Below, piece after piece: positions 1 to 64,000 of a stretch of DNA of 64,000 bases. Position 1 is the stretch's first letter; each line of letters opens with the position of its first letter. The position numbers and the translations under genes are program-made. The DNA is taken from the NCBI RefSeq assembly GCF_022811705.1, contig NZ_CP094528.1, forward strand, positions 3,224,001-3,288,000. The letters run 5' to 3'. Origin of the DNA: Agromyces larvae (GTDB lineage Bacteria; Actinomycetota; Actinomycetes; Actinomycetales; Microbacteriaceae). The notes beneath the pieces are model-generated. The model did no database searches and was not told where the DNA came from. It saw only the letters and a list, made by a program, of their open reading frames with translations.

Positions 1-554
1 GCGAGGACGTGCTCGTCACCGGGTGCGGCCCCATCGGGCTCATGTCGATCGCGGTCGCCCGTCACGTGGGTGCGCGGTTCATCGTCGCCACGGATGTCTC
101 GGAGGCGCGCCTGCGGCTCGCCCTCGAGATGGGCGCGGACGCGGTCGTGGATGTCTCGACCGAGCGCGTGCGCGAGGTGCAGCCGCGACTCGGCATGCGC
201 GAGGGCTTCGACGTCGGGTTCGAGATGAGCGGGTCGGCGAAGGCGCTGCCCGAGATGATCGAGAACATGAACCACGGGGGGCGCATCGCGCTGCTCGGCC
301 TGCCGAGCGAGGGGTTCGCGGTCGACTGGGGCAAGGTCGTGACCCACATGCTCACGATGAAGGGCATCTACGGGCGCGAGATGTTCGAGACCTGGAACTC
401 GATGTCGGCGATGCTGCAGACCAGCGACGTGCTGCGCGAGCGCGTGGCATCCATCATCTCCGAGCGCTACCCGGCGCGTGAGTGGCGGGCCGCGTTCGAC
501 GCCGCGCACTCGGCCGGGGTCGGCAAGATCATCCTCGACTGGACGGAGGTCTAG
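1..554 (+). CDS. tdh: L-threonine 3-dehydrogenase, C-terminal part (5' end outside window)
   Basis: This is the 3' half of a zinc-type medium-chain dehydrogenase that oxidises L-threonine to 2-amino-3-oxobutyrate with NAD+. The reading frame is open from the first base, so the N-terminal catalytic zinc domain lies upstream of the window. About 183 of the usual ~345 residues are visible. They start at the Rossmann nucleotide-binding loop (GCGPIG) and continue through the adenosine-binding strand (VATDVSE) and the [11 protein letters not shown] segment typical of Tdh. The stop is followed two bases later by kbl, which uses the product, so the two genes form a threonine-to-glycine operon. The family call is strong. 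The Tdh assignment rather than another alcohol dehydrogenase rests mainly on the kbl neighbour. Confidence 0.9.
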
Positions 555-556
555 GC

Positions 557-1756
557 ATGTACGGAACCGTGCAGGCGCAACTGCGCGCCGAACTCGACGA
601 GATCGAGGCGGCGGGGCTCACCAAGCGCGAGCGGGGCATCGAGGGGCCGCAGTCGTCGGAGGTGTCGGTCGCCGGCGTCGAGGTGCTGAACTTCTGCGCG
701 AACAACTACCTCGGCCTCGCCGACGACCCGCGCATCGTCGCCGCCGCGCACCGCGGTCTCGACGAGTGGGGGTACGGCATGGCGAGCGTGCGCTTCATCT
801 GCGGAACGCAGACCCAGCACCTCGAGCTCGAGCGCCGGGTCGCCGAGTTCCTCGGGTACGACGACGCGATCCTGTTCTCGTCGTGCTTCGATGCGAACGG
901 CGGCGTGTTCGAGGTGCTGTTCGGCCCCGACGACGCGATCATCTCCGACGAGCTGAACCACGCGTCGATCATCGACGGCATCCGGCTGTCGAAGGCGCGC
1001 CGGTACCGGTACCGCAACCGGGACCTCGCCGACCTCGAGGCGCAGCTCGTCTCGGCGGCCGGCGCCCGGCGCCGCGTCATCGTGACCGACGGCGTCTTCT
1101 CGATGGACGGGTACTACGCTCCGCTCGCCGAGATCTGCGACCTCGCCGAGCGCTACGACGCGCTGGTGTTCGTCGACGATTCGCACGCCGTCGGCTTCGT
1201 GGGGCCGAACGGGCGCGGCACGCCCGAACTGCTCGGCGTCGAGGGGCGAGTCGACATCACGACCGGAACGTTCGGCAAAGCACTCGGCGGAGCATCCGGA
1301 GGGTACGTGGCCGCCCGACAGGAGATCGTCGACCTGCTGCGGCAGCGCGCCCGGCCCTATCTCTTCTCGAACACCCTCGCGCCCGCGATCGTCGCCGGAA
1401 CCCTGCAGGCGCTCTCGCTCCTGGCCGAATCGGGGGAGCTGCGCGTGCGGCTGGAGTCGAACGCGGCGTTGTTCCGCTCGCTCATGACCGACGCGGGCTT
1501 CGACCTGCTGCCCGGGTCGCACGCGATCGTGCCGGTGATGTTCGGCGACGCGGCGCTCACTGCCCGCATCGCCGACGCGCTGCAGGAGCGCGGGGTGTAC
1601 GTGACGGCGTTCTCGTTCCCGGTGGTGCCGCGGGGGGCGGCGCGGATCCGGGTGCAGCTCTCGGCCGCGCATTCGGAGGATGAGATCCGCCGCTGCGTCG
1701 CCGCGTTCGTCGCCGCGCGGGACGCGGTGGCCGACCCTTCACCGGTCGCCGACTGA
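557..1756 (+). CDS. kbl: Glycine C-acetyltransferase (2-amino-3-ketobutyrate CoA ligase)
   Basis: This PLP-dependent alpha-oxoamine synthase cleaves 2-amino-3-oxobutyrate with CoA to give glycine and acetyl-CoA, the second step of threonine breakdown. The 399-residue length is normal for Kbl. The PLP-binding lysine is K241 in [11 protein letters not shown], and H210 in DDSHAVGF is the usual cofactor-contacting motif. The N-terminus ([16 protein letters not shown]) and the [11 protein letters not shown] segment are family hallmarks. The ATG is chosen because it follows the tdh stop by two bases. An in-frame start further upstream would lie wholly inside tdh. It is cotranscribed with tdh and followed by an inverted-repeat element. 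Confidence 0.95.
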
Positions 1757-1760
1757 GGAT

Positions 1761-1860
1761 GCTCCGACATGTCGGTTCGCCGAGCCGGCACGCCGAGCCG
1801 ACACGCCGAACCGGGTGCGACTCGACGGCGCGTCGCGGCAGGTGCCCGACATTTCGGAGC
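1761..1860. repeat. Inverted-repeat element A (GCTCCGA-ATGTCGG ends)
   Basis: About 100 bp between kbl and the convergent SDR gene is bounded by 15-bp inverted ends. The left end is GCTCCGACATGTCGG at 1761-1775, and the right end reads the same with one mismatch on the other strand at 1846-1860. The left end contains the perfect palindrome CCGACATGTCGG. The interior is rich in CACGCCG and GGGTGCGA words that recur in element B on the other side of the SDR gene. No coding capacity is seen. It may act as a bidirectional terminator or be a small non-autonomous repeat. Confidence 0.55.
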
Positions 1861-1886
1861 GAGCGAGGGACGGGATGGGGCAGGCG

Positions 1887-2648
1887 TCAGCGCCCGCGCT
1901 CCCCGACGCGCGCGGCGACCGACGGCGGCGCGAGCTTCGTGAGCCCGACGAGCACCCGATAGCGCAGCGACGGCACTGATACGGCTTTGCCGCGGGCGAC
2001 GTCGCGCAGCCCCTCCCGCACGACCTGCTTCGCGTCGAGCCACATCGGCCCGGGCACGCCCTCCTCGCCGGGCGCGACGCCCATGCGCTCGTGGAAGTTC
2101 GTGTGCGTGAATCCCGGGCAGATCGCGGTGGTGGTGACGCCGTCGGGCCGGTACCGCCCGTTCGCCCAGCGGCTGAAGGAGATGAGCCACCCTTTGCAGG
2201 CCCCGTAGGTCGACCGTGGGATGAATCCGGCGACCGAGGCGACGTTCACGATCCGGCCCTGCCCGCGGGCCAGCATGGCGCCGAGCGCGGCGTGACTGAG
2301 CCGCATCGGCACCTCGATGTGCAGGTGCAGGTGGCGCACCTCGTCGTCGATGTCGTTGCGCGCGAAGTCGAGCGGCAACCCGAATCCGGCGTTGTTCACG
2401 AGCAGGTCGATCGGGCGCTCGGCGTCGGCGACCCGTGCGACCACGCGTGCGAGGTCGCGGGGCTTCAGCAGGTCGGCGGCGAGTACGTCGACGCGCACGC
2501 CGCTCGCGGCGCGCATCTGCTCGGCGACGCGGTCGAGGGCGGCACGGTCGCGCGCAACGAGGACGAGGTCGGCACCCGAGGCGGCCAGCTGTCGGGCGAA
2601 CTCGACGCCGAGTCCCGAGCTCGCGCCGGTGATGAGGGCGGTAGGCAT
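1887..2648 (-). CDS. SDR family NAD(P)-dependent oxidoreductase
   Basis: A 253-residue classical short-chain dehydrogenase/reductase. The cofactor loop TGASSGLG is at residues 7-14, NNAG at 85-88, catalytic Ser near S138 in VNVASVAG, and the YxxxK pair is Y148/K152 in STYGACKGW. The substrate cannot be told from sequence; the closest style is the DltE/YqjQ-like group of unspecific SDRs. The ATG is supported by a TAGGCT box seven bases upstream, giving a leaderless message. Longer in-frame readings run into repeat element B and lack a recognisable start context. The gene is monocistronic, convergent with tdh-kbl and divergent from the LacI gene. It sits between two related inverted-repeat elements. 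Confidence 0.85.
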   Translation of the reverse strand: MPTALITGASSGLGVEFARQLAASGADLVLVARDRAALDRVAEQMRAASGVRVDVLAADLLKPRDLARVVARVADAERPIDLLVNNAGFGLPLDFARNDIDDEVRHLHLHIEVPMRLSHAALGAMLARGQGRIVNVASVAGFIPRSTYGACKGWLISFSRWANGRYRPDGVTTTAICPGFTHTNFHERMGVAPGEEGVPGPMWLDAKQVVREGLRDVARGKAVSVPSLRYRVLVGLTKLAPPSVAARVGERGR

Positions 2649-2655
2649 GCCGCCC

Positions 2656-2661
2656 AGCCTA
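2656..2661 (-). promoter_or_regulatory. -10 box TAGGCT of the SDR gene (leaderless)
   Basis: TAGGCT on the minus strand lies 7 nt before the ATG at 2648, so transcription should begin at or next to the start codon. Confidence 0.6.
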
Positions 2662-2677
2662 GGCGCGCCCCGCCCCT

Positions 2678-2773
2678 CGACATTCGTCGAATGTCGGAAC
2701 GGCTCGGCGGCACGCCGGGTGCGAGCGCGGTGCGCGCGGCGTGTCGCGCGCCACATCCGACATTCGTCGAACG
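2678..2773. repeat. Inverted-repeat element B, with 19-bp palindrome
   Basis: The left side contains CGACATTCG-T-CGAATGTCG (2678-2696), a perfect palindrome around one T. The right side repeats CCGACATTCGTCGA at 2758-2771. The two sides are inverted copies of TCG-n-CGAATGTCGGA. The interior shares CGGCACGCCG and GGGTGCGA words with element A at 1761-1860. It occupies the divergent intergenic region between the SDR and LacI genes, so it may also bind a regulator. Confidence 0.5.
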
Positions 2774-2791
2774 CGAACCGGGGTGCGCGCA

Positions 2792-2807
2792 CTCGAATCG
2801 ATTCGAG
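2792..2807. promoter_or_regulatory. LacI-type operator, 16-bp perfect palindrome
   Basis: CTCGAATCGATTCGAG is a perfect palindrome with the central CG typical of LacI/GalR operators. It ends 10 bp before the TACACT -10 box of the lacI-type gene, covering the spacer and -35 zone, as expected for autorepression. The element B repeat lies immediately upstream. Confidence 0.7.
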
Positions 2808-2817
2808 AGGGATGGCC

Positions 2818-2823
2818 TACACT
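2818..2823 (+). promoter_or_regulatory. -10 box TACACT of the LacI-family gene (leaderless)
   Basis: TACACT is followed by 7 nt and then the ATG at 2831. No ribosome-binding site precedes the start, which fits a leaderless mRNA. Confidence 0.65.
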
Positions 2824-2830
2824 ACCGGGC

Positions 2831-3898
2831 ATGAGCTCCGACACCGCTCCGAGGCATCCGACCCTGGCCGATGTGGCCGCGCGCGCCGGAGTCTCGCCCT
2901 CGACCGCATCGCTCGCCTTCAGCGGGTCGGGTCCAGTGTCGGATGCCACGAAGGAGCGCGTGCTCGCCGCCGCCGCCGAACTCGACTACGCGGGGCCCGA
3001 CCCGCGCGCCCGCTCGCTGCGACGCGGGCGCAGCGGCATCGTGGGCGTCGTGCTCGAAGAGCGCGTGCGCGCCGCGTTCCTCGACCCGGTGAAGATCCGA
3101 ACCCTCGACGGCATCGCCGAGGGCATCGCCCCGCTCGGCGCAGGCCTGCTGCTGTTCACCGACACCGGCGCCGCGGACGCCCCGGTCTCGATCGAGTCCG
3201 CACCGGTCGATGCGGTCGTGCTCATCGGTTGCAGCCCCCGCTTGGATGCCTCGGTCGAAGCGCTGCGGCGACGAGGCATCCCGACCGTGGCCATCGAGGG
3301 CGCACCGGGCGGCGACATCCCCGAGATCACCATCGACAACGAGCAGGCGACCCGCCGCGGCGCCGACTACCTGCACCGGCTCGGGCACCGGCGCGTCGGC
3401 ATCGTGACGCTGCCGTTCGATGCCGACCGCACGCGCGGCGTCGTCACCGACGACCTCGTCGCCCGCGCGACGGCCGCGGTGACGCTCGAGCGACTCGCGG
3501 GCGCGCGCAGCGTGTTCCCCGACGCACCGGCGGTCGCCGCCGGGGGCAGCTCGATCGAGGAGGGGCGCGAGGCCGCACGGCTGCTGCTCGATGCTCCGGC
3601 CGCCGACCGCCCGACCGCGATCATCGCGCAGAGCGACCTGCTCGCCGCCGGCGTCATCCGTGCCGCCGAGGAACTCGGCGTCGCGGTGCCCGGCGACCTC
3701 AGCGTGCTCGGCTTCGACGGCATCCGCGTCGACGGCCTGCAGCACGACCTCACCACGCTCGACCAGCCCTCGGCCGACAAGGGTCGCGCTGCCGGTGAGG
3801 CGGTGGTGCGGATGCTCGCGGGCGAGGAGCCCGAATCGGTCGCGTTCACCAGCACCCTGCACATCGGCGACACCACGGCGGCGCCGCGGTCGGCCTGA
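2831..3898 (+). CDS. LacI family transcriptional regulator
   Basis: A 355-residue repressor of the LacI/GalR family. Residues 10-55 form the N-terminal helix-turn-helix and hinge (TLADVAARAGVSPSTASLAF, then DATKERVLAAAAELDY). The remainder is a periplasmic-binding-protein-like sensor domain with the usual LGHRRVGIVTLP and LSVLGFDGIRVDGLQHDLTTLDQP segments. The last 100 residues carry the dimerisation region. The ligand is unknown; no sugar operon is adjacent. It probably represses itself through the perfect palindrome just upstream of its -10 box. It could also affect the divergent SDR gene, since both promoters lie within about 170 bp. Confidence 0.92.
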   Translation: MSSDTAPRHPTLADVAARAGVSPSTASLAFSGSGPVSDATKERVLAAAAELDYAGPDPRARSLRRGRSGIVGVVLEERVRAAFLDPVKIRTLDGIAEGIAPLGAGLLLFTDTGAADAPVSIESAPVDAVVLIGCSPRLDASVEALRRRGIPTVAIEGAPGGDIPEITIDNEQATRRGADYLHRLGHRRVGIVTLPFDADRTRGVVTDDLVARATAAVTLERLAGARSVFPDAPAVAAGGSSIEEGREAARLLLDAPAADRPTAIIAQSDLLAAGVIRAAEELGVAVPGDLSVLGFDGIRVDGLQHDLTTLDQPSADKGRAAGEAVVRMLAGEEPESVAFTSTLHIGDTTAAPRSA

Positions 3899-3957
3899 CC
3901 GGCCCGACCCCGCCCCGGCACCCGGCCGACCGGTTCGGCGCTCGTCGCGACATCCGG

Positions 3958-3963
3958 TAGCAT
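3958..3963 (+). promoter_or_regulatory. Putative -10 box of tRNA-Gly
   Basis: TAGCAT lies 33 bp before the mature tRNA 5' end. A weak -35 (TTCGGC, 18-bp spacer) can be drawn at 3934-3939. Confidence 0.4.
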
Positions 3964-3996
3964 CGGACACCGTCGCCGGGTTCATCCGGGCGGCAT

Positions 3997-4069
3997 GCGG
4001 ATGTGGCGCAGTTGGTAGCGCATCACCTTGCCAAGGTGAGGGTCGCGAGTTCGAGTCTCGTCATCCGCT
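3997..4069 (+). tRNA. tRNA-Gly (anticodon GCC)
   Basis: A 73-nt cloverleaf. The acceptor stem pairs GCGGATG (3997-4003) with CATCCGC (4062-4068), with T as discriminator. The anticodon stem TCACC/GGTGA encloses the loop TTGCCAA with anticodon GCC at 4030-4032, which reads GGC and GGT. The T-arm contains GTTCGAGTC. The CCA end is not encoded. Confidence 0.96.
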
Positions 4070-4086
4070 CTCTCGAAGGGGCGGGC

Positions 4087-5502
4087 TCAGGCCGCCCCGA
4101 CCACCATCCACGCGCGGCCTCGTGCCCGAAGCCCGAGCGTCACGGCGCGGGCGGCGAGGTATCCGATCGCGAACGCGGCCATGAGCCAGGCGAGCGCGAC
4201 CGCGCCCGGCAGCCCGGCGGAGCCGGCCCACCACACCGCGCCGAGCGCGAGCGGCACGTAGACGGCGAAGTTCACCAGGCCCGTCCACGCGAGGTAGCGG
4301 GCGTCGCCGGCGCCGATGAGCACGCCGTCGAGCACGAACACGAGCCCGCCGAGCGGCGCCGAGACGCCGAGCACCACGAGCGCGGGCGGCAGCAGCGCGG
4401 CGACCGTCGCCGACGAGGTGAACAGGCCGGGCAGCACCCACGCGGTCGCGATCACGACCAGGCCGATCGCCGCACCGGATGCGACGCCCCACTGCAGGCA
4501 GCGCCGCAGCACCTGGCGCACCTGCGCCACATCGCCCGCACCGAGGCCCTTGCCGATCAGCGCCTGCGCGGCGATCGCGAGCGCGTCGAGCGCGAACCCG
4601 AGCGTGAAGTAGATCGAGATCGCGACCTGGTAGGCGGCCAGTTCGTCGGGGCCGAGCGCGGTCGCCGACCAGGTCGACAGCAGCAGTGCGGCGCGCAGGC
4701 TCGCGGTGCGCAGGAACAGCCACCCGCCTGACACGGCGCCCCGCAGCAGCCCGGCGCGATGCGGCCACGGGTTGGCGCCCGTGCGCACCGCGTGGCGTGC
4801 CGCGATCACGAGGTACACCGCGACCATGCCCCACTGCGCCACGACCGTGCCGGTCGCCGACCCCGCGATGCCGAGGCCGAGCACGTAGATGAACAGGTAG
4901 TTGAGCGCGATGTTCGCGGCGAAGCCGACGCCGGCGACCCAGAGCGGGGTGCGCGTGTCCTGCAGGCCGCGCAGCAGGCCGGTCGCGGCGAACACGATCA
5001 GCATCGCGGGCAGACCGGCCATCGAGATGGTCAGGTAGGCGGTCGCCTGTTCGGCGACGGCGTCGGATGCCCCGAACAGCCCGACCAGCCACGGGCTGGC
5101 GAACCACCCGGCGACCGCGAGCACGGCGCCGAGCGCGGCCGCGAGCCACAGTCCGTCGAGCCCGGCGGTCACCGCACCGCGTTCGTCGCCGAGCCCGAGG
5201 CGCCGCGCGACCGCGGGCGTCGTCGCGTAGGCGAGGAACACCATGAGCCCGATGATCGTCTGCAGCACCGCGCTCGCGAGTCCGAGCCCGGCCAGCGGTG
5301 CGGTGCCGAGATGCCCGATCATCGCGGTGTCGGCCAGCAGGAACAGCGGCTCGGCGATGAGCGACCCGAGCGCGGGCACCGCGAGGCGCAGGATGTCGCG
5401 GTCGACGGCCGCTCGGGGCATCCGCTCCCCGGCGCGACCGGACGCACCGCCCGACGCGCCCGCGGCCCCCTCGGCGCCCGACCGGGGCATCCGTTCGCTC
5501 AC
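4087..5502 (-). CDS. MATE family efflux transporter (DinF-like)
   Basis: A 471-residue inner-membrane exporter of the MATE/NorM-DinF family. Such proteins expel cationic drugs or metabolites in exchange for H+ or Na+. About twelve hydrophobic segments are arranged in two halves. The first begins at ILRLAVPALGSLIAEPLFLLADTAMIGHLG, whose Asp and Pro residues are typical of the DinF branch. The second begins after the central loop at RAALLLSTWSATALGP. The GTG start overlaps the stop of the upstream yccF-like gene by four bases (GTGA), with GAGG ten bases before it. ATG codons at 5490 and 5421 in the same frame are alternatives, so the polar N-terminal ~25 residues are uncertain. Its 3' end lies close to tRNA-Gly. 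Confidence 0.88.
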   Translation of the reverse strand: MSERMPRSGAEGAAGASGGASGRAGERMPRAAVDRDILRLAVPALGSLIAEPLFLLADTAMIGHLGTAPLAGLGLASAVLQTIIGLMVFLAYATTPAVARRLGLGDERGAVTAGLDGLWLAAALGAVLAVAGWFASPWLVGLFGASDAVAEQATAYLTISMAGLPAMLIVFAATGLLRGLQDTRTPLWVAGVGFAANIALNYLFIYVLGLGIAGSATGTVVAQWGMVAVYLVIAARHAVRTGANPWPHRAGLLRGAVSGGWLFLRTASLRAALLLSTWSATALGPDELAAYQVAISIYFTLGFALDALAIAAQALIGKGLGAGDVAQVRQVLRRCLQWGVASGAAIGLVVIATAWVLPGLFTSSATVAALLPPALVVLGVSAPLGGLVFVLDGVLIGAGDARYLAWTGLVNFAVYVPLALGAVWWAGSAGLPGAVALAWLMAAFAIGYLAARAVTLGLRARGRAWMVVGAA

Positions 5503-5870
5503 GCCGCGACGACCTCTTTGCCGAGCGGGGCGAGCGAGACCGGCACCAGTTTGAAGTTCGCGATGCCGAGCGGGATGCCGATGATCGTGATGCAGAGCAG
5601 CACGCCGGTGAGGAGGTGTTCGAGCGCGAGCCACCAGCCCGCGAGGATCACCCAGACGACGTTGCCGATGAACGACCACGCGCCCGACGTCGGCTTCTGC
5701 ACCACCCGTCGCCCGAACGGCCAGATCGCGTACCCCGCGATGCGGAACGACGCGATGCCCCACGGGATGGTCACGATGAGGATGCACATGATGAGGCCCG
5801 CGAGGGCGTAGCCGACCCACAGCCAGAGACCGGCCAGCACGACCCAGATGATGTTCAGCACGGTGTTCAT
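5499..5870 (-). CDS. YccF domain-containing membrane protein
   Basis: A 123-residue integral membrane protein made of two tandem YccF-type units. Each has a hydrophobic helix pair followed by a conserved GIAxFRIAxYAxWPFGR-type stretch: TIPWGIASFRIAGYAIWPFG in the first and IGIPLGIANFKL in the second. The molecular role of YccF proteins is unknown. The ATG is preceded by a GAGGGA ribosome-binding site. The end overlaps the MATE exporter by four bases, so the two are probably made together, and a helper role in the membrane is conceivable but unproven. Confidence 0.85.
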   Translation of the reverse strand: MNTVLNIIWVVLAGLWLWVGYALAGLIMCILIVTIPWGIASFRIAGYAIWPFGRRVVQKPTSGAWSFIGNVVWVILAGWWLALEHLLTGVLLCITIIGIPLGIANFKLVPVSLAPLGKEVVAA

Positions 5871-5961
5871 GTCGGTTCCCTCGTTCGAGGTTCCATCCAA
5901 GCATCGGGGGCCGACATTCCACCGATGCGAACCCGGCACCGGGATCGTCGGCGGCGATGCG

Positions 5962-5967
5962 TAGGCT
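5962..5967 (+). promoter_or_regulatory. -10 box TAGGCT of the M13 peptidase (leaderless)
   Basis: TAGGCT, six bases, then the ATG at 5974. The spacing matches the hemB promoter, which has the same hexamer. Confidence 0.65.
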
Positions 5968-5973
5968 GGGACG

Positions 5974-8214
5974 ATGACCGACGTCTCGCTCACCTCCGGC
6001 ATCTCCGGCATCGCGCTCGACGAACTCGACGAGGAGGTGCGTCCGCAGGACGACCTGTTCCGTCACGTCAACGGCAAGTGGATCGCACGCACCGAGATCC
6101 CCGACGACAAGGCCCGCTACGGCTCGTTCATCGTGCTGCATGAAGAGGCCGAGCAGGCGGTGCGCGACATCATCGTCGAGGCGCAGGGCGCCGAGCCGGG
6201 CACGGAGGCGCGCAAGGTGGGCGACCTGTACGCGAGCTTCATGGACGAGGCGCGCGCCGAGCAGCTCGGCGCCGAGCCGATCGCGTCGCTGCTCGCCGAG
6301 GCGGCGGCGGTCGCCGACGTGCCGGGCATGCTCGCCACGGTCGGGTGCCTCGAGCGGCAGGGCGTGAGCGGGTTCGTGCAGCTCTTCGTCGACAACGACC
6401 CGGGCGACCCCGAGCGCTATCTCGTCTTCGTCGAGCAGGGCGGCATCGGCCTGCCCGACGAGAGCTACTTCCGCGAAGAGCGGTTCGCTCCGGTGCGCGA
6501 GGCGTACCTCGCGCACCTCGAACGGATGCTCCGCCTCGCCGGTCTCGACGAGCCCGCCGTTCGGGCGCAGCGGGTGTTCGATCTCGAGACGGCGATCGCG
6601 TCGTCGCACTGGACGAACGTCGACTCGCGCGACAGCGAGAAGACGTACAACCTCACGCCATGGGCCGACGTGGCGCGGCTGTTCGCCGGGCCCCCTGAGC
6701 CGGTCGAAGGGGGCGAGTCCGGGCTCCCTGAGCTTGTCGAAGGGGGCGAACCGGGGCTCCCTGAGCCTGTCGAAGGGGGCGAACTCGCTTCGACCGGCTC
6801 AGCGAGCCGGGTCGACCTCGCGATCTGGCGCGACGCGATGGGCGTGCCCGAGGGGGCCTTCACCGAACTGGTCGTGCGCCAGCCCTCGTTCGTCGAGGGG
6901 CTCGGCCGCCTCTTCACCGACGATCGGCTGGATGCGTGGCGCGACTGGCTCGCCTGGCAGGTCGTGCGCTCGAACGCCGCCTACCTGTCGAGCGACTTCG
7001 TCGAGGCGAACTTCGACTTCTACGGCCGGACCCTCACCGGCACCCCTCAGCTGCGCGAGCGGTGGAAGCGCGGGGTCTCGCTCGTCGAGGGCGCGATGGG
7101 CGAGGCGGTCGGCCGCATCTACGTCGAGCGGCACTTCCCGCCGGCGGCGAAGGAGGCGATGGACGACCTGGTCGCCAACCTCGTCGAGGCCTACCGGCAG
7201 TCGATCGTCGACCTCGACTGGATGGGCGAGGAGACCAAGCGCCGTGCCCTCGACAAGCTCGCCAAGTTCACGCCGAAGATCGGCTACCCGGTGAAGTGGC
7301 GCGACTATTCGTCGCTCGAGGTGGCGCCCGACGACCTGGTCGGCAACGTGCGGGCGACCGCCGAGTTCGAGTTCAACCGCGAACTGGGCAAGATCGGCAA
7401 GCCGATCGACCGCGACGAGTGGTTCATGACCCCTCAGACCATCAACGCGTACTACAACCCGGGGTTCAACGAGATCGTGTTCCCGGCCGCCATCCTGCAG
7501 TTCCCGTTCTTCACGCCCGAGCGCGACGCCGCGGCGAACTACGGCGCGATCGGCGCGGTCATCGGGCACGAGATCGGGCACGGCTTCGACGACCAGGGCT
7601 CGAAGTACGACGGTGACGGGCGGCTCACCGACTGGTGGACGGCCGACGACCGCGCCGCGTTCGAAGCGCGCACCGGGGCGCTCATCGCCCAGTACGACGC
7701 GCTGGTTCCGGCGCAGCTGGTCGCTTCGACAGGCTCGCTCCCTGAGTCTGTCGAAGGGGCGGTCGCTTCGACGGGCTCAGCGAGCTCGACGGGCTCGCTC
7801 CCTGAGCCTGTCGAAGGGGCGGTCGCTTCGACGGGCTCAGCGAGCTCTGCCGAAGGGGCGGACTCGCCCGCCCCGCACGTGAACGGCGCGCTCACGATCG
7901 GCGAGAACATCGGCGACCTGGGCGGCCTCGCGATCGCTTGGAAGGCCTACCGGATCTCGCTCGGCGGGCAGGAGCCGCCCGTGATCGACGGCCTCACCGG
8001 TGCGCAGCGGTTCTTCCTCTCCTGGGCGCAGGCCTGGCAGATGAAGGCCCGCGACGAGGAGGTCGTGCGGCTCCTCGCGATCGACCCGCACTCGCCGAAC
8101 GAGTTCCGGTGCAACCAGATCGTTCGCAACATCGACGAGTTCTACACTGGATTCGGCGTCACCGCCGACGATGCGCTCTGGCTCGACGAGAGCGAGCGCG
8201 TGTCGATCTGGTAG
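5974..8214 (+). CDS. M13 family metallopeptidase (neprilysin/PepO-like) with two in-frame repeat insertions
   Basis: A 746-residue zinc endopeptidase of family M13; relatives cut oligopeptides and usually have about 650-690 residues. The N-terminal region (QDDLFRHVNGKW) and substrate motif NAYYNP are present. The zinc site is HEIGH at 532-536 with third ligand E644 and D648 in GENIGDLGG. No signal peptide is visible, so it is probably cytoplasmic. Two low-complexity inserts are odd: residues ~240-278 (repeats of LPEPVEGG) and ~584-630 (ASTGS and LPEPVEGA repeats). Both are translations of the CTTCGACAGGCTCAG hairpin repeat and keep the frame. The second lies between HEIGH and E644, probably in a surface loop. 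All catalytic residues are intact, so the enzyme may still work. Confidence 0.92.
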   Translation: MTDVSLTSGISGIALDELDEEVRPQDDLFRHVNGKWIARTEIPDDKARYGSFIVLHEEAEQAVRDIIVEAQGAEPGTEARKVGDLYASFMDEARAEQLGAEPIASLLAEAAAVADVPGMLATVGCLERQGVSGFVQLFVDNDPGDPERYLVFVEQGGIGLPDESYFREERFAPVREAYLAHLERMLRLAGLDEPAVRAQRVFDLETAIASSHWTNVDSRDSEKTYNLTPWADVARLFAGPPEPVEGGESGLPELVEGGEPGLPEPVEGGELASTGSASRVDLAIWRDAMGVPEGAFTELVVRQPSFVEGLGRLFTDDRLDAWRDWLAWQVVRSNAAYLSSDFVEANFDFYGRTLTGTPQLRERWKRGVSLVEGAMGEAVGRIYVERHFPPAAKEAMDDLVANLVEAYRQSIVDLDWMGEETKRRALDKLAKFTPKIGYPVKWRDYSSLEVAPDDLVGNVRATAEFEFNRELGKIGKPIDRDEWFMTPQTINAYYNPGFNEIVFPAAILQFPFFTPERDAAANYGAIGAVIGHEIGHGFDDQGSKYDGDGRLTDWWTADDRAAFEARTGALIAQYDALVPAQLVASTGSLPESVEGAVASTGSASSTGSLPEPVEGAVASTGSASSAEGADSPAPHVNGALTIGENIGDLGGLAIAWKAYRISLGGQEPPVIDGLTGAQRFFLSWAQAWQMKARDEEVVRLLAIDPHSPNEFRCNQIVRNIDEFYTGFGVTADDALWLDESERVSIW
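6691..6808. repeat. CTTCGACAGGCTCAG-family repeat inside the M13 gene, copy cluster 1
   Basis: Three copies of CCTGAGCytGTCGAAGGGGGC in one orientation are followed by one inverted copy (CTTCGACCGGCTCAGCGAG), able to form a hairpin with the third. The cluster is in frame and encodes about 39 residues. Confidence 0.85.
7724..7862. repeat. CTTCGACAGGCTCAG-family repeat inside the M13 gene, copy cluster 2
   Basis: Alternating orientations (CTTCGACAGGCTC, CCTGAGTCTGTCGAAG, CTTCGACGGGCTCAGCGAGC and again) form nested hairpins. A ~60-bp unit is nearly duplicated. Translated in frame as ASTGS and LPEPVEGA motifs. Confidence 0.85.
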
Positions 8215-8309
8215 CCGCTGCAGTCTCACAGCTGAGTCCGAACGAACCATCACGAGCGCGCCGCGATGCGGCGGGGGAGCGCCGTCCGCCAGAGAGGGAA
8301 CGTGCCACC

Positions 8310-9218
8310 GTGGTGACCTCGTCGCAGGGATCCGAGCGCAGGGCTCGGCATGCCTCGACCAAGCGCGGGCGGTACGTCGCCGACGAGCCCGCCGAGAACT
8401 TCTCGCGCGGATTCAACGCGCTCGGCGAACTCGCGATCGCCGGGGTGCAGGTCTCGGCGCGCGCCACCGACCTCGCGACGGGGCGGGTGCTGTTCTCGGT
8501 CGACGATCACGTCGTGATGCCGACCGCGTCGATCGGCAAGGTGCTGCTGCTCGTCGAGGTCGCGTCCCGGCTCGGCGGAACGAGCTCCGAGTCGTTCACC
8601 GTGCTCGACCGCGCGCCGCGCGACGCCGTCGGCGATTCGGGCATCTGGCAGCACCTGCAGTCGCCGTCGCTGCCGATCGCCGACCTCGCCGCGCTCATCG
8701 GGGCATCGAGCGACAATCTCGCCACCAACGTGCTGCTGCGGCACGTGGGCCTCGAGGCGGTGCGCGCCCGGACCGAAGCGCTCGGGCTCACCCGCACCGC
8801 CCTGCTCGACCTGGTGCGCGACCACCGCGGGCCCGACGACGCCCCCCAGCTGTCGATCGGTTCGGCGAAAGAGCTCACCTGGTTGTTCGCCTCGCTCGCG
8901 CGCGGCGAGGTCGTGAGCCCCGAGGTATCGCAGCGCGTCGTCGGCTGGCTCTCGCTGAACACCGACCTCTCGATGGTCGCGTCCGCGTTCGGGCTCGACC
9001 CGCTCGCGCATCGGATGCCCGATCACAACGTGCTGCTCATGAACAAGACCGGCACCGACGGCGGGGTGCGCAGCGAGGTCGGGGTGCTGCGCGGCCCGCG
9101 CGCGGGTGTCGCGTACGCGGTGTCGACGTACTTCGCCGACACCGGTCTGTCGAGCCGGCTGGCGGTGCTCGACGGCATGCGGCAGGTCGGCGCAGACCTG
9201 CTCGAGTACGTGCACTGA
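8310..9218 (+). CDS. Class A beta-lactamase-fold serine hydrolase
   Basis: A 302-residue protein of the penicillin-binding/class A beta-lactamase fold. The three active-site motifs are readable: S74-I-G-K77, S134-D-N136 and K246-T-G248. These residues would acylate and hydrolyse beta-lactam or a peptidoglycan-like amide. No signal peptide or lipobox is seen at the basic N-terminus, which is unusual for a true beta-lactamase and makes resistance uncertain. Many actinobacteria carry such uncharacterised serine hydrolases. The GTG start follows AGAGAGGGA by ten bases; a second GTG lies one codon on. It stands alone between the M13 gene and a surface-protein gene. Confidence 0.82.
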   Translation: MVTSSQGSERRARHASTKRGRYVADEPAENFSRGFNALGELAIAGVQVSARATDLATGRVLFSVDDHVVMPTASIGKVLLLVEVASRLGGTSSESFTVLDRAPRDAVGDSGIWQHLQSPSLPIADLAALIGASSDNLATNVLLRHVGLEAVRARTEALGLTRTALLDLVRDHRGPDDAPQLSIGSAKELTWLFASLARGEVVSPEVSQRVVGWLSLNTDLSMVASAFGLDPLAHRMPDHNVLLMNKTGTDGGVRSEVGVLRGPRAGVAYAVSTYFADTGLSSRLAVLDGMRQVGADLLEYVH

Positions 9219-9315
9219 ACGCGCCGGTGCCGGCGCACGGTCGAATGTGACGCCATGCGTCGGCGGGTTGTGCACAGGGGAGTCCTCCCCATCGGCTGAC
9301 CCCCATCGGGGTGAC

Positions 9316-9321
9316 TAGGGT
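9316..9321 (+). promoter_or_regulatory. Putative -10 box TAGGGT before the LAETG protein
   Basis: TAGGGT lies 66 bp before the GTG start at 9388, giving a leader of about 60 nt. No clear -35 is seen. CCCCATCGGGG, a short palindrome, lies just upstream. Confidence 0.35.
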
Positions 9322-9387
9322 AGTTCGGGGAGTCGAATCGGACTCCCAAGTCCGCATTCACTTCGACCCGAAGGGACCATCATCACC

Positions 9388-10278
9388 GTGGCCACCTCCG
9401 CACTTCGTCTCCGCGTCGGCGCCCTCGCCGCTGTCGCGGGCCTCGCACTCGCCGGCTTCGCCGCCGCGTCGCCCGCCGCCGCCGAAGAGACGCCTGCCCC
9501 CACCATCACCCTCGACAAGACCAGCTTCCCCGCCGGAAACTGGGGAGCCGGGTTCCACGTCACCGGCACGGGCTTCGTCGGCACCGGCGACGTGAGCATC
9601 TCGATCGGCGTGAGCTATGGCCCCCAGTCGGGCGACGGGCTCTACCAGACCACCGTCACCCCGGACAACGCGGGAGCGATCGACGTGCAGGTCGTGCCCA
9701 CCCGCGACGCGCCGGTCACCAGCGAGACCGACTACCCCCGGGTCGGCGTGGTCGCCAGTCAGCAGCTGACCGACACGGAGCGGCTCGTGTCGAACTCCGT
9801 GGCGCTGACCATCACCGCATCCGATGTGCCGGCACCCACCGCGACCTTCGCCCAGGTGGTGTCGCCCGAGCAGCTCGCGGCCGGCCTCACCCTGAACTAC
9901 TCGGGCTTCGGTGCCAGCGAACCGATCTACTACGGGTTCCTGGTGATCCGCGACGGCGAGCCCATCAACGAACTGGTCGGCGGGCTCCAGCAGGCGGTGG
10001 CCGACGCATCGGGCGCCGGTGCCCTGACCGCCACCATCCCCGGCGCTCAGGTCGGTGACACGCTCGCGTACTACGTGGCCGGTGACACCACGGGCCGCTC
10101 GATCGACGAAGAGACCCCCGTCGTCGCCGCCCCGGCAGCGGCCGCTCCCACGGCCGGCACCGGCCTCGCCGAGACCGGCATCGACCTCGGTGTCGGCACC
10201 GCGGCGATCGCGCTGCTCGTGCTGGGCGCCGGCTCGGTCATCCTGGTGCGTCGCCGGGCTGCGCTCGCGCAGCGCTGA
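9388..10278 (+). CDS. Secreted cell-wall protein with LAETG sortase signal
   Basis: A 296-residue exported protein. Residues 1-35 are a signal peptide (RLRVGALAAVAGLALAGF, cleavage near ASPAAAEE). The middle holds two beta-rich, Thr/Val-rich segments that look like immunoglobulin-type domains. The C-terminus has an Ala/Pro-rich linker, LAETG, a hydrophobic helix and the tail VRRRAALAQR, a complete sorting signal of the LAxTG type handled by class E sortases. It is expected to be linked covalently to peptidoglycan. The function of the exposed part is unknown. GTG is preceded by AAGGGA eleven bases upstream. A strong terminator follows. Confidence 0.85.
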   Translation: MATSALRLRVGALAAVAGLALAGFAAASPAAAEETPAPTITLDKTSFPAGNWGAGFHVTGTGFVGTGDVSISIGVSYGPQSGDGLYQTTVTPDNAGAIDVQVVPTRDAPVTSETDYPRVGVVASQQLTDTERLVSNSVALTITASDVPAPTATFAQVVSPEQLAAGLTLNYSGFGASEPIYYGFLVIRDGEPINELVGGLQQAVADASGAGALTATIPGAQVGDTLAYYVAGDTTGRSIDEETPVVAAPAAAAPTAGTGLAETGIDLGVGTAAIALLVLGAGSVILVRRRAALAQR

Positions 10279-10291
10279 CGCGCTCGCTCAG

Positions 10292-10321
10292 GGGCGGGGT
10301 CGGCGGATGCCGGCCCCGCCC
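10292..10321 (+). terminator. Rho-independent terminator after the LAETG gene
   Basis: A 13-bp stem (GGGCGGGGTCGGC with GCCGGCCCCGCCC, one G-T pair) with loop GGAT is followed by TTTC. It lies between convergent genes and may also serve the hydrolase gene on the other strand. Confidence 0.75.
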
Positions 10322-10369
10322 TTTCGCATGCGCCCCGCCGTACGCCACAACTTCGGCGATCACCACAAC

Positions 10370-12013
10370 TCAGGGGGCATTCGGCGGGGTGGGTCCGAGA
10401 CCGGGGTGATCTCCGAAGTCGTGGCCGGCCGGGGCGGCCTCACCCAGCAGGGCGAGCCCCTGCAGCACCGCCTCGGCGGTCTCGGGCGCCCTGAGCACAC
10501 GGAAGTGCCCCGACCGCGGCACGAGGATGTTCGTCGCTCCGGGCAGCTCGCTGCCGTCGGGCACGTGCGTGTCGTACGGCCCGAACACCGAGACGATGCG
10601 CCCGTTCACGGTCGACGCCTCGCCGAGGGTGAGGATGATCGGGGCATCCGGCAGGAACTCCCGCACCCCCGGGTCGCGTCGCAGCAGTCTCGCCCGCCGC
10701 GAGCCCGCGAACGGCGAGGCGACCGCGACCACGCCGAGCAGGCCGAGCGGGCCGACCCCGTCGACCCCGTCGACCCCGCCGACCCCGCCGACCCCGCCGA
10801 CCCCGCCGGCCCCGTCGACCCCGCCGTCGTGCTCGCTGTCGCGCACCAGCAGGTACTTGCCGATGAGCCCGCCTTTGCTGTGCCCCACGATGATGCGTCC
10901 GGCGGCAGGTCGGGGCATCCGTTCGAGGGCCCGCGCGAGCTTGTCGCCGGTCTCGGCGATCGGTACGCGGTTGACGCCGAGGCCGTGCACCGTGCGCACC
11001 CGGTGGCCCGCGCGATGCATCCGTTCGCCGAGCCCGCGCAGGAACGACCAGTGCTCGTACACGCCCGGCAGCAGAATCACGTCGGGCAGGGTGTCGTCGC
11101 CGCGCAGCCAGCGGCGCGGCGCGCGCCCGGCGAACGGCACGGCGAGGTGCGCGACGCCGGCGACGAGGTAGTCGGCGATCCAGACGCCCGCCGTGCGCAG
11201 CCGGGTGCGCGACACCGATTCGGATGCATCGGCCCGCGCCGCGACGGCTGCCCGACCGGGCGGGCTCCCGACCCGCTCGCCTCGGGCGTGCCGCAGGATG
11301 AGCTCGGCGACCTGCGGGCCGGCGGTCACCATCGTCTCGTGCCCGCGCCCGGGCACCTCGACGTATCGGCCATTCGGTACGAGCCGGGCGACCTCGACGC
11401 CCCACTCGCGCGGCACGATGCGGTCGTGCTCGGCGCGGACGACGAGGGTCGGTGCGTCGACGCGAGGCAGCACGAGCTCCATCCGGTGCTCGATCATGGG
11501 CTCGAGGTTGCGGAAGTACCAGCGGACGCCGCCCTCGACGTACGAGTGCAGCCCGACGGCGAGCACCTTCGGGTTCGCCCGCGAGAGGTCCTGCAGGAAC
11601 CGCGCGGCCTGCTGCGGCACCGTGCGTTCGCGGGGGTTCACCGTCGGGCCGATGAGCACGACGCGGCCGACGAGCTCGGGATGCTGGGCGGCGGTCTCGG
11701 TGACGACCTGGGCGCCCGTCGAGTGGCCGACGAGCGTCGGGCGTTCGAGCCGTTCGTCGGCGAGCAGATCGGCGAGCAGGGCTCCGGATTCGGGCATCGT
11801 CAGCGGCTCGTCGGGGTCGGGCGAGTCGCCGAACCCCGGCAGACCGAGTGCGAGCACCCGCGCGTGCGGTTCGAGCGCGTCGGCGAGTCCGTCCCAGTAC
11901 TCGTGCGCCATGCCGAGCCCGTGCACGAGCACGACCACCGGCCCGTCGGCGACTCCGGACTCGACGATGCGCACCGCCAGATCGCCGCGTCGGAACCACC
12001 GGGTCTGCGCCAT
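10370..12013 (-). CDS. Tandem two-domain alpha/beta hydrolase
   Basis: A 547-residue protein holding two alpha/beta-hydrolase folds. The first (~1-260) has oxyanion motif VVLVHGLG, nucleophile elbow GHSTG and a late Asp and His (AEHDRIVP, GRGHETM), a full catalytic triad. The second (~300-547) has DVILLPGVYEHW, elbow GHSKG and a late GHF. It resembles lipase-like or triacylglycerol-hydrolase domains. Such fusions are uncommon. Between the second elbow and the rest, residues ~397-420 are a Gly-Val/Asp-Gly-Val tract encoded by a 9-bp minisatellite. Substrate is unknown. The ATG lies six bases after TAGACT, a leaderless context. Confidence 0.8.
   Translation of the reverse strand: MAQTRWFRRGDLAVRIVESGVADGPVVVLVHGLGMAHEYWDGLADALEPHARVLALGLPGFGDSPDPDEPLTMPESGALLADLLADERLERPTLVGHSTGAQVVTETAAQHPELVGRVVLIGPTVNPRERTVPQQAARFLQDLSRANPKVLAVGLHSYVEGGVRWYFRNLEPMIEHRMELVLPRVDAPTLVVRAEHDRIVPREWGVEVARLVPNGRYVEVPGRGHETMVTAGPQVAELILRHARGERVGSPPGRAAVAARADASESVSRTRLRTAGVWIADYLVAGVAHLAVPFAGRAPRRWLRGDDTLPDVILLPGVYEHWSFLRGLGERMHRAGHRVRTVHGLGVNRVPIAETGDKLARALERMPRPAAGRIIVGHSKGGLIGKYLLVRDSEHDGGVDGAGGVGGVGGVGGVDGVDGVGPLGLLGVVAVASPFAGSRRARLLRRDPGVREFLPDAPIILTLGEASTVNGRIVSVFGPYDTHVPDGSELPGATNILVPRSGHFRVLRAPETAEAVLQGLALLGEAAPAGHDFGDHPGLGPTPPNAP
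10754..10825. repeat. 9-bp minisatellite (GACCCCGCC/GACCCCGTC, eight copies)
   Basis: Eight head-to-tail 9-mers lie inside the two-domain hydrolase. They encode GGV/DGV triplets, so copy-number changes would alter loop length without breaking the frame. Confidence 0.9.
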
Positions 12014-12019
12014 CCCGGC

Positions 12020-12025
12020 AGTCTA
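12020..12025 (-). promoter_or_regulatory. -10 box TAGACT of the two-domain hydrolase (leaderless)
   Basis: TAGACT on the minus strand, six bases, then the ATG at 12013. Confidence 0.6.
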
Positions 12026-12043
12026 GGCCCGCCCGCAGGCGGT

Positions 12044-12049
12044 TAGAGT
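12044..12049 (+). promoter_or_regulatory. -10 box TAGAGT of the hydroxyacid oxidase gene
   Basis: TAGAGT lies 31 bp before the ATG, leaving room for the GAGGAGGT ribosome-binding site (12069-12076). It lies next to the divergent hydrolase promoter. Confidence 0.5.
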
Positions 12050-12080
12050 GAGGCGGTCATCACCAGGACGAGGAGGTCCC

Positions 12081-13448
12081 ATGGCGCGCATCGACACCTC
12101 GCGCGGGTACGCCCGCGGCGTGCAATCGGCCGTCTACCGTGCGGGCATCGCTGGCGCGCGGCCGGCGGTGCCGACGACGTTCGCGGGTCTCGAGCAGGCG
12201 GCGGAACGCACGCTTTCGGCCGAGGCGTTCGCGTACCTCGCCGGCGGAGCGGGCGCCGAGCACACGATGGCCGCGAACACCGAGGCATTCGGTCGGTGGC
12301 AGGTGGTTCCGCGGGTGCTGCGGGATGTCGCGGAGCGCGACCTGTCGATCGAACTCCTCGGGCGCCGGCGCGCGACCCCGCTCGTGCTGTCGCCGCTCGG
12401 CGTGATGGAGCTCGCCCACCCCGACGCCGATGTCGCGGTGGCCCGAGCCGCGGCGGCGCTCGATGTGCCGTACGTCCTCTCCAACCAGGCGTCCCGCCCC
12501 ATGGAGGAGGTCGCTGCGGCGATGGGCGACGGCGCCAGATGGTTCCAGCTCTACTGGAGCGCGTCGGACGAGTTGAACGCCTCGTTCCTGCGGCGGGCCG
12601 AGGCATCCGGTTGCGAAGCGATCGTGGTCACCCTCGACACGCACCTGCTCGGCTGGCGCACCCGCGATCTCGACCTGGCGTTCCTGCCGTTCACCCGCGG
12701 GCAGGGCATCGCGCAGTACACCAGCGATCCCGTGTTCGCCGAGCTGGTGCGCGAGCGTGTGCGGCACGGCGCGCCCGCCGATCCCTCGGCGCCCGCCGTC
12801 AAAGTGAACGCGAAGTCGCTCGCGGCCGTCGTCGGCATGGCGCGAGGGGCGCGGCGTGCCGGGCTGGTCGACGGCGGACTCGCCGACGCGGTGCGCTCAC
12901 CGTTGCCGCGTGCGGCGGTCGAGACGTTCCTCGACGTGTTCGCGGACCCGAGCCTCACCTGGGACGCGCTCGCCAAGGTGCGCGAGTGGACCGACCTGCC
13001 CGTGCTGCTGAAGGGCATCGTGCACCCCGACGACGCCGAGCGCGCGGTCGACGCCGGCATGGACGGCATCGTCGTGTCGAACCACGGCGGGCGTCAGATC
13101 GACCGGTCGGTGCCCACCGTCGCCGCGCTGCCCGCGGTGGTGGAGCGGGTCGCGGGCCGGGTTCCGGTGCTGCTGGACTCGGGCGTGCGCGGCGGGGCGG
13201 ATGTCGCGATCGCGCTGTCGCTCGGCGCGACCGCCGTCGGGCTGGGCCGCCCCTACGCGTACGGTCTCGCGATCGCCGGGGCGAGTGGGGTGAGCGAGGT
13301 GGTGCGCAACACGATCGCCGAGTTCGACGTCACCCTCGGCCTCGCCGGATGCACGGCCGCCGCCGACCTCGGCCCCGACGTCCTGCGCCCCTCCTCGCCG
13401 GTCGAGGAGCGCCCGAGCGGAGCGAGGACGCGCCACGAGACCCGGTGA
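12081..13448 (+). CDS. FMN-dependent alpha-hydroxy-acid oxidizing protein (lactate 2-monooxygenase-like)
   Basis: A 455-residue flavoenzyme of the glycolate oxidase/lactate monooxygenase family; it oxidises an alpha-hydroxy acid, probably L-lactate, using FMN. Family signatures are the substrate/FMN loop VVSNHGGRQIDRS with the catalytic His and Arg, LLKGIVHPDDA with the FMN lysine, VLLDSGVRGG, and VGLGRPYAYGLAIAG. Extra length between barrel strands (residues ~190-260) resembles lactate 2-monooxygenases. The ATG follows GAGGAGGT by four bases, the strongest ribosome site seen here. The final ~16 codons (after LRPSSP) are encoded by a GGTCGAG...CGAGACC repeat, so the C-terminal tail is repeat-derived and probably not functional. 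Confidence 0.9.
   Translation: MARIDTSRGYARGVQSAVYRAGIAGARPAVPTTFAGLEQAAERTLSAEAFAYLAGGAGAEHTMAANTEAFGRWQVVPRVLRDVAERDLSIELLGRRRATPLVLSPLGVMELAHPDADVAVARAAAALDVPYVLSNQASRPMEEVAAAMGDGARWFQLYWSASDELNASFLRRAEASGCEAIVVTLDTHLLGWRTRDLDLAFLPFTRGQGIAQYTSDPVFAELVRERVRHGAPADPSAPAVKVNAKSLAAVVGMARGARRAGLVDGGLADAVRSPLPRAAVETFLDVFADPSLTWDALAKVREWTDLPVLLKGIVHPDDAERAVDAGMDGIVVSNHGGRQIDRSVPTVAALPAVVERVAGRVPVLLDSGVRGGADVAIALSLGATAVGLGRPYAYGLAIAGASGVSEVVRNTIAEFDVTLGLAGCTAAADLGPDVLRPSSPVEERPSGARTRHETR
13400..13443. repeat. GGTCGAG...CGAGACC repeat inside the 3' end of the hydroxyacid oxidase gene
   Basis: The repeat has the common ends GGTCGAG and CGAGACC and supplies the last residues (VEERPSGARTRHETR) of the oxidase. 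Related copies are at 43849, 44345, 44404 and 61237. Confidence 0.6.
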
Positions 13449-13515
13449 CCGTCACCGGCGCAGGTCATCCCGGGGTTTCGAGAACCGGATGGCCCCGTGC
13501 GCGGTCGCCGCGGTC

Positions 13516-13920
13516 TCAGTCGATGAGGTCGGCGTCGGCGAGCCGCCGCAGCACCTCGCGGCCGGCGGGCGGGCAGCGGTCGGCGTCGCCGGTCGTGACC
13601 CAGTGCAGGGCGCCGACCTCCGCCGACGCCCGCGGCGAGGCATCCGTCACCGCCCGGAAGACCCGCATCCGCACGAAGCGCCCGTCGGGCTCGCCGTGCG
13701 CCTGGGTGCGCACCTCGAACAGCTCCTCGAGCGCGGCGGGGTCGAGTTCGAGCGCGACCTCCTCGAAGGCCTCGCGTGCAGCCGCCTCGGCCGCGGTCTC
13801 GCCGGCGTCGATCTTGCCGCCCGGCATGTAGTGCACCTCGCGTTCGCGCGCGGTGACCATGAGCACGCGGCGGTCGCGGATGAGCGCGATCGCCGCGACG
13901 AGCAGGTCGGGAAGGGGCAT
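13516..13920 (-). CDS. NUDIX hydrolase
   Basis: A 134-residue NUDIX enzyme, cleaving a nucleoside diphosphate linked to some other group; MutT-like clean-up of damaged nucleotides is one possibility. The NUDIX box runs from G35 to about residue 57 (GKIDAGE, RE at 49-50, EE at 53-54). The final Gly of the consensus is replaced (EEVAL), which is tolerated in some members. The ATG is fixed by TAGGCT six bases upstream (leaderless). The gene is monocistronic, with convergent neighbours on the left and the same-strand esterase upstream. Confidence 0.88.
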   Translation of the reverse strand: MPLPDLLVAAIALIRDRRVLMVTAREREVHYMPGGKIDAGETAAEAAAREAFEEVALELDPAALEELFEVRTQAHGEPDGRFVRMRVFRAVTDASPRASAEVGALHWVTTGDADRCPPAGREVLRRLADADLID

Positions 13921-13926
13921 CCGATC

Positions 13927-13932
13927 AGCCTA
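13927..13932 (-). promoter_or_regulatory. -10 box TAGGCT of the NUDIX gene (leaderless)
   Basis: TAGGCT on the minus strand, six bases, then the ATG at 13920. Confidence 0.6.
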
Positions 13933-13960
13933 ATCAGCCCGGCGACGGAGCCGGCACACC

Positions 13961-15286
13961 TCACTCGGCCGGCGCCGCTTCGGGCGGCGCCTCGAGTTCG
14001 AGCCGCGGTGCGAGCGCGGCGAAGCCGTCGCGAAGCCCGCCGATCAGCGCGTCGGCCACATGCCCGGCGCCCTCGATCGTGATGACCGTGGTGTGCATGC
14101 CCGCCTGCTCGGCCGCCGCCGCGTTGCGCTCGACGCCGGCCGCGTACCGCGGGTCCTCGCTGCCGATCGTGAACACCGCCCACGAGTCGGCGTACGGGCC
14201 GTGGGCGGCCATGATGTTGGCCGGCTTGGCGGCGTCGTAGGCGGCCTGGTTGCCGCCGAACACGCCGACGAGCGCGTCGGATTCGTCGTCGGCGCCGGGG
14301 AACTCCTCACCGGACACCGACAGGATGTTGCCGAAGACGTCGGGATGCCTCGCCCCGAACGACGTGGCGCACTGTCCGCCGTTCGAGTACCCGCCGACGG
14401 TCCAGAACCGCGGCTCCGCCTGCACGTTGAGGTTCGCCCGCGCCCACGGCACGACGTCCTGCATCACGTACGTCTCGACCGCGCCCCGCGGCGAGTCGAC
14501 GCACATCGGATCGATCGTCGGATCCGAGAGCTGGTCGATGACGAGCGCGATCGGCGCGAGGCCCGCGTGCTCGGCCTGGTACGCCTCGAACGTGTCGGCG
14601 ATGAACGACCCGTCGGGGTCGCCGGGCTGGCCCATCATGAAGATCACCAAGGGCAGTCGCGGTGCGTTCTCGACGAGGGCGGCGGGCGGCAGGTAGAGCT
14701 GGGCGGGCCGGGCCGGGAACCCGGATGCCTCGTTCGGGACGCCGCCTTCGACCTCGCCGAGCACCCCGTGCTCGGGCATGCCCTCGGGCGCCTGCCACCA
14801 CGCGTACAGCGGGCCCTCGGGCGCGGGCGTCGCGGGGTCGGTGGGCGGCGGGGTCGGGCGGATCGGGTCGGCGGTGCTCACGTGCAGCAGCGCCCCGAGG
14901 GTGCGATTGATGCCGTAGGCCGCGTTGATCCCGAACGCCGCGGTGGCCGCGAACACGCCGATCGACAGCACGGCGATGAGCTTGCGCCACCACCTCGAGC
15001 CCCACAGGTTGAAGATCGCGAGCATGATCGCGGCGAACGCGCCGGCAGTCCAGAGCCATACCGCGTCCTGGACGGGCCCTCCGAACGAGTCGAGCACGTT
15101 GACCGCGACCCACACGACGGCCCCGCCGATCAGCGCACCCACGAAGAGCGCGATGAACGCGACCAGGAACCAGCGGATGCTCCACTGCTTCGCCAGCAGG
15201 TACAGCACGAGCACACCGCTCACGACGAGCCAGGTCGTGACGAAGGCCGGATCGACGATCCTCATCTCGAGCAACGCGTCCCACAC
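13961..15286 (-). CDS. Membrane-anchored alpha/beta-hydrolase (esterase-like)
   Basis: A 441-residue protein. Residues ~15-135 contain four hydrophobic helices, followed by a Pro-rich linker ([18 protein letters not shown]) and an extracytoplasmic esterase domain of the esterase-D/mycolyltransferase-like alpha/beta fold. The nucleophile elbow is VGGYSNGG, with the catalytic His expected in EGAGHVAD near the C-terminus and Asp in between. This layout resembles membrane-bound esterases next to cell-envelope polymers, but the substrate is unknown. The GTG start has GGGAGG eight bases upstream. The gene is divergent from glyS. Confidence 0.82.
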
Positions 15287-15365
15287 GATCGGTCCTCCCG
15301 TCCGAGCGTGGCCTCAGGGTAGCGGTTCGCGCGGGCTCGGTCGTGGCGGGGGTGCGGCGCGCCCG

Positions 15366-15371
15366 TAGGAT
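15366..15371 (+). promoter_or_regulatory. Putative -10 box TAGGAT of glyS
   Basis: TAGGAT lies 61 bp before the GTG start; a leader of about 50 nt ends in TGGAG five bases before the GTG. Confidence 0.4.
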
Positions 15372-15426
15372 GGATCGTGCGCGCGTGTCGCGCATCCTTC
15401 CCACCGCCTGCACCATTGGAGCCACC

Positions 15427-16812
15427 GTGGCCGCACCCAGCCGTCTCGATGCCGTCATCACCCTCGCCCAGCATCGCGGGTTCGTCTTCCAGGCGGGTGA
15501 GATCTACGGCGGATCCCGGTCGGCGTGGGACTACGGGCCGCTGGGTGTCGCGCTGAAGGAGAACATCAAGCGCCAGTGGTGGCAGGCGATGGTGCAGGGT
15601 CGCGACGACGTCGTGGGGCTCGACTCGTCCGTCATCCTGCCGAAGGCCGTGTGGGAGGCATCCGGCCATGTCGAGGTCTTCACCGACCCGCTCGTCGAGT
15701 GCCTGCACTGCCACAAGCGCTACCGCGAAGACCACCTCATCGAGGAGTTCGAGGAGAAGAAGGGCCGCGCCCCGAAGGACGGGCTCGCCGAGATCGTCTG
15801 CACGAACTGCGGCACCCGCGGCCAGTGGACCGAGCCGCGCGCGTTCTCGGGCCTGTTGAAGACCTACCTCGGCGTCGTCGACGACGAGTCGGGCCTGCAG
15901 TACCTGCGCCCCGAGACCGCCCAGGGCATCTTCGTGAACTTCGCGAACGTGCTGCAGACGGCGCGCATGAAGCCGCCGTTCGGCATCGGGCAGATCGGCA
16001 AGTCGTTCCGCAACGAGATCACGCCGGGCAACTTCATCTTCCGCACCCGCGAGTTCGAGCAGATGGAGATGGAGTTCTTCGTCGAGCCCGGCACCGACGA
16101 GGAATGGCACCAGTACTGGATCGACCAGCGTTTCGCCTGGTACGTCGACCTCGGCATCGACCCCGAGAACCTGCGCCTGTTCGAGCACCCGAAGGAGAAG
16201 CTCAGCCACTACTCGAAGCGCACCGTCGACATCGAGTACAAGTTCGGCTTCGCCGGTGGCGACTGGGGCGAGCTCGAGGGCGTCGCGAACCGCACCGACT
16301 TCGACCTGACCACGCATTCGAAGCACTCGGGCAAAGACCTCTCGTACTTCGACCAGGCGAAGAACGAGCGCTGGGTGCCCTACGTCATCGAACCCGCGGC
16401 GGGCCTCACCCGGTCGCTCATGGCGTTCCTCGTCGACGCGTACCACGTGGAGGAGGTGCCGAACGCGAAGGGCGGCACCGACAGCCGCACCGTGCTGAAG
16501 CTCGACCCGCGCCTCGCTCCGGTGAAGGCCGCCGTGCTGCCGCTGAGCCGCAACGAGAAGCTGTCGCCGGTCGCCCGCGAGCTCGCCGCGAACCTGCGCA
16601 AGTTCTGGAACGTCGACTTCGACGATGCTGGCGCGATCGGCCGCCGCTACCGCCGCCAGGACGAGATCGGCACCCCGTTCTGCATCACGGTCGACTTCGA
16701 CTCGCTCGACGACCAGGCCGTCACCGTGCGCGACCGCGACACCATGCAGCAGGAGCGCGTGCCGCTCGAGGGCCTGCAGGCCTACCTCGCCACGCGCCTC
16801 ATCGGCGCGTAG
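15427..16812 (+). CDS. glyS: Glycyl-tRNA synthetase (homodimeric type)
   Basis: A 461-residue class II synthetase that charges tRNA-Gly, one of which is encoded at 3997. It is the single-chain alpha2 type used by actinobacteria. Features: N-terminal [20 protein letters not shown]; a zinc ribbon-like insert (CLHCHKRY and CTNCGTRG); motif 2 [33 protein letters not shown]; motif 3 [14 protein letters not shown]; and a C-terminal anticodon-binding domain. Length is normal. The GTG start matches the usual family N-terminus. It is followed by a perfect hairpin terminator. Confidence 0.96.
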
Positions 16813-16824
16813 CGACCGCACCAC

Positions 16825-16859
16825 CGGATGCCTCGGGCGACTGCCGCCCGAGGCATCCG
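16825..16859. terminator. Bidirectional hairpin terminator
   Basis: A 15-bp perfect stem (CGGATGCCTCGGGCG with its complement) and a 5-nt loop lie between convergent glyS and the zinc-finger gene. There is no clear T run. Confidence 0.75.
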
Positions 16860-16876
16860 TGCGTTCCCGGCGCAGC

Positions 16877-17371
16877 TCAGCGCACGCCGTCGCGCACGTC
16901 GCGCACGAAGGCGGTGACGTGCTCGCGCAGCGCGTCGATGCGCCGCTGCCTGGCGGCCTCGCGGTCGAAGCCGGTGTACGCGAGCGGCGGGAGCTTGCGC
17001 ACGTTGCGCGAGCACTCGAACCCGGCGCACACGAGGGTGCCGATGGTGTCGCCTCGGCGTCCGGCCTCGCCCGCGCGCTTCGCGGTGTAGAACACGACGT
17101 CGTTCGGCAGGTGCACGTCTTCGCACCACGAGCACTGCGGCCGGGTGCGGATGCGACCGTCGGCCTTGCGCAGCAGGATGCCGACCGGCTCGCCGTCGAT
17201 GATCGCGATCACGTACGCCTGCTGCGACAGCTTGCGGTCGCGCCAGCCGAGGTAGTCGAGTCGGTCCCAGTCGAGTTCGGCGAAGCCCTCGGGCAGGGTG
17301 AGGATGCTGCGTTCGCGCTTGGAGGCGTTCACGAACGATGCGCGGATGGTCGGTTCGGTGATGGGGTGCAT
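16877..17371 (-). CDS. FBP-domain (EF-G-binding type) treble-clef zinc protein
   Basis: A 164-residue protein of the family annotated as FBP domain or elongation factor G-binding, named for similarity of its C-terminal zinc finger to FusB/FusC. The zinc ligands are probably the CSWC pair and the two Cys of CAGFECSRN, 30-40 residues later. FusB proteins release EF-G from the ribosome and can confer fusidic-acid tolerance. Whether this shorter actinobacterial protein does so is not known. The N-terminal half (IRASFVNASKRE) is a helical region. The ATG follows AGAGAGA by about five bases. The gene is monocistronic. Confidence 0.78.
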   Translation of the reverse strand: MHPITEPTIRASFVNASKRERSILTLPEGFAELDWDRLDYLGWRDRKLSQQAYVIAIIDGEPVGILLRKADGRIRTRPQCSWCEDVHLPNDVVFYTAKRAGEAGRRGDTIGTLVCAGFECSRNVRKLPPLAYTGFDREAARQRRIDALREHVTAFVRDVRDGVR

Positions 17372-17710
17372 GGATGTCTCTCTGGCGGCCGTGGCGGCGC
17401 GCCTGTCTCGTCGCTCTGATCAGGGATGCCCCGGCGCGGCGTGTCGGCGCGCGGCGGGTACGCGAAACGAGGCCGCGCCGCAGGCGCAGCCCCGGGGCGC
17501 GGTCATCTCAGGTCGGCGCGGACGCCGACGACCTCCTGACGAACGGATGCATGCACGGAGGAGACCCTACACCCGGCGGCCTGGGGGCTCCCTGGCCAGC
17601 CGGCCACCCGGCCACCCGCGACCACGGTCGATCCGTGCGACCGAGCGCGGGCCGGATGCGCCTTGCTGACGCGAATCGACCTCGGTCGGCGCTGACCGCG
17701 CTCACCGGGC
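17372..17710. other. Intergenic region, no gene seen
   Basis: About 340 bp upstream of the FBP-type gene and downstream of the GNAT gene. It contains a minus-strand AGGAGG and short open frames of 14-28 codons without recognisable content. No tRNA, riboswitch or good terminator was found. Confidence 0.5.
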
Positions 17711-18358
17711 TCACCGGGCGGCGGACCACTCGCGGCGGAGGATGCCGTAGACCGCAGTGTCCTCCCACTCGCCGTCGTGGTACTCCTCTTCGAGAAGGGT
17801 CGCCTCGCGGCGCATGCCGAGCCGCTCGCAGAGCCGGGCGGATGCCTCGTTGCGGGCGTCGAGCTGCGCGTGCACGCGGTGGGGGCGCAGGTCGCGGAAC
17901 GCGAGGCCGAGCACGGCGCGAGCGGCTTCGACCGCCAGCCCGCGGCCCTGGAACCCGGGGTGCACGACCCACCCGATCTCGAGCTGCGCGTGCTGCACGC
18001 TCGTGACCCGAAGCATGATGTCGCCGACCACGCGGTCGCCGCCGTGCGCCCGATCGGGAGCGTCGGGCGAGGTCGTCGGCTCGCCGACGAGCCCCATCGC
18101 GAGGAAGAGGGCGTCCTCGTCGCGTTCGAGGCGGTGCAGCCCGGCGCGCTTGGCGGTGTGCGCGAACCCCTCCTCACGGGTGCGCTCGGGCCACGGGATG
18201 TAGCGCAGCACCTCGGGCAGCCGTTGGTACTCCCAGACGTCCCACCGGTCGGACTCGGCGAGCGGGCGCAGCACGAGCCGCTCGGTGCGCAGCGGAGCGT
18301 CGAACAGGATGTTCGCGTCGTAGGGCAGGCGCAGGTCGGGCGCGTCGGTCGAGGGCAC
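17711..18358 (-). CDS. GNAT family N-acetyltransferase (RimJ/RimL-like)
   Basis: A 215-residue acetyltransferase of the Acetyltransf_3 type, moving an acetyl group from acetyl-CoA to an amine, protein N-terminus or small molecule. It opens with LRTERLVLRPLAESD, has the core IGWVVHPGFQGRGLAVEAA with the acetyl-CoA pyrophosphate loop QGRGLA, and ends RLCERLGMRREATL. The substrate is unknown. A GTG start is chosen because TAGCGT lies exactly six bases upstream, as in other leaderless genes here. It may be cotranscribed with nothing; hemA on the same strand ends 60 bp upstream. Confidence 0.87.
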   Translation of the reverse strand: MPSTDAPDLRLPYDANILFDAPLRTERLVLRPLAESDRWDVWEYQRLPEVLRYIPWPERTREEGFAHTAKRAGLHRLERDEDALFLAMGLVGEPTTSPDAPDRAHGGDRVVGDIMLRVTSVQHAQLEIGWVVHPGFQGRGLAVEAARAVLGLAFRDLRPHRVHAQLDARNEASARLCERLGMRREATLLEEEYHDGEWEDTAVYGILRREWSAAR

Positions 18359-18364
18359 GGCTCG

Positions 18365-18370
18365 ACGCTA
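18365..18370 (-). promoter_or_regulatory. -10 box TAGCGT of the GNAT gene (leaderless)
   Basis: TAGCGT on the minus strand, six bases, then GTG at 18358. Confidence 0.55.
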
Positions 18371-18420
18371 CCGCGCACCCCCGACGGGCGCGCGGCCCAC
18401 GGCGCGGGCGGCGCAGCGAA

Positions 18421-19788
18421 TCAGGAGGCGTCGCGGTGGGCGCGGCGGTCGGACGGTTCGGATGCCTCGACGGCGGTCGCGGCATCCGCCTCGTCGGCGC
18501 GCACGCCGAACAGCGCCTCGACCGCGTCGATGAACGCGCGCTGCTCGCCGTCGCGCGCGAGCTGCCGCGACCGCACCATCGGCGTATGCAGCAGCCGGCC
18601 CGCCATGTGACGCAGCGCCTCCTCGATGCGGCCGTCGGCGTCGCCGCGCGAGCGGGCGCGTTCGATCTCGCCGTCGAGCAGGTCGAACACATGCGACCGC
18701 AGCGCGACGACGGTGGGGGCGAGGTCGAGCTCGCCCGCGACGTCGCCGAACTTGCGGGCGGCCCGGGCGACGATCTCGCGCGCCTCGTCGGTGGAGCCGA
18801 ACTCCTCCATCGGGGCGTGGAACTTGATGGTCTCGAGGTCGAGCAGTTCGACCCCGACGAGCTCGGTCACATCGTGGTCGACGTTGCGCGGCAGGCCGAG
18901 ATCGATGACGAGCTGGCGGCGTTCGATCTCGGGCGCCACCTCGACGGCGCCGATCGTCGGCAGCGCCGTCGCGCGGGCGAGCAGCTCGCGACCCTCGGCG
19001 AGCATCGCCCGATCGAGCACGTGCGTCTCGATCGTGGTGCAGGTGACGATCACGTCGGCCGCCGCCGCGGCGCGGGCGTAGTCGTCTGCGGCGACGGCCG
19101 GCAGGTCGTGCGATGCGGCGAACCGCGCGCCGTGACCGGACGGCGAGTACACCGAGACATCCGTGACGCCGCGGTCGCGCAGCGCCGCCAGGGAGGCGCC
19201 GGCGTACCGGCCGGTGCCGATCAGCAGGACGCGCGTCTGCGCCCAGTCGGTGATGCGGCTCTCGGCGAGCTCGAGTGCGAGACGCACGAGCGAACGGCCC
19301 TCGCTGCCGATGCCGGTGCGGTTCTTCACCTTGCGCGACGTCTGCGACGCACGCTGGAACAGCCGCTCGAGCTCAGGGGTGGTGGTGCCCTCCCGATGCG
19401 CGGCCTCGAGGGCGCGACGGACCTGCCCGGCGATCTCGCCCTCGCCGACGACGACGGATTCGAGACCGGATGCCACGGCGAACAGGTGGGCGGCGACGGC
19501 GTTGCCGTGCGCGAACCCGAACGTGCTGCGCAGCGCCTCGGCATCGACGCCCGCGACCTCGCCGACGGCGTGGATGGCACCGTGCACCGCGTCGACCGGC
19601 GACTCGCCGTCGACCTGATCGAGGTCGAGGTAGGCCTCGAATCGGTTGCACGTCGCCACGACGACGGCGCCCTGCACGGCCTCGTGGCCGGTGATCATGC
19701 GGCGGGCTGCACCTTCGGCCGTCGCAGAGAGACGCTCGAGCAGATCGAACCCGGCGTTCTTGTGACTCGCGGTGAAGCAGATGAGCAC
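18421..19788 (-). CDS. hemA: Glutamyl-tRNA reductase
   Basis: A 455-residue NADPH-dependent enzyme that reduces glutamyl-tRNA to glutamate-1-semialdehyde, the first committed step of heme synthesis in bacteria using the C5 route. The catalytic Cys is C47 in VATCNRFEAY. The Rossmann domain starts near VLLIGTGRYAGASLAAL, and the C-terminal dimerisation helix is present. The GTG start has TAGAAT six bases upstream, a leaderless promoter with a plausible -35 (TTCAGC, 18-bp spacer). It is transcribed away from hemE-hemY, with two genes of other function between, and works with HemL encoded at 42424. Confidence 0.95.
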   Translation of the reverse strand: MLICFTASHKNAGFDLLERLSATAEGAARRMITGHEAVQGAVVVATCNRFEAYLDLDQVDGESPVDAVHGAIHAVGEVAGVDAEALRSTFGFAHGNAVAAHLFAVASGLESVVVGEGEIAGQVRRALEAAHREGTTTPELERLFQRASQTSRKVKNRTGIGSEGRSLVRLALELAESRITDWAQTRVLLIGTGRYAGASLAALRDRGVTDVSVYSPSGHGARFAASHDLPAVAADDYARAAAAADVIVTCTTIETHVLDRAMLAEGRELLARATALPTIGAVEVAPEIERRQLVIDLGLPRNVDHDVTELVGVELLDLETIKFHAPMEEFGSTDEAREIVARAARKFGDVAGELDLAPTVVALRSHVFDLLDGEIERARSRGDADGRIEEALRHMAGRLLHTPMVRSRQLARDGEQRAFIDAVEALFGVRADEADAATAVEASEPSDRRAHRDAS

Positions 19789-19794
19789 CGCACG

Positions 19795-19800
19795 ATTCTA
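19795..19800 (-). promoter_or_regulatory. -10 box TAGAAT of hemA (leaderless)
   Basis: TAGAAT, six bases, GTG. A possible -35 TTCAGC lies 18 bp further upstream on the minus strand. Confidence 0.65.
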
Positions 19801-19838
19801 CAAGCTGTGGAATGCCGTGCTGAACAGGGTGGGGACGG

Positions 19839-20582
19839 TCAGCGGTGCGCGGCCGCGAGACCGCGGCCGGCGCCGGCCGCGGCGAGCTGTTCAGCCGTGA
19901 TGACGGGGATCGGCGACGTGAGCGGCGGGAGCTCGAGGCCCTCGGCCGCGAGCGCGGCGCGATGCTCGGCCTTCCACCCGCGCACGGTGGCGTAGAACTG
20001 CTCGTCGGGGAGCACGAACCCGAACGCGCGGTCGCTCGCGAGGACCAGCGGCACCTCGAGGCTCGACCCGCCACGGCGCACCCGCAGCACGGCGACCGGC
20101 ACGCTTCGGGCGCCGGCCGCGATGCGGTCGCAGCGGATGTTGCGGATCTCGCGCCACGCGAACGAGACGACCGGGCGGGGGCGTCGGCTGCCGCGCCAGA
20201 ACACGATGCCCGTGGCATCCGCGACGATCGAGAAGTGCGGACCGAGCCGGCCCTGCGTTCCGAGTTCGCCGAGTGCGGTCGTGAGCATGGGAGTGCGCAG
20301 GCTGGTGGTCACGGTCGCGCCGAGCGACGACTCGAGCGCCCGTCGGCGAGTGCGGTCGCGGGCGTGCAGACGCAGGCGGCGCAATGCGAGCACGACCACG
20401 AACACGACGGATGCCGCGCCGAGCGCGAGGGCGGCTCGGCTCGCCGGCACGCCCGGCAGTTTTGCGATGGCTCGCTCGACCATGGGGCCTGCGGCGATGA
20501 GCACGGCGACGAGGGCGGCCGCAGCCAGACCGATCAGGACGGTGGGGACTGCGCGTCGTGCGGGTGACACGTCTTCGGTCAC
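19839..20582 (-). CDS. Membrane protein of unknown function, two TM helices
   Basis: A 247-residue protein not recognised as a named family. Residues ~10-30 and ~50-68 are hydrophobic helices (VPTVLIGLAAAALVAVLIAAG and AALALGAASVVFVVVLALRRL), separated by a short loop. The rest is a cytoplasmic domain with the beta-rich pattern of a PH-like fold: FSIVADATGIVFWRG, VSFAWREIRNIRC, VPLVLASDRAFGFVLPDE. It recalls the short protein encoded at 43961. The GTG start has GGAG six bases upstream. It lies 50 bp upstream of hemA on the same strand, but hemA has its own promoter. Confidence 0.6.
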   Translation of the reverse strand: MTEDVSPARRAVPTVLIGLAAAALVAVLIAAGPMVERAIAKLPGVPASRAALALGAASVVFVVVLALRRLRLHARDRTRRRALESSLGATVTTSLRTPMLTTALGELGTQGRLGPHFSIVADATGIVFWRGSRRPRPVVSFAWREIRNIRCDRIAAGARSVPVAVLRVRRGGSSLEVPLVLASDRAFGFVLPDEQFYATVRGWKAEHRAALAAEGLELPPLTSPIPVITAEQLAAAGAGRGLAAAHR

Positions 20583-20869
20583 GATGGTCTCCGGGGGGAG
20601 CGGAGGCGCACGGCTGGGGCGGCCGTACGTCGTCGTGCGGGGGACACGACCTTCACGACTGTAGACCCGGGAGGCCCGATCGGCGCAGCTTTCCGCTGGT
20701 TTTCGGCCCGTGTCCCGCAGTGCGTCGGGCGAGCGCGGAGTTGTCCACAGGCGATCCGACGAGGTCGAGGGGGATGTGCTTCGATGGCCGGGGCCGCGCG
20801 CCGTGCATCCTGGTGGCACCGGGCCGAAGCACCCTCTCGTGCATCTTCGAACCCTTCGAAAGGGGCACC

Positions 20870-21268
20870 ATGCGCTCGCGCATCCTCGTCGTCCTCGCGG
20901 CTGTGGCCGTCGCCGCCGGCATCTTCGGCACCGCAGCACCCGCCTCCGCCGCGACGGCGCCGTGTCGTCAGTACGTGTACGGCTACGGCGGCACCGGCAA
21001 CTGCGTGAAGGCCATCCAGGCGCTCGTGAGCACGTCGAGCACGGTGAACGCAGCCCGCCCCGACATCCGCACCCCCATCGCGCGGGACGGGTCGTTCGGC
21101 AAGATCACCCTCGGCGCGATCCGCACCTACCAGTCGGTCAACCACCTCCAGGTCGACGGCGTCGTCGGCCCGCAGACCTGGACGCGCCTCTGCAGCACCG
21201 GCTACTACTGGGGCTCTGACATGCAGCTGAAGGCCGACTACCAGTGGGCGAAGAAGTACGCGTGCTGA
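20870..21268 (+). CDS. Secreted peptidoglycan-binding (PGBD) protein
   Basis: A 132-residue exported protein. Residues 1-28 are a signal peptide (RILVVLAAVAVAAGIFG, cleavage near ASAAT). The mature part is one peptidoglycan-binding-type domain with the signature DGSFGKITLGAIRTYQ...LQVDGVVGPQTWTRLC. Two pairs of Cys could form disulfides outside the cell. No catalytic domain is attached, so it is a binding module only, perhaps a cell-wall ligand or inhibitor. The ATG is preceded by AAAGGGG. It lies 49 bp upstream of hemE, but cotranscription is uncertain. Confidence 0.8.
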   Translation: MRSRILVVLAAVAVAAGIFGTAAPASAATAPCRQYVYGYGGTGNCVKAIQALVSTSSTVNAARPDIRTPIARDGSFGKITLGAIRTYQSVNHLQVDGVVGPQTWTRLCSTGYYWGSDMQLKADYQWAKKYAC

Positions 21269-21317
21269 CCCGTTGACCCGGTCGTTCCTCTCAGCCCGGG
21301 TAGGCGAGAATGTGCGG

Positions 21318-22463
21318 GTGATCCTTCCTCCGCAGCATCCGCTCTCGGCCGGCTCGACCTCGGATTCGCGACTCGTGCGCGCCTATCGCGGGGAGCGGAG
21401 CGACACGACCCCCGTCTGGTTCATGCGGCAGGCCGGGCGTTCGCTGCCCGAGTACCGCGACCTGCGGGTCGGCACGCGGATGCTCGACGCCTGCCTCGAC
21501 CCGGCGATGGCGGCCGAGATCACCCTGCAGCCCGTGCGCCGCCACCGGGTCGATGCGGGCATCTTCTTCAGCGACATCGTGGTGCCGCTGAAGCTGGTGG
21601 GCGTCGACGTCGAGATCCAGCCGGGTCGGGGGCCGGTCTTCGGCAAGGGCTATGCGGATGCTTCGGCGATCGCCGAGCTCACCGCGATCGATCCGGCGAT
21701 CCTCGATGAGAAGAGCGGTCCGATCACCGAGGCCGTCGAACGCACGATCGCGGAGCTGAGCACGACCGCTCCTGCGGGCCGAGAGACGGGTGCGACGCCG
21801 CTCATCGGATTCGCCGGCGCCCCCTTCACCCTCGCGGCCTACCTCGTCGAGGGCGGGCCCTCGAAGGACCACCTCGCGGCGCGCACGCTGATGCACGCAG
21901 ACCCGGGCGCCTGGCGCGACCTGATGCACTGGACGGCCGAGCTGACCGGGCGGTTCCTGCGCACCCAGGTGCTCGCCGGGGCCTCGGCGGCGCAGCTCTT
22001 CGACTCGTGGGCTGGCGGGCTGTCGCTCGCCGACTACGAGCAGCATGTCGCCCCCGCCTCGGCGCGGGCGCTCTCGTTCGTGCACGACCTCGCGTACGAG
22101 ACGACGGATGCCTCGGGCGAGGCCCCCGGCAGCACCGTGCCCGTGATCCACTTCGGCGTCGGGACGGGCGAATTGCTCGGTGCGATGCGCGGCGTCGGAG
22201 CCGATGCGGTCGGCGTCGACTACCGGGTGCCGCTCGACGTCGCCGCGTCGCGGGTCGGCGACGGCGTCCCGCTGCAGGGCAACCTCGACCCGGCGCTGCT
22301 CGCGGCGCCCTGGCCGGTGCTCGACGCGGCGGTGCGCGACGTGCTGCGGCGCGGTCGGGTCGCCCCCGGCCACGTCTTCAACCTCGGGCACGGCGTGCCG
22401 CCCGAAACCGACCCGACCGTGTTGACCCGGGTGGTCGAGCTCGTGCACGAGGCCGGCGCGTGA
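21318..22463 (+). CDS. hemE: Uroporphyrinogen decarboxylase
   Basis: A 381-residue cytoplasmic enzyme converting uroporphyrinogen III to coproporphyrinogen III by four decarboxylations. Signature motifs are TPVWFMRQAGRSLPEYR near the N-terminus, FFSDIVVPLKLVGVDV with the catalytic Asp, GFAGAPFTLAAYLVEGGPSK and FNLGHGVPPETDP at the end. The GTG at 21318 gives the usual length; GTG at 21312 in the same frame is an alternative. GAGAAT six bases upstream may be a degenerate leaderless -10. The stop overlaps hemY by four bases (GTGA). Confidence 0.94.
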   Translation: MILPPQHPLSAGSTSDSRLVRAYRGERSDTTPVWFMRQAGRSLPEYRDLRVGTRMLDACLDPAMAAEITLQPVRRHRVDAGIFFSDIVVPLKLVGVDVEIQPGRGPVFGKGYADASAIAELTAIDPAILDEKSGPITEAVERTIAELSTTAPAGRETGATPLIGFAGAPFTLAAYLVEGGPSKDHLAARTLMHADPGAWRDLMHWTAELTGRFLRTQVLAGASAAQLFDSWAGGLSLADYEQHVAPASARALSFVHDLAYETTDASGEAPGSTVPVIHFGVGTGELLGAMRGVGADAVGVDYRVPLDVAASRVGDGVPLQGNLDPALLAAPWPVLDAAVRDVLRRGRVAPGHVFNLGHGVPPETDPTVLTRVVELVHEAGA

Positions 22464-24022
22464 GCGAGGCATCCGAGCTCCCCGGAGCATCCGAGGCATC
22501 CGAGCTCCCCGAAGCGGTGCAGCCGGCCGAACCCGACCACCGCTCGGCCGACGTGGTGGTCGTCGGCGGCGGCGCGGCCGGCCTGGTCGCGGCGCTCGAG
22601 TGCGCCCGGATCGGGCTGCACGTCATCGTGCTCGAGCGACGCGATCGGGTGGGCGGCTGCGTCGCCCGCATCGACCTCGACGACCTCGCCCTCGACGCGG
22701 GCGCCGAATCGTTCGCGACCCGCAACGGCTCGGTCGCGGCCCTCGTCGAACGGCTCGGACTGGGCGATCGGGTCGAGTCGCCGAACCCCGCGGGGGCCTG
22801 GCTGGCGTGGGGCCGGGGCGACGAGGTCGCGGCGGCGCCGCTGCCGAAGACGGGCGTGCTGGGCATCCCGGCGAACCCGCTCGGCGAGGACGTGCGCGCG
22901 ATCATCGGCTGGAGCGGCGCGTGGCGCGCATATGCCGATCGCGTGATGCCGATCCTGCGCATCGGCCGCGCCCGCAGTCTCGGGCAGCTCGTGCGCTCGC
23001 GCATGGGCGCCGCGGTGCTCGACCGGCTCGTCACGCCGATCTCGGCGGGCGTGTACTCGGCGAACCCCGACGACCTCGACCTCGACGTCGTCGCACCCGG
23101 GCTGAACGAGGCGATGACCCGCACCGGCTCGCTCTCGGGCGGCGTCGCCCAACTCGTCGGCTCGCGTCGTGCCGGCAGCGCCGTGCTCGGCCTGCGCGGC
23201 GGCATGCACACCCTCGTCGAGGCGCTCGTCGCCGAGCTCGACCGGTTCGGCGTCGAGGTCGTCACCGGCGCCGAGGTCACCGGCCTCGAGCGGCACCGGT
23301 CGGATGCCACGACCTCCGCCGAACCGGCCGGAACCGCCGGCGCCGGCTGGCGCGCGCGGGCCATCGCCTCCGACCGCGACCTCCTCGTCGACGCGCGCTT
23401 CGCGATCCTCGCCGCCCCGGCCCGCACCTCGCGCCGGCTCCTCACCGACGCCGTCGAGGGCTGGGCGGACGCGAGCGACTGGCCGGCCGCGGCATCCGTG
23501 GAGCTCGTGACGCTCGTGCTCGACGCGCCCGCCCTCGATGCCGCGCCGCGCGGAACCGGCGTGCTCGTGGCCGAGGGCACGCCCGGAGTGTCGGCCAAGG
23601 CGCTCACGCACGCGACGGCGAAATGGCCGTGGCTCGCCGAGCAGGCGGGCGGCCGCCACGTCGTTCGGCTGTCGTACGGTCGCGCCGGCGCCGCCAACCC
23701 GCTCGACGGGCTCGACGCCGACGCGGTCGCCGCGCTCGCGCTCGCCGACGCGTCCACGCTGCTCGGCGTGCCGCTCGACGCCTCGATGCTGCGCGCCTCG
23801 GGTCGCACCGCGTGGCGCGACGCGCTCTCGCACGCGTCCCTCGGGCAGCGCGAACGCGTGCGGGCGCTCGAGGCGGCGCTCGCCGCGGAGCCGGGCATCG
23901 AGGCGACGGGCTCGTGGATCGCGGGCACCGGGCTCGCTTCCGTCGTGCCGCACGCGCGCGACGCAGCCGGCCGCATCCGGCAGCTCGCGGTGCAGGAGGG
24001 TCACGCTCCCGCGGCGGACTGA
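22460..24022 (+). CDS. hemY: Coproporphyrinogen III oxidase (protoporphyrinogen oxidase family, HemY/CgoX)
   Basis: A 520-residue FAD enzyme. Because hemQ is present, it most likely oxidises coproporphyrinogen III to coproporphyrin III with O2 (CgoX role) rather than acting on protoporphyrinogen. The FAD-binding loop VVVVGGGAAGLVAALE starts at about residue 31. VGGCVARIDLDDLALDAGAES follows, and the C-terminal FAD segment is GSWIAGTGLASVVPHARDAA. The GTG start overlaps the hemE stop. The N-terminal 27 residues are an acidic extension made by an imperfect duplication (EASELP twice). In related genomes hemQ usually follows directly; here 13.75 kb of other DNA comes first. Confidence 0.92.
   Translation: MSEASELPGASEASELPEAVQPAEPDHRSADVVVVGGGAAGLVAALECARIGLHVIVLERRDRVGGCVARIDLDDLALDAGAESFATRNGSVAALVERLGLGDRVESPNPAGAWLAWGRGDEVAAAPLPKTGVLGIPANPLGEDVRAIIGWSGAWRAYADRVMPILRIGRARSLGQLVRSRMGAAVLDRLVTPISAGVYSANPDDLDLDVVAPGLNEAMTRTGSLSGGVAQLVGSRRAGSAVLGLRGGMHTLVEALVAELDRFGVEVVTGAEVTGLERHRSDATTSAEPAGTAGAGWRARAIASDRDLLVDARFAILAAPARTSRRLLTDAVEGWADASDWPAAASVELVTLVLDAPALDAAPRGTGVLVAEGTPGVSAKALTHATAKWPWLAEQAGGRHVVRLSYGRAGAANPLDGLDADAVAALALADASTLLGVPLDASMLRASGRTAWRDALSHASLGQRERVRALEAALAAEPGIEATGSWIAGTGLASVVPHARDAAGRIRQLAVQEGHAPAAD
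22466..22510 (+). repeat. 18-bp direct duplication in the hemY 5' end
   Basis: GAGGCATCCGAGCTCCCC occurs at 22466-22483 and 22493-22510, encoding EASELP twice in the N-terminal extension. Confidence 0.8.
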
Positions 24023-24356
24023 GGGTGTCATCCCCGGACGCTGGCGGTTGTGTCGAGCAATAGCTGCCCCGACCCGCGGATAAGCGCGATTCGGTGAGCG
24101 CAGCCAAACCGTTCTCAAGTTGGCCGCGTGGGGAGCCACCTCCGCGAGGGTCGCTCGTGCGACTGGGCCAGGACCGAAGCGGCGCACAAATGTCTGCGCC
24201 GTCCGGAACGGAGGCGCGGATCGATGCCAGAGAAACAGCGAACATACACCTTGCTGCGTTCTTGATGGCTCTGACTAGCCCCTGTTATGGGGTACGCGCT
24301 AGGGGTCCTGGAGAGCCTAGATTCCTGCTCACGTTCCCTACAACGTGGAGGTTGGC
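24023..24356. other. Intergenic region between hemY and the rhs gene; insertion boundary
   Basis: About 330 bp with visibly lower GC than the heme genes. A minus/plus arm pair GGCGCACAAATGTCTGCGCC near 24180 could form a hairpin. TAGATT at 24318-24323 is a candidate -10 for the rhs gene. No integrase, tRNA or target-site duplication was found, and the short open frame beginning at 24094 has no recognisable content. Confidence 0.5.
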
Positions 24357-27300
24357 TTGGACGTTCGGCGCCGCTTGGTCGATGTGATGATTGCTTCGGT
24401 GCTGTCGGTGGTGCTGGTGGGTGCCTTGGCGCAGCCGGTGACTGCGGCGGAGCTGGCTCAGCCGACTGAGCCTAACGGTACAGTCGTCGAGCCGTTGTTG
24501 CCCGACGAGTCGGAGCCAGTTGATGAAGCGGCGGGTGAAGTGGTCGAGCCGGCGGATCCTGCCGGCGATTCCCTTTTGTCGCCGCTCGCGTCGGAGCCTC
24601 CGGTTACGTTGGAGGAGAGTCCTGGCGGGGGACGAGATGAGGCTGGCGCGGACCAGCCGGGGTTGGAAGATTTCGATCCTCTCTCCGCCAGAGTCGTTGC
24701 GCGGGAGGCGTTCTCGCAGACGTTCGCAGCAGAGGACGGTTCGCGCGTAACGCAGTTCTCGGATGTTCCGCTGAACGTACGCGTTGATGGCGAGTGGAAG
24801 CCGGTGTCGACGGAGCTGGCGGGTCGCGGCGCGTTCGGATGGTTGGGTATGGGAGGTGCGGAGGTCCGGGACCATCCGTTGCGACCGGTGTTCGCGGAGC
24901 GGGCCGATGAGGCCCCGCTCTTGATGGTTTCTCAGGGTGGACAAAGGGTCGGTTTCACGTTGGTCGGGGCGTCGTCGGCGCGGATGTCGCGGGATCTGGC
25001 GCCGTGGTCTGGTGAGAAGGGCCGGGTGGTATATGCCGATGTGTTCCCGAACACTGATCTGGTGTACGAGGTCGAACAGACAGGCGTGAAGGAGTTGTTC
25101 CAACTGGCGAAGGCGCCAGGTCGAAAGGGCGTGTCCTCGTGGCAGTGGCGGGTCGACGCGCCAGGTCTGCATCTGCGGGAGGATCCGGACACGGGGGAGA
25201 TCGTGTTTGAGGAGGCATCGGGCCGAGTGCGGATGGTGATGCCCCGTCCGACGATGTGGGACTCCTCGGGCGCGTTGGGTGAACGGGCGAACGAGCAGGC
25301 CAACGTTGACGCGACAGTGGTGCGTGACGGTGACGGGTGGAATCTGACGTTGCGGCCGGATCGTGCATGGTTGAACGCGAAGGATCGTGTTTATCCGGTG
25401 ATGGTCGACCCAGTGGTGTATCAGTTCGGTGCTTCTGAAACGCATGCGTACAAGACGAACGGGCAGTACAACCACAACTACGGTGTCCAGGTCGGGAACA
25501 CGAACGGGACCGGCACATGGCGGACGATGGCATTGTTCAGTTGGGGGGAGATCGCCGGTAAGCAGGTCACGGACGCGGCAATCGCGCTAGGCAACCAGTC
25601 GGATGACTCCACTACGACGGAGCGGTGGGGCGGATTGTACGCGTCGAACAACTTCCAGTACGAGTCACTTGGCGGATATCTCGGGTCAGCTCACTATTGG
25701 CATGGCGGCGGCGAGATTGTGGATCTAGATTTTGCGCAAGCAATGGCGTCGTGGACCGCTGGTGGCTCCACCGCGATGTGGTTAACGTTCACCGGCGCTG
25801 AGATCGCTGATTTCACGTACAAGCACTATCGCCAGTACGACCTGTTCGTGGCGTGGAAGGAGTACCCCCGGCCGGGAACTTTGGCGGCGGGTGCACCGGC
25901 CGCGAACGCGGTGAACACATCGTTGACACCGACACTGAAAGTGGACGGGTACTCCTTTCCAGCGGGCACGATTGGACAGCACTGGTTCAAGGTGTCGGAG
26001 AATCCGAACCCAGACGTAAATCCGGTGTTCTCAACCGGCTGGCAGGCATCCGATTCGGTGAAGGTGCCCGAGACGGTGCTGTTGCCCGGACGAACGTACT
26101 ACTGGAAGGCGTACGTCCGGGACGACTGGGACAGTCACTTGAACGTGTCGACTCAGCGCGGATCAGCAACCTGGGCGTTCACAACGGCGTCGGTGCCGGT
26201 GGCTGCGGCTGCGACGGCGTCCCCTAGCGACGGGGCGGTGGTCGTATCGACGCAGCCGACCTTGTCGGTCGTAGCGCCCGCGAATCCGGCGGGGCGTACA
26301 TTGAAGTATCGATTCCGAGTCGCGACGGGTGGGGACTCGCGGACTGGTGGGGTGTTGTTGTCGAACTGGTTGGATACTCCGACCTGGACCGTGCCGGCTG
26401 GTTCGTTGCAGAGCGGAACGACGTATTCGTGGACGGCGTTGACGAAAGACCAGGGGTACGGGGTGGAGTCGCCGACGCCTTGGGTCAGCCGATTCACGGT
26501 GGACGCCAGACTGGGGGTCTCGGGCCCGTTCCCTGTCGGCGTAGCCGGGCCTGTCGCGGTGAACCTGGCGTCTGGGAACGTGTCGGTGTCGTTCAGCTCA
26601 CCCACCGTGTCCACGGTTGGTGGACCGATGGGGATGTCGTTCACCTACAACTCAAAGCACTCGTCGAATGCGGGACTGCGCGGTGAGTACTTCGACGCGA
26701 CGACTTCCGCCGGGCAACCGCAGACATGGGATTTCGCGAAGGCGAATCGGGTGCTCGCACGGACGGACACGCAGGTGCGCTTCCAGTGGGGAATTGGGTC
26801 ACCGGGCGAGGGGGTGCCGGTCGAGGTCTTCATGGCCCGTTGGAGCGGATTCGTGACACCGCCTTCGGCAGGAACCTACACGTTCGGAGTGGTGCGTGAT
26901 GATGGTGCGCGGCTGGACGTTGATGGCAGCAGAGTCCTTGATCAGTGGACGAACACGGCACCCGTTGGGGTCCAATGGGGGACCGCGAAGACGCTCGCAG
27001 CCAGGCCGGTGCCTTTGAAACTGGAGTACTTCGAGAACGCCGGAGCTGCGGTTATCGAGTTGTGGGTGAGAACCCCTGACGGCAGTGAGGCCCCGGTTCC
27101 TGCGTCGTGGTTCACGAAGTCGGCTGAGATCCTCCCGGACGGCTGGGCGTCGTCGACGTTCATGAGTGGTGATCTCGGCACGTTCACGAGGGTCCGCGTC
27201 GAGGAGGGATCTGTGACGCTCTTGGATCAGCAGGGAGGAACGCACGCGTATACGAAACAGCCGAACGGTGGGTATGCGCCTCCCCCCGGTGAGACCGGTG

Positions 27301-30300
27301 TCGTCACGATCACGGGTGACGGGCGTGTGTCGTTCACGGACGGCGCTGGAGTGGTTCATGTGTTCCGCGCCGACGGTGCGATCGAGCAGGTAACCAGCCC
27401 GCTTGACGCGAAGAAGCCGGCGCAGCCCTCGATCGAATACCGCGCCGACGGCCGAGTTCAGCGCACGTTCGACCGGTTGGGTGGGATGACCGCGCCGCGA
27501 GAGGTGTGGTACTTCTATGGTGGCGACCAGGTTGCGGGCCCGCTCACCGGCGCAGACAGTGATGGCTCGGGCAAGGCGTGCCCGCCCGCGACAGCTGGCG
27601 CACCCGAGGCGCCGGCAGGATTGCTGTGCCGAATCGTATATCCCGGGCATGTCCCAGGCATGGCCGACACGACGCGACTGTTCTACGATGCCGAGAAACG
27701 GTTGATCGGCATTCAAGACCCAGGGAACGAAGAAGTCTCCTTCGGGTACGACGGCGAACGCCGGCTGACATCGATCCGGGACGCGCTGCAGACCGACTGG
27801 TTGCGCGCGAACCCGAGCCGTGACGCCGGGCCCACGAACCGGACCAGCATCACCTACGATACGACCGGTCGGGCGAGCACGGTGACTCTTGCTGCACCCG
27901 ACGGCACGACAATCGCGTCGCAGTCCACGTACAGGTACACGTATGGGGAGGCGTCGACTACGTATGTCGATGTCACTGGTCAAGACGAGTGGGGCGTGCC
28001 TGCGACCGGTCACACGCGCACCGTGGTTTTCGACGAGGCCTGGCGTACCATCTCGGATTCCAGCCCATCAGGCTTGACCGCGACGACGGTGTGGAATGCG
28101 AAAGACCAGATGCTGTCCCGCACAGATCCGTTGGGACGAATGTCGACCGTGATCTACGACCAGCAGGATCGGGTGACCGACGGGTACGGCCCAGCGCCGG
28201 GCACTTGCTTCGGGCCGGACCGTCGCCCCCTGGCCAACACAGCGACGGAGTGCGGGATCACTGCGGCCCACTCCTCCACCCGTTACGACGAGGGGATGGT
28301 CGGATTGAACGCACAATGGTTTGACAACCTGCAACTTGCAGGAGTTCCCAAAGCGTTCAGCCTCGGGATCCCCGCGATCGCTGACGGCAGCATCGACAAA
28401 GACTGGGCCGGAAACGCCCCGATCGCCGGAATTCCGACCACGAACTGGTCGGTGCAGTTCACCGGCACGATCACGTTCCCAACCGCGGGCTTGTACCAGT
28501 TCCAGACCTATTCAGATGACGGCTCCCGCGTCTGGGTCGATGACAATCTCACCGTCGACTACTGGCGTGCCGGTGCGTGGAGCGCGTCACCTGTTGGGGT
28601 CTTTACCCCGACCGCTGCTGGGGAGGTCGCTCGGATCCGTGTCGCGTTCTTCCAATCGACCGGTCCCTCCGCGCTGACGTTGACCTGGAAGAAGCCAGGG
28701 GACACCACCTTCACTAAGGTGCCTGGGGAGGCGCTTGCCCCGGCGTATAACTTGGCGACCTCATCCACGACGGACGACTCGACCAATGGTCGACCGGATC
28801 CCGCTGTGCCCGCCATCACGACGGCGACCTCATTTGGCGCAGCCCCCTGGCTTGGCCTCCCATCGACGTCGACCGTCGACCCGGCCGGCATCAACCTTCG
28901 CACGGCGACCAGTTATGACGATCTGAATCGGCGAACTTCGCGAATGCTGCCGGCCGGTGTCGCAGCAGGAGCCACCGTGGAGCAGGCAGGAACCGTTTAC
29001 GCCTACTACGGCGACACGCAGACCATCGCGCAGGCACTGCCCAGCGATCCAGCCATCTCCGACGCGGATGCGAAGATCTGTGGGATCGACGAAACCACTC
29101 CGCAGAACGGGGCGCTCAAGTCTGCGACCTCGCCACCGGCAGCCGACGGGTCCCGGGTCGTGACACAAACCATCCACGATGTATGGGGCCGGCAAGCCGG
29201 TGCAAAGCGCACAGGAGACGCGGGATGGACGTGCACCCGGTACGACGCACGCGGTCGCACAATCCAGGTCGACTACTCTGCCTATGCAGAGAGTCCGGCC
29301 CGAACCGCCGTGTTCGAGTACGCGGTCGGTGGGAATCCCCTTAAGCAGACTGCGAGCGACCAAGCTGGAGACATACAGACCGAGAGCGACATACTCGGCC
29401 GTCCGATCAGCTACACGGACGTGTGGGGCGTCACGACTACGATCGAGTACAACGTTCTCGGGCAACCCGTTACCTCAACCGTCACACCACCGGGCGGCAC
29501 ATCCATGGTCTCCGAGGTCACCTACAACACTGACGGGCAAGTCGAGTCGATTGCCATCGACGGCCGCCCGCTGGCCGACGCGGAATACCACTCAGGCGAG
29601 CTACGTGTCGTCAACTACGGCAACAACACCGCGCTGGCTTCAAACCTGAAAGACGAAGCGGGTCGATCCATTTACGCCATGTGGGCATTCGAACTCGACG
29701 CTCCCATTGTCCCTGAGAATGCGAGCCCCCTGGAAGACACGGTGGCATCGCTCGCCTTGCGCTCCCAATCCGGTCGCGTGACTGGGCACGCGATCATGAC
29801 TCCCGGCTCGTGGACTCAGCCCGACACCTACTCGTTCGACGCCGCGGGCCGGCTGACGCGCGCCGTCCTCGCGGGACAGACGATCGACTATGCGTTTGCC
29901 GCAAGCGGAGGGTGCGGGTCAAACACCCGCGCCGGTGCAAATGGGAACCGCACAAGCTGGAAGGTGACTCCCTCAGGCGGGCAGGCGCGGACCACGACGT
30001 ACTGCTACGACCAGGCCGATCGGCTCATCTCGACTACGGTGACGGGTACCTTTCCTGTAGGCGAAACTCCTTCACCGGTGAATGCGGGAATCGCCGCTTC
30101 CAACTTGGCCTACGACGCGCACGGGAACACGACCAGACTCGTCGACCAGGAGCTTGAGTACGACGTGGCCGACCAGCACGTCGCAACCGAGCTCGCCGAT
30201 GGCACCCGAGTCGAGTACATGCGGGACGTGGTCGGCCGGATCGTGCAACGCACGCAGATCGGTGGTGAGAACCCGGGCACGACCCGATATGGGCACACCG

Positions 30301-31226
30301 GCGGTGGGGACGGTGCTGCATTGATCTTGGACGCCGGGAACACTGTGGTCCAGCGAATCCTGTCCCTTCCGGGCGGCGCAACCGTCACGCTAGGCGAGAC
30401 CGAAACCTGGTCGTATCCGAACCTCCACGGCGATATCCTCGTGACCGCCGACAGCTCCGGCACCCGGACCAGCGAGCCCTACCGGTATGACCCGTTCGGC
30501 CAACCAATCGACCGCGCAACCGGGCTAACCGGTACGACCCGCGCCGATGACACCGGGCCCGACAACGCGCATGGCGATGCGGACTACGGATGGTTCGGCC
30601 AACATCGGAAACTCACCGAGCATGTGGGAAGTGTCTTCACGATCGAAATGGGGGCTCGCCAATACGTTCCCGCGCTCGGCCGATTCCTCGAAGTTGACCC
30701 CGTCGAGGGCGGCGTCACCAACAGTTACGACTATCCAGCAGACCCCATCAACAAGATCGACCTGAGTGGCACGGAGGAGTGGTGGATCTCTGCCGCCAAA
30801 TTCGTTACCGACTCACCCGTGGCGCAGGCGGCGCTCTTTGCGTGCGGGTTCATGGTGGGCGCCATTTCGGTCGCTTGCGGCGCGATCGAAGGGGCGGCCT
30901 ACGCTGCACAGGGGCGCTGGGTTGAAGCGGGGTTGAGCGTAGCCGGCGGATTTTTGGGAGCTGGGGTTGGCATCGCCCTCAAGGCGGGGGCCAAACGGGT
31001 TGCCGTCGCCGCCGCCCGCGAGATCCCGATGGCGACTCGCGCACTGAGCCTGAGGCTCGAACGAGGTGCAACGACGATGTACTTGAAGCAGACTGAGGTG
31101 GCTCGAAACGCCATTGGACATCTCGTCGGCACGCTCCCGGGTACCTTGTATACGCCGCCGAGTGCTCACGGAAGCGTTTCGCGAGCGTACGTTCAGTACA
31201 GCGGCGGAAGGAGTATCGCCTGGTGA
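24357..31226 (+). CDS. Secreted RHS/YD-repeat protein with two PA14 domains and a C-terminal toxin-like tip
   Basis: A 2,289-residue exported protein of the Rhs polymorphic-toxin type. Residues 1-31 are a signal peptide ([19 protein letters not shown]). An N-terminal beta-rich region follows, then PA14 domain 1 (~770-910, from LRGEYFD), YD repeats (~1110 onward, e.g. [14 protein letters not shown]), PA14 domain 2 (~1316-1459, LNAQWFD to TLTWKKPGD), more YD repeats, and the Rhs core ([30 protein letters not shown]; ending NKIDLSG at 2138). The last 151 residues are a variable tip: two Gly/Ala-rich hydrophobic stretches, then ~70 polar residues of no known family. Codon usage is markedly AT-richer than the neighbours, a sign of transfer. 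TTG is chosen for the GGAGG five bases upstream; GTG 24345 and GTG 24384 are alternatives. Confidence 0.88.
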
Positions 31227-31702
31227 TCGCGACTGCTCGAGCCACGCGCCTGTGGCATCTCGGAAACGGGGGAAGAGTCGTTGCCGTCATGCTGTGGGGT
31301 TCGTTGCTAGTCTGCTCCATCATCGGTGGCGCCCTCTCCGCCCTGGGTGACCCGTGGACCTGGTTTCTCCTTCTCGTCAGCGTCGGGTTCCTTGTTCGTA
31401 GCGTGTTCTTCCGGGTCGAACTTCGCGAGCGCGAGGTGCTTGTCGTGTCCTGGTTGCGGACATACAAGATCCCGAGACACGACATCGAGAACGTGCTGGT
31501 CGGGAGGTACTCGGGTGCGCTGACCCGGTTCACGAGCAGCGGCTTCTTCAGTCGAGTCTTCTGGACCGTGGGGTTCGCCGTGGACCATGGCGACGACCGG
31601 TCCTACCCCGTCACCTTGCTTCCGCGACGCAGCGTGGAGCGCGCGGCTGCTCAGCTGGGCCAGAGCCTGGGCGTTGCGGTGATCGGATCGACTTGGACGT
31701 AG
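31223..31702 (+). CDS. Membrane PH-like protein, probable immunity partner of the Rhs protein
   Basis: A 159-residue protein whose GTG start overlaps the rhs stop by four bases (GTGA), so it is translationally coupled to the toxin-like tip. Two hydrophobic helices (residues ~18-41 and ~45-63) are followed by a cytoplasmic domain with the pattern of bacterial PH domains ([29 protein letters not shown], and a final helix [15 protein letters not shown]). In Rhs systems the gene immediately after the tip normally encodes the specific antidote. The membrane location would suit a toxin acting on the membrane or entering through it. Immunity function is an inference from position. Base composition matches rhs. 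Confidence 0.65.
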
Positions 31703-31777
31703 GTGCCGCTGGATGACAGCCAAGCACTCTTCCGCTCGACGATCTCCGAGCTGGGCGGGGTGCAGACGCTCGACTGA
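31703..31777 (+). CDS. Very short open frame after the immunity gene, possibly a remnant
   Basis: Starts GTG directly after the preceding stop and encodes 24 residues (PLDDSQALFRSTISELGG...). It has no known family. Its position suggests the stranded end of a displaced gene or a meaningless frame. Confidence 0.2.
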   Translation: MPLDDSQALFRSTISELGGVQTLD

Positions 31778-31854
31778 GCGGCGTCGGCGCGCATCGTCGT
31801 GGCAGGCTGGGGTGGCCGCGGCACGGGGCAGCGGGGTGAAGGGAACACTGCGGG

Positions 31855-32733
31855 ATGGAATCGAGGACACTGCTGCACGACCGGCTGCGCGCCGCCGGCA
31901 TGACCGACATCGTCTCGATCGAGCCGGCAACGGGCGGACTCGCGGCGACGGCGGGCGTCGCGCGCTCTGCCGACGGGGCTGCGCTGTTCGTCAAGTCGTT
32001 CGACGAAGCTCCGTCGGCGGGCGCCTTCGAAGCCGAGGCCGAAGGCCTCGATGCCGTGCGCCGGCTCGGTGGCGTGGCAACGCCCGAGGTGTTGCTCGCG
32101 ACCCGCGACGTGCTGGTGCTGGAGGCGTTGCGCCCTCGGCCCGACTCGGAGGCCTTCTGGACGCGGCTCGCGCACACGCTGGCGCACCTGCACCTGAGCA
32201 CGATGCATCCGCGGTTCGGATGGCACCGCGACAACTCGCTCGGCCGCCGCCGACAGGTCAACACCTGGGAAGACGACGGGTTCGAGTTCTTCGCCAGTCA
32301 CCGGCTGCTGCGGTGGCTCGACGAGCCGCGCGTGCAGGCCGCGCTCGACAGCGCCGATCGCGCCGCGCTCGAGCGGCTGTGCGCCCGGCTCCCCGAGCTG
32401 CTGCCCGAGCGCCCCGCATGCCTCACGCACGGCGACCTGTGGGCCCAGAACGTGATGTCAACGCACGACGAGCGTCCAGCGCTCATCGACCCGGCGGTCT
32501 CGTACACGTGGGCCGAGGTCGACCTCGCGCACCTCTGGACCACCGCGCCGCCGCCCGAGGCTCGCGCCTTCTTCGACCTGTATGCGGAACTCACCTCGCT
32601 CGACGCGGGCTGGCGCGAGCGGATGCCGATCATCCAGTTGCGCCAGCATCTCGCGGTGATCGCCCAGTTCGACCACGACTGGGGTGCAGCCGAGATCGTG
32701 CGCGCCACGCTCGCGCCCTTCCGCCGACGCTGA
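31855..32733 (+). CDS. Fructosamine kinase family protein
   Basis: A 292-residue aminoglycoside-kinase-fold protein of the fructosamine-3-kinase/ketosamine kinase family. Members phosphorylate sugars attached to protein amines so that the adduct falls off, a protein-repair role. The catalytic loop is LTHGDLWAQN and the metal-binding Asp is in ALIDPAVSYTWAEVDLA, with FGWHRDN earlier, as in FN3K proteins. The ATG has GAAGGGA ten bases upstream. GC content and codon use are again typical of the host, so the foreign rhs segment ends between 31702 and this gene. Confidence 0.88.
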   Translation: MESRTLLHDRLRAAGMTDIVSIEPATGGLAATAGVARSADGAALFVKSFDEAPSAGAFEAEAEGLDAVRRLGGVATPEVLLATRDVLVLEALRPRPDSEAFWTRLAHTLAHLHLSTMHPRFGWHRDNSLGRRRQVNTWEDDGFEFFASHRLLRWLDEPRVQAALDSADRAALERLCARLPELLPERPACLTHGDLWAQNVMSTHDERPALIDPAVSYTWAEVDLAHLWTTAPPPEARAFFDLYAELTSLDAGWRERMPIIQLRQHLAVIAQFDHDWGAAEIVRATLAPFRRR

Positions 32734-32786
32734 CACCGAGCTCCCAGTCGCATGGCCGCAGCGGAATATGAATCCGCGCAACCCCC

Positions 32787-32814
32787 TTGCTCCCGGTGGT
32801 GCGGGGTCTACGCT
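32787..32814 (+). promoter_or_regulatory. Promoter TTGCTC-16-TACGCT
   Basis: A -35 at 32787-32792 and a -10 at 32809-32814 lie 44 bp before the YtxH-like gene. This is the clearest two-box promoter in the window and probably drives the three-gene envelope cluster. Confidence 0.55.
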
Positions 32815-32857
32815 GGAGAGACGTCGCCGATCCCTGGGCGACCGGATTGGGGTGGAC

Positions 32858-33340
32858 ATGAAGGGCAAGATCCTCTTCGTCGTCGGACTCGGCGTCGGGT
32901 ACGTGCTCGGCACCCGCGCGGGGCGCGAACGCTACGAGCAGATCAAGCGCGCCGCCGAGGGCGTGTGGAACCAGCCCGCCGTGCAGCAGGGCGTCGGCAC
33001 GGTCAAAGACTTCGCGCTATCGAAAGTCGGCGACCTGAGCGACACCGTGCTCGACAACGTGAAGCAGTTCATCGGCTCGGCGACCAAGCCGAGCGGCGGC
33101 GGGTCGTCGGAGTTCCGTCGCGCCGCCGAGAAGGCGGCCACCGGGGTCTCGGATGCCGCCAAGCGCGCGGCCGACGGCGTCTCCGATGCCGTGGAGGATG
33201 CGGCCGACGCCGTCGAGGATGCGGCCGAGCGGGCCGACAAGGCGAAGTCGTCGAGCCGTTCCACGGCATCGAAGTCCACGACCTCGACGGGCGGCGCGAA
33301 GCGCGCGGGGCGCGCCAAGCCCGCGGCATCCGACCGTTGA
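32858..33340 (+). CDS. YtxH-like membrane-associated protein
   Basis: A 160-residue protein. The N-terminus (KGKILFVVGLGVGYVLGTRAGRERYEQ) is the single-helix YtxH-type signature. Then comes a long, Ala-rich helical region (FRRAAEKAATGVSDAAKRAADG) with 7/11-residue periodicity, and a Ser/Lys-rich tail. Such proteins are membrane-tethered and often stress-induced; the molecular role is unknown. It starts a cluster with the holin-like and DUF3618 genes, an arrangement common in actinobacteria. The ATG is preceded by GGGGTGG. Confidence 0.75.
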   Translation: MKGKILFVVGLGVGYVLGTRAGRERYEQIKRAAEGVWNQPAVQQGVGTVKDFALSKVGDLSDTVLDNVKQFIGSATKPSGGGSSEFRRAAEKAATGVSDAAKRAADGVSDAVEDAADAVEDAAERADKAKSSSRSTASKSTTSTGGAKRAGRAKPAASDR

Positions 33341-33413
33341 GGCCGTGGAACTGATTCACTGAGACATCCGCGATCCACTGACATCCGCGACCCAGACCAC
33401 CGGAGGTGACCGC

Positions 33414-33818
33414 ATGGCCGCACCCACCGAGGACGAGCGTTCGCTGTTCACACTGATCGGCGAGCTGCCCGACCGGGTGTCCACCCTCGTGCGCGCCGAG
33501 ATCGACCAGATCAAAGCCGAGCTGAGCTACAAGGCGAAGCACTTCGGCATCGGCGCCGGCCTCATGGTCGTCGCCGCCTTCGTCGGGATCTTCCTGCTCG
33601 GCACGCTCATCGCGACCGGCATCCTCGCCCTCGCGCTCGTGATGCCGCCGTGGGCGGCGGCGCTCACCGTCTCGGGCATCCTGCTGCTGATCATCGCGAT
33701 CCTCGTGTGGATCGGCATCGTCAGCTTCAAGCGCGGCGCCGAGCCGCTCGAGTCGATCGAATCGCTCAAGCGCGACGTCGACATGGTGAAGGGCACGGGC
33801 GAGTATGACCACCGTTGA
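33414..33818 (+). CDS. Phage holin family/DUF1469 membrane protein
   Basis: A 134-residue protein of the DUF1469 (actinobacterial holin-X) family. A polar N-terminal helix (LIGELPDRVSTLVRAEIDQIKAEL) precedes two transmembrane helices (~48-70 and ~78-100) and a charged C-terminus. Despite the name these are usually chromosomal housekeeping proteins, not phage lysis genes, and there is no phage DNA here. GGAGGTGA sits seven bases before the ATG. It overlaps the DUF3618 gene by 14 bases. Confidence 0.85.
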   Translation: MAAPTEDERSLFTLIGELPDRVSTLVRAEIDQIKAELSYKAKHFGIGAGLMVVAAFVGIFLLGTLIATGILALALVMPPWAAALTVSGILLLIIAILVWIGIVSFKRGAEPLESIESLKRDVDMVKGTGEYDHR

Positions 33819-34125
33819 TCGCACCGGTCGCACCGGTGCCGACCTCTCGAAGCGCGACCGCAAGGCGCACGAGCGCAACCTCACCCGGCTGCAGGCACGG
33901 CTCCAGGTCGAGCGGGCGAGAGCCGACTTCGCCGGCACGCTGAACGCGCTCGAAGACAAGCTGAACGTTCCCAAGCAGGTCGGTCGGGCGACCGATCGAG
34001 CCAAGGTGCGGCTGCGGCGGTTCGCGAACGAGCAGCCGGTCGCCGCCGCGGCGGCCGCCGTCGGTGTCGTCCTCGTCGCCGGCGGCATCGTCTGGCTCGT
34101 GGTGCGCAACGCCACCAAGCCCTGA
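33805..34125 (+). CDS. DUF3618 domain-containing protein
   Basis: A 106-residue protein with an N-terminal amphipathic helix (LQARLQVERARADFAGTLNA), the LEDKLNVPKQ stretch typical of DUF3618, and one C-terminal transmembrane helix (AAAAAVGVVLVAGGIVWLVV). Function is unknown; it probably works with the overlapping DUF1469 protein in the membrane. The start codon is inside the preceding gene, so translation is coupled. Confidence 0.8.
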   Translation: MTTVDRTGRTGADLSKRDRKAHERNLTRLQARLQVERARADFAGTLNALEDKLNVPKQVGRATDRAKVRLRRFANEQPVAAAAAAVGVVLVAGGIVWLVVRNATKP

Positions 34126-34134
34126 CCCGCACGC

Positions 34135-34842
34135 ATGCGCGCCGAGTCCCGCGGCCGCGCCGACCGCTCCACGGCGGTCGGTCGCGTTGCGGTGCTGCTG
34201 CGCGATGAGATCCTGTCCGGCGTGCTCGAGCCCGGCACCCCGCTCCGCGAGGAGCAGCTCGCTGCGCGATTCGGCGCCTCGCGCCATACGGTCCGCGCCG
34301 CCCTCGCGCGGCTCGCGGCCGAGCGGCTCGCCGTCGCCGCCCCCTACCGGGGCGTGCGTGTGACGAGCTTCGACGGCGACGACATCCTCGCGCTGCAGCA
34401 CCTGCGCATGGCGCTCGAGTGCGAGGCGGTGCGGCTCGCCGGCGAGCGGCACGGCTCGGCCTGGCCGGCCGAGGTGCTCGCGCCCGCCGAGGCAGCGCTC
34501 GACGAGCTCGAGCGGCTGGCCGGGCGGGCCGGGCCCGATGCGGATGCCTCGGGAGAGACGGGCCCCGATTGGCTCGAGGTCGAGACGGCCCACGCCGACT
34601 TCCACCGGGCGCTCGTCGAGGCATCCGGCAGCCCGCGCATCATCGAAGCGCACGCCGCGCTCGGCAGCGAGTTGCGCCTGTTCCTGCTGCGGGTACGGCC
34701 GTCGTACACCGTCGACGGACTGCTGGCCGAGCATCGCGACCTGCTCGAGGCGGTGCAGCGCCGCGGCGCCGACCCGCTGCGCGAGCACCTCGCGCGCTCG
34801 GCCGCGCTGCTCGTCGGCGGCCGCGCGTCGCCGTCGGCCTGA
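34135..34842 (+). CDS. GntR family transcriptional regulator (FCD type)
   Basis: A 235-residue regulator. Residues ~15-80 are the winged helix (VAVLLRDEILSGVLEPGTPLREEQLAARFGASRHTVRAALARLAAE), and residues ~95-230 are the all-helical FCD ligand domain with metal-ligand positions in HADFHRAL and AEHRDLLEAV. FCD ligands are usually small carboxylates. It is convergent with the CPBP protease cluster. A homologous copy of its 3' end lies on the far side of that cluster (37456-37614), so the two ends were once tandem or were split by an insertion. Confidence 0.9.
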   Translation: MRAESRGRADRSTAVGRVAVLLRDEILSGVLEPGTPLREEQLAARFGASRHTVRAALARLAAERLAVAAPYRGVRVTSFDGDDILALQHLRMALECEAVRLAGERHGSAWPAEVLAPAEAALDELERLAGRAGPDADASGETGPDWLEVETAHADFHRALVEASGSPRIIEAHAALGSELRLFLLRVRPSYTVDGLLAEHRDLLEAVQRRGADPLREHLARSAALLVGGRASPSA

Positions 34843-34863
34843 GCGCCCGGTCGGTGCGGGCGG

Positions 34864-35646
34864 CTACGCCGCAACCGACGCGCGAGCGTGCTTCTCGGCG
34901 CGGCTCTCCCTGCGGGTCAGGACGATCGCGACGATGACCGCGGCGATGCCGATGCCGATGCCCCCGAAGCCGGCGAAGTCGGTCGTCTTCGCGGCGGCGA
35001 ACGTCGAGAAGTCCCACAGCCCGTGCAGCACCATCGCCGTGATGAGCGTGCCGCTGACGCGGCGCAGCAGGTAGAACACGCTGCCGATGAGGAACGTGAT
35101 GCCGACCTGCGACACCCCCGCGACACCGGTGCCGAACAGCGTGTTCGGCAGGTGGATGAGCCCGAAGAGCAGGGTGCTGAAGAACCACACGCCGAGTTCG
35201 CCGAACCGGCTGCGCAGCGCGACGACGAGCTGCCCGCGGGTGACGAGCTCTTCGTTGAACCCCACGAGCAGGCTGCCGGCGACGAGCAGCAGCAGCATGG
35301 TGGGCGTGAGGCGCGAGGTATCGCCGGCGACGAGGTTGGCGATGGCCGCGAGGGCGAGCAGGCCCGGCAGGATCCACACCCACCCGGGAAGGCGCTTGCG
35401 GGTCTCGAAGAGCGAGGGACGCCACCAGCCGTAGACCGACACGACGATCGTGATCACGATCGTTCCCGCCAGCAGGGGCGCGAAGTACCACTTGAAGAGG
35501 GTGTCTTCGTCGTCGCCGATGTGCAGATAGTCGATGCCGTTGAAGATCCAGACGCCGTAGAAGACGGCGAGATAGATGAGGAGCGCCAGGACGCCGAGCC
35601 AGACGCGGGGCTCGACCCGCACGGTGGGTTCAGTGGTCGTGGTCAT
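34864..35646 (-). CDS. CPBP family intramembrane glutamic endopeptidase (third gene of trio)
   Basis: A 260-residue polytopic membrane protein of the type II CAAX/bacteriocin-processing (CPBP, Abi) family, with about seven helices. The three motifs are visible: FNEELVTRG with the catalytic Glu pair and Arg, LIHLPN with His, and VLHGLWDFS with His. Members process prenylated proteins in eukaryotes. In bacteria they are linked to bacteriocin maturation or self-immunity and to unknown regulated proteolysis. The start overlaps the stop of the upstream paralogue by four bases (ATGA). Confidence 0.88.
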   Translation of the reverse strand: MTTTTEPTVRVEPRVWLGVLALLIYLAVFYGVWIFNGIDYLHIGDDEDTLFKWYFAPLLAGTIVITIVVSVYGWWRPSLFETRKRLPGWVWILPGLLALAAIANLVAGDTSRLTPTMLLLLVAGSLLVGFNEELVTRGQLVVALRSRFGELGVWFFSTLLFGLIHLPNTLFGTGVAGVSQVGITFLIGSVFYLLRRVSGTLITAMVLHGLWDFSTFAAAKTTDFAGFGGIGIGIAAVIVAIVLTRRESRAEKHARASVAA

Positions 35647-36488
35647 CGTTCGCTCCTCACGGGTTCGGTTTCGGTGTCGGTATCGGGGGCGCTCTGCCGT
35701 CGCTCGCGGTGGGTTCTGCGGTCTTCGCGGATGGTGCTGACGAGCACGGCGACGGCGAGCACCCAGCTGATGCCCTGCAGCCAGATGTCTCCGGGAGTCG
35801 TGTGGTCCTGGCCGTCACCGCCCAGGAGCCACCGGCCGTAATCGCCGAGTCCGTGCAGCACGATCGGCACCCACAGCGTGCCGGTGACCCGGAAGGCCGC
35901 GTAGTAGAGCACGCCGGCGGCGGCCGTGACGATGACCTGGAAAGCGATGCCGGAGACCGGCACGCCCAGGAACGCGCTGTTGACGGAATGCCCCAGGCCG
36001 AAGACGAACGCCGTGACCAGCAACGTCACCGTCTCGCCGTGGTGACTGCGGACCGACTGCAGCAGGATGCCGCGGAAGAACAGCTCCTCGCCGAGGCCGA
36101 CGAGCAGGTACGCGATGAGCCCGACGAAGATGTATGCGGCGCTGAGCGATGCCCACGGCGCGTCCACCAACATCACCACGACCTGCAGTGCGAGCACGAG
36201 CGGCACGACGTACAGCCACCAGCGGCGCGGGCGCGAGGAGGAGATGCGCGGCGTCGTCCAGATGTCGCGCCACCATCCCGAGAACCAGGCGAACGCCAAG
36301 CCGATCGCGATCAGCACGGGGAGGATCGTCAGGTGCGAGAGCGCCAACGATGCCACGGGGTCGATGTCGGACGGCAGCGTGGTGTTGAACACGGCGCCGC
36401 CGCCGCCCGCGACCACGTAGTACACCAGGGCGGCGACCAACCCCACCCAGAGAACACGGGGAACCCGGTCGGTCGTCGGAGCACCCAT
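35643..36488 (-). CDS. CPBP family intramembrane glutamic endopeptidase (second gene of trio)
   Basis: A 281-residue paralogue of the flanking genes. Motifs: GLGEELFFRGILL, FGLGHSVNSAF and IVLHGLGDYG; eight hydrophobic segments. It differs from its neighbours by more than the motifs, so the three copies are old duplicates or came from different sources. The ATG overlaps the preceding gene's stop by one base (TGATG) and its own stop overlaps the next gene, so the trio is a coupled operon. Substrates are unknown. Confidence 0.88.
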   Translation of the reverse strand: MGAPTTDRVPRVLWVGLVAALVYYVVAGGGGAVFNTTLPSDIDPVASLALSHLTILPVLIAIGLAFAWFSGWWRDIWTTPRISSSRPRRWWLYVVPLVLALQVVVMLVDAPWASLSAAYIFVGLIAYLLVGLGEELFFRGILLQSVRSHHGETVTLLVTAFVFGLGHSVNSAFLGVPVSGIAFQVIVTAAAGVLYYAAFRVTGTLWVPIVLHGLGDYGRWLLGGDGQDHTTPGDIWLQGISWVLAVAVLVSTIREDRRTHRERRQSAPDTDTETEPVRSER

Positions 36489-37351
36489 CAGTCGACCTCT
36501 GCCTTCCGAAGCGACGGGGTTCGGTCGGGGAAGACCTTGCCCTTCACGAAGATGATCGCGATGATCGCGAACACCACGTAGACGGAGTTGAAATCGCCCG
36601 CCAGGGCGATGAGCCCCTCGGACCCCGATGCGTCGCCGTGTGCGTCGACGCCGCCGGTCGCGAGGATCGTCGTCGGGTCAGTGGCCGCGTGCACGAGCAT
36701 CGGCCAGATGATGCTGCCCGTGACCCGCAGCACGAGGTACATCATGATGCCGAACGTGAAGGTGTAAACGACGGTCAGCGCGACGGCCAGCAGGGGCTGG
36801 GTGAAGGCGTTCACGCTGTGCATGAGCGCGAAGATGAGCGACGACAGCAGCATCACCGCCTTCTCGCCGTAACCGGCACGGCGCAGCAGGTTCACCGCGA
36901 GACCGCGGCTCACGAGCTCTTCCGCCAGCCCGATGCACAGCCCCGTGAAGAGCATCGTCAGCGCGACGCCGACTGAGTAGGCCGACCAGTTCGTGCCAAC
37001 GACGCGGAGCGCGATCGGGATGAGCAGCAGCGCGACGCCGATCCACATCCACCAGCTGCCCCTGATCGGCTGCGGTCCGAAGATCTCGCGGAGCCAGCCC
37101 AGCGACCACACGAAGAGCAGCAGGATGATGCCGCCCAGCAGGATCGGCAGCGCGAGACCGAAGAAGACGCTCTCGGGCGTCGCGAGGATGTCCGCGGAGT
37201 CGACCAGATGCCCGAACGGCACGCTGAGCAGCAAGCCCAGCCCCTCGTAGACCACCAGGTAGACGACCGCGACCGCGAGCGCCTTCCACCAACCGCCCCG
37301 ATTCCAGAACCGGTGCCATCGAGTGGCTCCAGCGTGCTCGTGCTCGCTCAA
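36488..37351 (-). CDS. CPBP family intramembrane glutamic endopeptidase (first gene of trio)
   Basis: A 287-residue membrane protease with motifs GLAEELVSRGLAV, ALMHSVNAF and MLVHAATDP, and about eight helices. The TTG start is chosen because GGGGGG lies eight bases upstream and the N-terminus (SEHEHAGATRWHRFW) then leads straight to the first helix. An in-frame ATG lies more than 100 bp upstream inside remnant DNA. As the first gene of the operon it should carry the promoter, which must lie in the 37352-37455 spacer. Confidence 0.82.
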   Translation of the reverse strand: MSEHEHAGATRWHRFWNRGGWWKALAVAVVYLVVYEGLGLLLSVPFGHLVDSADILATPESVFFGLALPILLGGIILLLFVWSLGWLREIFGPQPIRGSWWMWIGVALLLIPIALRVVGTNWSAYSVGVALTMLFTGLCIGLAEELVSRGLAVNLLRRAGYGEKAVMLLSSLIFALMHSVNAFTQPLLAVALTVVYTFTFGIMMYLVLRVTGSIIWPMLVHAATDPTTILATGGVDAHGDASGSEGLIALAGDFNSVYVVFAIIAIIFVKGKVFPDRTPSLRKAEVD

Positions 37352-37455
37352 AGGCGACCCCCCGGCCCCAGCCGGATCGCCCCAGTGACTCCGGTCGTGA
37401 GCATCATCCTGTCGGATGCTTCGGCGATGGGGCAAGCACTCCGCCCACCCTTCCG

Positions 37456-37614
37456 CTGGTCGAGGCATCCGCGAGCCCGCGCATCGTCGAGGCGCACGCG
37501 GCGCTTGGCAGCGAGTTGCAGCTGTTCCTGCTGCGCGTGCGGCCGCACTACACGGTGGCCGAACTCGTGGCCGAGCATCGCGAGCTGCTCGACGCGGTGC
37601 AGCAGCGGGCGACG
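37456..37614 (+). pseudogene. 3' fragment of a GntR/FCD regulator gene
   Basis: The plus strand reads LVEASASPRIVEAHAALGSE and continues to LLDAVQQR. This matches the FCD domain end of the intact regulator at 34135 (LVEASGSPRIIEAHAALGSE...) at nearly every position over about 53 codons. There is no start and no DNA-binding domain, and the similarity stops abruptly at both sides. The reading frame runs on into unrelated sequence. It is a relic of duplication or of an insertion that split a tandem pair. Confidence 0.8.
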
Positions 37615-37772
37615 GAGGGTCACGCGTCCCGCGGCAGGCACGCTCTTCAGTCCGAGGCATCACCCGTGCGGCCTTCGTCTGAACAGGGCGCCTGCATTGC
37701 GTCGGGTCGGCGGCGCGCCGCGGCATCCGGTGCTGTTTTGGCCGATCAGCTGCGAAGGGGGAGACTGGATGC

Positions 37773-38510
37773 ATGTCTTCCCCCGCTGCTGAAGCGGCAG
37801 CCGACGCGCCCAGAACCGAACCCGACGCCGAACCGACGCCCGAGGGCTACACCCTCTTCGCCGTGTTCCGGCGCGACCCCGCCCGACCCGACGACTTCGA
37901 CGGGCACGACGTCCCGCGCGTCGTGCGCGACCTCGACGGCGCCATCGCGCTGGTCGAGGGCGAAGGCGTCGTGCTGCGCGGCATCTACGACGTGTCGGGC
38001 CTGCGTGCCGACGCCGACGTCATGCTCTGGCTGCACGGCCCGACGGCCGAGGGCCTGCAGTGGGCGCTTCGCGAACTGCGCCGCAGCCGCCTGCTGAAGG
38101 CGCTGCTGCCGACCTGGAACGCGATGGGCGTGCACCGCGACGCCGAGTTCAACCGGGCGCACGTGCCCGGGTTCCTGCGCGGGGTCGAGCCGAAGGGCTG
38201 GCTCACGGTCTACCCCTTCGTGCGCAGCTACGACTGGTACCTCCTCGAGCCGACCGAGCGCGCCCGCATGCTCGCCGAGCACGGGCGCAAGGGCGCCTCG
38301 TTCCGCGGGGCGATCGCCAACACGGTCGCCGCGTTCGCGCTCGGCGACTACGAATGGCTGCTGCCGATCGAGTCCGACGAGCTGACCGAGCTCGTCGACC
38401 TCATGCGCGAACTCCGCGCCACCGATGCGCGCCTGCACGTGCGCGAGGAGACCCCGTTCTTCACGGGTCGCCGAATCACCACCGCCGAACTCGTGGAGGT
38501 CCTGCAGTAA
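37773..38510 (+). CDS. hemQ: Coproheme decarboxylase (HemQ/ChdC)
   Basis: A 245-residue chlorite-dismutase-fold enzyme that turns coproheme into heme b with H2O2, the last step of the coproporphyrin-dependent pathway. Family signature: YPFVRSYDWYLL with the catalytic Tyr, MLAEHGRKGASF, and a C-terminal ETPFFTGRRI. A 25-residue acidic N-terminal extension is common in actinobacteria. The ATG follows GAAGGGGGAGA. Its stop overlaps the hemH start by one base (TAATG). Its presence shows that HemY and HemH act on coproporphyrin forms. Confidence 0.94.
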   Translation: MSSPAAEAAADAPRTEPDAEPTPEGYTLFAVFRRDPARPDDFDGHDVPRVVRDLDGAIALVEGEGVVLRGIYDVSGLRADADVMLWLHGPTAEGLQWALRELRRSRLLKALLPTWNAMGVHRDAEFNRAHVPGFLRGVEPKGWLTVYPFVRSYDWYLLEPTERARMLAEHGRKGASFRGAIANTVAAFALGDYEWLLPIESDELTELVDLMRELRATDARLHVREETPFFTGRRITTAELVEVLQ

Positions 38511-39607
38511 TGACGCACTACGACGCGATCCTGCTGTCGTCGTTCGGCGGGCCCGAGGGTCAGGACGACGTGATCCCCTTCCTGCGCAACGTCACCGCGG
38601 GGCGCGGCATCCCCGACGAGCGCCTCGAAGAGGTCGCCCACCACTACCGCCACTTCGGCGGCGTGAGCCCGATCAACGAGCAGAACCGCCAGTTGAAGGC
38701 CGCGCTCGAGGCCGAGCTCGCGGCGCGCGGCATCGACCTGCCCGTGTACTGGGGCAACCGCAATTGGGCGCCGTACTTCGGCGACGTCGTGCGCGAGGCC
38801 GAGGCGAACGGGCACACCGAGCTGCTGGGCCTCGTCACCAGCGCCTACACGTCGTACTCGGGTGTGGGCCAGTACCGCGAGGACTTCCTGAAGGCGACGG
38901 ATGGCACGGGCGTGTCGATCGACCGCATCCGCGAGTACTTCGACCACCCGGGCTTCGTGCAGCCGTTCGTCGAGGGCGTGCGCGAGGCGATCGCGTCGCT
39001 CGGCGGCGAGGGGGGCGCGCCCGACCGGATCCACGTGATGTACGTGACGCACTCCATCCCCACCGCGGCGGCGCTCGCATCGGGTCCGTCGTTCGGCGAG
39101 GGCGGCGCGTACGTCGCGCAGCATCTGGCCGTGGCATCCGTCATCAGCGAAGCGGCCGCTCCCGAATCGCCCTGGTCGCTCAGCTACCAGTCGCGCTCGG
39201 GCGACCCGCGCACGCCGTGGCTCGAGCCCGACATCAACGACGCGATCGCCGACCTCGCCGCTTCGACCGGCTCAGCGACCCGCGCAGTCGACGCGATCGT
39301 GATCGTGCCGTTCGGGTTCGTAAGCGACCACATGGAGGTCATGTGGGACCTCGACAACGAGGTCCTCGAGACCGCGGCCGAGCACGGCCTGAAGGCGCGC
39401 CGCGTGCCCACGCCCGGCGTGCACCCGGCGTACGTCGCCGGCCTCGTCGACCTCGTGCTCGAGCGCGTGAACGACGTGCCCGACGCCGACCGCCCGCACC
39501 TCACCGAGCTCGGGCCGTGGGCCGACCACGCGCGCATCCGGTCGGGCGAAGAGGTCGCGGATGCCACGTCCTCGGCGCCCTCGTCATCCGGAGCCGCGGC
39601 GCGATGA
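38510..39607 (+). CDS. hemH: Coproporphyrin III ferrochelatase
   Basis: A 365-residue enzyme inserting Fe2+ into coproporphyrin III (CpfC role, inferred from hemQ). Motifs: YDAILLSSFGGPEGQDDV at the N-terminus, the VTHSIPTAA loop with the catalytic His, SYQSRSGDPRTPWLEPDI, and the late IVPFGFVSDHMEVMWDLD with the conserved Glu. Residues ~250-258 (AASTGSATRA) are encoded by one copy of the CTTCGACAGGCTCAG repeat, lengthening a loop between LEPDINDAIADL and AIVIVPFGF. The C-terminal ~25 residues are Ser/Ala-rich. It overlaps hemC by four bases (ATGA). Confidence 0.94.
   Translation: MTHYDAILLSSFGGPEGQDDVIPFLRNVTAGRGIPDERLEEVAHHYRHFGGVSPINEQNRQLKAALEAELAARGIDLPVYWGNRNWAPYFGDVVREAEANGHTELLGLVTSAYTSYSGVGQYREDFLKATDGTGVSIDRIREYFDHPGFVQPFVEGVREAIASLGGEGGAPDRIHVMYVTHSIPTAAALASGPSFGEGGAYVAQHLAVASVISEAAAPESPWSLSYQSRSGDPRTPWLEPDINDAIADLAASTGSATRAVDAIVIVPFGFVSDHMEVMWDLDNEVLETAAEHGLKARRVPTPGVHPAYVAGLVDLVLERVNDVPDADRPHLTELGPWADHARIRSGEEVADATSSAPSSSGAAAR
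39260..39279. repeat. Single CTTCGACAGGCTCAG-family copy inside hemH
   Basis: GCTTCGACCGGCTCAGCGAC is in frame, encoding ASTGSA, the same peptide as in the M13 gene. Confidence 0.7.
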
Positions 39608-40554
39608 GCGCCATCCGGGTGGGCACGCGGGGCAGCGCCCTCGCGACGGCGCAGACGCGCTGGATCGCCGAGCGCATCGGCAAGGCCGCGAAGGCCGACA
39701 TCGAACTCGTCGAGGTGACCACGCACGGCGACACGTCGCGCGCGTCGCTCAGCGAGATCGGCGGCGAGGGCGTGTTCGCCGCGGCACTGCGCGAGACGCT
39801 GCTCGCCGGCGACTGCGACCTCATCGTGCACTCGCTGAAAGACCTGCCGACCGCCGACCTGCCCGGCCTGCGCCTGGGCGCGGTGCCCAAGCGTGCCGAT
39901 GCGCGCGACGCACTGTGCGCCCGCGACGGGCTCACCCTCGCCGAACTGCCCGAGGGCGCCCGCGTCGGCACCGGCTCGCCGCGCCGCATCGCGCAACTGC
40001 GTGCCGCCCGTCCCGACCTCGAGGTCGTCGACCTGCGCGGCAACGTCGACACCCGGCTCGGCAAGGTCGCGTCGGGTGAACTCGACGCGGTGATCCTGGC
40101 GGCCGCCGGTCTCGGTCGACTCGGGCGGACCGAGGCGATCACCGAACTGTTCGAACTCGACGTCTGGCCGACCGCGCCCGGCCAGGGCGCGCTGGCGATC
40201 GAGGTGCGCGGCGGGCGGCTCGACCGCTCGCTCGAGCAGGCGCTCGACGCGGTCGAGCACCGTTCGACACGGGCCACCGTGCTCGCCGAGCGGCTCGTGC
40301 TCGCCGGCCTCGAGGCGGGCTGCACCGCCCCGGTCGCGGCGCACGCGTTCATCGACGACGAACTCCTGTTCCTCTCGGCGACGGTGTACAGTGCCGATGG
40401 AACCCGGCGGGTGACCAGTTCGCACGCCGCCACCCCCGACAGTCGCTCGGCCGATGACCTGGCCGACGCGGCGCGCGACGTCGCATCCCGTGCCGTCGCG
40501 GAACTCCTCGGCAACGGTGCCGCCGACCTTGCACCCCCCGCGGAGGCACCGTGA
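39604..40554 (+). CDS. hemC: Hydroxymethylbilane synthase (porphobilinogen deaminase)
   Basis: A 316-residue enzyme joining four porphobilinogens into hydroxymethylbilane. Motifs: IRVGTRGSALATAQT, IVHSLKDLPT, VGTGSPRRIAQL, VVDLRGNVDTRLGK, and the dipyrromethane-cofactor Cys in LEAGCTAPVAAHA. Length is normal. The start overlaps the hemH stop and its own stop overlaps hemD (GTGA), so hemQ-hemH-hemC-hemD are one coupled operon. Confidence 0.95.
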   Translation: MSAIRVGTRGSALATAQTRWIAERIGKAAKADIELVEVTTHGDTSRASLSEIGGEGVFAAALRETLLAGDCDLIVHSLKDLPTADLPGLRLGAVPKRADARDALCARDGLTLAELPEGARVGTGSPRRIAQLRAARPDLEVVDLRGNVDTRLGKVASGELDAVILAAAGLGRLGRTEAITELFELDVWPTAPGQGALAIEVRGGRLDRSLEQALDAVEHRSTRATVLAERLVLAGLEAGCTAPVAAHAFIDDELLFLSATVYSADGTRRVTSSHAATPDSRSADDLADAARDVASRAVAELLGNGAADLAPPAEAP

Positions 40555-41366
40555 CCGAATTCGAGCCCATGACCGGCGCGATCAGCCTGCCCGGAACCGT
40601 CGAGGGCAAGCCGCTCGCCGGATGGCGTGTCCTGGTGCCGCGCGGCGGCCCCTGGGGCGACAGCGTCGCCGCGTCGCTGCGTGCACGCGGCGCATCGCCC
40701 ATCATCGCGCCGATGATCAACTTCGCACCGACCGACGACCAGCCCGCCCTCGAGGAGGCGCTGCGCAAGCTCGCCGCCGGCGAGTTCGACTGGCTCACGG
40801 TCACGAGCGCCACCACGGTCGACGTGCTGGCGTCGTACCACGCGGTGATCCCCCCGACGACGAAGGTCGCCGCAGTCGGCGAGACCACCGCCGCGGCCTT
40901 GGTCGCCGCCGGGTATCGCGCCGACATCGTGCCGAGTGAGGACAACTCGGCCAGGGGCCTCCTCGAGGAGTGGGAGGCGGCCACCGACGGGCAGAAGGGC
41001 CTGCGGGTGCTGGCGCTGCGGTCGGCCATCGCGAAGCAGGTGCTGTCGGTCGGGCTCGCGCGCATCGGGCATCACGTCGAGGCGGTCGTCGCGTACCGCA
41101 CCGTCGGGGTGCCGGTCGCGCAGAAGGTCGTCGACGATGTGCGCGCCGGTCGGGTGAACGCGGTGCTCGTCACCTCGGGCAGCGTCGCCGAGCAGGTGCA
41201 GCTGCAGCTCGGGCCGATCCCCGAGCACACGCTGATCGCCGCGATCGGCCCCCAGACCCAGAAGGATGCCGCGCACTTCGGCCTGCGCGTCGACGTGGTC
41301 GCCACCGAACGCAGCGCCGAGTCGCTCATCGACGCGGTGGTGAACGCGGCGCTCGCCAGCGCCTGA
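40551..41366 (+). CDS. hemD: Uroporphyrinogen-III synthase
   Basis: A 271-residue protein closing the linear tetrapyrrole with inversion of ring D. HemD is poorly conserved; recognisable parts are [33 protein letters not shown], the [12 protein letters not shown] segment, [10 protein letters not shown] and the VTSGSVAEQ plus [12 protein letters not shown] pair. The position between hemC and hemB confirms the call. The GTG start overlaps the hemC stop by four bases. HemB begins 47 bp after the stop with its own leaderless promoter. Confidence 0.9.
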
Positions 41367-41401
41367 GCGCGCGACGGGGCATCCGCTCAGGCTGCCCGAC
41401 G

Positions 41402-41407
41402 TAGGCT
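41402..41407 (+). promoter_or_regulatory. -10 box TAGGCT of hemB (leaderless)
   Basis: TAGGCT, six bases (GGTTCG), GTG at 41414. Nearly the same sequence precedes the M13 gene. Confidence 0.65.
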
Positions 41408-41413
41408 GGTTCG

Positions 41414-42427
41414 GTGACCGCGACTCCGCATCCCGTCATCCGCCCCCGCCGCCTTCGCTCCGGACCCGCCATGCGCCGGCTCGTGTCGGAGACGCGGCTG
41501 CACCCCGCCGACCTCGTGCTGCCCGTATTCGTACGCGAGGGCGTGACCGAGCCGATGCCGATCAACTCGATGCCGGGCGTCGTGCAGCACTCGCTCGACA
41601 GCCTGCCCGCCGCGATCGCCGAGGCTGCGGCCGTCGGCGTCGGCGGCGTGATGCTCTTCGGCGTGCCCGAGTCGCGCGACGCGGTGGGGTCGGGGGCGAC
41701 CGATCCCGACGGCATTCTGAACGTCGCGACTCGCGTCGCCCGCGAGGCGGCCGGCGACGCGCTCGTCGTGCAGACCGATCTCTGCCTCGACGAGTTCACC
41801 GACCACGGGCACTGCGGCGTCCTTCGCCCCTCGACGGGCTGGGGGACCGACTTCGTGGTCGACAACGACGCGACGCTCGAGCGGTACCGCGAGATGGCGC
41901 TCGTCCAGGCGGCGAGCGGCTCGCAGCTGCTCGGCCTCAGCGGCATGATGGACGGCCAGACCGCCGCCGTGCGCGAGGCCCTCGACGAGGCCGGCTTCGC
42001 GGATGTCGCACTGCTGGCGTATGCGGCGAAGTACGCGAGCGCCTTCTACGGACCGTTCCGCGATGCGGTGGAGTCGCAGCTCGAGGGCGACCGGCGCACC
42101 TACCAGCTCGATCCCGGCAACCGGCGCGAGGGCGTGCGCGAGGCGATCCTCGATATCGACGAGGGCGCCGACATCGTCATGGTGAAGCCCGCGGGCAGCT
42201 ACCTCGACGTGCTCGCCGACGTGGCCGCCGCGAGCGATGTGCCCGTGTGGGCCTACCAGGTCTCGGGCGAGTACGCCATGATCGAGGCCGCCGCGGCGTA
42301 CGGCTGGATCGACCGGGGTCGCGCGATCGTCGAGTCGGTGCGCGGCATCCGTCGTGCGGGCGCCGACGTGGTGTTGACGTACTGGGCGACCGAGCTCGCC
42401 GGCTGGCTGAAGGATGGACTGGAATGA
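41414..42427 (+). CDS. hemB: Delta-aminolevulinic acid dehydratase (porphobilinogen synthase)
   Basis: A 337-residue enzyme condensing two 5-aminolevulinates to porphobilinogen. The Schiff-base lysines lie in [17 protein letters not shown] and [11 protein letters not shown]. The metal-binding motif is [14 protein letters not shown]: two of the three positions that are Cys in zinc enzymes are Cys here and the middle one is Asp, a mixed form. The GTG start is set by the TAGGCT box six bases upstream. Its stop overlaps the hemL ATG by four bases (ATGA). Confidence 0.95.
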
Positions 42428-43836
42428 CCCTTCGACAGGCTCAGGGCACCGCCCTTCGACAGGCTCAGGGCACCGCCCTTCGACAGGCTCAGGGCACCGC
42501 CCTTCGACAGGCTCAGGGCGCCGCGACCAACGACGAGCTCTTCGACCGCGCCCGGCAGGCGATCCCCGGCGGCGTGAACTCGCCGGTGCGCGCGTTCGGC
42601 TCGGTCGGCGGCACGCCGCGATTCCTGGTGTCCGCCCGCGGGCCGTACGTCACCGACGCCGAGGGTCGCGAGTACGTCGACCTGGTCGCGGGGTGGGGCC
42701 CGGCGATCCTGGGTCACGCGGATGCTCGCGTCGTCGAAGCGGTGCAGGATGCCGCGAGCCGAGGTCTCTCGTTCGGCTCGTCGACGCCCGCCGAGACCGA
42801 ACTGGCCGAGCTCGTCGAGCAGCGCGTCGCACCGGTCGAGCAGCTCCGGCTCGTGTCGACGGGTACCGAGGCGACGATGACCGCGATCCGCCTCGCTCGC
42901 GGGTTCACGGGCCGCGATCTGCTGGTGAAGTTCGCCGGCCACTACCACGGGCATTCCGACGGGCTGCTCGCCGCCGCGGGGTCGGGGCTCGCGACCTTCG
43001 CGCTGCCGGGTTCGGCAGGAGTGCCGGCCGAGATCGCCGGCCTCACCCTGGTCATCCCGTACAACGACCTCGACGCGGTGCGCGCGGTGTTCGCCGAGCA
43101 CGGCGACCGCATCGCCGCGGTCATCGTCGAGGCCGCCGCGGCGAACATGGGCGTCGTGCCGCCGCTGCCGGGCTTCAACCGCGACCTCGTCGGCATCGCG
43201 CACGCACACGCTGCGCTCGTGATCAGCGACGAGGTGCTGACCGGGTTCCGCGTGTCGCCTGCCGGGTGGTGGGGGCTGGAGCAGGGCGAGACCGCGTACA
43301 CCCCCGACCTCATGACGTTCGGCAAGGTCATCGGCGGCGGCATGCCGGTCGCCGCGCTCGGCGGTCGCGCCGAGATCATGCAGCGCCTCGCACCGCTCGG
43401 CCCCGTGTACCAGGCGGGCACGCTGTCGGGCAATCCGGTCGCGGTCGCGGCGGGCATCGCCACGCTCCGGGCGGCGGATGCCTCGGTGTACACGCGGCTC
43501 GACGAGGCATCCGTCATCGTGGCCGACGCAGTGTCTGCCGCCCTGGCAGCCGAAGGCGTCGCGCACGCCGTGCAGCGCGCGGGCAACCTGTTCAGCTTCG
43601 TGTTCGGCGAGGCGGTCGCGGGCGGGGCCCGCGACTACGACGAGGTGCAGCGGCAGGAGGCGTGGCGATACCCGCCGTTCTTCCACGCGATGCTCGACGC
43701 CGGGGTCTCGCTGCCGCCGAGCGTGTTCGAGGCCTGGTTCGTCACCGCCGCGCACGACGACGCCGCGATCGCCCGCATCGTCGAGGCGCTCCCGGCGGCG
43801 GCCCGCGCGGCCGCCGCGGCGACGCCGCCCGCCTGA
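42424..43836 (+). CDS. hemL: Glutamate-1-semialdehyde 2,1-aminomutase with repeat-encoded N-terminus
   Basis: A 470-residue PLP enzyme isomerising glutamate-1-semialdehyde to 5-aminolevulinate, downstream of HemA. The core starts at [20 protein letters not shown], with the PLP lysine in [14 protein letters not shown] and [14 protein letters not shown]. Directly after the ATG are four copies of a peptide unit (TALRQAQG), about 32 residues, made by tandem copies of the hairpin repeat. A normal HemL begins near the following ATNDELF. Since the ATG overlaps the hemB stop and no good alternative start lies between the repeats and the core, the repeats are probably translated. They may be trimmed or tolerated as a floppy tail. 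Confidence 0.93.
42427..42519 (+). repeat. Four tandem CTTCGACAGGCTCAG units at the hemL start
   Basis: Four direct 24-bp units (CCTTCGACAGGCTCAGGGCA core), all in the same orientation, begin one codon after the hemL ATG. Other clusters alternate orientation. Confidence 0.92.
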
Positions 43837-43848
43837 CCGCCTCCGCCG

Positions 43849-43868
43849 GCGCTCGCTGCTCGACCAGC
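43849..43868. repeat. Partial copy of the GGTCGAG...CGAGACC repeat family after hemL
   Basis: GCGCTCGCTGCTCGACCAGC resembles one half of the repeat copies at 44345-44436. It lies 12 bp after the hemL stop. Confidence 0.4.
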
Positions 43869-43960
43869 GCAGGCAACAGTGGGAGGCGTGCACGGATCCG
43901 GGGTCGGGTTTGTGGAGCGTCGACACCGTGGCATCCGAAAGTCTCGGGCAGGATGGGAGC

Positions 43961-44335
43961 ATGGCGAATCTGCGCGTGCATGCCGACCGGATCGAGGTGC
44001 ATCTCACCCCGACCGAACGCGCGCTCGCGCTGCGCAGCGCCGACGTCGTCATCCAGCGCGACGACATCCGGTCGGCCACGATCACGGATGACCCGTGGAT
44101 CTGGATCCGCGGCATCCGCCGCCGCGGCACCGAAGTGCCGCTGGTCGTCGCCGCCGGAACGTGGAAGTACCACGGCGGCCTCGACTTCGTCGCGGTGAAG
44201 GGCAAGCGTCAGGCGGTCGTGCTCGAACTGGCGGGCGGCGAGTTCGCGCGGCTCATCCTGTCGACGAGCCACGCCTCCGAACTCATCGACCGGCTGAAGC
44301 TCTCCGCCGAGGAGACGCCGACCGGCGAGGGGTGA
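43961..44335 (+). CDS. Conserved hypothetical protein, PH-like
   Basis: A 124-residue protein of unknown function. Its alternating beta pattern (VHADRIEVHLTPTERAL, VVIQRDDIRSATITDDPW, GTWKYHGGLDFVAVKGKR, VLELAGGEFARLILST) and a final helix (SHASELIDRLKLS) suit a small PH-like domain as in DUF-type actinobacterial proteins. No membrane helix or signal is seen. The ATG is preceded by GGGAG, too close for a normal ribosome site, and CAGGAT lies six bases upstream, so it may be leaderless with a non-standard -10. Monocistronic. Confidence 0.65.
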   Translation: MANLRVHADRIEVHLTPTERALALRSADVVIQRDDIRSATITDDPWIWIRGIRRRGTEVPLVVAAGTWKYHGGLDFVAVKGKRQAVVLELAGGEFARLILSTSHASELIDRLKLSAEETPTGEG

Positions 44336-44344
44336 CCCCTCCGC

Positions 44345-44436
44345 GGGTCGACGAGCGAGCGCCGGCGAGCGTATCGAGACCCGGTGAGGCGTGCTGCGGC
44401 GACGTTGATACGAGCTTCGCGCCATTCGACCAGCGG
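44345..44436. repeat. Pair of GGTCGAG...CGAGACC repeats in inverted orientation
   Basis: One copy runs from 44345 to 44382 and a degenerate inverted copy from 44404 to 44436. Together they can fold into a long hairpin between convergent genes, so the pair probably acts as a terminator for both. Confidence 0.6.
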
Positions 44437-44442
44437 CAGCCG

Positions 44443-44823
44443 CTACGCGAACGCGAACAGCACGAAGCCGACGAGCGGCAGCGTGCCCTGCACGAGCGCG
44501 GGCTTCCAGTACCCGCGACCGGTCGTCGTGAGCACGAGGGCCGCGAGGGTCATGCACGCGGTCGTGAACAGCACCAGCGCCTTGCCCGGCGCGATCGCGC
44601 CCGACCAGAACAGCACCAGGCCGAGCGCGGCGCCGATGCCGAGGAACAGGTTGTAGAACCCCTGGTTGTACGCCATCGGCTTCGTGGCATCCGCCTGCGC
44701 CTGATCGGCGACGCCGAACCGCTTCCAGATCGCCGGACGCGACCACCAGACGCTCTCCATCAGGAAGATGTAGCCGTGCAGCAGCGCGGCGAGGGCGACG
44801 AACACGCTGGCGATGGCGGCCAT
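44443..44823 (-). CDS. DUF1304 family membrane protein
   Basis: A 126-residue protein with four transmembrane helices and the DUF1304 pattern: LHGYIFLMESVWWSRP near the N-terminus, MAYNQGFYNLFLGIGA in the middle and a GxxQGTLPLVGFVLF end. Function is unknown. The ATG has TACGAT six bases upstream on the minus strand (leaderless). It is downstream of and on the same strand as the winged-helix gene, 26 bp away. Confidence 0.88.
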   Translation of the reverse strand: MAAIASVFVALAALLHGYIFLMESVWWSRPAIWKRFGVADQAQADATKPMAYNQGFYNLFLGIGAALGLVLFWSGAIAPGKALVLFTTACMTLAALVLTTTGRGYWKPALVQGTLPLVGFVLFAFA

Positions 44824-44829
44824 GCGCCG

Positions 44830-44835
44830 ATCGTA
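44830..44835 (-). promoter_or_regulatory. -10 box TACGAT of the DUF1304 gene (leaderless)
   Basis: TACGAT on the minus strand, six bases, then the ATG at 44823. Confidence 0.55.
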
Positions 44836-44849
44836 CGCCCGGGTTCGGC

Positions 44850-46121
44850 TCAGACCCGGGTGACCCGCTCGACCTCGACGGCGACCGGGACCCCCAGGAA
44901 CGCCTCGACCTCGGCGATCGCCGCGTCGCGCGAGCGCAGCTCGGCCCGCGACAGGCGCCGCCACGGCACGATGCGCACCCGTGCGCGGCGGCCCTGCACG
45001 GTCGGCGCCCAGCGGCCGCACATCACCCCGCCGATCATCAGCGCGTGCAGCGGGAACTCGGAGAAGATCGTGGCCGCGGCGCCCGGCGGCTGCAGGAACG
45101 CGCGGGGAGCCGCATACCCCATGACGTACTCGTCGTACGCCTGGAGCAGGTCGACCCGGCTCGGGTCGTCGGCCGGCTCCGGCGCACCGGCGCCGGTCGC
45201 GCGCGCCGCCCACGCGGCCGAGACGGATGCATCGTGCCAGAGCTCGTCCGCACTGCCGCCGCTGCCGGCGCTGCCGGCGCTTCCGGGGGCGGCGCCGTCG
45301 GTGCCGCCGAACCGGGTGATGCGGTCGCCGGTGCGGTCGGCGGCATCCGCGAGCGCCTGCCGCGCGTCGGCGAGCGTGAACCCCGACCAGGTCGCCAGGT
45401 CGCGCGCCGAGGCGGGGGAGCGGGTGAGCAGGTACCGCTCGGCGAGCTCGGCGAGGGCCTCGGCGCGATCGCGTTCACGGCTCGGAGGCACCCGCTCATC
45501 GAATGCGGCGTAGGTGCGCTGCGCGCCGACCGACGGGCCCGAGATGATCACCCGCTCGAGCTCGGCGTACATGATGAGGTGCGCCAGGTCGGGCCCCGAC
45601 AGATCGATACCGGCGCGGGCCAGCGCCGTCTGCAGCTCGACCCTGGTGCGGTGCCCGCCGGCGACCTCGCCGGCGATGACGTCGAGACCGGTCGCGAGCA
45701 GCGGACCCTCGATGCCGCCGCGGCGGTACATCGTGCCGTTCTGCCGGTGCACCCGTTCGGCCGACAGGCCGACGAGCCAGCGCGCGTCGGCCGGGTGCAC
45801 GAAGTGCCAGGTCGGGCGCAGCACATGCGTGCGCAGGATCGCGCCGTCGTCGATCAGCGCCGCGACCGCCGCCCGGTCGGGCCGGTTCGCCGTGGGCAGG
45901 CGCTGGGCCAGACCCCACTGCGCCGGCAGGTACTCCTGCGATTGCACGGCCAGCGCATCGCGCACGAGATCGGCGGGCGAGGCATCCGCCGCGTCCGGCC
46001 TGTCTTTCCCGGCGCGCCGACCGGTCGCACCCGGCCCGGCCGCACCCGGCCGGGCCGCACCGCCCGCACCGCGCAACCGCTGCGCGAACAGCCGCCGCGA
46101 CCGCAGCTCGGCGAGCTCCAC
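44850..46121 (-). CDS. Winged helix DNA-binding domain protein (AlkX/YcaQ-related)
   Basis: A 423-residue protein of the PF06224 (HTH_42) family. Signature: AVQSQEYLPAQWGLAQRLP, ILRTHVLRPTWHFVHPADARWL and YDEYVMGYAAPRAFLQ. Relatives include YcaQ-type glycosylases that unhook interstrand crosslinks, but actinobacterial members are mostly untested. An insert after residue 20 is Gly/Ala/Arg-rich (GAGGAARPGAAGPGATGR). The GTG start follows the ABC permease stop with no gap, so it is the last gene of the ATPase-permease operon. Confidence 0.82.
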   Translation of the reverse strand: MELAELRSRRLFAQRLRGAGGAARPGAAGPGATGRRAGKDRPDAADASPADLVRDALAVQSQEYLPAQWGLAQRLPTANRPDRAAVAALIDDGAILRTHVLRPTWHFVHPADARWLVGLSAERVHRQNGTMYRRGGIEGPLLATGLDVIAGEVAGGHRTRVELQTALARAGIDLSGPDLAHLIMYAELERVIISGPSVGAQRTYAAFDERVPPSRERDRAEALAELAERYLLTRSPASARDLATWSGFTLADARQALADAADRTGDRITRFGGTDGAAPGSAGSAGSGGSADELWHDASVSAAWAARATGAGAPEPADDPSRVDLLQAYDEYVMGYAAPRAFLQPPGAAATIFSEFPLHALMIGGVMCGRWAPTVQGRRARVRIVPWRRLSRAELRSRDAAIAEVEAFLGVPVAVEVERVTRV

Positions 46122-46955
46122 CTACGAAACGTCTCCGCGCCAGGTCGTGAGCCCGCCGATGATCGACAGCACGGCCGCGTAGCCGGCGAGCACGAGCCCG
46201 CCCTGCCACCACTCCAACGCCACGGCGCTGCCACCCGTCATCGCCACCGAGTAGAACGAGGCCCCGACGAGCGCGTCGCTCGCCGCCCCGGGGAGGAACT
46301 GCCCGATCTGCGCGGTGATGTCCGACAGCGACGCCATGAGCCGCAGTACCGGCTCGACGAACTGGGTGAACGCGATCACGATGACGATCGCGGCGACCTG
46401 GTTCGGCACGACCGACCCGAGCCCGACGCCGATCGCGCCCCAGAGCGCCATCGCGAGGATGCCGCGCCCGACCATGGCCCACGTGTCGGACTGGTCGAGC
46501 CCCGTCTCGACGCCGAAGGCGGCCAGCGCGCCCGACCCCGCGCCGACCGACGCCGCGAACGCGAGCACGCCGAGCACCGCACCGATGACGAGCTGCGAGA
46601 CCAGCTTGCTGGTGAGCACGACGCCTCGGTTCGGCGTGGCGAGGAACGTCGGCGTCAGCGTGCGGTGCCGGAACTCGCTCGTGACCGCGAGCGCGCCGAG
46701 CAGCACCGGGAACACGTACCCGATCGAGGTCGCGAAGCTGTACACCAGCGGCCACGGCTCGGCGCCCGGCGGCAGCAGTGCGCCGCCGCCTCCGCTGCTC
46801 GCCTCGGCCGCCTGTTCGGGATTGCCGATGGCCCAGCCGAGGAACGCGCCGAACCCGCCGGCGAGCATCGCGATGTACGCGACCAGCAGGATCGCGAGCA
46901 GCCACCACATGCGGGTGGTCAGGGTCTTCTGGAACTCGGAGGCGAGTGCGCGCAT
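46122..46955 (-). CDS. ABC-2 type transporter permease
   Basis: A 277-residue membrane subunit with six helices: one near residue 17, a Gly/Pro-rich outer loop (SSGGGGALLPPGAEPW), then five more. It has FRHRTLTPTFLATPNR, typical of ABC-2 permeases of the BcrB/CcmB kind. The substrate is unknown; such pairs export lipids, antibiotics or peptides. The ATG lies one base after the ATPase stop. Confidence 0.85.
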   Translation of the reverse strand: MRALASEFQKTLTTRMWWLLAILLVAYIAMLAGGFGAFLGWAIGNPEQAAEASSGGGGALLPPGAEPWPLVYSFATSIGYVFPVLLGALAVTSEFRHRTLTPTFLATPNRGVVLTSKLVSQLVIGAVLGVLAFAASVGAGSGALAAFGVETGLDQSDTWAMVGRGILAMALWGAIGVGLGSVVPNQVAAIVIVIAFTQFVEPVLRLMASLSDITAQIGQFLPGAASDALVGASFYSVAMTGGSAVALEWWQGGLVLAGYAAVLSIIGGLTTWRGDVS

Positions 46956-46956
46956 G

Positions 46957-48018
46957 TCAGGCCTCCGGCTCGGTCGTCGCGGCGGGCGGGGCGTCGGGTT
47001 CGTCGGGAGGGCCGGATGCCTCGGGCTCATCGGATGCTCCGGGCTGACCGGATGCCTCGGGCTGACCGGATGCCTCGGATCGGGCCCCGCCCGTCGCGGA
47101 CGGCTCGAGCTCCGGGGCATCCGCTTCGTGGGGTTCGCCGACCAGCTGGAGGAAGGACTCCTCGAGGCCGCTGCGCAGCCGGTGCAGCGAGCTCAGCTCG
47201 ACCTGCCCGACGAACGCGGCGTGGCCGACCCGGCCGGGCTCGGGCTCGTCGACGATGAACCCCTGCCGCCCGGGGGTGTAGGCGAGCCCCGCACCGTCGA
47301 GCGCGGTCGCGAGCGCCGCCCGGTCGGGCGAGTCGACCACCGTGCGGGGAGCCGAGTCGAGTTCGAGGCTCGCCAGTGTGCCGGTCTTCACGAGCCGGCC
47401 GCGCGAGATGATGACGACCTCGTCGACGGTCTGCTGCACTTCGCTCAGCAGGTGCGAGCTGACCAGGATGGTGCGCCCCTCGCGGGCGAGCCCCTGCAGG
47501 AAGATGCGGATCCACCGGATGCCCTCGGGGTCGAGCCCGTTGATCGGCTCGTCGAGCACGAGCACACCCGGGTCGCCCAGCAGCGTGTACGCGAGTGCGA
47601 GCCGCTGCCGCATGCCGAGCGAGAAGCCGCCGACCCGCCGGTTCGCGTACTCGGCGATGCCGACCTGTTCGAGCACGTGGTCGACGCGCGTCTTCGCGAT
47701 GCCCGACGCGGTCGCATACACGCGCAGGTGGTCGCGGGCGGTACGACCCGGGTGGAAGGCCGCGTCGAGCGCCGCGCCCACCGTCTCGAGCGGGCGTTCG
47801 AGCTTGTGGTACGGCGTGCCGTCGAAGGTCGCGGTGCCCGCAGTCGGCTTCACGAGGCCGAGCAGGCTGCGCAGCGTGGTCGTCTTGCCGGCGCCGTTCG
47901 GGCCGAGGAACCCGGTCACCCGCCCGGGCTCGACGGTGAAGCTCAGGTCGTCGACCGCCGTCACGTGGCCGAACCGTTTCGTGAGCCCTGAGATCTCGAT
48001 GGGGATGCCGCTCGCCAT
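46957..48018 (-). CDS. ABC transporter ATP-binding protein
   Basis: A 353-residue ATPase that powers the adjoining permease. Walker A GPNGAGKTT at 39-47, signature FSLGMRQRLALA, Walker B VLVLDEPINGLDPEG and switch His in VSSHLLSEVQ. After the core (~300) comes a tail of ~50 residues rich in Pro, Glu, Ala, Ser and Gly with near-repeats of EASGQP, produced by a tandem GGATGCCTCGGGCTGACC-like sequence. The ATG has GAGGAGC upstream. A TAGGGT -10 lies at 48059-48064. Candidate role: drug or peptide export. Confidence 0.92.
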   Translation of the reverse strand: MASGIPIEISGLTKRFGHVTAVDDLSFTVEPGRVTGFLGPNGAGKTTTLRSLLGLVKPTAGTATFDGTPYHKLERPLETVGAALDAAFHPGRTARDHLRVYATASGIAKTRVDHVLEQVGIAEYANRRVGGFSLGMRQRLALAYTLLGDPGVLVLDEPINGLDPEGIRWIRIFLQGLAREGRTILVSSHLLSEVQQTVDEVVIISRGRLVKTGTLASLELDSAPRTVVDSPDRAALATALDGAGLAYTPGRQGFIVDEPEPGRVGHAAFVGQVELSSLHRLRSGLEESFLQLVGEPHEADAPELEPSATGGARSEASGQPEASGQPGASDEPEASGPPDEPDAPPAATTEPEA

Positions 48019-48058
48019 GCGCGCTCCTCGTCTCCGGCGGGCGTTGCCGCCACTCGTC

Positions 48059-48064
48059 ACCCTA
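48059..48064 (-). promoter_or_regulatory. Putative -10 box TAGGGT of the ABC operon
   Basis: TAGGGT on the minus strand lies 40 bp before the ATPase ATG, leaving a short leader with GAGGAGC. Confidence 0.4.
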
Positions 48065-48184
48065 GCGAGGGGCCCCGACACGGGGCATCCGTCTCGCGGG
48101 GAATTCGCGGATTCGGCGGGCTCTCCCGCCACCCCATCCCGCGGAGACACCCGGAGACCGGTCGACGCGGGTCGGGTGGCGCGC

Positions 48185-48973
48185 TCAGTTCAGGGGGCGG
48201 ATGCCTCGCGGCAGCACGCCGCCCGCATACAGCGACGCGGCGAGGTCGTCGAGGGCGCCCAGCGCGACTCGCTGCGTGGTCGGGCCGTACGACACCCGCG
48301 CGACGCCGAGCTCTTCGAGCCGGCCGGGTGCCGGCAGGGCGGGCAGGCCGATCACGCTCACGCGGCGCTCGCCGATGCCGTCGACGAGCGCGGCGACGAC
48401 GTCCTCGCCGAAGTTCCCCGGCACGAACACGCACGTCGCGCCGGCGTCGATGAAGGCGCGCCCCCGCGCGATCGCGTCGTCGATCGAGTCGGCGAGCGGA
48501 CGGTCGCCGCCGCGAAGGAACGCGTCGGTGCGCGCGTTCAGCGCGAACGGCACGCCCTCGGCCTCGGCGGCCGCCACGACCGCGCGCACGACGGCGACCG
48601 ACTCGTCGAGCGGGCGCAGGCGGTCCTCGATGTTCGCGCCGACCGCGCCGACGCCGATCGCGCGGCGCACGGTCTCGGCGGCGTCGCCGTGGCCGTCGTC
48701 GAGGTCGGCGCTGACGGGTACGTCGACCGCCGCGACGATGCGCCCGATCATGTCGAGCATCAGGTGCAGCGGGATCTCGCCGTCGGCGTAGCCGAAGCTC
48801 GCGGCGATCGAGTGGCCGGCGGTCGCGAGCGCGCGGGTCTCGGGATGCGCCGCGACGACCTTCGCACTCACGACGTCCCACACGTTGACGACCTGCAGCA
48901 GCTCTGGGGCGTCGTGCAGCCGCCGCAATTCGGCGCCGCGCTCGGCGACGGTGGTGCTGGTTCCTTCGGTCAT
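48185..48973 (-). CDS. Isocitrate lyase/PEP mutase superfamily protein
   Basis: A 262-residue TIM-barrel enzyme of the phosphoenolpyruvate-mutase branch. Features: LQVVNVWDVVSAKVV, TAGHSIAASFGYADGE, DVPVSADLDDGHGDA with metal-ligand Asp residues, GANIEDR and FALNARTDAFL. The reaction is a C-C or C-P lyase type; the loop lacks the KRCGH motif of methylisocitrate lyases such as the one at 61281. It overlaps the upstream cysteine-desulfurase-like gene by four bases and is coupled to it. Confidence 0.85.
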   Translation of the reverse strand: MTEGTSTTVAERGAELRRLHDAPELLQVVNVWDVVSAKVVAAHPETRALATAGHSIAASFGYADGEIPLHLMLDMIGRIVAAVDVPVSADLDDGHGDAAETVRRAIGVGAVGANIEDRLRPLDESVAVVRAVVAAAEAEGVPFALNARTDAFLRGGDRPLADSIDDAIARGRAFIDAGATCVFVPGNFGEDVVAALVDGIGERRVSVIGLPALPAPGRLEELGVARVSYGPTTQRVALGALDDLAASLYAGGVLPRGIRPLN

Positions 48974-50172
48974 GCGATGGCCTCCTTCAGCCCGTCGATC
49001 AGGCGATCGACATCGTCGGTGTCGGTATACGGTGCGAGCCCGACGCGCAGGCCGCCGGCGTCGCCGAGGCCGAGGCGCCGTGACGCCTCGAGCGCGTAGA
49101 AGTTGTCGCTCGGGGCGAGGATGCGCCGCGAAGCGAGCGCGGCGGTCACGTCGGCCGCCTCGCGCCCGTCGAAGGTGAGCAGCAGCGTCGGCGTGCGCCG
49201 GGCGGCGCGCGAGTGCACCGTCACGCCGGCCAAGTCGGCCAGCGCGGCCTCCAGGTCGGCGAGCAGGGACGACTCGTGCGCGTGCAGCGCCCGGTACGAG
49301 GCATCCAGTCGATCTCTTCGCGAACCGGATGCCACGCCGTCGAGCCCGGCGAGCACGTCCACGGCGGCCGTGACGCCGGCGAGCAGCTCGTACGGCAGGG
49401 TGCCGAACTCGAACCGCTCGGGCACCACGTTCGTCGACGGCGCGAGCTTGTCGGGGCGGATCGTCTCGAGCAGCGCCGGGTCGCCCGCGAGCACGCCGCA
49501 GTGCGGGCCGAGGAACTTGTACGGCGAGCACGTGAACAGGTCGGCGCCGAGCGCGCCGAGCGCCGGCAGCTCGTGCGCGGTGAAGTGCACCCCGTCGACG
49601 AACACGAGCGCGCCGACGGCGTGCGCGGCCTCGGCGATCGCCGCGACATCCGGCATCGTGCCCAGCAGGTTGGACGCGGCCGTGACCGCGACCACCCGGG
49701 TGCGCTCCGAGAGCAGCGAGGTGACCGCCGCGACCGGCAGCTCGGCGGTGGCGGGGTCGAAGTCCGCCCACCGCACGGTCGCGCCCGTGCGCTCGGCGGC
49801 CTGCACCCACGGCCGGACGTTCGAGTCGTGGTCGAGCCGGGTCACGACGACCTCGTCGCCCGGGCCCCAGTCGCGCGAGAGGTGCCGCGAGAAGTCGTAG
49901 ACGAGCTGGGTGGCGCTGCGGCCGTGCACGATGCCGCGCGGGTGCGCGTCGAGCAGGTCGGCCATCGCGAGCCGGAACCCGGCCACGGCATCCTCGGCGT
50001 GCTGCTCGCTCGGGCTCGTGGTGCCGCGGTTCGACAGCGGCCCGGTGAGCGTCGCGGCGATCGCTTCGCCGACCGCGCGCGGGGTCTGGGTGCCGCCGGG
50101 CCCGTCGAACTGCGCCCACCCGGTCTCGAGCGCGGGGAACATGGAACGGATGCGCGAGACGTCGTAGGCCAT
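48970..50172 (-). CDS. Cysteine desulfurase-like aminotransferase class V protein
   Basis: A 400-residue PLP enzyme of the class V family, subgroup annotated cysteine desulfurase-like. The PLP lysine is in TCSPYKFLGPHCG, with FVDGVHFTAHELP before it. The conserved active-site Cys loop of true SufS/IscS (as at 58316) is absent, so sulfur transfer is unlikely; a lyase or aminotransferase is more probable. It is coupled to the PEP-mutase-type gene, suggesting one pathway. The ATG is fixed by TAGGCT seven bases upstream (leaderless). A repeat array starts 30 bp upstream. Confidence 0.85.
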   Translation of the reverse strand: MAYDVSRIRSMFPALETGWAQFDGPGGTQTPRAVGEAIAATLTGPLSNRGTTSPSEQHAEDAVAGFRLAMADLLDAHPRGIVHGRSATQLVYDFSRHLSRDWGPGDEVVVTRLDHDSNVRPWVQAAERTGATVRWADFDPATAELPVAAVTSLLSERTRVVAVTAASNLLGTMPDVAAIAEAAHAVGALVFVDGVHFTAHELPALGALGADLFTCSPYKFLGPHCGVLAGDPALLETIRPDKLAPSTNVVPERFEFGTLPYELLAGVTAAVDVLAGLDGVASGSRRDRLDASYRALHAHESSLLADLEAALADLAGVTVHSRAARRTPTLLLTFDGREAADVTAALASRRILAPSDNFYALEASRRLGLGDAGGLRVGLAPYTDTDDVDRLIDGLKEAIA

Positions 50173-50179
50173 GACGACG

Positions 50180-50185
50180 AGCCTA
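50180..50185 (-). promoter_or_regulatory. -10 box TAGGCT of the desulfurase-like gene (leaderless)
   Basis: TAGGCT on the minus strand, seven bases, then the ATG at 50172. The -35 zone runs into the repeat array. Confidence 0.6.
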
Positions 50186-50201
50186 AACGCGGGGCGGGTG
50201 G

Positions 50202-50432
50202 GCGCGGGCTCCCTGAGCCCCCTGAAGCCCCCTGAGCTTGTCGAAGGGGGCGGCGCTTCGACGGGCTCAGCGAGCTTCGACGGGCTCCCTGAGCTTGTCG
50301 AAGGGGGCTCGCTTCGACAGGCTCAGCGAGCTTCGACGGGCTCTGAGCTCCCTGAGCTTGTCGAAGGGGGCGGCGCTTCGACAGGCTCAGCGAGCTTCGA
50401 CGGGCTCAGCGAGCCTCAGCGGGCTTCGACGG
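50202..50432. repeat. CTTCGACAGGCTCAG hairpin array (largest cluster)
   Basis: About a dozen copies in alternating orientation (CCTGAGCTTGTCGAAGGGGG and CTTCGACRGGCTCAGCGAGC), spaced irregularly. Neighbouring opposite copies pair into hairpins. The right end supplies the stop and last six residues of the FAD monooxygenase, and the left end abuts the desulfurase-like promoter. Irregular spacing and variable units exclude a CRISPR array. Confidence 0.92.
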
Positions 50433-51687
50433 GCTCGGCGCGCCGGGTCGTGGGCAGCTCGAGCTCGGCACCTTGCCCGGCGAGGAACATCCGCTTCATG
50501 ATCGGCCGCAGCGGGCGCGACAGCATCACCTTCACGTTGACCTTCGACAGCGCTGAGAGCAGCTTGGTGCGGGGGAGCATGGTCGAAAGGCTCCCGCCGG
50601 GGATCTTCTTCGCCTGCTCGAGGAACGGTGCGATCGCCGCCCCGTACCGTGCGATCGCGCCGGTCGGGTCGCCGGGGGTCGCGGCGAGTTCGGCGGCGAG
50701 CACGTACGCGCCGACGAGCGCCATCGCGGTGCCCATGCCGGTCAGCGGCGAGCCCGAGTACCCGGCGTCGCCGACGAGGGTGACCCGGCCGGCGGCGAGG
50801 TCGGGAACGTCGACGCGCACGAGTTCGTCGAAGTAGAAGTCGTCGGCTTCCTCCATCGCGGCGAGCACCGCGGCGGCGTGCCATCCGGCCCCCTGGATCG
50901 CCTGCCGAACCACCTCCTGCTGCGCCGCTCGGTCGCGCCGGAGCGACGGGTCGTGCGGGCCGCGCACGGTGAGGATCGCCTTCGAGGTCGCGGGGTCGGC
51001 GTCGGGCCGGATGCCGAGCATCGCGCCCGGCACGAGCCGCATCGAGAACCAGTCGGGCTCGAGATCGGCGGGGCTCGGCATGGTGAAGAAGGCCCCGTAG
51101 CCGCCGAGCGGCGTCGCGTACCGCTCCTCGGGCCCGAACGCGAGCCGGCGGGTCGCCGAGTGCACGCCGTCGGCGCCGACGACGAGGTCGAAGCGGCCGG
51201 TGCGACCCGACGTTAACGAGACATCCACGCCGTGTTCGTCTTGCGAGAGGCTCGCGATCGCGTCGTCGTAGCGCAGGTCGAGCAGCGGCTCGCCGGCCTC
51301 GTCGACGGCCTGGGCGGATGCCTCGGCGAGCACCTCGGCGATGACCTCGACGAGGTCGCCGCGGGTGATCTCGATCTCGGCGACCGCGCCCTGGCCGTCG
51401 AAGTCCGCCATCGCCATGCGGCCGTAGCCGCGGCCGTGGGCGTCCACGTAGATGAGTCCTTCCTCGTGGAGCTGGTGACGGGTGATGCCGGGCATGAGGC
51501 CCATGCGCTCGGCGGCCTCGCGGCTCGGGCCGCGCAGGTCGACGGCCTGGCCGCCGGGCCGGGGAGCGGCGGCGCGCTCGATGACCGTCGTGCGGATGCC
51601 GCTGCGGATGAGCTGCAGTGCGAGCGCGGTGCCGGCGATGCCGGCCCCCGAGACGAGGACGTGCGGGGTGGTGATGGGAGCGGTCAT
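50416..51687 (-). CDS. FAD-dependent monooxygenase (PHBH-type)
   Basis: A 423-residue flavoprotein hydroxylase of the UbiH/PHBH group. FAD loop GAGIAG at residues 14-19, DG motif VVGADGVHS, GD motif TLVGDAGYSGSP. It likely hydroxylates an aromatic or drug-like compound using NAD(P)H and O2; TetX-like drug inactivation is one option. It is divergent from and very probably repressed by the TetR gene, whose palindromes overlap the shared promoter region. The ATG has GGAGGA upstream. The last residues (EPVEAR) and stop are repeat sequence, so the original end has been replaced. Confidence 0.88.
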   Translation of the reverse strand: MTAPITTPHVLVSGAGIAGTALALQLIRSGIRTTVIERAAAPRPGGQAVDLRGPSREAAERMGLMPGITRHQLHEEGLIYVDAHGRGYGRMAMADFDGQGAVAEIEITRGDLVEVIAEVLAEASAQAVDEAGEPLLDLRYDDAIASLSQDEHGVDVSLTSGRTGRFDLVVGADGVHSATRRLAFGPEERYATPLGGYGAFFTMPSPADLEPDWFSMRLVPGAMLGIRPDADPATSKAILTVRGPHDPSLRRDRAAQQEVVRQAIQGAGWHAAAVLAAMEEADDFYFDELVRVDVPDLAAGRVTLVGDAGYSGSPLTGMGTAMALVGAYVLAAELAATPGDPTGAIARYGAAIAPFLEQAKKIPGGSLSTMLPRTKLLSALSKVNVKVMLSRPLRPIMKRMFLAGQGAELELPTTRRAEPVEAR

Positions 51688-51733
51688 GGCGGTTCCTCCG
51701 GGGAGTCGATGATCGGATGCTGCGCTGAACGAA

Positions 51734-51744
51734 TGTCTTAGACA
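51734..51744. promoter_or_regulatory. TetR operator 1 (TGTCTTAGACA)
   Basis: A palindrome TGTCT-T-AGACA, 47 bp upstream of the monooxygenase ATG. Its core GTCTTAGAC recurs exactly at 51785. Confidence 0.65.
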
Positions 51745-51763
51745 GATGTTCTACTCCTGATTG

Positions 51764-51776
51764 AGACGAATGTCTA
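51764..51776. promoter_or_regulatory. Possible third TetR half-sites (AGAC-n4-GTCT)
   Basis: AGACGAATGTCT lies between the two operator copies, with outward-reversed half-sites. Confidence 0.35.
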
Positions 51777-51784
51777 GTACATAT

Positions 51785-51793
51785 GTCTTAGAC
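51785..51793. promoter_or_regulatory. TetR operator 2 (GTCTTAGAC)
   Basis: The second exact GTCTTAGAC lies 50 bp from the first. It ends eight bases before the TACGAT -10 box of the tetR gene, so binding would block that promoter. Confidence 0.65.
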
Positions 51794-51800
51794 GTTTCGG

Positions 51801-51806
51801 TACGAT
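51801..51806 (+). promoter_or_regulatory. -10 box TACGAT of the tetR gene (leaderless)
   Basis: TACGAT, six bases (GAGGAC), then the ATG at 51813. Confidence 0.65.
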
Positions 51807-51812
51807 GAGGAC

Positions 51813-52403
51813 ATGGGCAACCGTGAAGACCTGCTGGCCGGCGCGCGGCGCGTCATCCTCGAACGCGGCGTCGCGAAGGCGACCGCCCGCGACATCGCCG
51901 CCGAGGCGGGGGTGAGTCTCGCCGCGATCGGGTACCACTTCGGCTCGAAAGACCGGCTCGTCACCGAGGCGCTCGTCGAAGCACTCGGCTCGGGCATCGG
52001 CGACGACATCGAGGCGCTCGTGCTCGACTCCCGCGATCAGCCGGTGCTCGACGGGTTCGCCGACATGTGGAACCGCATGCCGCAGGTCTTCGCCGACCAC
52101 CGCGAAGCGCTCGTCGCGAGCATCGAGAACACCCTTCGCGTGCTGCGGGACCCCGACCCCGATGCCGGTCGCCACCTGCGCGAGGCGGTCGCGGCCGGGC
52201 ATCTCGGGATGGCCGAGAACCTGGGCGCCGCGCACCCCGAGCTGCCCGACGCGCAGATCGAGGCGATCGCGTACCTGTCGTTCGTGCTCGTGCAAGGGCT
52301 CGGTCTGCTCTGGCTCATCGACCCCGACGCCGAGCTCGCGTACGGCGACCGGTTCGCGGCCGCCGTCGCCGCGCTCGCCGGGACGCCCGAGCAGCCCCGC
52401 TAG
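51813..52403 (+). CDS. TetR family transcriptional regulator
   Basis: A 196-residue repressor. The DNA-binding helix-turn-helix is at residues ~8-50 (GARRVILERGVAKATARDIAAEAGVSLAAIGYHFGSKDRL). The C-terminal domain is helical and binds an unknown ligand. It is divergent from the FAD monooxygenase; duplicated GTCTTAGAC palindromes in the shared 125-bp region point to control of both genes, as in many drug- or aromatic-response pairs. The ATG is set by the TACGAT box. Confidence 0.92.
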   Translation: MGNREDLLAGARRVILERGVAKATARDIAAEAGVSLAAIGYHFGSKDRLVTEALVEALGSGIGDDIEALVLDSRDQPVLDGFADMWNRMPQVFADHREALVASIENTLRVLRDPDPDAGRHLREAVAAGHLGMAENLGAAHPELPDAQIEAIAYLSFVLVQGLGLLWLIDPDAELAYGDRFAAAVAALAGTPEQPR

Positions 52404-52419
52404 CACCGAGCAGCCCCGC

Positions 52420-52425
52420 TAGTCT
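52420..52425 (+). promoter_or_regulatory. -10 box TAGTCT of the LssY-C gene (leaderless)
   Basis: TAGTCT, six bases, then the ATG at 52432. It lies in a 16-bp duplication (CGAGCAGCCCCGCTAG) that also contains the tetR stop. Confidence 0.55.
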
Positions 52426-52431
52426 GGCCGC

Positions 52432-53292
52432 ATGCCCGAGGCGACGGGGGAGCGCCCACGAGCACCGCACGCCAAGCGGTTCTCGGTCAACGCGCTGCTC
52501 GACGGGTTCTTCTTCGTCTACGCGGGCGTCGCGTCGCTGTGGCTCGCGTACCTGCTGCTCACGGAGTCGTTCGCATTCGGCTGGTGGGGCATCCTGCTGT
52601 TCCTCGCGTTCTGGGCGCTGCTCGCCTACCTGGTGCTGCCGCGGTTCCACCGCATCCTCACCACCATCTACGTGCCCGACTACTTCATGGGGCGCACCCG
52701 CACGAGCGACGGCCTGCTCGGCGACCCCGTCAACCTGGCGCTGCTCGGCGACGAGGCGCAACTGCACCGGGTGCTCGCCGAGGCGGGCTGGACCCGCGCC
52801 GACGACATCACCCTCCGATCGAGCTGGCGCATCATCGCCTCGACCCTCACCCGTCGCAGCTACGACGAGGCGCCGGTGAGCCCGCTGTTCCTGTTCGGCC
52901 GCCAGCAGGACTTCGCGTACCAGCAGGAGGTCGCCGGCAACCCCGCCAAACGCCACCACGTGCGCTTCTGGCGCACCCCCGACGGCTGGCTGCTGCCCGG
53001 CGGCGCGCGCGTCGACTGGCTCGCCGCCGGCACGTTCGACCGCGCAGTCGGCTTCTCGCTGTTCACGCTGCAGATCACGCACAAGATCGACGCGAACACG
53101 GACGTCGAGCGCGACCACATCGTGCGGTCGCTGCAGGGTGCGGATGCCGCGGTGCGCGTCGCGGTCATCGAGAAGTTCTCCGCCGGCTACCACTCGCGCA
53201 ACGGCGGCGGCGACACGATCACGACCGACGGCGACCTGCCGATCGTCGATCTGCGAGCGGTGGGCGTCCCGGTGGAGCGAGGACGCCCATGA
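52432..53292 (+). CDS. LssY C-terminal domain membrane protein
   Basis: A 286-residue protein with two transmembrane helices (~25-45 and ~50-70, FFFVYAGVASLWLAYLLL and WGILLFLAFWALLAYLVLP), then an LssY-C type domain: GDPVNLALLGDEAQLHRVLAEAGWTRAD, SPLFLFGRQQDFAYQQE, HHVRFWRTP and HKIDANTDVERDHIV. In other bacteria this domain is fused to phosphatidic-acid phosphatase-like proteins; here it stands alone. Function unknown. The ATG is leaderless. The stop overlaps the next gene by four bases. Confidence 0.82.
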   Translation: MPEATGERPRAPHAKRFSVNALLDGFFFVYAGVASLWLAYLLLTESFAFGWWGILLFLAFWALLAYLVLPRFHRILTTIYVPDYFMGRTRTSDGLLGDPVNLALLGDEAQLHRVLAEAGWTRADDITLRSSWRIIASTLTRRSYDEAPVSPLFLFGRQQDFAYQQEVAGNPAKRHHVRFWRTPDGWLLPGGARVDWLAAGTFDRAVGFSLFTLQITHKIDANTDVERDHIVRSLQGADAAVRVAVIEKFSAGYHSRNGGGDTITTDGDLPIVDLRAVGVPVERGRP

Positions 53293-53819
53293 CCGAGGTG
53301 GGCAAGCGGCCCGCGTTCGAGGCGCCGAGCGACCTCGCCCGACCGGTCCGGCCCGATCCGCGGATGCGGCGCCCTGCGGCGACGACGGTCGGGGCGGTCC
53401 TCGTGCTGCTGCGCGTGCTCGCCGGTGTGGCGGTGCTCGTCGCGATCGCGGTCGAGTGGCGGAACGTGCTGTCCGCAGAGTTCGACGACCTCGACCCCGC
53501 GGACCTCGGCGAGGCGAGCGACGCGGCGCTCGCCGTCGTCATCGTCGTCGGCGCGGTCGTGCTCGCGGTGCAGCTCGCGCTGGCCGTATTCATCTTCGTC
53601 GGCTGGAACTGGCCGCGCATCCTCGTGATGGTCTTCGCGACCGTCAGCATCAGCCTGACCTTCGCCGCCTGGTGGGCGGGCGACCAGCGGATCACCATCG
53701 ATGAGACCCTTGCCACGCTCGCCCTCGACATCCTCATCATGCTCGCGCTGTCGAGCCGGCCGGCGCGCGCGTACGCACGGCGACCGAGGGAGCGGCCGAG
53801 TCAGGGACGACCCCGATGA
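53289..53819 (+). CDS. Small integral membrane protein of unknown function
   Basis: A 176-residue protein with about four hydrophobic helices starting at residue ~30 (TVGAVLVLLRVLAGVAVLVAI, then ALAVVIVVGAVVLAVQLAL, WPRILVMVFATVSISLTFA and TLALDILIMLALSS) and polar, basic ends. No family is recognised. The ATG overlaps the LssY-C gene's stop, so it is probably its membrane partner. Confidence 0.7.
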   Translation: MTEVGKRPAFEAPSDLARPVRPDPRMRRPAATTVGAVLVLLRVLAGVAVLVAIAVEWRNVLSAEFDDLDPADLGEASDAALAVVIVVGAVVLAVQLALAVFIFVGWNWPRILVMVFATVSISLTFAAWWAGDQRITIDETLATLALDILIMLALSSRPARAYARRPRERPSQGRPR

Positions 53820-53852
53820 CGGAGCGCTCGCCGCCCCGCTCGCGCCGAGCCC

Positions 53853-54029
53853 ATGCGCTCACCCGGTCTTCGCGCCGCTGACGGCCGCTCGGTCGAACCG
53901 TCGACTCTCGCCGCGTCTGCGCCGCTGCGCATCGACCGCACCGCCGGAACCGCGGTGATCGTGCTGGCGAACCGCGGCGAACCGATCGACGATGTCGGGG
54001 TCAGCCTGATGACCCGGTACCTCGACTGA
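53853..54029 (+). pseudogene. C-terminal remnant of a serine hydrolase (beta-lactamase family)
   Basis: A 58-codon open frame ending in AGTAVIVLANRGEPIDDVGV...TRYLD matches the usual end of beta-lactamase/D-Ala-D-Ala carboxypeptidase-like serine hydrolases (strand GxAVVVLxN followed by a final helix). No catalytic motifs precede it; the sequence upstream belongs to the membrane protein gene. It is most simply the last fragment of a deleted gene. Confidence 0.5.
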
Positions 54030-54050
54030 GTCGCCTCGGCCGAGCGATCG

Positions 54051-54965
54051 CTACGCGACGCGGTGAGCGGATGCCTCGCCGGCATGCGCCTCGCACGCGA
54101 TCGCGTCGCACGACTCGCAGACCACGAACTGCACGCGGCACGAGGCATCCGGGCAGTTCGCGGTGCGCTTGGTCGCGGCGCCGCACCCGGCGCACCGCCC
54201 GATCACCGCGGCGTGGTCGCTGAAATCGACCGAGCCGCGCCCGTCGAAGACGTAGAGCGACCCCTCCCAGAGCCCGTCGTCGCCGAACGCCTCGCCGTAC
54301 CGCACGATGCCGCCGTCGAGCTGGTACACCTCGCCGAAACCGCGGTCGCGCATGAGGCTCGACAGCACCTCGCATCGGATTCCGCCGGTGCAGTACGTCA
54401 CGACCGGCCGGCCCTTCAGGTCGTCGTAGCGGCCGCTGTCGAGCTCGGCGACGAAGTCGCGCGTGGTCTCGACGTCGGGCACGACCGCGCCGCGGAAGCG
54501 CCCGATCTCGGCCTCCAGCGCGTTGCGGCCGTCGAAGAACACGACCTCGTCGCCGCGGATCGACACCAGCGCGTGCAGCGCCTCGGGGCTGAGCTTGCGA
54601 CCGCCGCCGACCACGCCGTGCTCGTCGACGCGCAGTTCGCCGGGTGCGCCGAACGACACGATCTCGTCGCGGACCTTCACGCTGAGCTTCGGGAAGTCGA
54701 GGCTCGCCCCGGATGCATCGAGGCCGGTGCCCTGGCTCCACTTGAAGTCGATCGTCTGGAAGGGGGCGTACTCGCGAGTCGTCCGCACGTACCGTTTGAG
54801 GGCGGAGAGTTCGCCGCCGAGGGTGCCGTTCAGGCCGTCCTTCGAGATGAGGATGCGCCCGCGCAGGCCGAGCGACTCGGCGAGGTCGCGCTGCCACAGC
54901 CGGATCGCCTCGGGGTCGGGCAGCGGCGTGAAGACGTAGTAGAGCAGGATCTTGGCGAGCGGCAC
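54051..54965 (-). CDS. trhO: Rhodanese-type tRNA uridine-5-oxyacetic acid hydroxylase TrhO
   Basis: A 304-residue protein of the YceA/TrhO family, making 5-hydroxyuridine at tRNA wobble position 34 with O2. N-terminal domain ([30 protein letters not shown]), rhodanese domain with catalytic Cys in [12 protein letters not shown], and a C-terminal cysteine-rich zinc segment ([23 protein letters not shown]). The GTG start is supported by TACGAT six bases upstream. Monocistronic. Confidence 0.9.
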
Positions 54966-54971
54966 GGGGCG

Positions 54972-54977
54972 ATCGTA
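54972..54977 (-). promoter_or_regulatory. -10 box TACGAT of trhO (leaderless)
   Basis: TACGAT on the minus strand, six bases, GTG at 54965. Confidence 0.6.
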
Positions 54978-55066
54978 CGTGCGCAGGTTGAGCGGATGCC
55001 CATAGCCTGAGGTGAGGATGCTGCCCGTTCGCGAGGCGGGCGACCGCCCCACCTACCCCTCCCGCT

Positions 55067-55105
55067 GCGCCACTTCCGCGTCCGTTGCGCCAGATGAAGT
55101 GGCGC
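55067..55105. terminator. Hairpin GCGCCACTTC / GAAGTGGCGC
   Basis: A perfect 10-bp stem with 19-nt loop, downstream of the LysE gene and upstream of trhO. GTGGCGC appears once more at 55119. No T run, so its role as terminator is tentative. Confidence 0.45.
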
Positions 55106-55148
55106 GGAGCGCGCGCACGTGGCGCAGAGGCGCGCGAGGGGGCCCGGC

Positions 55149-55784
55149 TCAGGCGTTGCTCGAGAAGGCGAGGATCCCGCCGAGTCCGAGCATCATCACC
55201 CCGCCGGTTCCGGCGAGTCGCTCGGCACGCTTCGGCGACTTCACGAACCAGTCGCGGGCGGCGCCGGCGGCGAGCGCCCACGTGCTGTCGCCGATGATCG
55301 CCAGCACGAAGAACACGAGCCCGAGCTCGAGCATCTGCAGCACCGCCGACCCGGCCTCGAGCGACACGAACTGCGGCAGCACGGCCACGAAGAACGCGAT
55401 CGTCTTCGGGTTGGTCACGCCGACGACGAAGCCCTGCCCGAGCTGGCGCCAGCGCGACACGCGCACGACCTCACCGGTGAGCGCGGCGCCGGCGGCCCTG
55501 CGATGCCCGATCGCCTGGATGCCGAGGTACACGAGGTAGAGCGCCCCGGCGATCTTGATGATCGTGAAGAGCACGGCCGACTTCGCGACGAACGCGCCGA
55601 CGCCGAGCGCGACGGCGACGATGATCGGCAGCAGCCCGAGCGCGTTGCCCAGCACGCTGAGCAGCCCGCCGACACGCCCGAGCACGAGCGCCCGCCCCAC
55701 CGAGAACAGCACGCTCGGGCCGGGGATGGCGATCAGCACGATCGACGCCACGGCGAACGCGATGAGACTCTCGACCGGGACCAC
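55149..55784 (-). CDS. LysE/RhtB family amino-acid exporter
   Basis: A 211-residue membrane protein with six hydrophobic segments and the family start IAFAVASIVLIAIPGPSVLFSV. It also has the LGIQAIGHRR loop and FVVGVTNPKTIAFFVAVLPQF. Members export lysine, threonine, homoserine or similar. GTG is set by TAGGAT six bases upstream. Divergent from the acyl-CoA hydratase-like gene, with 118 bp between the start codons. Confidence 0.9.
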   Translation of the reverse strand: MVPVESLIAFAVASIVLIAIPGPSVLFSVGRALVLGRVGGLLSVLGNALGLLPIIVAVALGVGAFVAKSAVLFTIIKIAGALYLVYLGIQAIGHRRAAGAALTGEVVRVSRWRQLGQGFVVGVTNPKTIAFFVAVLPQFVSLEAGSAVLQMLELGLVFFVLAIIGDSTWALAAGAARDWFVKSPKRAERLAGTGGVMMLGLGGILAFSSNA

Positions 55785-55790
55785 CCGCCG

Positions 55791-55796
55791 ATCCTA
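55791..55796 (-). promoter_or_regulatory. -10 box TAGGAT of the LysE gene (leaderless)
   Basis: TAGGAT on the minus strand, six bases, GTG at 55784. Confidence 0.6.
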
Positions 55797-55889
55797 CGTC
55801 CCGGCTGCGCTCGTCGCCGCGCCGCGCCGGATCCGGGTCCCGAACGGTCGGGCGGTGCGGGAAGACGAGAGCGGCCGCGGGCGACGCGC

Positions 55890-55895
55890 TAGCGT
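55890..55895 (+). promoter_or_regulatory. -10 box TAGCGT of the enoyl-CoA hydratase gene (leaderless)
   Basis: TAGCGT, seven bases (GACATCC), GTG at 55903. Confidence 0.6.
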
Positions 55896-55902
55896 GACAT
55901 CC

Positions 55903-56949
55903 GTGAGCGCACCCATCGAAGCGACCGTCGCCGACGGGGTCGGCCATGTCACGCTGAACCGGCCGCAGGCGATCAACGCGCTGAGCTACGAGATGATCGG
56001 GCTGCTCACCGGCGTGTTCGACGCGTGGCGCGACGATTCCGAGGTGGGCGTGGTCGTGCTCGACGGCGCCGGCGATCGCGGGTTCTGCGCGGGCGGCGAC
56101 ATCCGCGAACTCCACGAGATGGCCACGAGCGAACGGCACGAGGACGCGCACCGCTTCTTCCGCGAGGAGTACCGGCTGGATGCCGCGATCGCCCGCTATC
56201 CGAAACCGGTCGTCGCGATCATGGACGGCATCACCATGGGCGGCGGCATCGGGCTCGCGGGGCACGCGTCGATCCGGGTCGTCACCGAGCGGTCGAAGAT
56301 CGCCATGCCCGAGACCCGCATCGGGTTCACGCCCGACGTCGGCGGCACCTGGCTGCTCGCGTCGGCACCGGGCGAGCTCGGCGTGCATCTCGCGCTGAAC
56401 GCCCGCACCATGGACGCCGCCGACGCGCTGTACGCCGGCTTCGCCGACGCGTACGTGCCGAGCGATCACCTGCCCGCGCTCGTGCAGGCGCTCGCCGAAC
56501 GCGCCGACCCCGGCACGCCCAGCGAGATCGTCATGCTCTTCGACGAGACACCCGGGCTGTCCAAGCTCGCGCTCGCGCGCGACTGGGTCGACGCCTGCTT
56601 CTCAGCGCCCACGGTCGGCGAGATCCTCGAGCGGCTGCGGGCTGCGGAGCATCCGGATGCCTCGACCGCCGCCGATGAACTCGAAACCCTGTCGCCCACC
56701 GCACTGACCGTCACGCTCGAGGCGGTGCGCCGCGCGCGCACGCTGCCGAGGCTCGAGGACGCGCTCGAGCAGGAGTTCCGTGCGGTGACCTGGTTCATCG
56801 AGCAGCACGACCTCGCCGAGGGCATCCGCGCGCAGGTGATCGACAAGGACCGCTCGCCGAAGTGGAACCCCGCGACCCTCGCCGACGTGCCCGCCGACCT
56901 CACGGCGCGCGTCCTCGACGAGCAGCGCTACCCGCCCGTCTGGCCCTGA
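55903..56949 (+). CDS. Enoyl-CoA hydratase/isomerase family, 3-hydroxyisobutyryl-CoA hydrolase-like
   Basis: A 348-residue crotonase-fold enzyme; length and C-terminal half match 3-hydroxyisobutyryl-CoA hydrolase, a valine-degradation step, rather than plain hydratases (~260). Oxyanion-hole loops: GFCAGGDIRELHE and TMGGGIGLAGHASI; catalytic Glu in PETRIGFTPDVGGTW. The tail (KDRSPKWNPATL) is diagnostic of the hydrolase group. GTG is leaderless. No other valine genes are adjacent. Confidence 0.88.
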   Translation: MSAPIEATVADGVGHVTLNRPQAINALSYEMIGLLTGVFDAWRDDSEVGVVVLDGAGDRGFCAGGDIRELHEMATSERHEDAHRFFREEYRLDAAIARYPKPVVAIMDGITMGGGIGLAGHASIRVVTERSKIAMPETRIGFTPDVGGTWLLASAPGELGVHLALNARTMDAADALYAGFADAYVPSDHLPALVQALAERADPGTPSEIVMLFDETPGLSKLALARDWVDACFSAPTVGEILERLRAAEHPDASTAADELETLSPTALTVTLEAVRRARTLPRLEDALEQEFRAVTWFIEQHDLAEGIRAQVIDKDRSPKWNPATLADVPADLTARVLDEQRYPPVWP

Positions 56950-56976
56950 CCGCCCGTCTGAGCCTGACCGGAGGGC

Positions 56977-57507
56977 CTACGACGGATTCGCGTCCGCGAG
57001 GCACTCCGCGAGGTCGATGTCGGCCTCTTCGAGCTGTGCGACCAGCCCATCGAGGGTGTCGGCCGAGTCGATGCCGCGTGCGTCGAGACAGTGGCGAAGC
57101 ACCTCCGCGGTCGACGTGTCATCCGGATGAGACAGTTGCCAGCGCTGGTCGATGCCGATGAACTCGGACTGATAGCAGGTCCGGTCGGTGCCATCATCGT
57201 GCGCCTTGCCGGGAACCGAGTACGAGATCACCGTGGCGTCCTCGTCGGTCACCAATACTTCGTAGCCACGCTCTGACATGCACGACCGGTATCGCGTGAA
57301 TCCATCGCGATACTCGGCTTCGGTCACGACCTCATCGGACAGCGCGTTCGTCTGTTCCGCCGATGTCGGCACGGGCGTCGAAGCCAGCGGTTCGGCGATT
57401 GATGCCACCGTCGCTCGATCCGCATCGGCGCACCCAGTGATGCACGCAGCCACCAAGATGACTAGCGCCCCACCCGTCGCCAGCCGGGGCATCCTTCGGC
57501 CGTTCAT
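56977..57507 (-). CDS. Putative lipoprotein of unknown function
   Basis: A 176-residue exported protein. Residues 1-25 form a signal peptide (RLATGGALVILVAACITGC) with two possible lipobox Cys; ITGC is followed by ADADRA, a usual mature start. The mature region has six Cys, Tyr and Asp-rich segments (YRDGFTRYRSCMSERGYEV, CYQSEFIGIDQRWQLSH, VLRHCLDARGIDSAD), suggesting disulfides. The family is unknown but recurs as secreted proteins in actinobacteria. GC is lower than the flanking genes. An upstream remnant ends 13 bp before its ATG. Confidence 0.72.
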   Translation of the reverse strand: MNGRRMPRLATGGALVILVAACITGCADADRATVASIAEPLASTPVPTSAEQTNALSDEVVTEAEYRDGFTRYRSCMSERGYEVLVTDEDATVISYSVPGKAHDDGTDRTCYQSEFIGIDQRWQLSHPDDTSTAEVLRHCLDARGIDSADTLDGLVAQLEEADIDLAECLADANPS

Positions 57508-57520
57508 GGCCACCCCGCTT

Positions 57521-57769
57521 CTACGTCGAAGACGTTCCATAGCCACTGATGTGATCGGCGCCGATAGTCACGGATTTGAACTGTGCCACGGTTGTCGTAC
57601 CCCAAGTCGGACTCGTCCAGAAGTCGTACGACTGATTCGGGTTCGGCGTCCAGTTCAGCTGCACTCCGACTTGGTAAACGTTGCACAGCTGTTGCGGGTT
57701 TTGGGTTCCGCCCCCACCGGCATTGCTGTAGCCATACAGCCAGAGGGTATAGGTGCTGTCCCGAGCGGT
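57521..57769 (-). pseudogene. C-terminal remnant of a secreted protein gene
   Basis: The minus strand has 82 open codons bounded by an in-frame TGA upstream and TAG at the end, with no start codon in suitable context. The translation (STYTLWLYGYSNAGGGGTQ, CNVYQVGVQLNWTPNPNQS, TVAQFKSVTIGADHISGYG) is rich in Tyr, Trp, Asn and Gly with regular beta spacing, which looks like real exported protein and not like a shadow frame. It sits 13 bp before the lipoprotein gene, so the two were probably an operon whose first gene has been truncated. Confidence 0.5.
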
Positions 57770-57854
57770 TCAAGAGGCACAATGCCAGATCAGTAGGGCA
57801 AATCGAACCGTGATGTCGGGCGCTGCTCCCCCGGGTTATGGGTGGGAGAGGCTG

Positions 57855-58319
57855 TCAGCGCGCGGCCTGCGCCTTCGCGACCGCGGCCTCAAGGGCCACC
57901 CACGGGAGCATCGCGCACTTCACGCGCATGACGTACTTCGAGACGCCGTGGAACGCGATCGCGTCGCCGAGCAGGTCCTCGTCGGGCTCGCCCGCGCCCT
58001 TCGAGCGCAGCATGGTGCGGAACGCGTCGGCCCGCTCGAGCGACTCCGCGACGGATGCTCCGGCGACGAGATCCACGAGCACCGACGTCGAGGCCATCGA
58101 AATGGAGCATCCGTCGCCCTGCCAGGCGACCGCCTCGACGCGCTCGCCGTCGTCGGCGAGGCGAACCTGCAGGGTGAGCTCATCGCCGCAGCTCGGGTTC
58201 AACTCGTGATGCGAGGCATCCGCGTGGTCGAGCACGCCCTCGCCGTGCCGCGCCTTCGAGTGCTCGAGGATGAGCTGCTGGTACAGCCCCTCGAGACCCG
58301 AACCCGACAGCCCGCTCAC
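57855..58319 (-). CDS. sufU: Iron-sulfur cluster assembly scaffold SufU
   Basis: A 154-residue SufU/NifU-N protein. It has the three Cys positions NPSCGD, GDGCSIS and VKCAMLPW, and the Asp next to the first Cys. In Gram-positives SufU is a zinc-dependent sulfur acceptor for SufS. The GTG start overlaps the sufS stop by four bases, coupling scaffold to desulfurase. No other suf genes (sufB, C, D) occur in the window. Confidence 0.92.
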   Translation of the reverse strand: MSGLSGSGLEGLYQQLILEHSKARHGEGVLDHADASHHELNPSCGDELTLQVRLADDGERVEAVAWQGDGCSISMASTSVLVDLVAGASVAESLERADAFRTMLRSKGAGEPDEDLLGDAIAFHGVSKYVMRVKCAMLPWVALEAAVAKAQAAR

Positions 58320-59620
58320 GCCGCCACCCCGAAGAACTTCCGGGCCTCGCCGAGCGCGGCGACGAACCGGTCGGCCTCGTCGCCGGTCGTGTAGACGTGC
58401 GACGACGCGCGCGTCGACGCGGTGAGTCCGAGTGCCCGGTGCAGCGGCTGCGCGCAGTGGTGCCCCGTACGCACGACCACGCCCGACTCGTCGAGGAACT
58501 GCCCGACGTCGTGCGCGTGCAGCCCCTCGATCGCCACGCTGACGAGCCCGGCGCGGGCCGCACCCGCCTGCGGGCCGAGGATGCGCACACCCGGCATCGA
58601 GGAGACCCCGTCGATCACCCGCTCGGCGAACGCCGCCTCGTGCGCCGCCACCGACGCCATGCCGATCGCCTCGAGGTACCGCACCGCATCGGCGAGGGCG
58701 ACCGCCTGCGACACCGGCTGCGTGCCCGCCTCGAACCGGTGCGGTGAGGGCAGGAAGTCGGCGTGTTCGAGCGTGACGAGCGTGATCGTGGACCCGCCGG
58801 TGCGGGCGGGCGGCAGCGCGTCGAGCAGTTCGGCGCGGCCGTACAGCGCGCCGATACCGTTCGGCCCGAGCATCTTGTGGCCCGAGAACGCGGCGAAGTC
58901 GGCGCCGGCGGCGGGGAAGTCGACCGGCCGGTGCGGCACCGACTGACAGGCGTCGAGCACGACGAGGGCGCCGTGCGCGTGCGCCAGCTCCGCGACCTCC
59001 GCGACCGGGGCGATGGAGCCCGTCACGTTCGAGACCTCGGCGAACGCGAGCACCCGCGTGCGCTCGTTGAGCACCGCGCGCATCGCGTCGATCGACCACA
59101 GGCCGTGCTGGTCGACGCGCACCGGCACGAGCGTCGCACCGGTGCGGGCGGCGAGCCGCTGCCAGGGGATCAGGTTCGCATGGTGCTCGGCCTCGGTCAC
59201 CACGATCTCGTCGCCCGGCCCGAGCGCGAAGACGGATGCCTCGGGGCCGCCGAGTCCGGCCGAGGCATCCGCCATGCCGAGCGCGACGATGTTCAGCGCA
59301 TCGGTGGCGTTCTCGGCCCAGACCAGCTCGCGCTCGCCGGCGCCCACGAACCGCGCGACCGTCTCGCGCGCGTCCTCGAAGAGCGAGGTCGACTCGCCGA
59401 CCGCGGCGCTCGTGCCGCGGTGGACCGCGGCGAGGTGGTGCTCGAGGTAGTCGCGTTCGGCGTCGAGCACCTGCCGCGGGCGCTGCGAGGTCGCCGCGGA
59501 ATCGAGGTACGTGCGGGGGGCTGCGCCGTCGACCGGGTCGAAGGCGGGGAAGTCGCGGCGGATGTCGGCGACCCGACGGCCGCCGACCGTGTCGGTGTCG
59601 AACGAAGTCATCCCCTCCAT
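58316..59620 (-). CDS. sufS: Cysteine desulfurase SufS
   Basis: A 434-residue class II PLP desulfurase supplying persulfide sulfur for Fe-S clusters. PLP lysine in [12 protein letters not shown], active-site Cys in [15 protein letters not shown], and [20 protein letters not shown] near the N-terminus. It acts with SufU. ATG at 59620 (MEGMTSF) is preferred because GGGACG directly upstream mirrors the leaderless genes. ATG 59611 has GGAGGGG touching it and is an alternative. It faces prpD divergently. Confidence 0.93.
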
Positions 59621-59676
59621 CGTCCCACGCATTGGAAGGGCGGCGCCCGGCCCGGGACATCCGGCACCCCACCCGG

Positions 59677-59682
59677 TACCGT
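59677..59682 (+). promoter_or_regulatory. -10 box TACCGT of prpD (leaderless)
   Basis: TACCGT, seven bases, GTG at 59690. Confidence 0.55.
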
Positions 59683-59689
59683 TGAGCGG

Positions 59690-61225
59690 GTGAAGACCCA
59701 CCACGTGCGCACCCACCGAAGCGATGAGCACCTCGCCCGCGAGGGCCAGCTCGCCTGGCAACTCGCGGCGCTCGCGACCGATCCCGTCGAACTCGACGAC
59801 GACGTGGTCGAGATGGTCGTGAACCGCGTGATCGACAACGCGGCGGTGGCTGCGGCATCCATCGCCCGCAAGCCGGTCGTGTCGGCGCGCAGCCAGGCGC
59901 TCGCGCACCCCGTGTCGATCGGCGGCGACGGCGCGACGGTGTTCGGCGCGGACGCGGCGCGGCGCACCAGCCCCGAGTGGGCGGCGTGGGCGAACGGGGT
60001 CGCGGTGCGCGAACTCGACTTCCACGACACGTTCCTCGCGGCCGAGTACTCGCACCCGGGCGACAACATCCCGCCGATCGTCGCGGTGGCGCAGCACCTC
60101 GCCGCGTCGCGCGGGCTCACCGGGCGCGACGTCGTGCGCGGCATCGCGACCGGATACGAGATCCAGATCGACCTGGCCAAGGGCATCAGCCTGCACCAGC
60201 ACAAGATCGACCACGTCGCGCACCTCGGGCCGTCGGCCGCGGCCGGCATCGGAACCCTGCTCGGGCTCGACCAGGAGACGATCTTCCAGGCCATCGGGCA
60301 GGCGCTGCACACCACCACCGCGACCCGCCAGTCGCGCAAGGGCGAGATCTCGACGTGGAAGGCGCACGCGCCCGCGTTCGCCGGCAAGATGGCCGTCGAG
60401 GCGGTCGACCGTGCGATGCGCGGCGAGACCAGCCCCGTGCCGATCTACGAGGGCGAGGACGGCGTGATCGCGTGGCTCCTCGGCGGCCCCGAGGCATCCT
60501 ACGAAGTGCCCCTGCCCGACGCAGGCGAAGCGAAGCGGGCCATCCTCGACTCCTACACGAAGGAGCACTCGGCCGAGTACCAGGCGCAGGCCTGGATCGA
60601 CCTGGCCCGCAAACTGCACGACGAGTACCCGCTGATCATCAACCCCGACCTGGTCGAGTCGATCACGCTGCACACCTCGCACCACACGCACTACGTGATC
60701 GGGTCGGGTGCGAACGATCCGCAGAAGTACGATCCGGATGCTTCGCGCGAGACGCTCGATCACTCGATCCCGTACATCTTCACCGTCGCCCTGCAGGACG
60801 GCGCGTGGAACCACGAGACGTCGTACTCGCCCGAGCGGGCGCACCGGCCCGACACCATCGCGCTGTGGAAGAAGGTCACCACCGTCGAGGACGAGGAGTG
60901 GACGCGCCGCTACCACTCGCTCGACATCGCCGAGAAGGCGTTCGGCGGGCGCGTCGTGATCAAGCTCGCCGACGGTGGCGAGATCGTCGACGAGATCGCG
61001 GTCGCGGATGCGCACCCGCTCGGTGCCCGCCCGTTCGGTCGCGACGACTATGTGAAGAAGTTCCGCACGCTCGCGGAGTGGGCGCTCGAGCCCGCCGAGA
61101 TCGAGCGGTTCCTCGACCTCGCGCAGCGGCTGCCCGAGCTCTCGCCCGACGAGCTCGGCGGCCTCACCTTCACGGCGGCACCGGGCGTGCTGGCCGCGAC
61201 CGAGATCCCGACCGGACTGTTCTGA
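59690..61225 (+). CDS. prpD: 2-Methylcitrate dehydratase
   Basis: A 511-residue MmgE/PrpD-family enzyme dehydrating 2-methylcitrate in propionate catabolism. Marks: [46 protein letters not shown] and [16 protein letters not shown]. Length is usual. The GTG start is set by the TACCGT box. It is followed by prpB after 55 bp containing a GGTCGAG repeat; methylcitrate synthase (prpC) is not next to them. Confidence 0.93.
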
Positions 61226-61236
61226 CGCTGCTCGTC

Positions 61237-61263
61237 GGTCGAGTAGCGAGGCGTATCGAGACC
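61237..61263. repeat. GGTCGAG...CGAGACC repeat between prpD and prpB
   Basis: GGTCGAGTAGCGAGGCGTAT plus CGAGACC is a 27-bp copy with inverted GGTC/GACC ends. It occurs in the spacer and leaves the prpB GGGAGGT ribosome site intact. Confidence 0.75.
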
Positions 61264-61280
61264 ATCGGGAGGTACCTCTG

Positions 61281-62180
61281 ATGTTGTATGCGAAGACTCC
61301 GGCGCATGAGAAGCGGCGTGCGTTTCGTGAGCGACTCCGGTCGGGGGAGTTGTTGCGGTTCCCGGGTGCGTTCAACCCGTTGTCGGCGCGGTTGATCGAG
61401 CAGCGCGGGTTCGAGGGGGTGTACGTCTCGGGTGCGGTGCTCGCGGCCGATCTCGGGTTGCCCGATATCGGGTTGACCACGCTCAGCGAGGTCGCGGGGC
61501 GGGGTCGGCAGATCGCACGGATGACGGAGTTGCCGGCGATCATCGATGCGGATACCGGGTTCGGTGAGCCGATGAACGTGGCCCGCACCGTGCAGGAGCT
61601 CGAGGACGCGGGCCTGGCCGGCCTGCATATCGAGGATCAGGTGAATCCGAAGCGGTGCGGGCACCTGGACGGGAAGCAGGTCGTGGACCAGCACACCGCG
61701 CTGCAGCGCATCGCGGCCGCGGTCGACGCGCGCCGGGATGAGGACTTTCTGATCATGGCGCGTACCGATATCCGTGCGGTCGAGGGGTTGGATGCGGCGA
61801 TCGACCGTGCGAAGGCGCTGGTGGATGCGGGTGCGGACGCGATCTTCCCCGAGGCGATGGCGACCCTGGCCGAGTTCGAAGCGGTCCGCAACGCGGTGGA
61901 CGTGCCGTTGCTGGCGAACATGACCGAGTTCGGCAAGAGCGACCTGTTCACCGTCGACCAGTTGCGCGATGTGGGCATGAACCTGGTGATCTGGCCGGTC
62001 TCGCTGCTGCGCCTCGCGATGGGCTCCGCGATGCGCGGACTCGACGAACTCTCCACCGCCGGCTCGCTGCAAACGAAGCTCGACCAGATGCAGCACCGCG
62101 CCGAGCTCTACGACCTCGTCGACTACCCCGGCTACAACCACTTCGACACCGACATCTACAACTTCACGATCGCACGCTGA
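61281..62180 (+). CDS. prpB: Methylisocitrate lyase
   Basis: A 299-residue PEP-mutase-fold lyase splitting 2-methylisocitrate to pyruvate and succinate. The catalytic loop is PKRCGHLDGKQ; ADTGFGEP and ARTDIRAVEG hold the metal. Length is normal. GGGAGGT lies upstream of the ATG. Codon use in the first ~600 bp is unlike the neighbours (many TTG and GAT, GTG fewer), while the last 300 bp are typical, a hint of a mosaic gene. Confidence 0.94.
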   Translation: MLYAKTPAHEKRRAFRERLRSGELLRFPGAFNPLSARLIEQRGFEGVYVSGAVLAADLGLPDIGLTTLSEVAGRGRQIARMTELPAIIDADTGFGEPMNVARTVQELEDAGLAGLHIEDQVNPKRCGHLDGKQVVDQHTALQRIAAAVDARRDEDFLIMARTDIRAVEGLDAAIDRAKALVDAGADAIFPEAMATLAEFEAVRNAVDVPLLANMTEFGKSDLFTVDQLRDVGMNLVIWPVSLLRLAMGSAMRGLDELSTAGSLQTKLDQMQHRAELYDLVDYPGYNHFDTDIYNFTIAR

Positions 62181-62185
62181 GCCGC

Positions 62186-63502
62186 GTGGTGATGGGCGCG
62201 ACACCTCTTCGCTCGACCTGGCCCGGCAGGGCGGAGGTGGTGACGGCGTGCGCCACGGCCGCGTTCGTGCTGTTCGGTGCGCTCGCGCTGCCGCTGCTCG
62301 CCGCGGCCGAGGCCGGGAGCGACGACCCGTCCACGGTGACGCCCGCTCAGCCCGGGTGGTGGGCGGTCGTCGTGCTCGGGCTCGCACAGGCCGGCGCGAT
62401 GCTGTGGGTGCGACGGTTCCCGCGTGCGGTGCTGCTCCTCGTGGCGCTCGTGCCGGTGATCCACGCGCTCGTGGTTCCCGGTGCCACGTTCAGCCTGACC
62501 ACCGCCGCCGTCGTCGTCGCCGTCGCCTGGGCGGTCATGCTGCTGCCGCTGGGTCGGTCGGCGGTCGTCGTGCCGGTAGCCGGCCTGCTCGTCGCCGTGG
62601 CGCAGTGGGGCAATGAGGTGCGCAGCGGCGCCGTACCCGATCCCGCGTCGATGATCGCGACGAGCGGCGCATTGCTGCAGGGCCTCGTCGCGGTGGCGAT
62701 CGGCGTGGTCATCGGGCTGTTCCTCCGGGCGCAGCGGGCTGCGCGGATCGCCCGGGAGCACGAGGTGCAGGCGCTCGCCCGGGAACGCGACGCGCTCGCG
62801 CGCGAACGCGAGGCACTCGTCGAGGCGGCCGTCTCGCGTGAACGGGTCGCCATGTCGCGTGAGCTGCACGACATCGCCGCCCACCACATGTCGGGCATCG
62901 CGCTGTCGGCCGCGGCGATCTCGCGCCAGGTCGACGTCGACCCCGAAGCGGCCAAGCTCGCCGCGCAGCAGGTGCGCGCCCAGAGCACCCGAGCGCTCGA
63001 CGACCTGCGGCGGGTCATCGGGCTGCTTCGCGACGAGCCCGGAGGCACCCGATCGGTCGAGACCCTGGCCGCGGTGCGCGAGCTCGTCGAGCTTCGTCGC
63101 ACCACGGGCATCGAGGTGGAGTTCGTGCTGCACACGGCAGAGCACGATGCCGTCACCGAGCACGATCTCGGCGCCGGCGTCGGCCCCCTCGCCCAGCTCG
63201 TGGCGTATCGCATGGTGCAGGAGTCGCTGGCCAACGCGGCCGTGCACGCGCCGGGTGCACATTGCGTGGTCGAGATCGATGATCGCCGACCCGATCGCCT
63301 CATGGTGCTCGTGGAGAACGATGGTTCCCACGCGCCAGATCCGGGGCCGGGCGGCGGATTCGGCCTCGTCGGCATGCGCGAGCGCGCCGACCTCGTCGAC
63401 GCCGAACTGCACTACGGCGCCACGCCGGGCGGTGGCTGGCAGGTGCGCCTCACCCTGCGTCGGGAAGCGATACTCGAAGACGTGACCGAGGGGCCCGCAT
63501 GA
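62186..63502 (+). CDS. Sensor histidine kinase (HisKA_3 type)
   Basis: A 438-residue membrane sensor. The first ~180 residues hold about five transmembrane helices. A coiled linker (REHEVQALARERDALARERE) leads to the dimerisation helix with phospho-acceptor His in SRELHDIAAHH, and a HATPase domain follows (YRMVQESLANAAVHA, GGGFGLVGMRERADLV). The signal is unknown; there is no extracytoplasmic domain, so membrane or cell-wall stress is plausible. GTG at 62186 is used; GTG 62189 and ATG 62192 follow directly. It overlaps its regulator by four bases (ATGA). Confidence 0.9.
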   Translation: MVMGATPLRSTWPGRAEVVTACATAAFVLFGALALPLLAAAEAGSDDPSTVTPAQPGWWAVVVLGLAQAGAMLWVRRFPRAVLLLVALVPVIHALVVPGATFSLTTAAVVVAVAWAVMLLPLGRSAVVVPVAGLLVAVAQWGNEVRSGAVPDPASMIATSGALLQGLVAVAIGVVIGLFLRAQRAARIAREHEVQALARERDALAREREALVEAAVSRERVAMSRELHDIAAHHMSGIALSAAAISRQVDVDPEAAKLAAQQVRAQSTRALDDLRRVIGLLRDEPGGTRSVETLAAVRELVELRRTTGIEVEFVLHTAEHDAVTEHDLGAGVGPLAQLVAYRMVQESLANAAVHAPGAHCVVEIDDRRPDRLMVLVENDGSHAPDPGPGGGFGLVGMRERADLVDAELHYGATPGGGWQVRLTLRREAILEDVTEGPA

Positions 63503-64000
63503 TCCGTGTACTCGTCGCCGATGACCAGCCCCTCGTGCGCGCCGGGCTGACCGCGCTGGTGAACCTGGAGCCCGATCTCGAAGTGGTCGGCGAGGCGGGC
63601 GACGGGGTGGCCGCGCTCGCGATGGCCCGCGAACTGCGTCCCGATGTCGTGTGCCTCGACATCCGCATGCCGGGTCTCGACGGCATCGCCGTCGCCCGGG
63701 AGCTCTGCGGACCCGACGTCGAGGCGCCCATCCCGGTGCTCGTGCTCACCACGTTCGACCTCGACGACTACGTGTTCAGCGCCCTCGAGGCCGGCGTCTC
63801 GGGGTTCCTGCTGAAGGACGCCGAACCCGAGACGATCACTGCGGCCATTCGTCACGTCGCTGCGGGCAACGGCACCATCGACCAGTCGCTGACTCGACGC
63901 ATCCTCGGCGAATTCGTGCGCCGCAGAAGCCTGCAGCCGGTGAGCGCCTCGCATCGAAGCGAGGTGCTCACCGGCCGGGAACAGGAGATCCTGCAATTGC
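63499..64000 (+). CDS. LuxR/NarL family response regulator, 3' end outside window
   Basis: The visible 167 residues hold a full receiver domain: acidic pair D8-D9, phospho-acceptor D54 in VCLDIRMPG, and the conserved Lys in GFLLKDAEP. A linker and the start of the helix-turn-helix (LTGREQEILQL) follow. About 45 residues are missing. It is the partner of the preceding kinase; the target genes are not visible. Confidence 0.92.
   Translation, partial: MIRVLVADDQPLVRAGLTALVNLEPDLEVVGEAGDGVAALAMARELRPDVVCLDIRMPGLDGIAVARELCGPDVEAPIPVLVLTTFDLDDYVFSALEAGVSGFLLKDAEPETITAAIRHVAAGNGTIDQSLTRRILGEFVRRRSLQPVSASHRSEVLTGREQEILQL

Follow-up and report, generated by a model that had tools for sequence, protein, structure and literature searches.

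A candidate Rhs toxin with an overlapping PH-like membrane partner in Agromyces larvae

Introduction

The closest described systems to the locus reported here are the CDI ionophore toxins, in which membrane-depolarising tips are accompanied by two-helix CdiI membrane immunity proteins (PMC11630599). Orphan Rhs tip/immunity modules (PMC3150448) provide a second comparison case, and the ExiCD immunity genes also occur as orphans (PMC12744356, PMC7456083). Our literature search for Agromyces Rhs toxins found no paper, and the Rhs tips of this genus seem to be unstudied. The search likewise returned no paper joining a PH domain and a polymorphic-toxin immunity protein, which is no proof that this combination is unpublished.

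Here, we analyse an Rhs gene and its overlapping neighbour from Agromyces larvae. They lie in a stretch of 64,000 nucleotides (contig NZ_CP094528.1, positions 3,224,001 to 3,288,000), hereafter the window, to which all coordinates refer. A preliminary description, made from the sequence by itself, had proposed a foreign toxin-like gene coupled to a candidate immunity gene.

Results

The Rhs gene

The Rhs gene (24357..31226) encodes 2289 residues from a TTG start, the open reading frame being read as 24345/24357-31226 with a TGA stop at 31224-31226. This gene, its parts and the downstream genes described below lie on the forward strand. The sequence GGAGG immediately 5' of TTG 24357 supports the start codon chosen in the preliminary description. 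Judged by eye from the translation, the protein begins with a putative signal peptide (24357..24449), a candidate export signal. Pfam matched PA14 over two stretches (E 6.9e-42), the first as a domain at residues 771-915 (26667..27101) and the second as a region placed via a GLEYA match, with its best stretch at residues 1365-1443 (28449..28685). RHS_repeat was matched over four stretches (E 2.8e-13) and the Rhs-associated core, residues 2044-2138 (30486..30770), exceeds its own cut-off (Rhs_assc_core), the combination that marks Rhs polymorphic toxin/immunity systems. The two PA14 domains, the complete core and the 151-residue tip that directly follows it (residues 2139-2289) are thus all as first described. 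The A. larvae genome is a single contig of 4.0 Mb, in which the sole match of the Rhs protein at E 0.001 is itself.

An acquired insert between hemG and ytxH

DNA comparison with G023, the nearest relative as judged by the holin-like gene (96%), delimits an acquired insert at 24023..32749, between hemG and ytxH. The match to G023 (88-89% identity) breaks off at 24022, where hemG ends, and picks up at 32750; the empty site of G023 has 44 bp between the two matching flanks. GC3 is 0.75 in the Rhs gene, 0.72 in the tip and 0.79 in the partner gene, versus 0.93 in hemG and 0.92 in hemE. The low GC3 and the insert missing in G023 agree with the gene being foreign. Its placement inside a heme locus is right for the upstream side, where hemE and hemG lie, but the downstream flank consists of ytxH and the holin-like gene.

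The holin-like gene had a match in 58 other genomes, and loci were built for the best 30 matches, of which 29 come from genomes other than A. larvae. Matches to ytxH were found in 29/29 relatives, and in 26 of them a flank of 1.5 kb, the length fetched, was enough to hold hemG, ytxH and the holin-like gene. The hemG-ytxH distance in the remaining three is ~1.3 kb in G010, ~2.4 kb in G020 and ~4.4 kb in G013. In the latter two, hemG and ytxH are separated by other genes, so the site takes other inserts and may be an integration hotspot. These two inserts (L202 9050-11480 in G020 and L203 953-5361 in G013) are similar to one another and, by eye, hold hydrolase, dihydrofolate-reductase-like and AraC-like genes, with more genes in G013.

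The A. larvae insert also contains a fructosamine kinase-family gene (31855..32733, Pfam) with a GC3 of 0.89. A 79% identical copy lies elsewhere in the same genome (G000:C1:1850911), and the other 59 genus genomes gave no match above 38% identity. The window has a second dip in GC at 57001-58000 (GC 0.636), apart from the cassette.

The partner protein

The partner gene, a candidate immunity gene (31223..31702), starts with GTG and encodes 159 residues. It overlaps the Rhs gene by 4 nt, although not from inside the Rhs stop codon as had been stated, since the GTG begins one base ahead of it. Hydropathy and the structure model place a predicted transmembrane hairpin at residues 15-60 (31265..31402), and the model gives a PH-like part at residues 64-157 (31412..31693) with a short first strand before the hairpin. 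In the model the membrane hairpin thus sits inside a PH-like fold, in keeping with the two-helix PH-like membrane protein that had been predicted. Two hydrophobic segments are present in 9/10 partners by hydropathy. The N-terminus of the A. larvae partner is basic and no Lys or Arg lies between the helices, so that both ends are predicted to be inside. Hydropathy and charge, taken by themselves, would thus fit a membrane immunity hairpin.

The partner reaches no cut-off in NCBIfam, PADLOC or Pfam. Ten partners scanned singly against Pfam (E up to 1) returned seven families, of which bPH_6 (PF10756) was weakly matched by two members (best E 0.027) and six others by one member each. The A. larvae partner has no Pfam match at E up to 1, and hence falls short of the bPH_6 gathering score. 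Following up both tip and partner by sequence in the PDB gave nothing credible.

Tip and partner across relatives

Separate six-frame searches were run with a tip profile (A1, from four tips) and a partner profile (A2, from ten partners) against a family set of 398 genomes and a genus set of 60 Agromyces genomes, both of which include A. larvae. Genome counts from these profiles are lower bounds, as in many genomes some of the initial candidates went unscored, with for example 9 of ~30 candidates scored for the tip and 8 of ~50 for the partner.

The A. larvae tip alone matched 4/299 family genomes, A. larvae itself included. In G222 and G217 the gene after the tip overlaps the tip stop and encodes a partner-type membrane protein; the fourth match (G352, E 3e-4) lies, by eye, in a permease-like frame. 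The A. larvae partner alone matched 9/60 genus genomes. In G048 the partner directly follows a complete Rhs gene that ends in this tip, and G051 has tip pieces in a broken frame ahead of its partner.

The tip profile matched at least 12/398 family and at least 3/60 genus genomes, and the partner profile at least 31/398 and at least 11/60, respectively. At 9/14 distinct tip-profile loci a partner-profile match lies directly downstream on the same strand, and these nine loci (A. larvae, G048, G222, G217, G442, G437, G270, G206 and G227) span eight genera. Four of them built the profiles and five did not. The small gene behind the tip therefore travels with it, as in Rhs systems. The partner start overlaps the tip stop in A. 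larvae, G048, G222 and G217. By a rough estimate, based on 43 partner matches in 398 genomes of ~3.5 Mb, adjacency within 1 kb would arise by chance at ~1e-5 per tip locus. Only the last part of the tip matches in G206, and a middle part in G270 and G227, so these tips look broken or divergent. The partner P0013 and the tip relative P0002 come from contigs of equal length, suggesting that they lie on one contig. In G217, the partner frame (L024 9739 onward) extends to ~452 residues, which may reflect a fusion or the loss of a stop codon.

Several candidates were set aside. Four tip-profile matches of E 1e-4 to 1e-3 were taken as chance matches to membrane proteins: those in G299 and G016 are CrcB-like by eye, that in G420 is ABC permease-like and that in G376 PAP2-like. 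In G412 (E 5e-19) the hairpin is present, followed by a different C-terminus and next gene. Five matches of an order-wide search were read. In L207 and L209 the hairpin is followed by a basic tail and, after it, a 2-TM region, which scored E 20 and 29 with the partner profile and was not counted; L208 and L211 have other C-termini, and L210 ends at the contig end. In L209 (G575, another family of the order) the hairpin tip and 2-TM region share one open frame, resembling a toxin-partner fusion.

Other tips on the same shaft

Rhs cores are found in 26/60 Agromyces genomes. Of 20 stretches fetched, 14 hold a shaft-type core (16 cores, all read), a part of all the Agromyces cores found; the other six (L111, L122-L125 and L127) have no core, tip or partner match. 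Behind none of the 17 other Rhs cores read (16 from Agromyces and one from G222) does this tip occur, and the genes that follow those cores differ in size and hydropathy. The C-terminal tip is thus swapped on a conserved shaft, as in Rhs systems. Among these other tips, L119 and L121 have a HExxH-like motif followed, by eye, by lipoprotein-like genes, as if protease tips with surface immunity, while L118 and L108 have tips with strong hydrophobic segments and, next to them, membrane partners that look unrelated and are 81 and 232 residues long. G041 stands out with 25 Rhs-core matches, the other Agromyces genomes searched having 0-7.

The tip

The tip divides into a hydrophobic hairpin (tip residues 1-80, 30771..31010) and a basic tail (tip residues 81-151, 31011..31223). 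Alignment of six tips revealed an invariant Trp, two Cys and a QGR motif (these last within the hairpin), an Ala, a Thr and several Gly, and no invariant Asp, Glu or His. Two hydrophobic segments are seen in five of the six tips and one in the sixth (L128). Hydropathy by itself would thus fit the membrane-inserting helices of an ionophore or glycine-zipper tip. GxxxG motifs were counted against 1000 shuffles and do not exceed the level expected from composition in five of the six tips; the A. larvae tip is weakly enriched, its count being equalled by 29/1000 shuffles. On these counts we do not take a glycine zipper as evidence that the tip forms a pore. The predicted structure of the tip was unusable (pLDDT 52.8, pTM 0.35).

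The final 75 residues of the six tips carry a net charge of +5 to +17 with 0-3 acidic residues. The hairpins of the other tips are 36-49% identical to that of A. larvae. Tail identity is 44% in G048, equal to that of its hairpin, and 11-32% in the other four, and the tails of G217 and G437 have no detectable similarity to other tails. P0002 and P0003 are 50% identical to A. larvae over residues 2120-2289, C-terminal end included. The A. larvae tip is not truncated relative to P0002, P0003 and G048, all of which conserve its extreme end. This end, together with a frame that is open through 2289 codons, argues against the tip or cassette being inactive in A. larvae, a degraded toxin retained with its immunity gene, for which broken tips at other loci are a precedent; we consider such decay very improbable.

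No family of Pfam, NCBIfam or PADLOC matched the tip above its cut-off, which upholds its description as belonging to no recognised family. The only match at E up to 1, to Imm5_like (E 0.13), scored 12.5 bits where the cut-off is 25 and was taken as chance, and a PDB sequence search gave no match better than E 0.65. A pattern scan of the genome contigs gave 258 matches with no relative among them, and the plasmids searched had no match to tip or partner. A Pfam scan of the stretches from six relatives returned only PIN_9, in L130 (E 0.67), and Ntox10, over the hairpin end of the L128 tip (E 0.046), both under their cut-offs; it gave no Pfam family for the L130 C-terminus.

The preliminary description had called the tip unique. 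This stands as far as listed families are concerned, but the hydrophobic Gly-rich half resembles a module found before other C-termini: in L130 a comparable hairpin is followed by a longer C-terminus and a different next gene, and in L208 by a HINT-like domain (by eye). Consequently, only the tail, or the hairpin plus tail, would be toxin-specific. The hairpin could then be a mere carrier across the target membrane, with the 55-75 residue basic tail acting as a cytoplasmic toxin, for example on RNA or DNA, and the partner either blocking entry at the membrane or binding the tail via its cytoplasmic PH-like part. The hairpins of L130 and L208, the equal likeness of tail and hairpin between A. 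larvae and G048, and the weak Ntox10 match are in line with a tail toxin, as is the DNase effector Tde1, which translocates via a GxxxG segment (PMC10240207). However, the tails are short and nearly devoid of acidic residues, they share no conserved His or acid, and those of G217 and G437 differ beyond recognition although the partner family is constant. RNases working with Arg, Lys or Tyr exist and would be compatible with such tails, yet on balance we find a tail toxin the less likely reading.

Solitary partners and orphan modules

Strong partner matches (E below 1e-50) occur in 8 of the 11 matching genus genomes, and all eight are rows of the A2 profile that were first found with the A. larvae partner alone; the matches in G011 and G031 are weak. 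In A. larvae, G048 and G051 the partner accompanies the tip or tip remains. The other five strong partners (G036, G035, G028, G054 and G012) are solitary, with no shaft-type core in the fetched 14 kb, and G036, G035, G028 and G054 have no Rhs-core match genome-wide, as is also the case for G051. Solitary and tip-linked copies are interleaved in the partner tree, the deep nodes of which are poorly supported.

The partner might instead be a small membrane PH protein of another role, such as envelope stress or lipid sensing, that is occasionally recruited behind Rhs genes. The five solitary copies, four of them in coreless genomes, would fit such a role, as would the weak resemblance of two of the ten partners to bPH_6 and the many weak partner-profile matches in the family that lie elsewhere. 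But a match in only 11/60 Agromyces genomes, with the solitary copies in differing settings by eye, indicates that the partner is no core gene, and it is paired at nine of the 14 tip loci. Intact partners also stand behind broken tips in G051 and G206, as would be seen with orphan immunity, and we judge another role improbable.

Orphan modules of the kind described for Rhs systems are present (G222 and L023). In G222, an orphan tip follows a core piece ending in a stop, with a different cassette behind the tip. Broken partner copies precede another Rhs core in L126 and L022 (G014), like a decaying immunity array. The broken tips before intact partners and the broken copies in G014 fit orphan immunity, which would explain the solitary genes but is not proven. 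A partner found widely without Rhs genes had been named in advance as evidence against a toxin-immunity pair; the five solitary copies among the eight strong Agromyces partners go part of the way there, and the broken tips fit orphan immunity.

Discussion

At the level of sequence, we find a shaft with swappable tips, a tip composed of a predicted hairpin and a basic tail, an overlapping partner, the pair in eight genera and an empty insertion site. The pairing of tip and partner, the other tips on the same shaft and the lack of any family at cut-off together indicate that the cassette is of the polymorphic toxin/immunity type and its family not yet listed, and the Rhs gene and its partner are probably toxin and immunity in general terms. 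The Rhs gene has the look of a far-reaching weapon aimed at competing bacteria, and the small membrane protein encoded behind it probably guards the owner. The new toxin/immunity family originally suggested is therefore retained in part: the polymorphic Rhs cassette, the recurrent coupled membrane partner and the absence from listed families favour it, and the solitary partners and the hairpin shared with other C-termini qualify it. The tip family and PH-bearing membrane partner are new within the libraries searched, whereas the kind of system is already known.

We propose, with a probability of about 0.5, that the cassette is a polymorphic toxin/immunity system gained by horizontal transfer, its Rhs protein being of the secreted, cell-wall kind, which we take to be WapA-like, with a depolarising tip blocked by membrane immunity. 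The Rhs protein would be exported with the tip shielded inside and, on contact with a neighbour, the tip would be released and delivered; tip release is known for other Rhs proteins. The hairpin may then insert into the cytoplasmic membrane of the neighbour and, with the basic tail, dissipate the membrane potential. In the owner's membrane, the partner, with both ends inside, would bind an incoming tip and stop its insertion or assembly, and the PH-like part could contribute a further contact on the cytoplasmic side, either to the toxin or to the lipid face.

Membrane action is favoured by the hydropathy of tip and partner, the absence of conserved catalytic-type residues and a partner that remains constant while the tails vary, and for depolarisation as the killing step we see roughly even odds. 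Counting against it, the hairpin before other C-termini (L130, L208) may be an entry module only. The weak GxxxG signal, the dissimilar tails of G217 and G437, the unusable tip model and the five solitary partners of eight also speak against depolarisation.

More tentatively, the partner could be an immunity protein of new architecture, with a membrane hairpin embedded in a PH domain, directed against membrane-active Rhs tips of Gram-positive actinobacteria, in which an entry hairpin plus basic tail has turned weapon. The solitary gene would persist as resistance once the toxin had decayed or gone and, if this is true, the spread of solitary partner genes is a record of past attacks. The tip/partner family is now defined and its copies include intact, orphan and decayed ones, so that toxicity and specificity, and what solitary immunity genes do, become testable. 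It also sets an entry hairpin common to several Rhs proteins apart from a possible toxin that barely exceeds that hairpin.

The locus has the genomic features of Rhs polymorphic toxin systems, and a depolarising tip with membrane immunity would have known analogues in the CDI ionophores, EsxX, TspA and Tse5. Like A. larvae, the CDI ionophores have a variable tip on a large exported protein, with hydrophobic helices, and an adjacent gene for a two-helix membrane hairpin with its ends inside, and their immunity proteins are divergent (PMC11630599). The carrier in A. larvae is instead an Rhs protein in an actinobacterium rather than CdiA, there is no conserved zipper shown, and its 159-residue partner has a PH-like part, for which the 72-100 residue CdiI proteins would be too small. 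The two TM helices of Imm-CdiI and Imm17 (PMC3482391) are shared by the A. larvae partner, which differs in its PH-like part and in having no Pfam match; bPH_6 is alike in its PH-like fold, although its weak matches are to other partners. The EsxX/ExiCD and TspA/TsaI systems are similarly Gram-positive, with a membrane-depolarising toxin and membrane immunity proteins (PMC12744356, PMC7456083), but have another carrier, type VII export and polytopic immunity (DUF443; five predicted helices in TsaI). Tse5/Tsi5 of Pseudomonas aeruginosa combines an Rhs shaft, a membrane-inserting C-terminal tip and membrane-bound immunity (PMC10684867, PMC12744356); it differs in type VI delivery, and its likeness to A. 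larvae is one of architecture. The resemblance proposed here between the A. larvae cassette and these membrane-depolarising tip systems lies in the way they would work.
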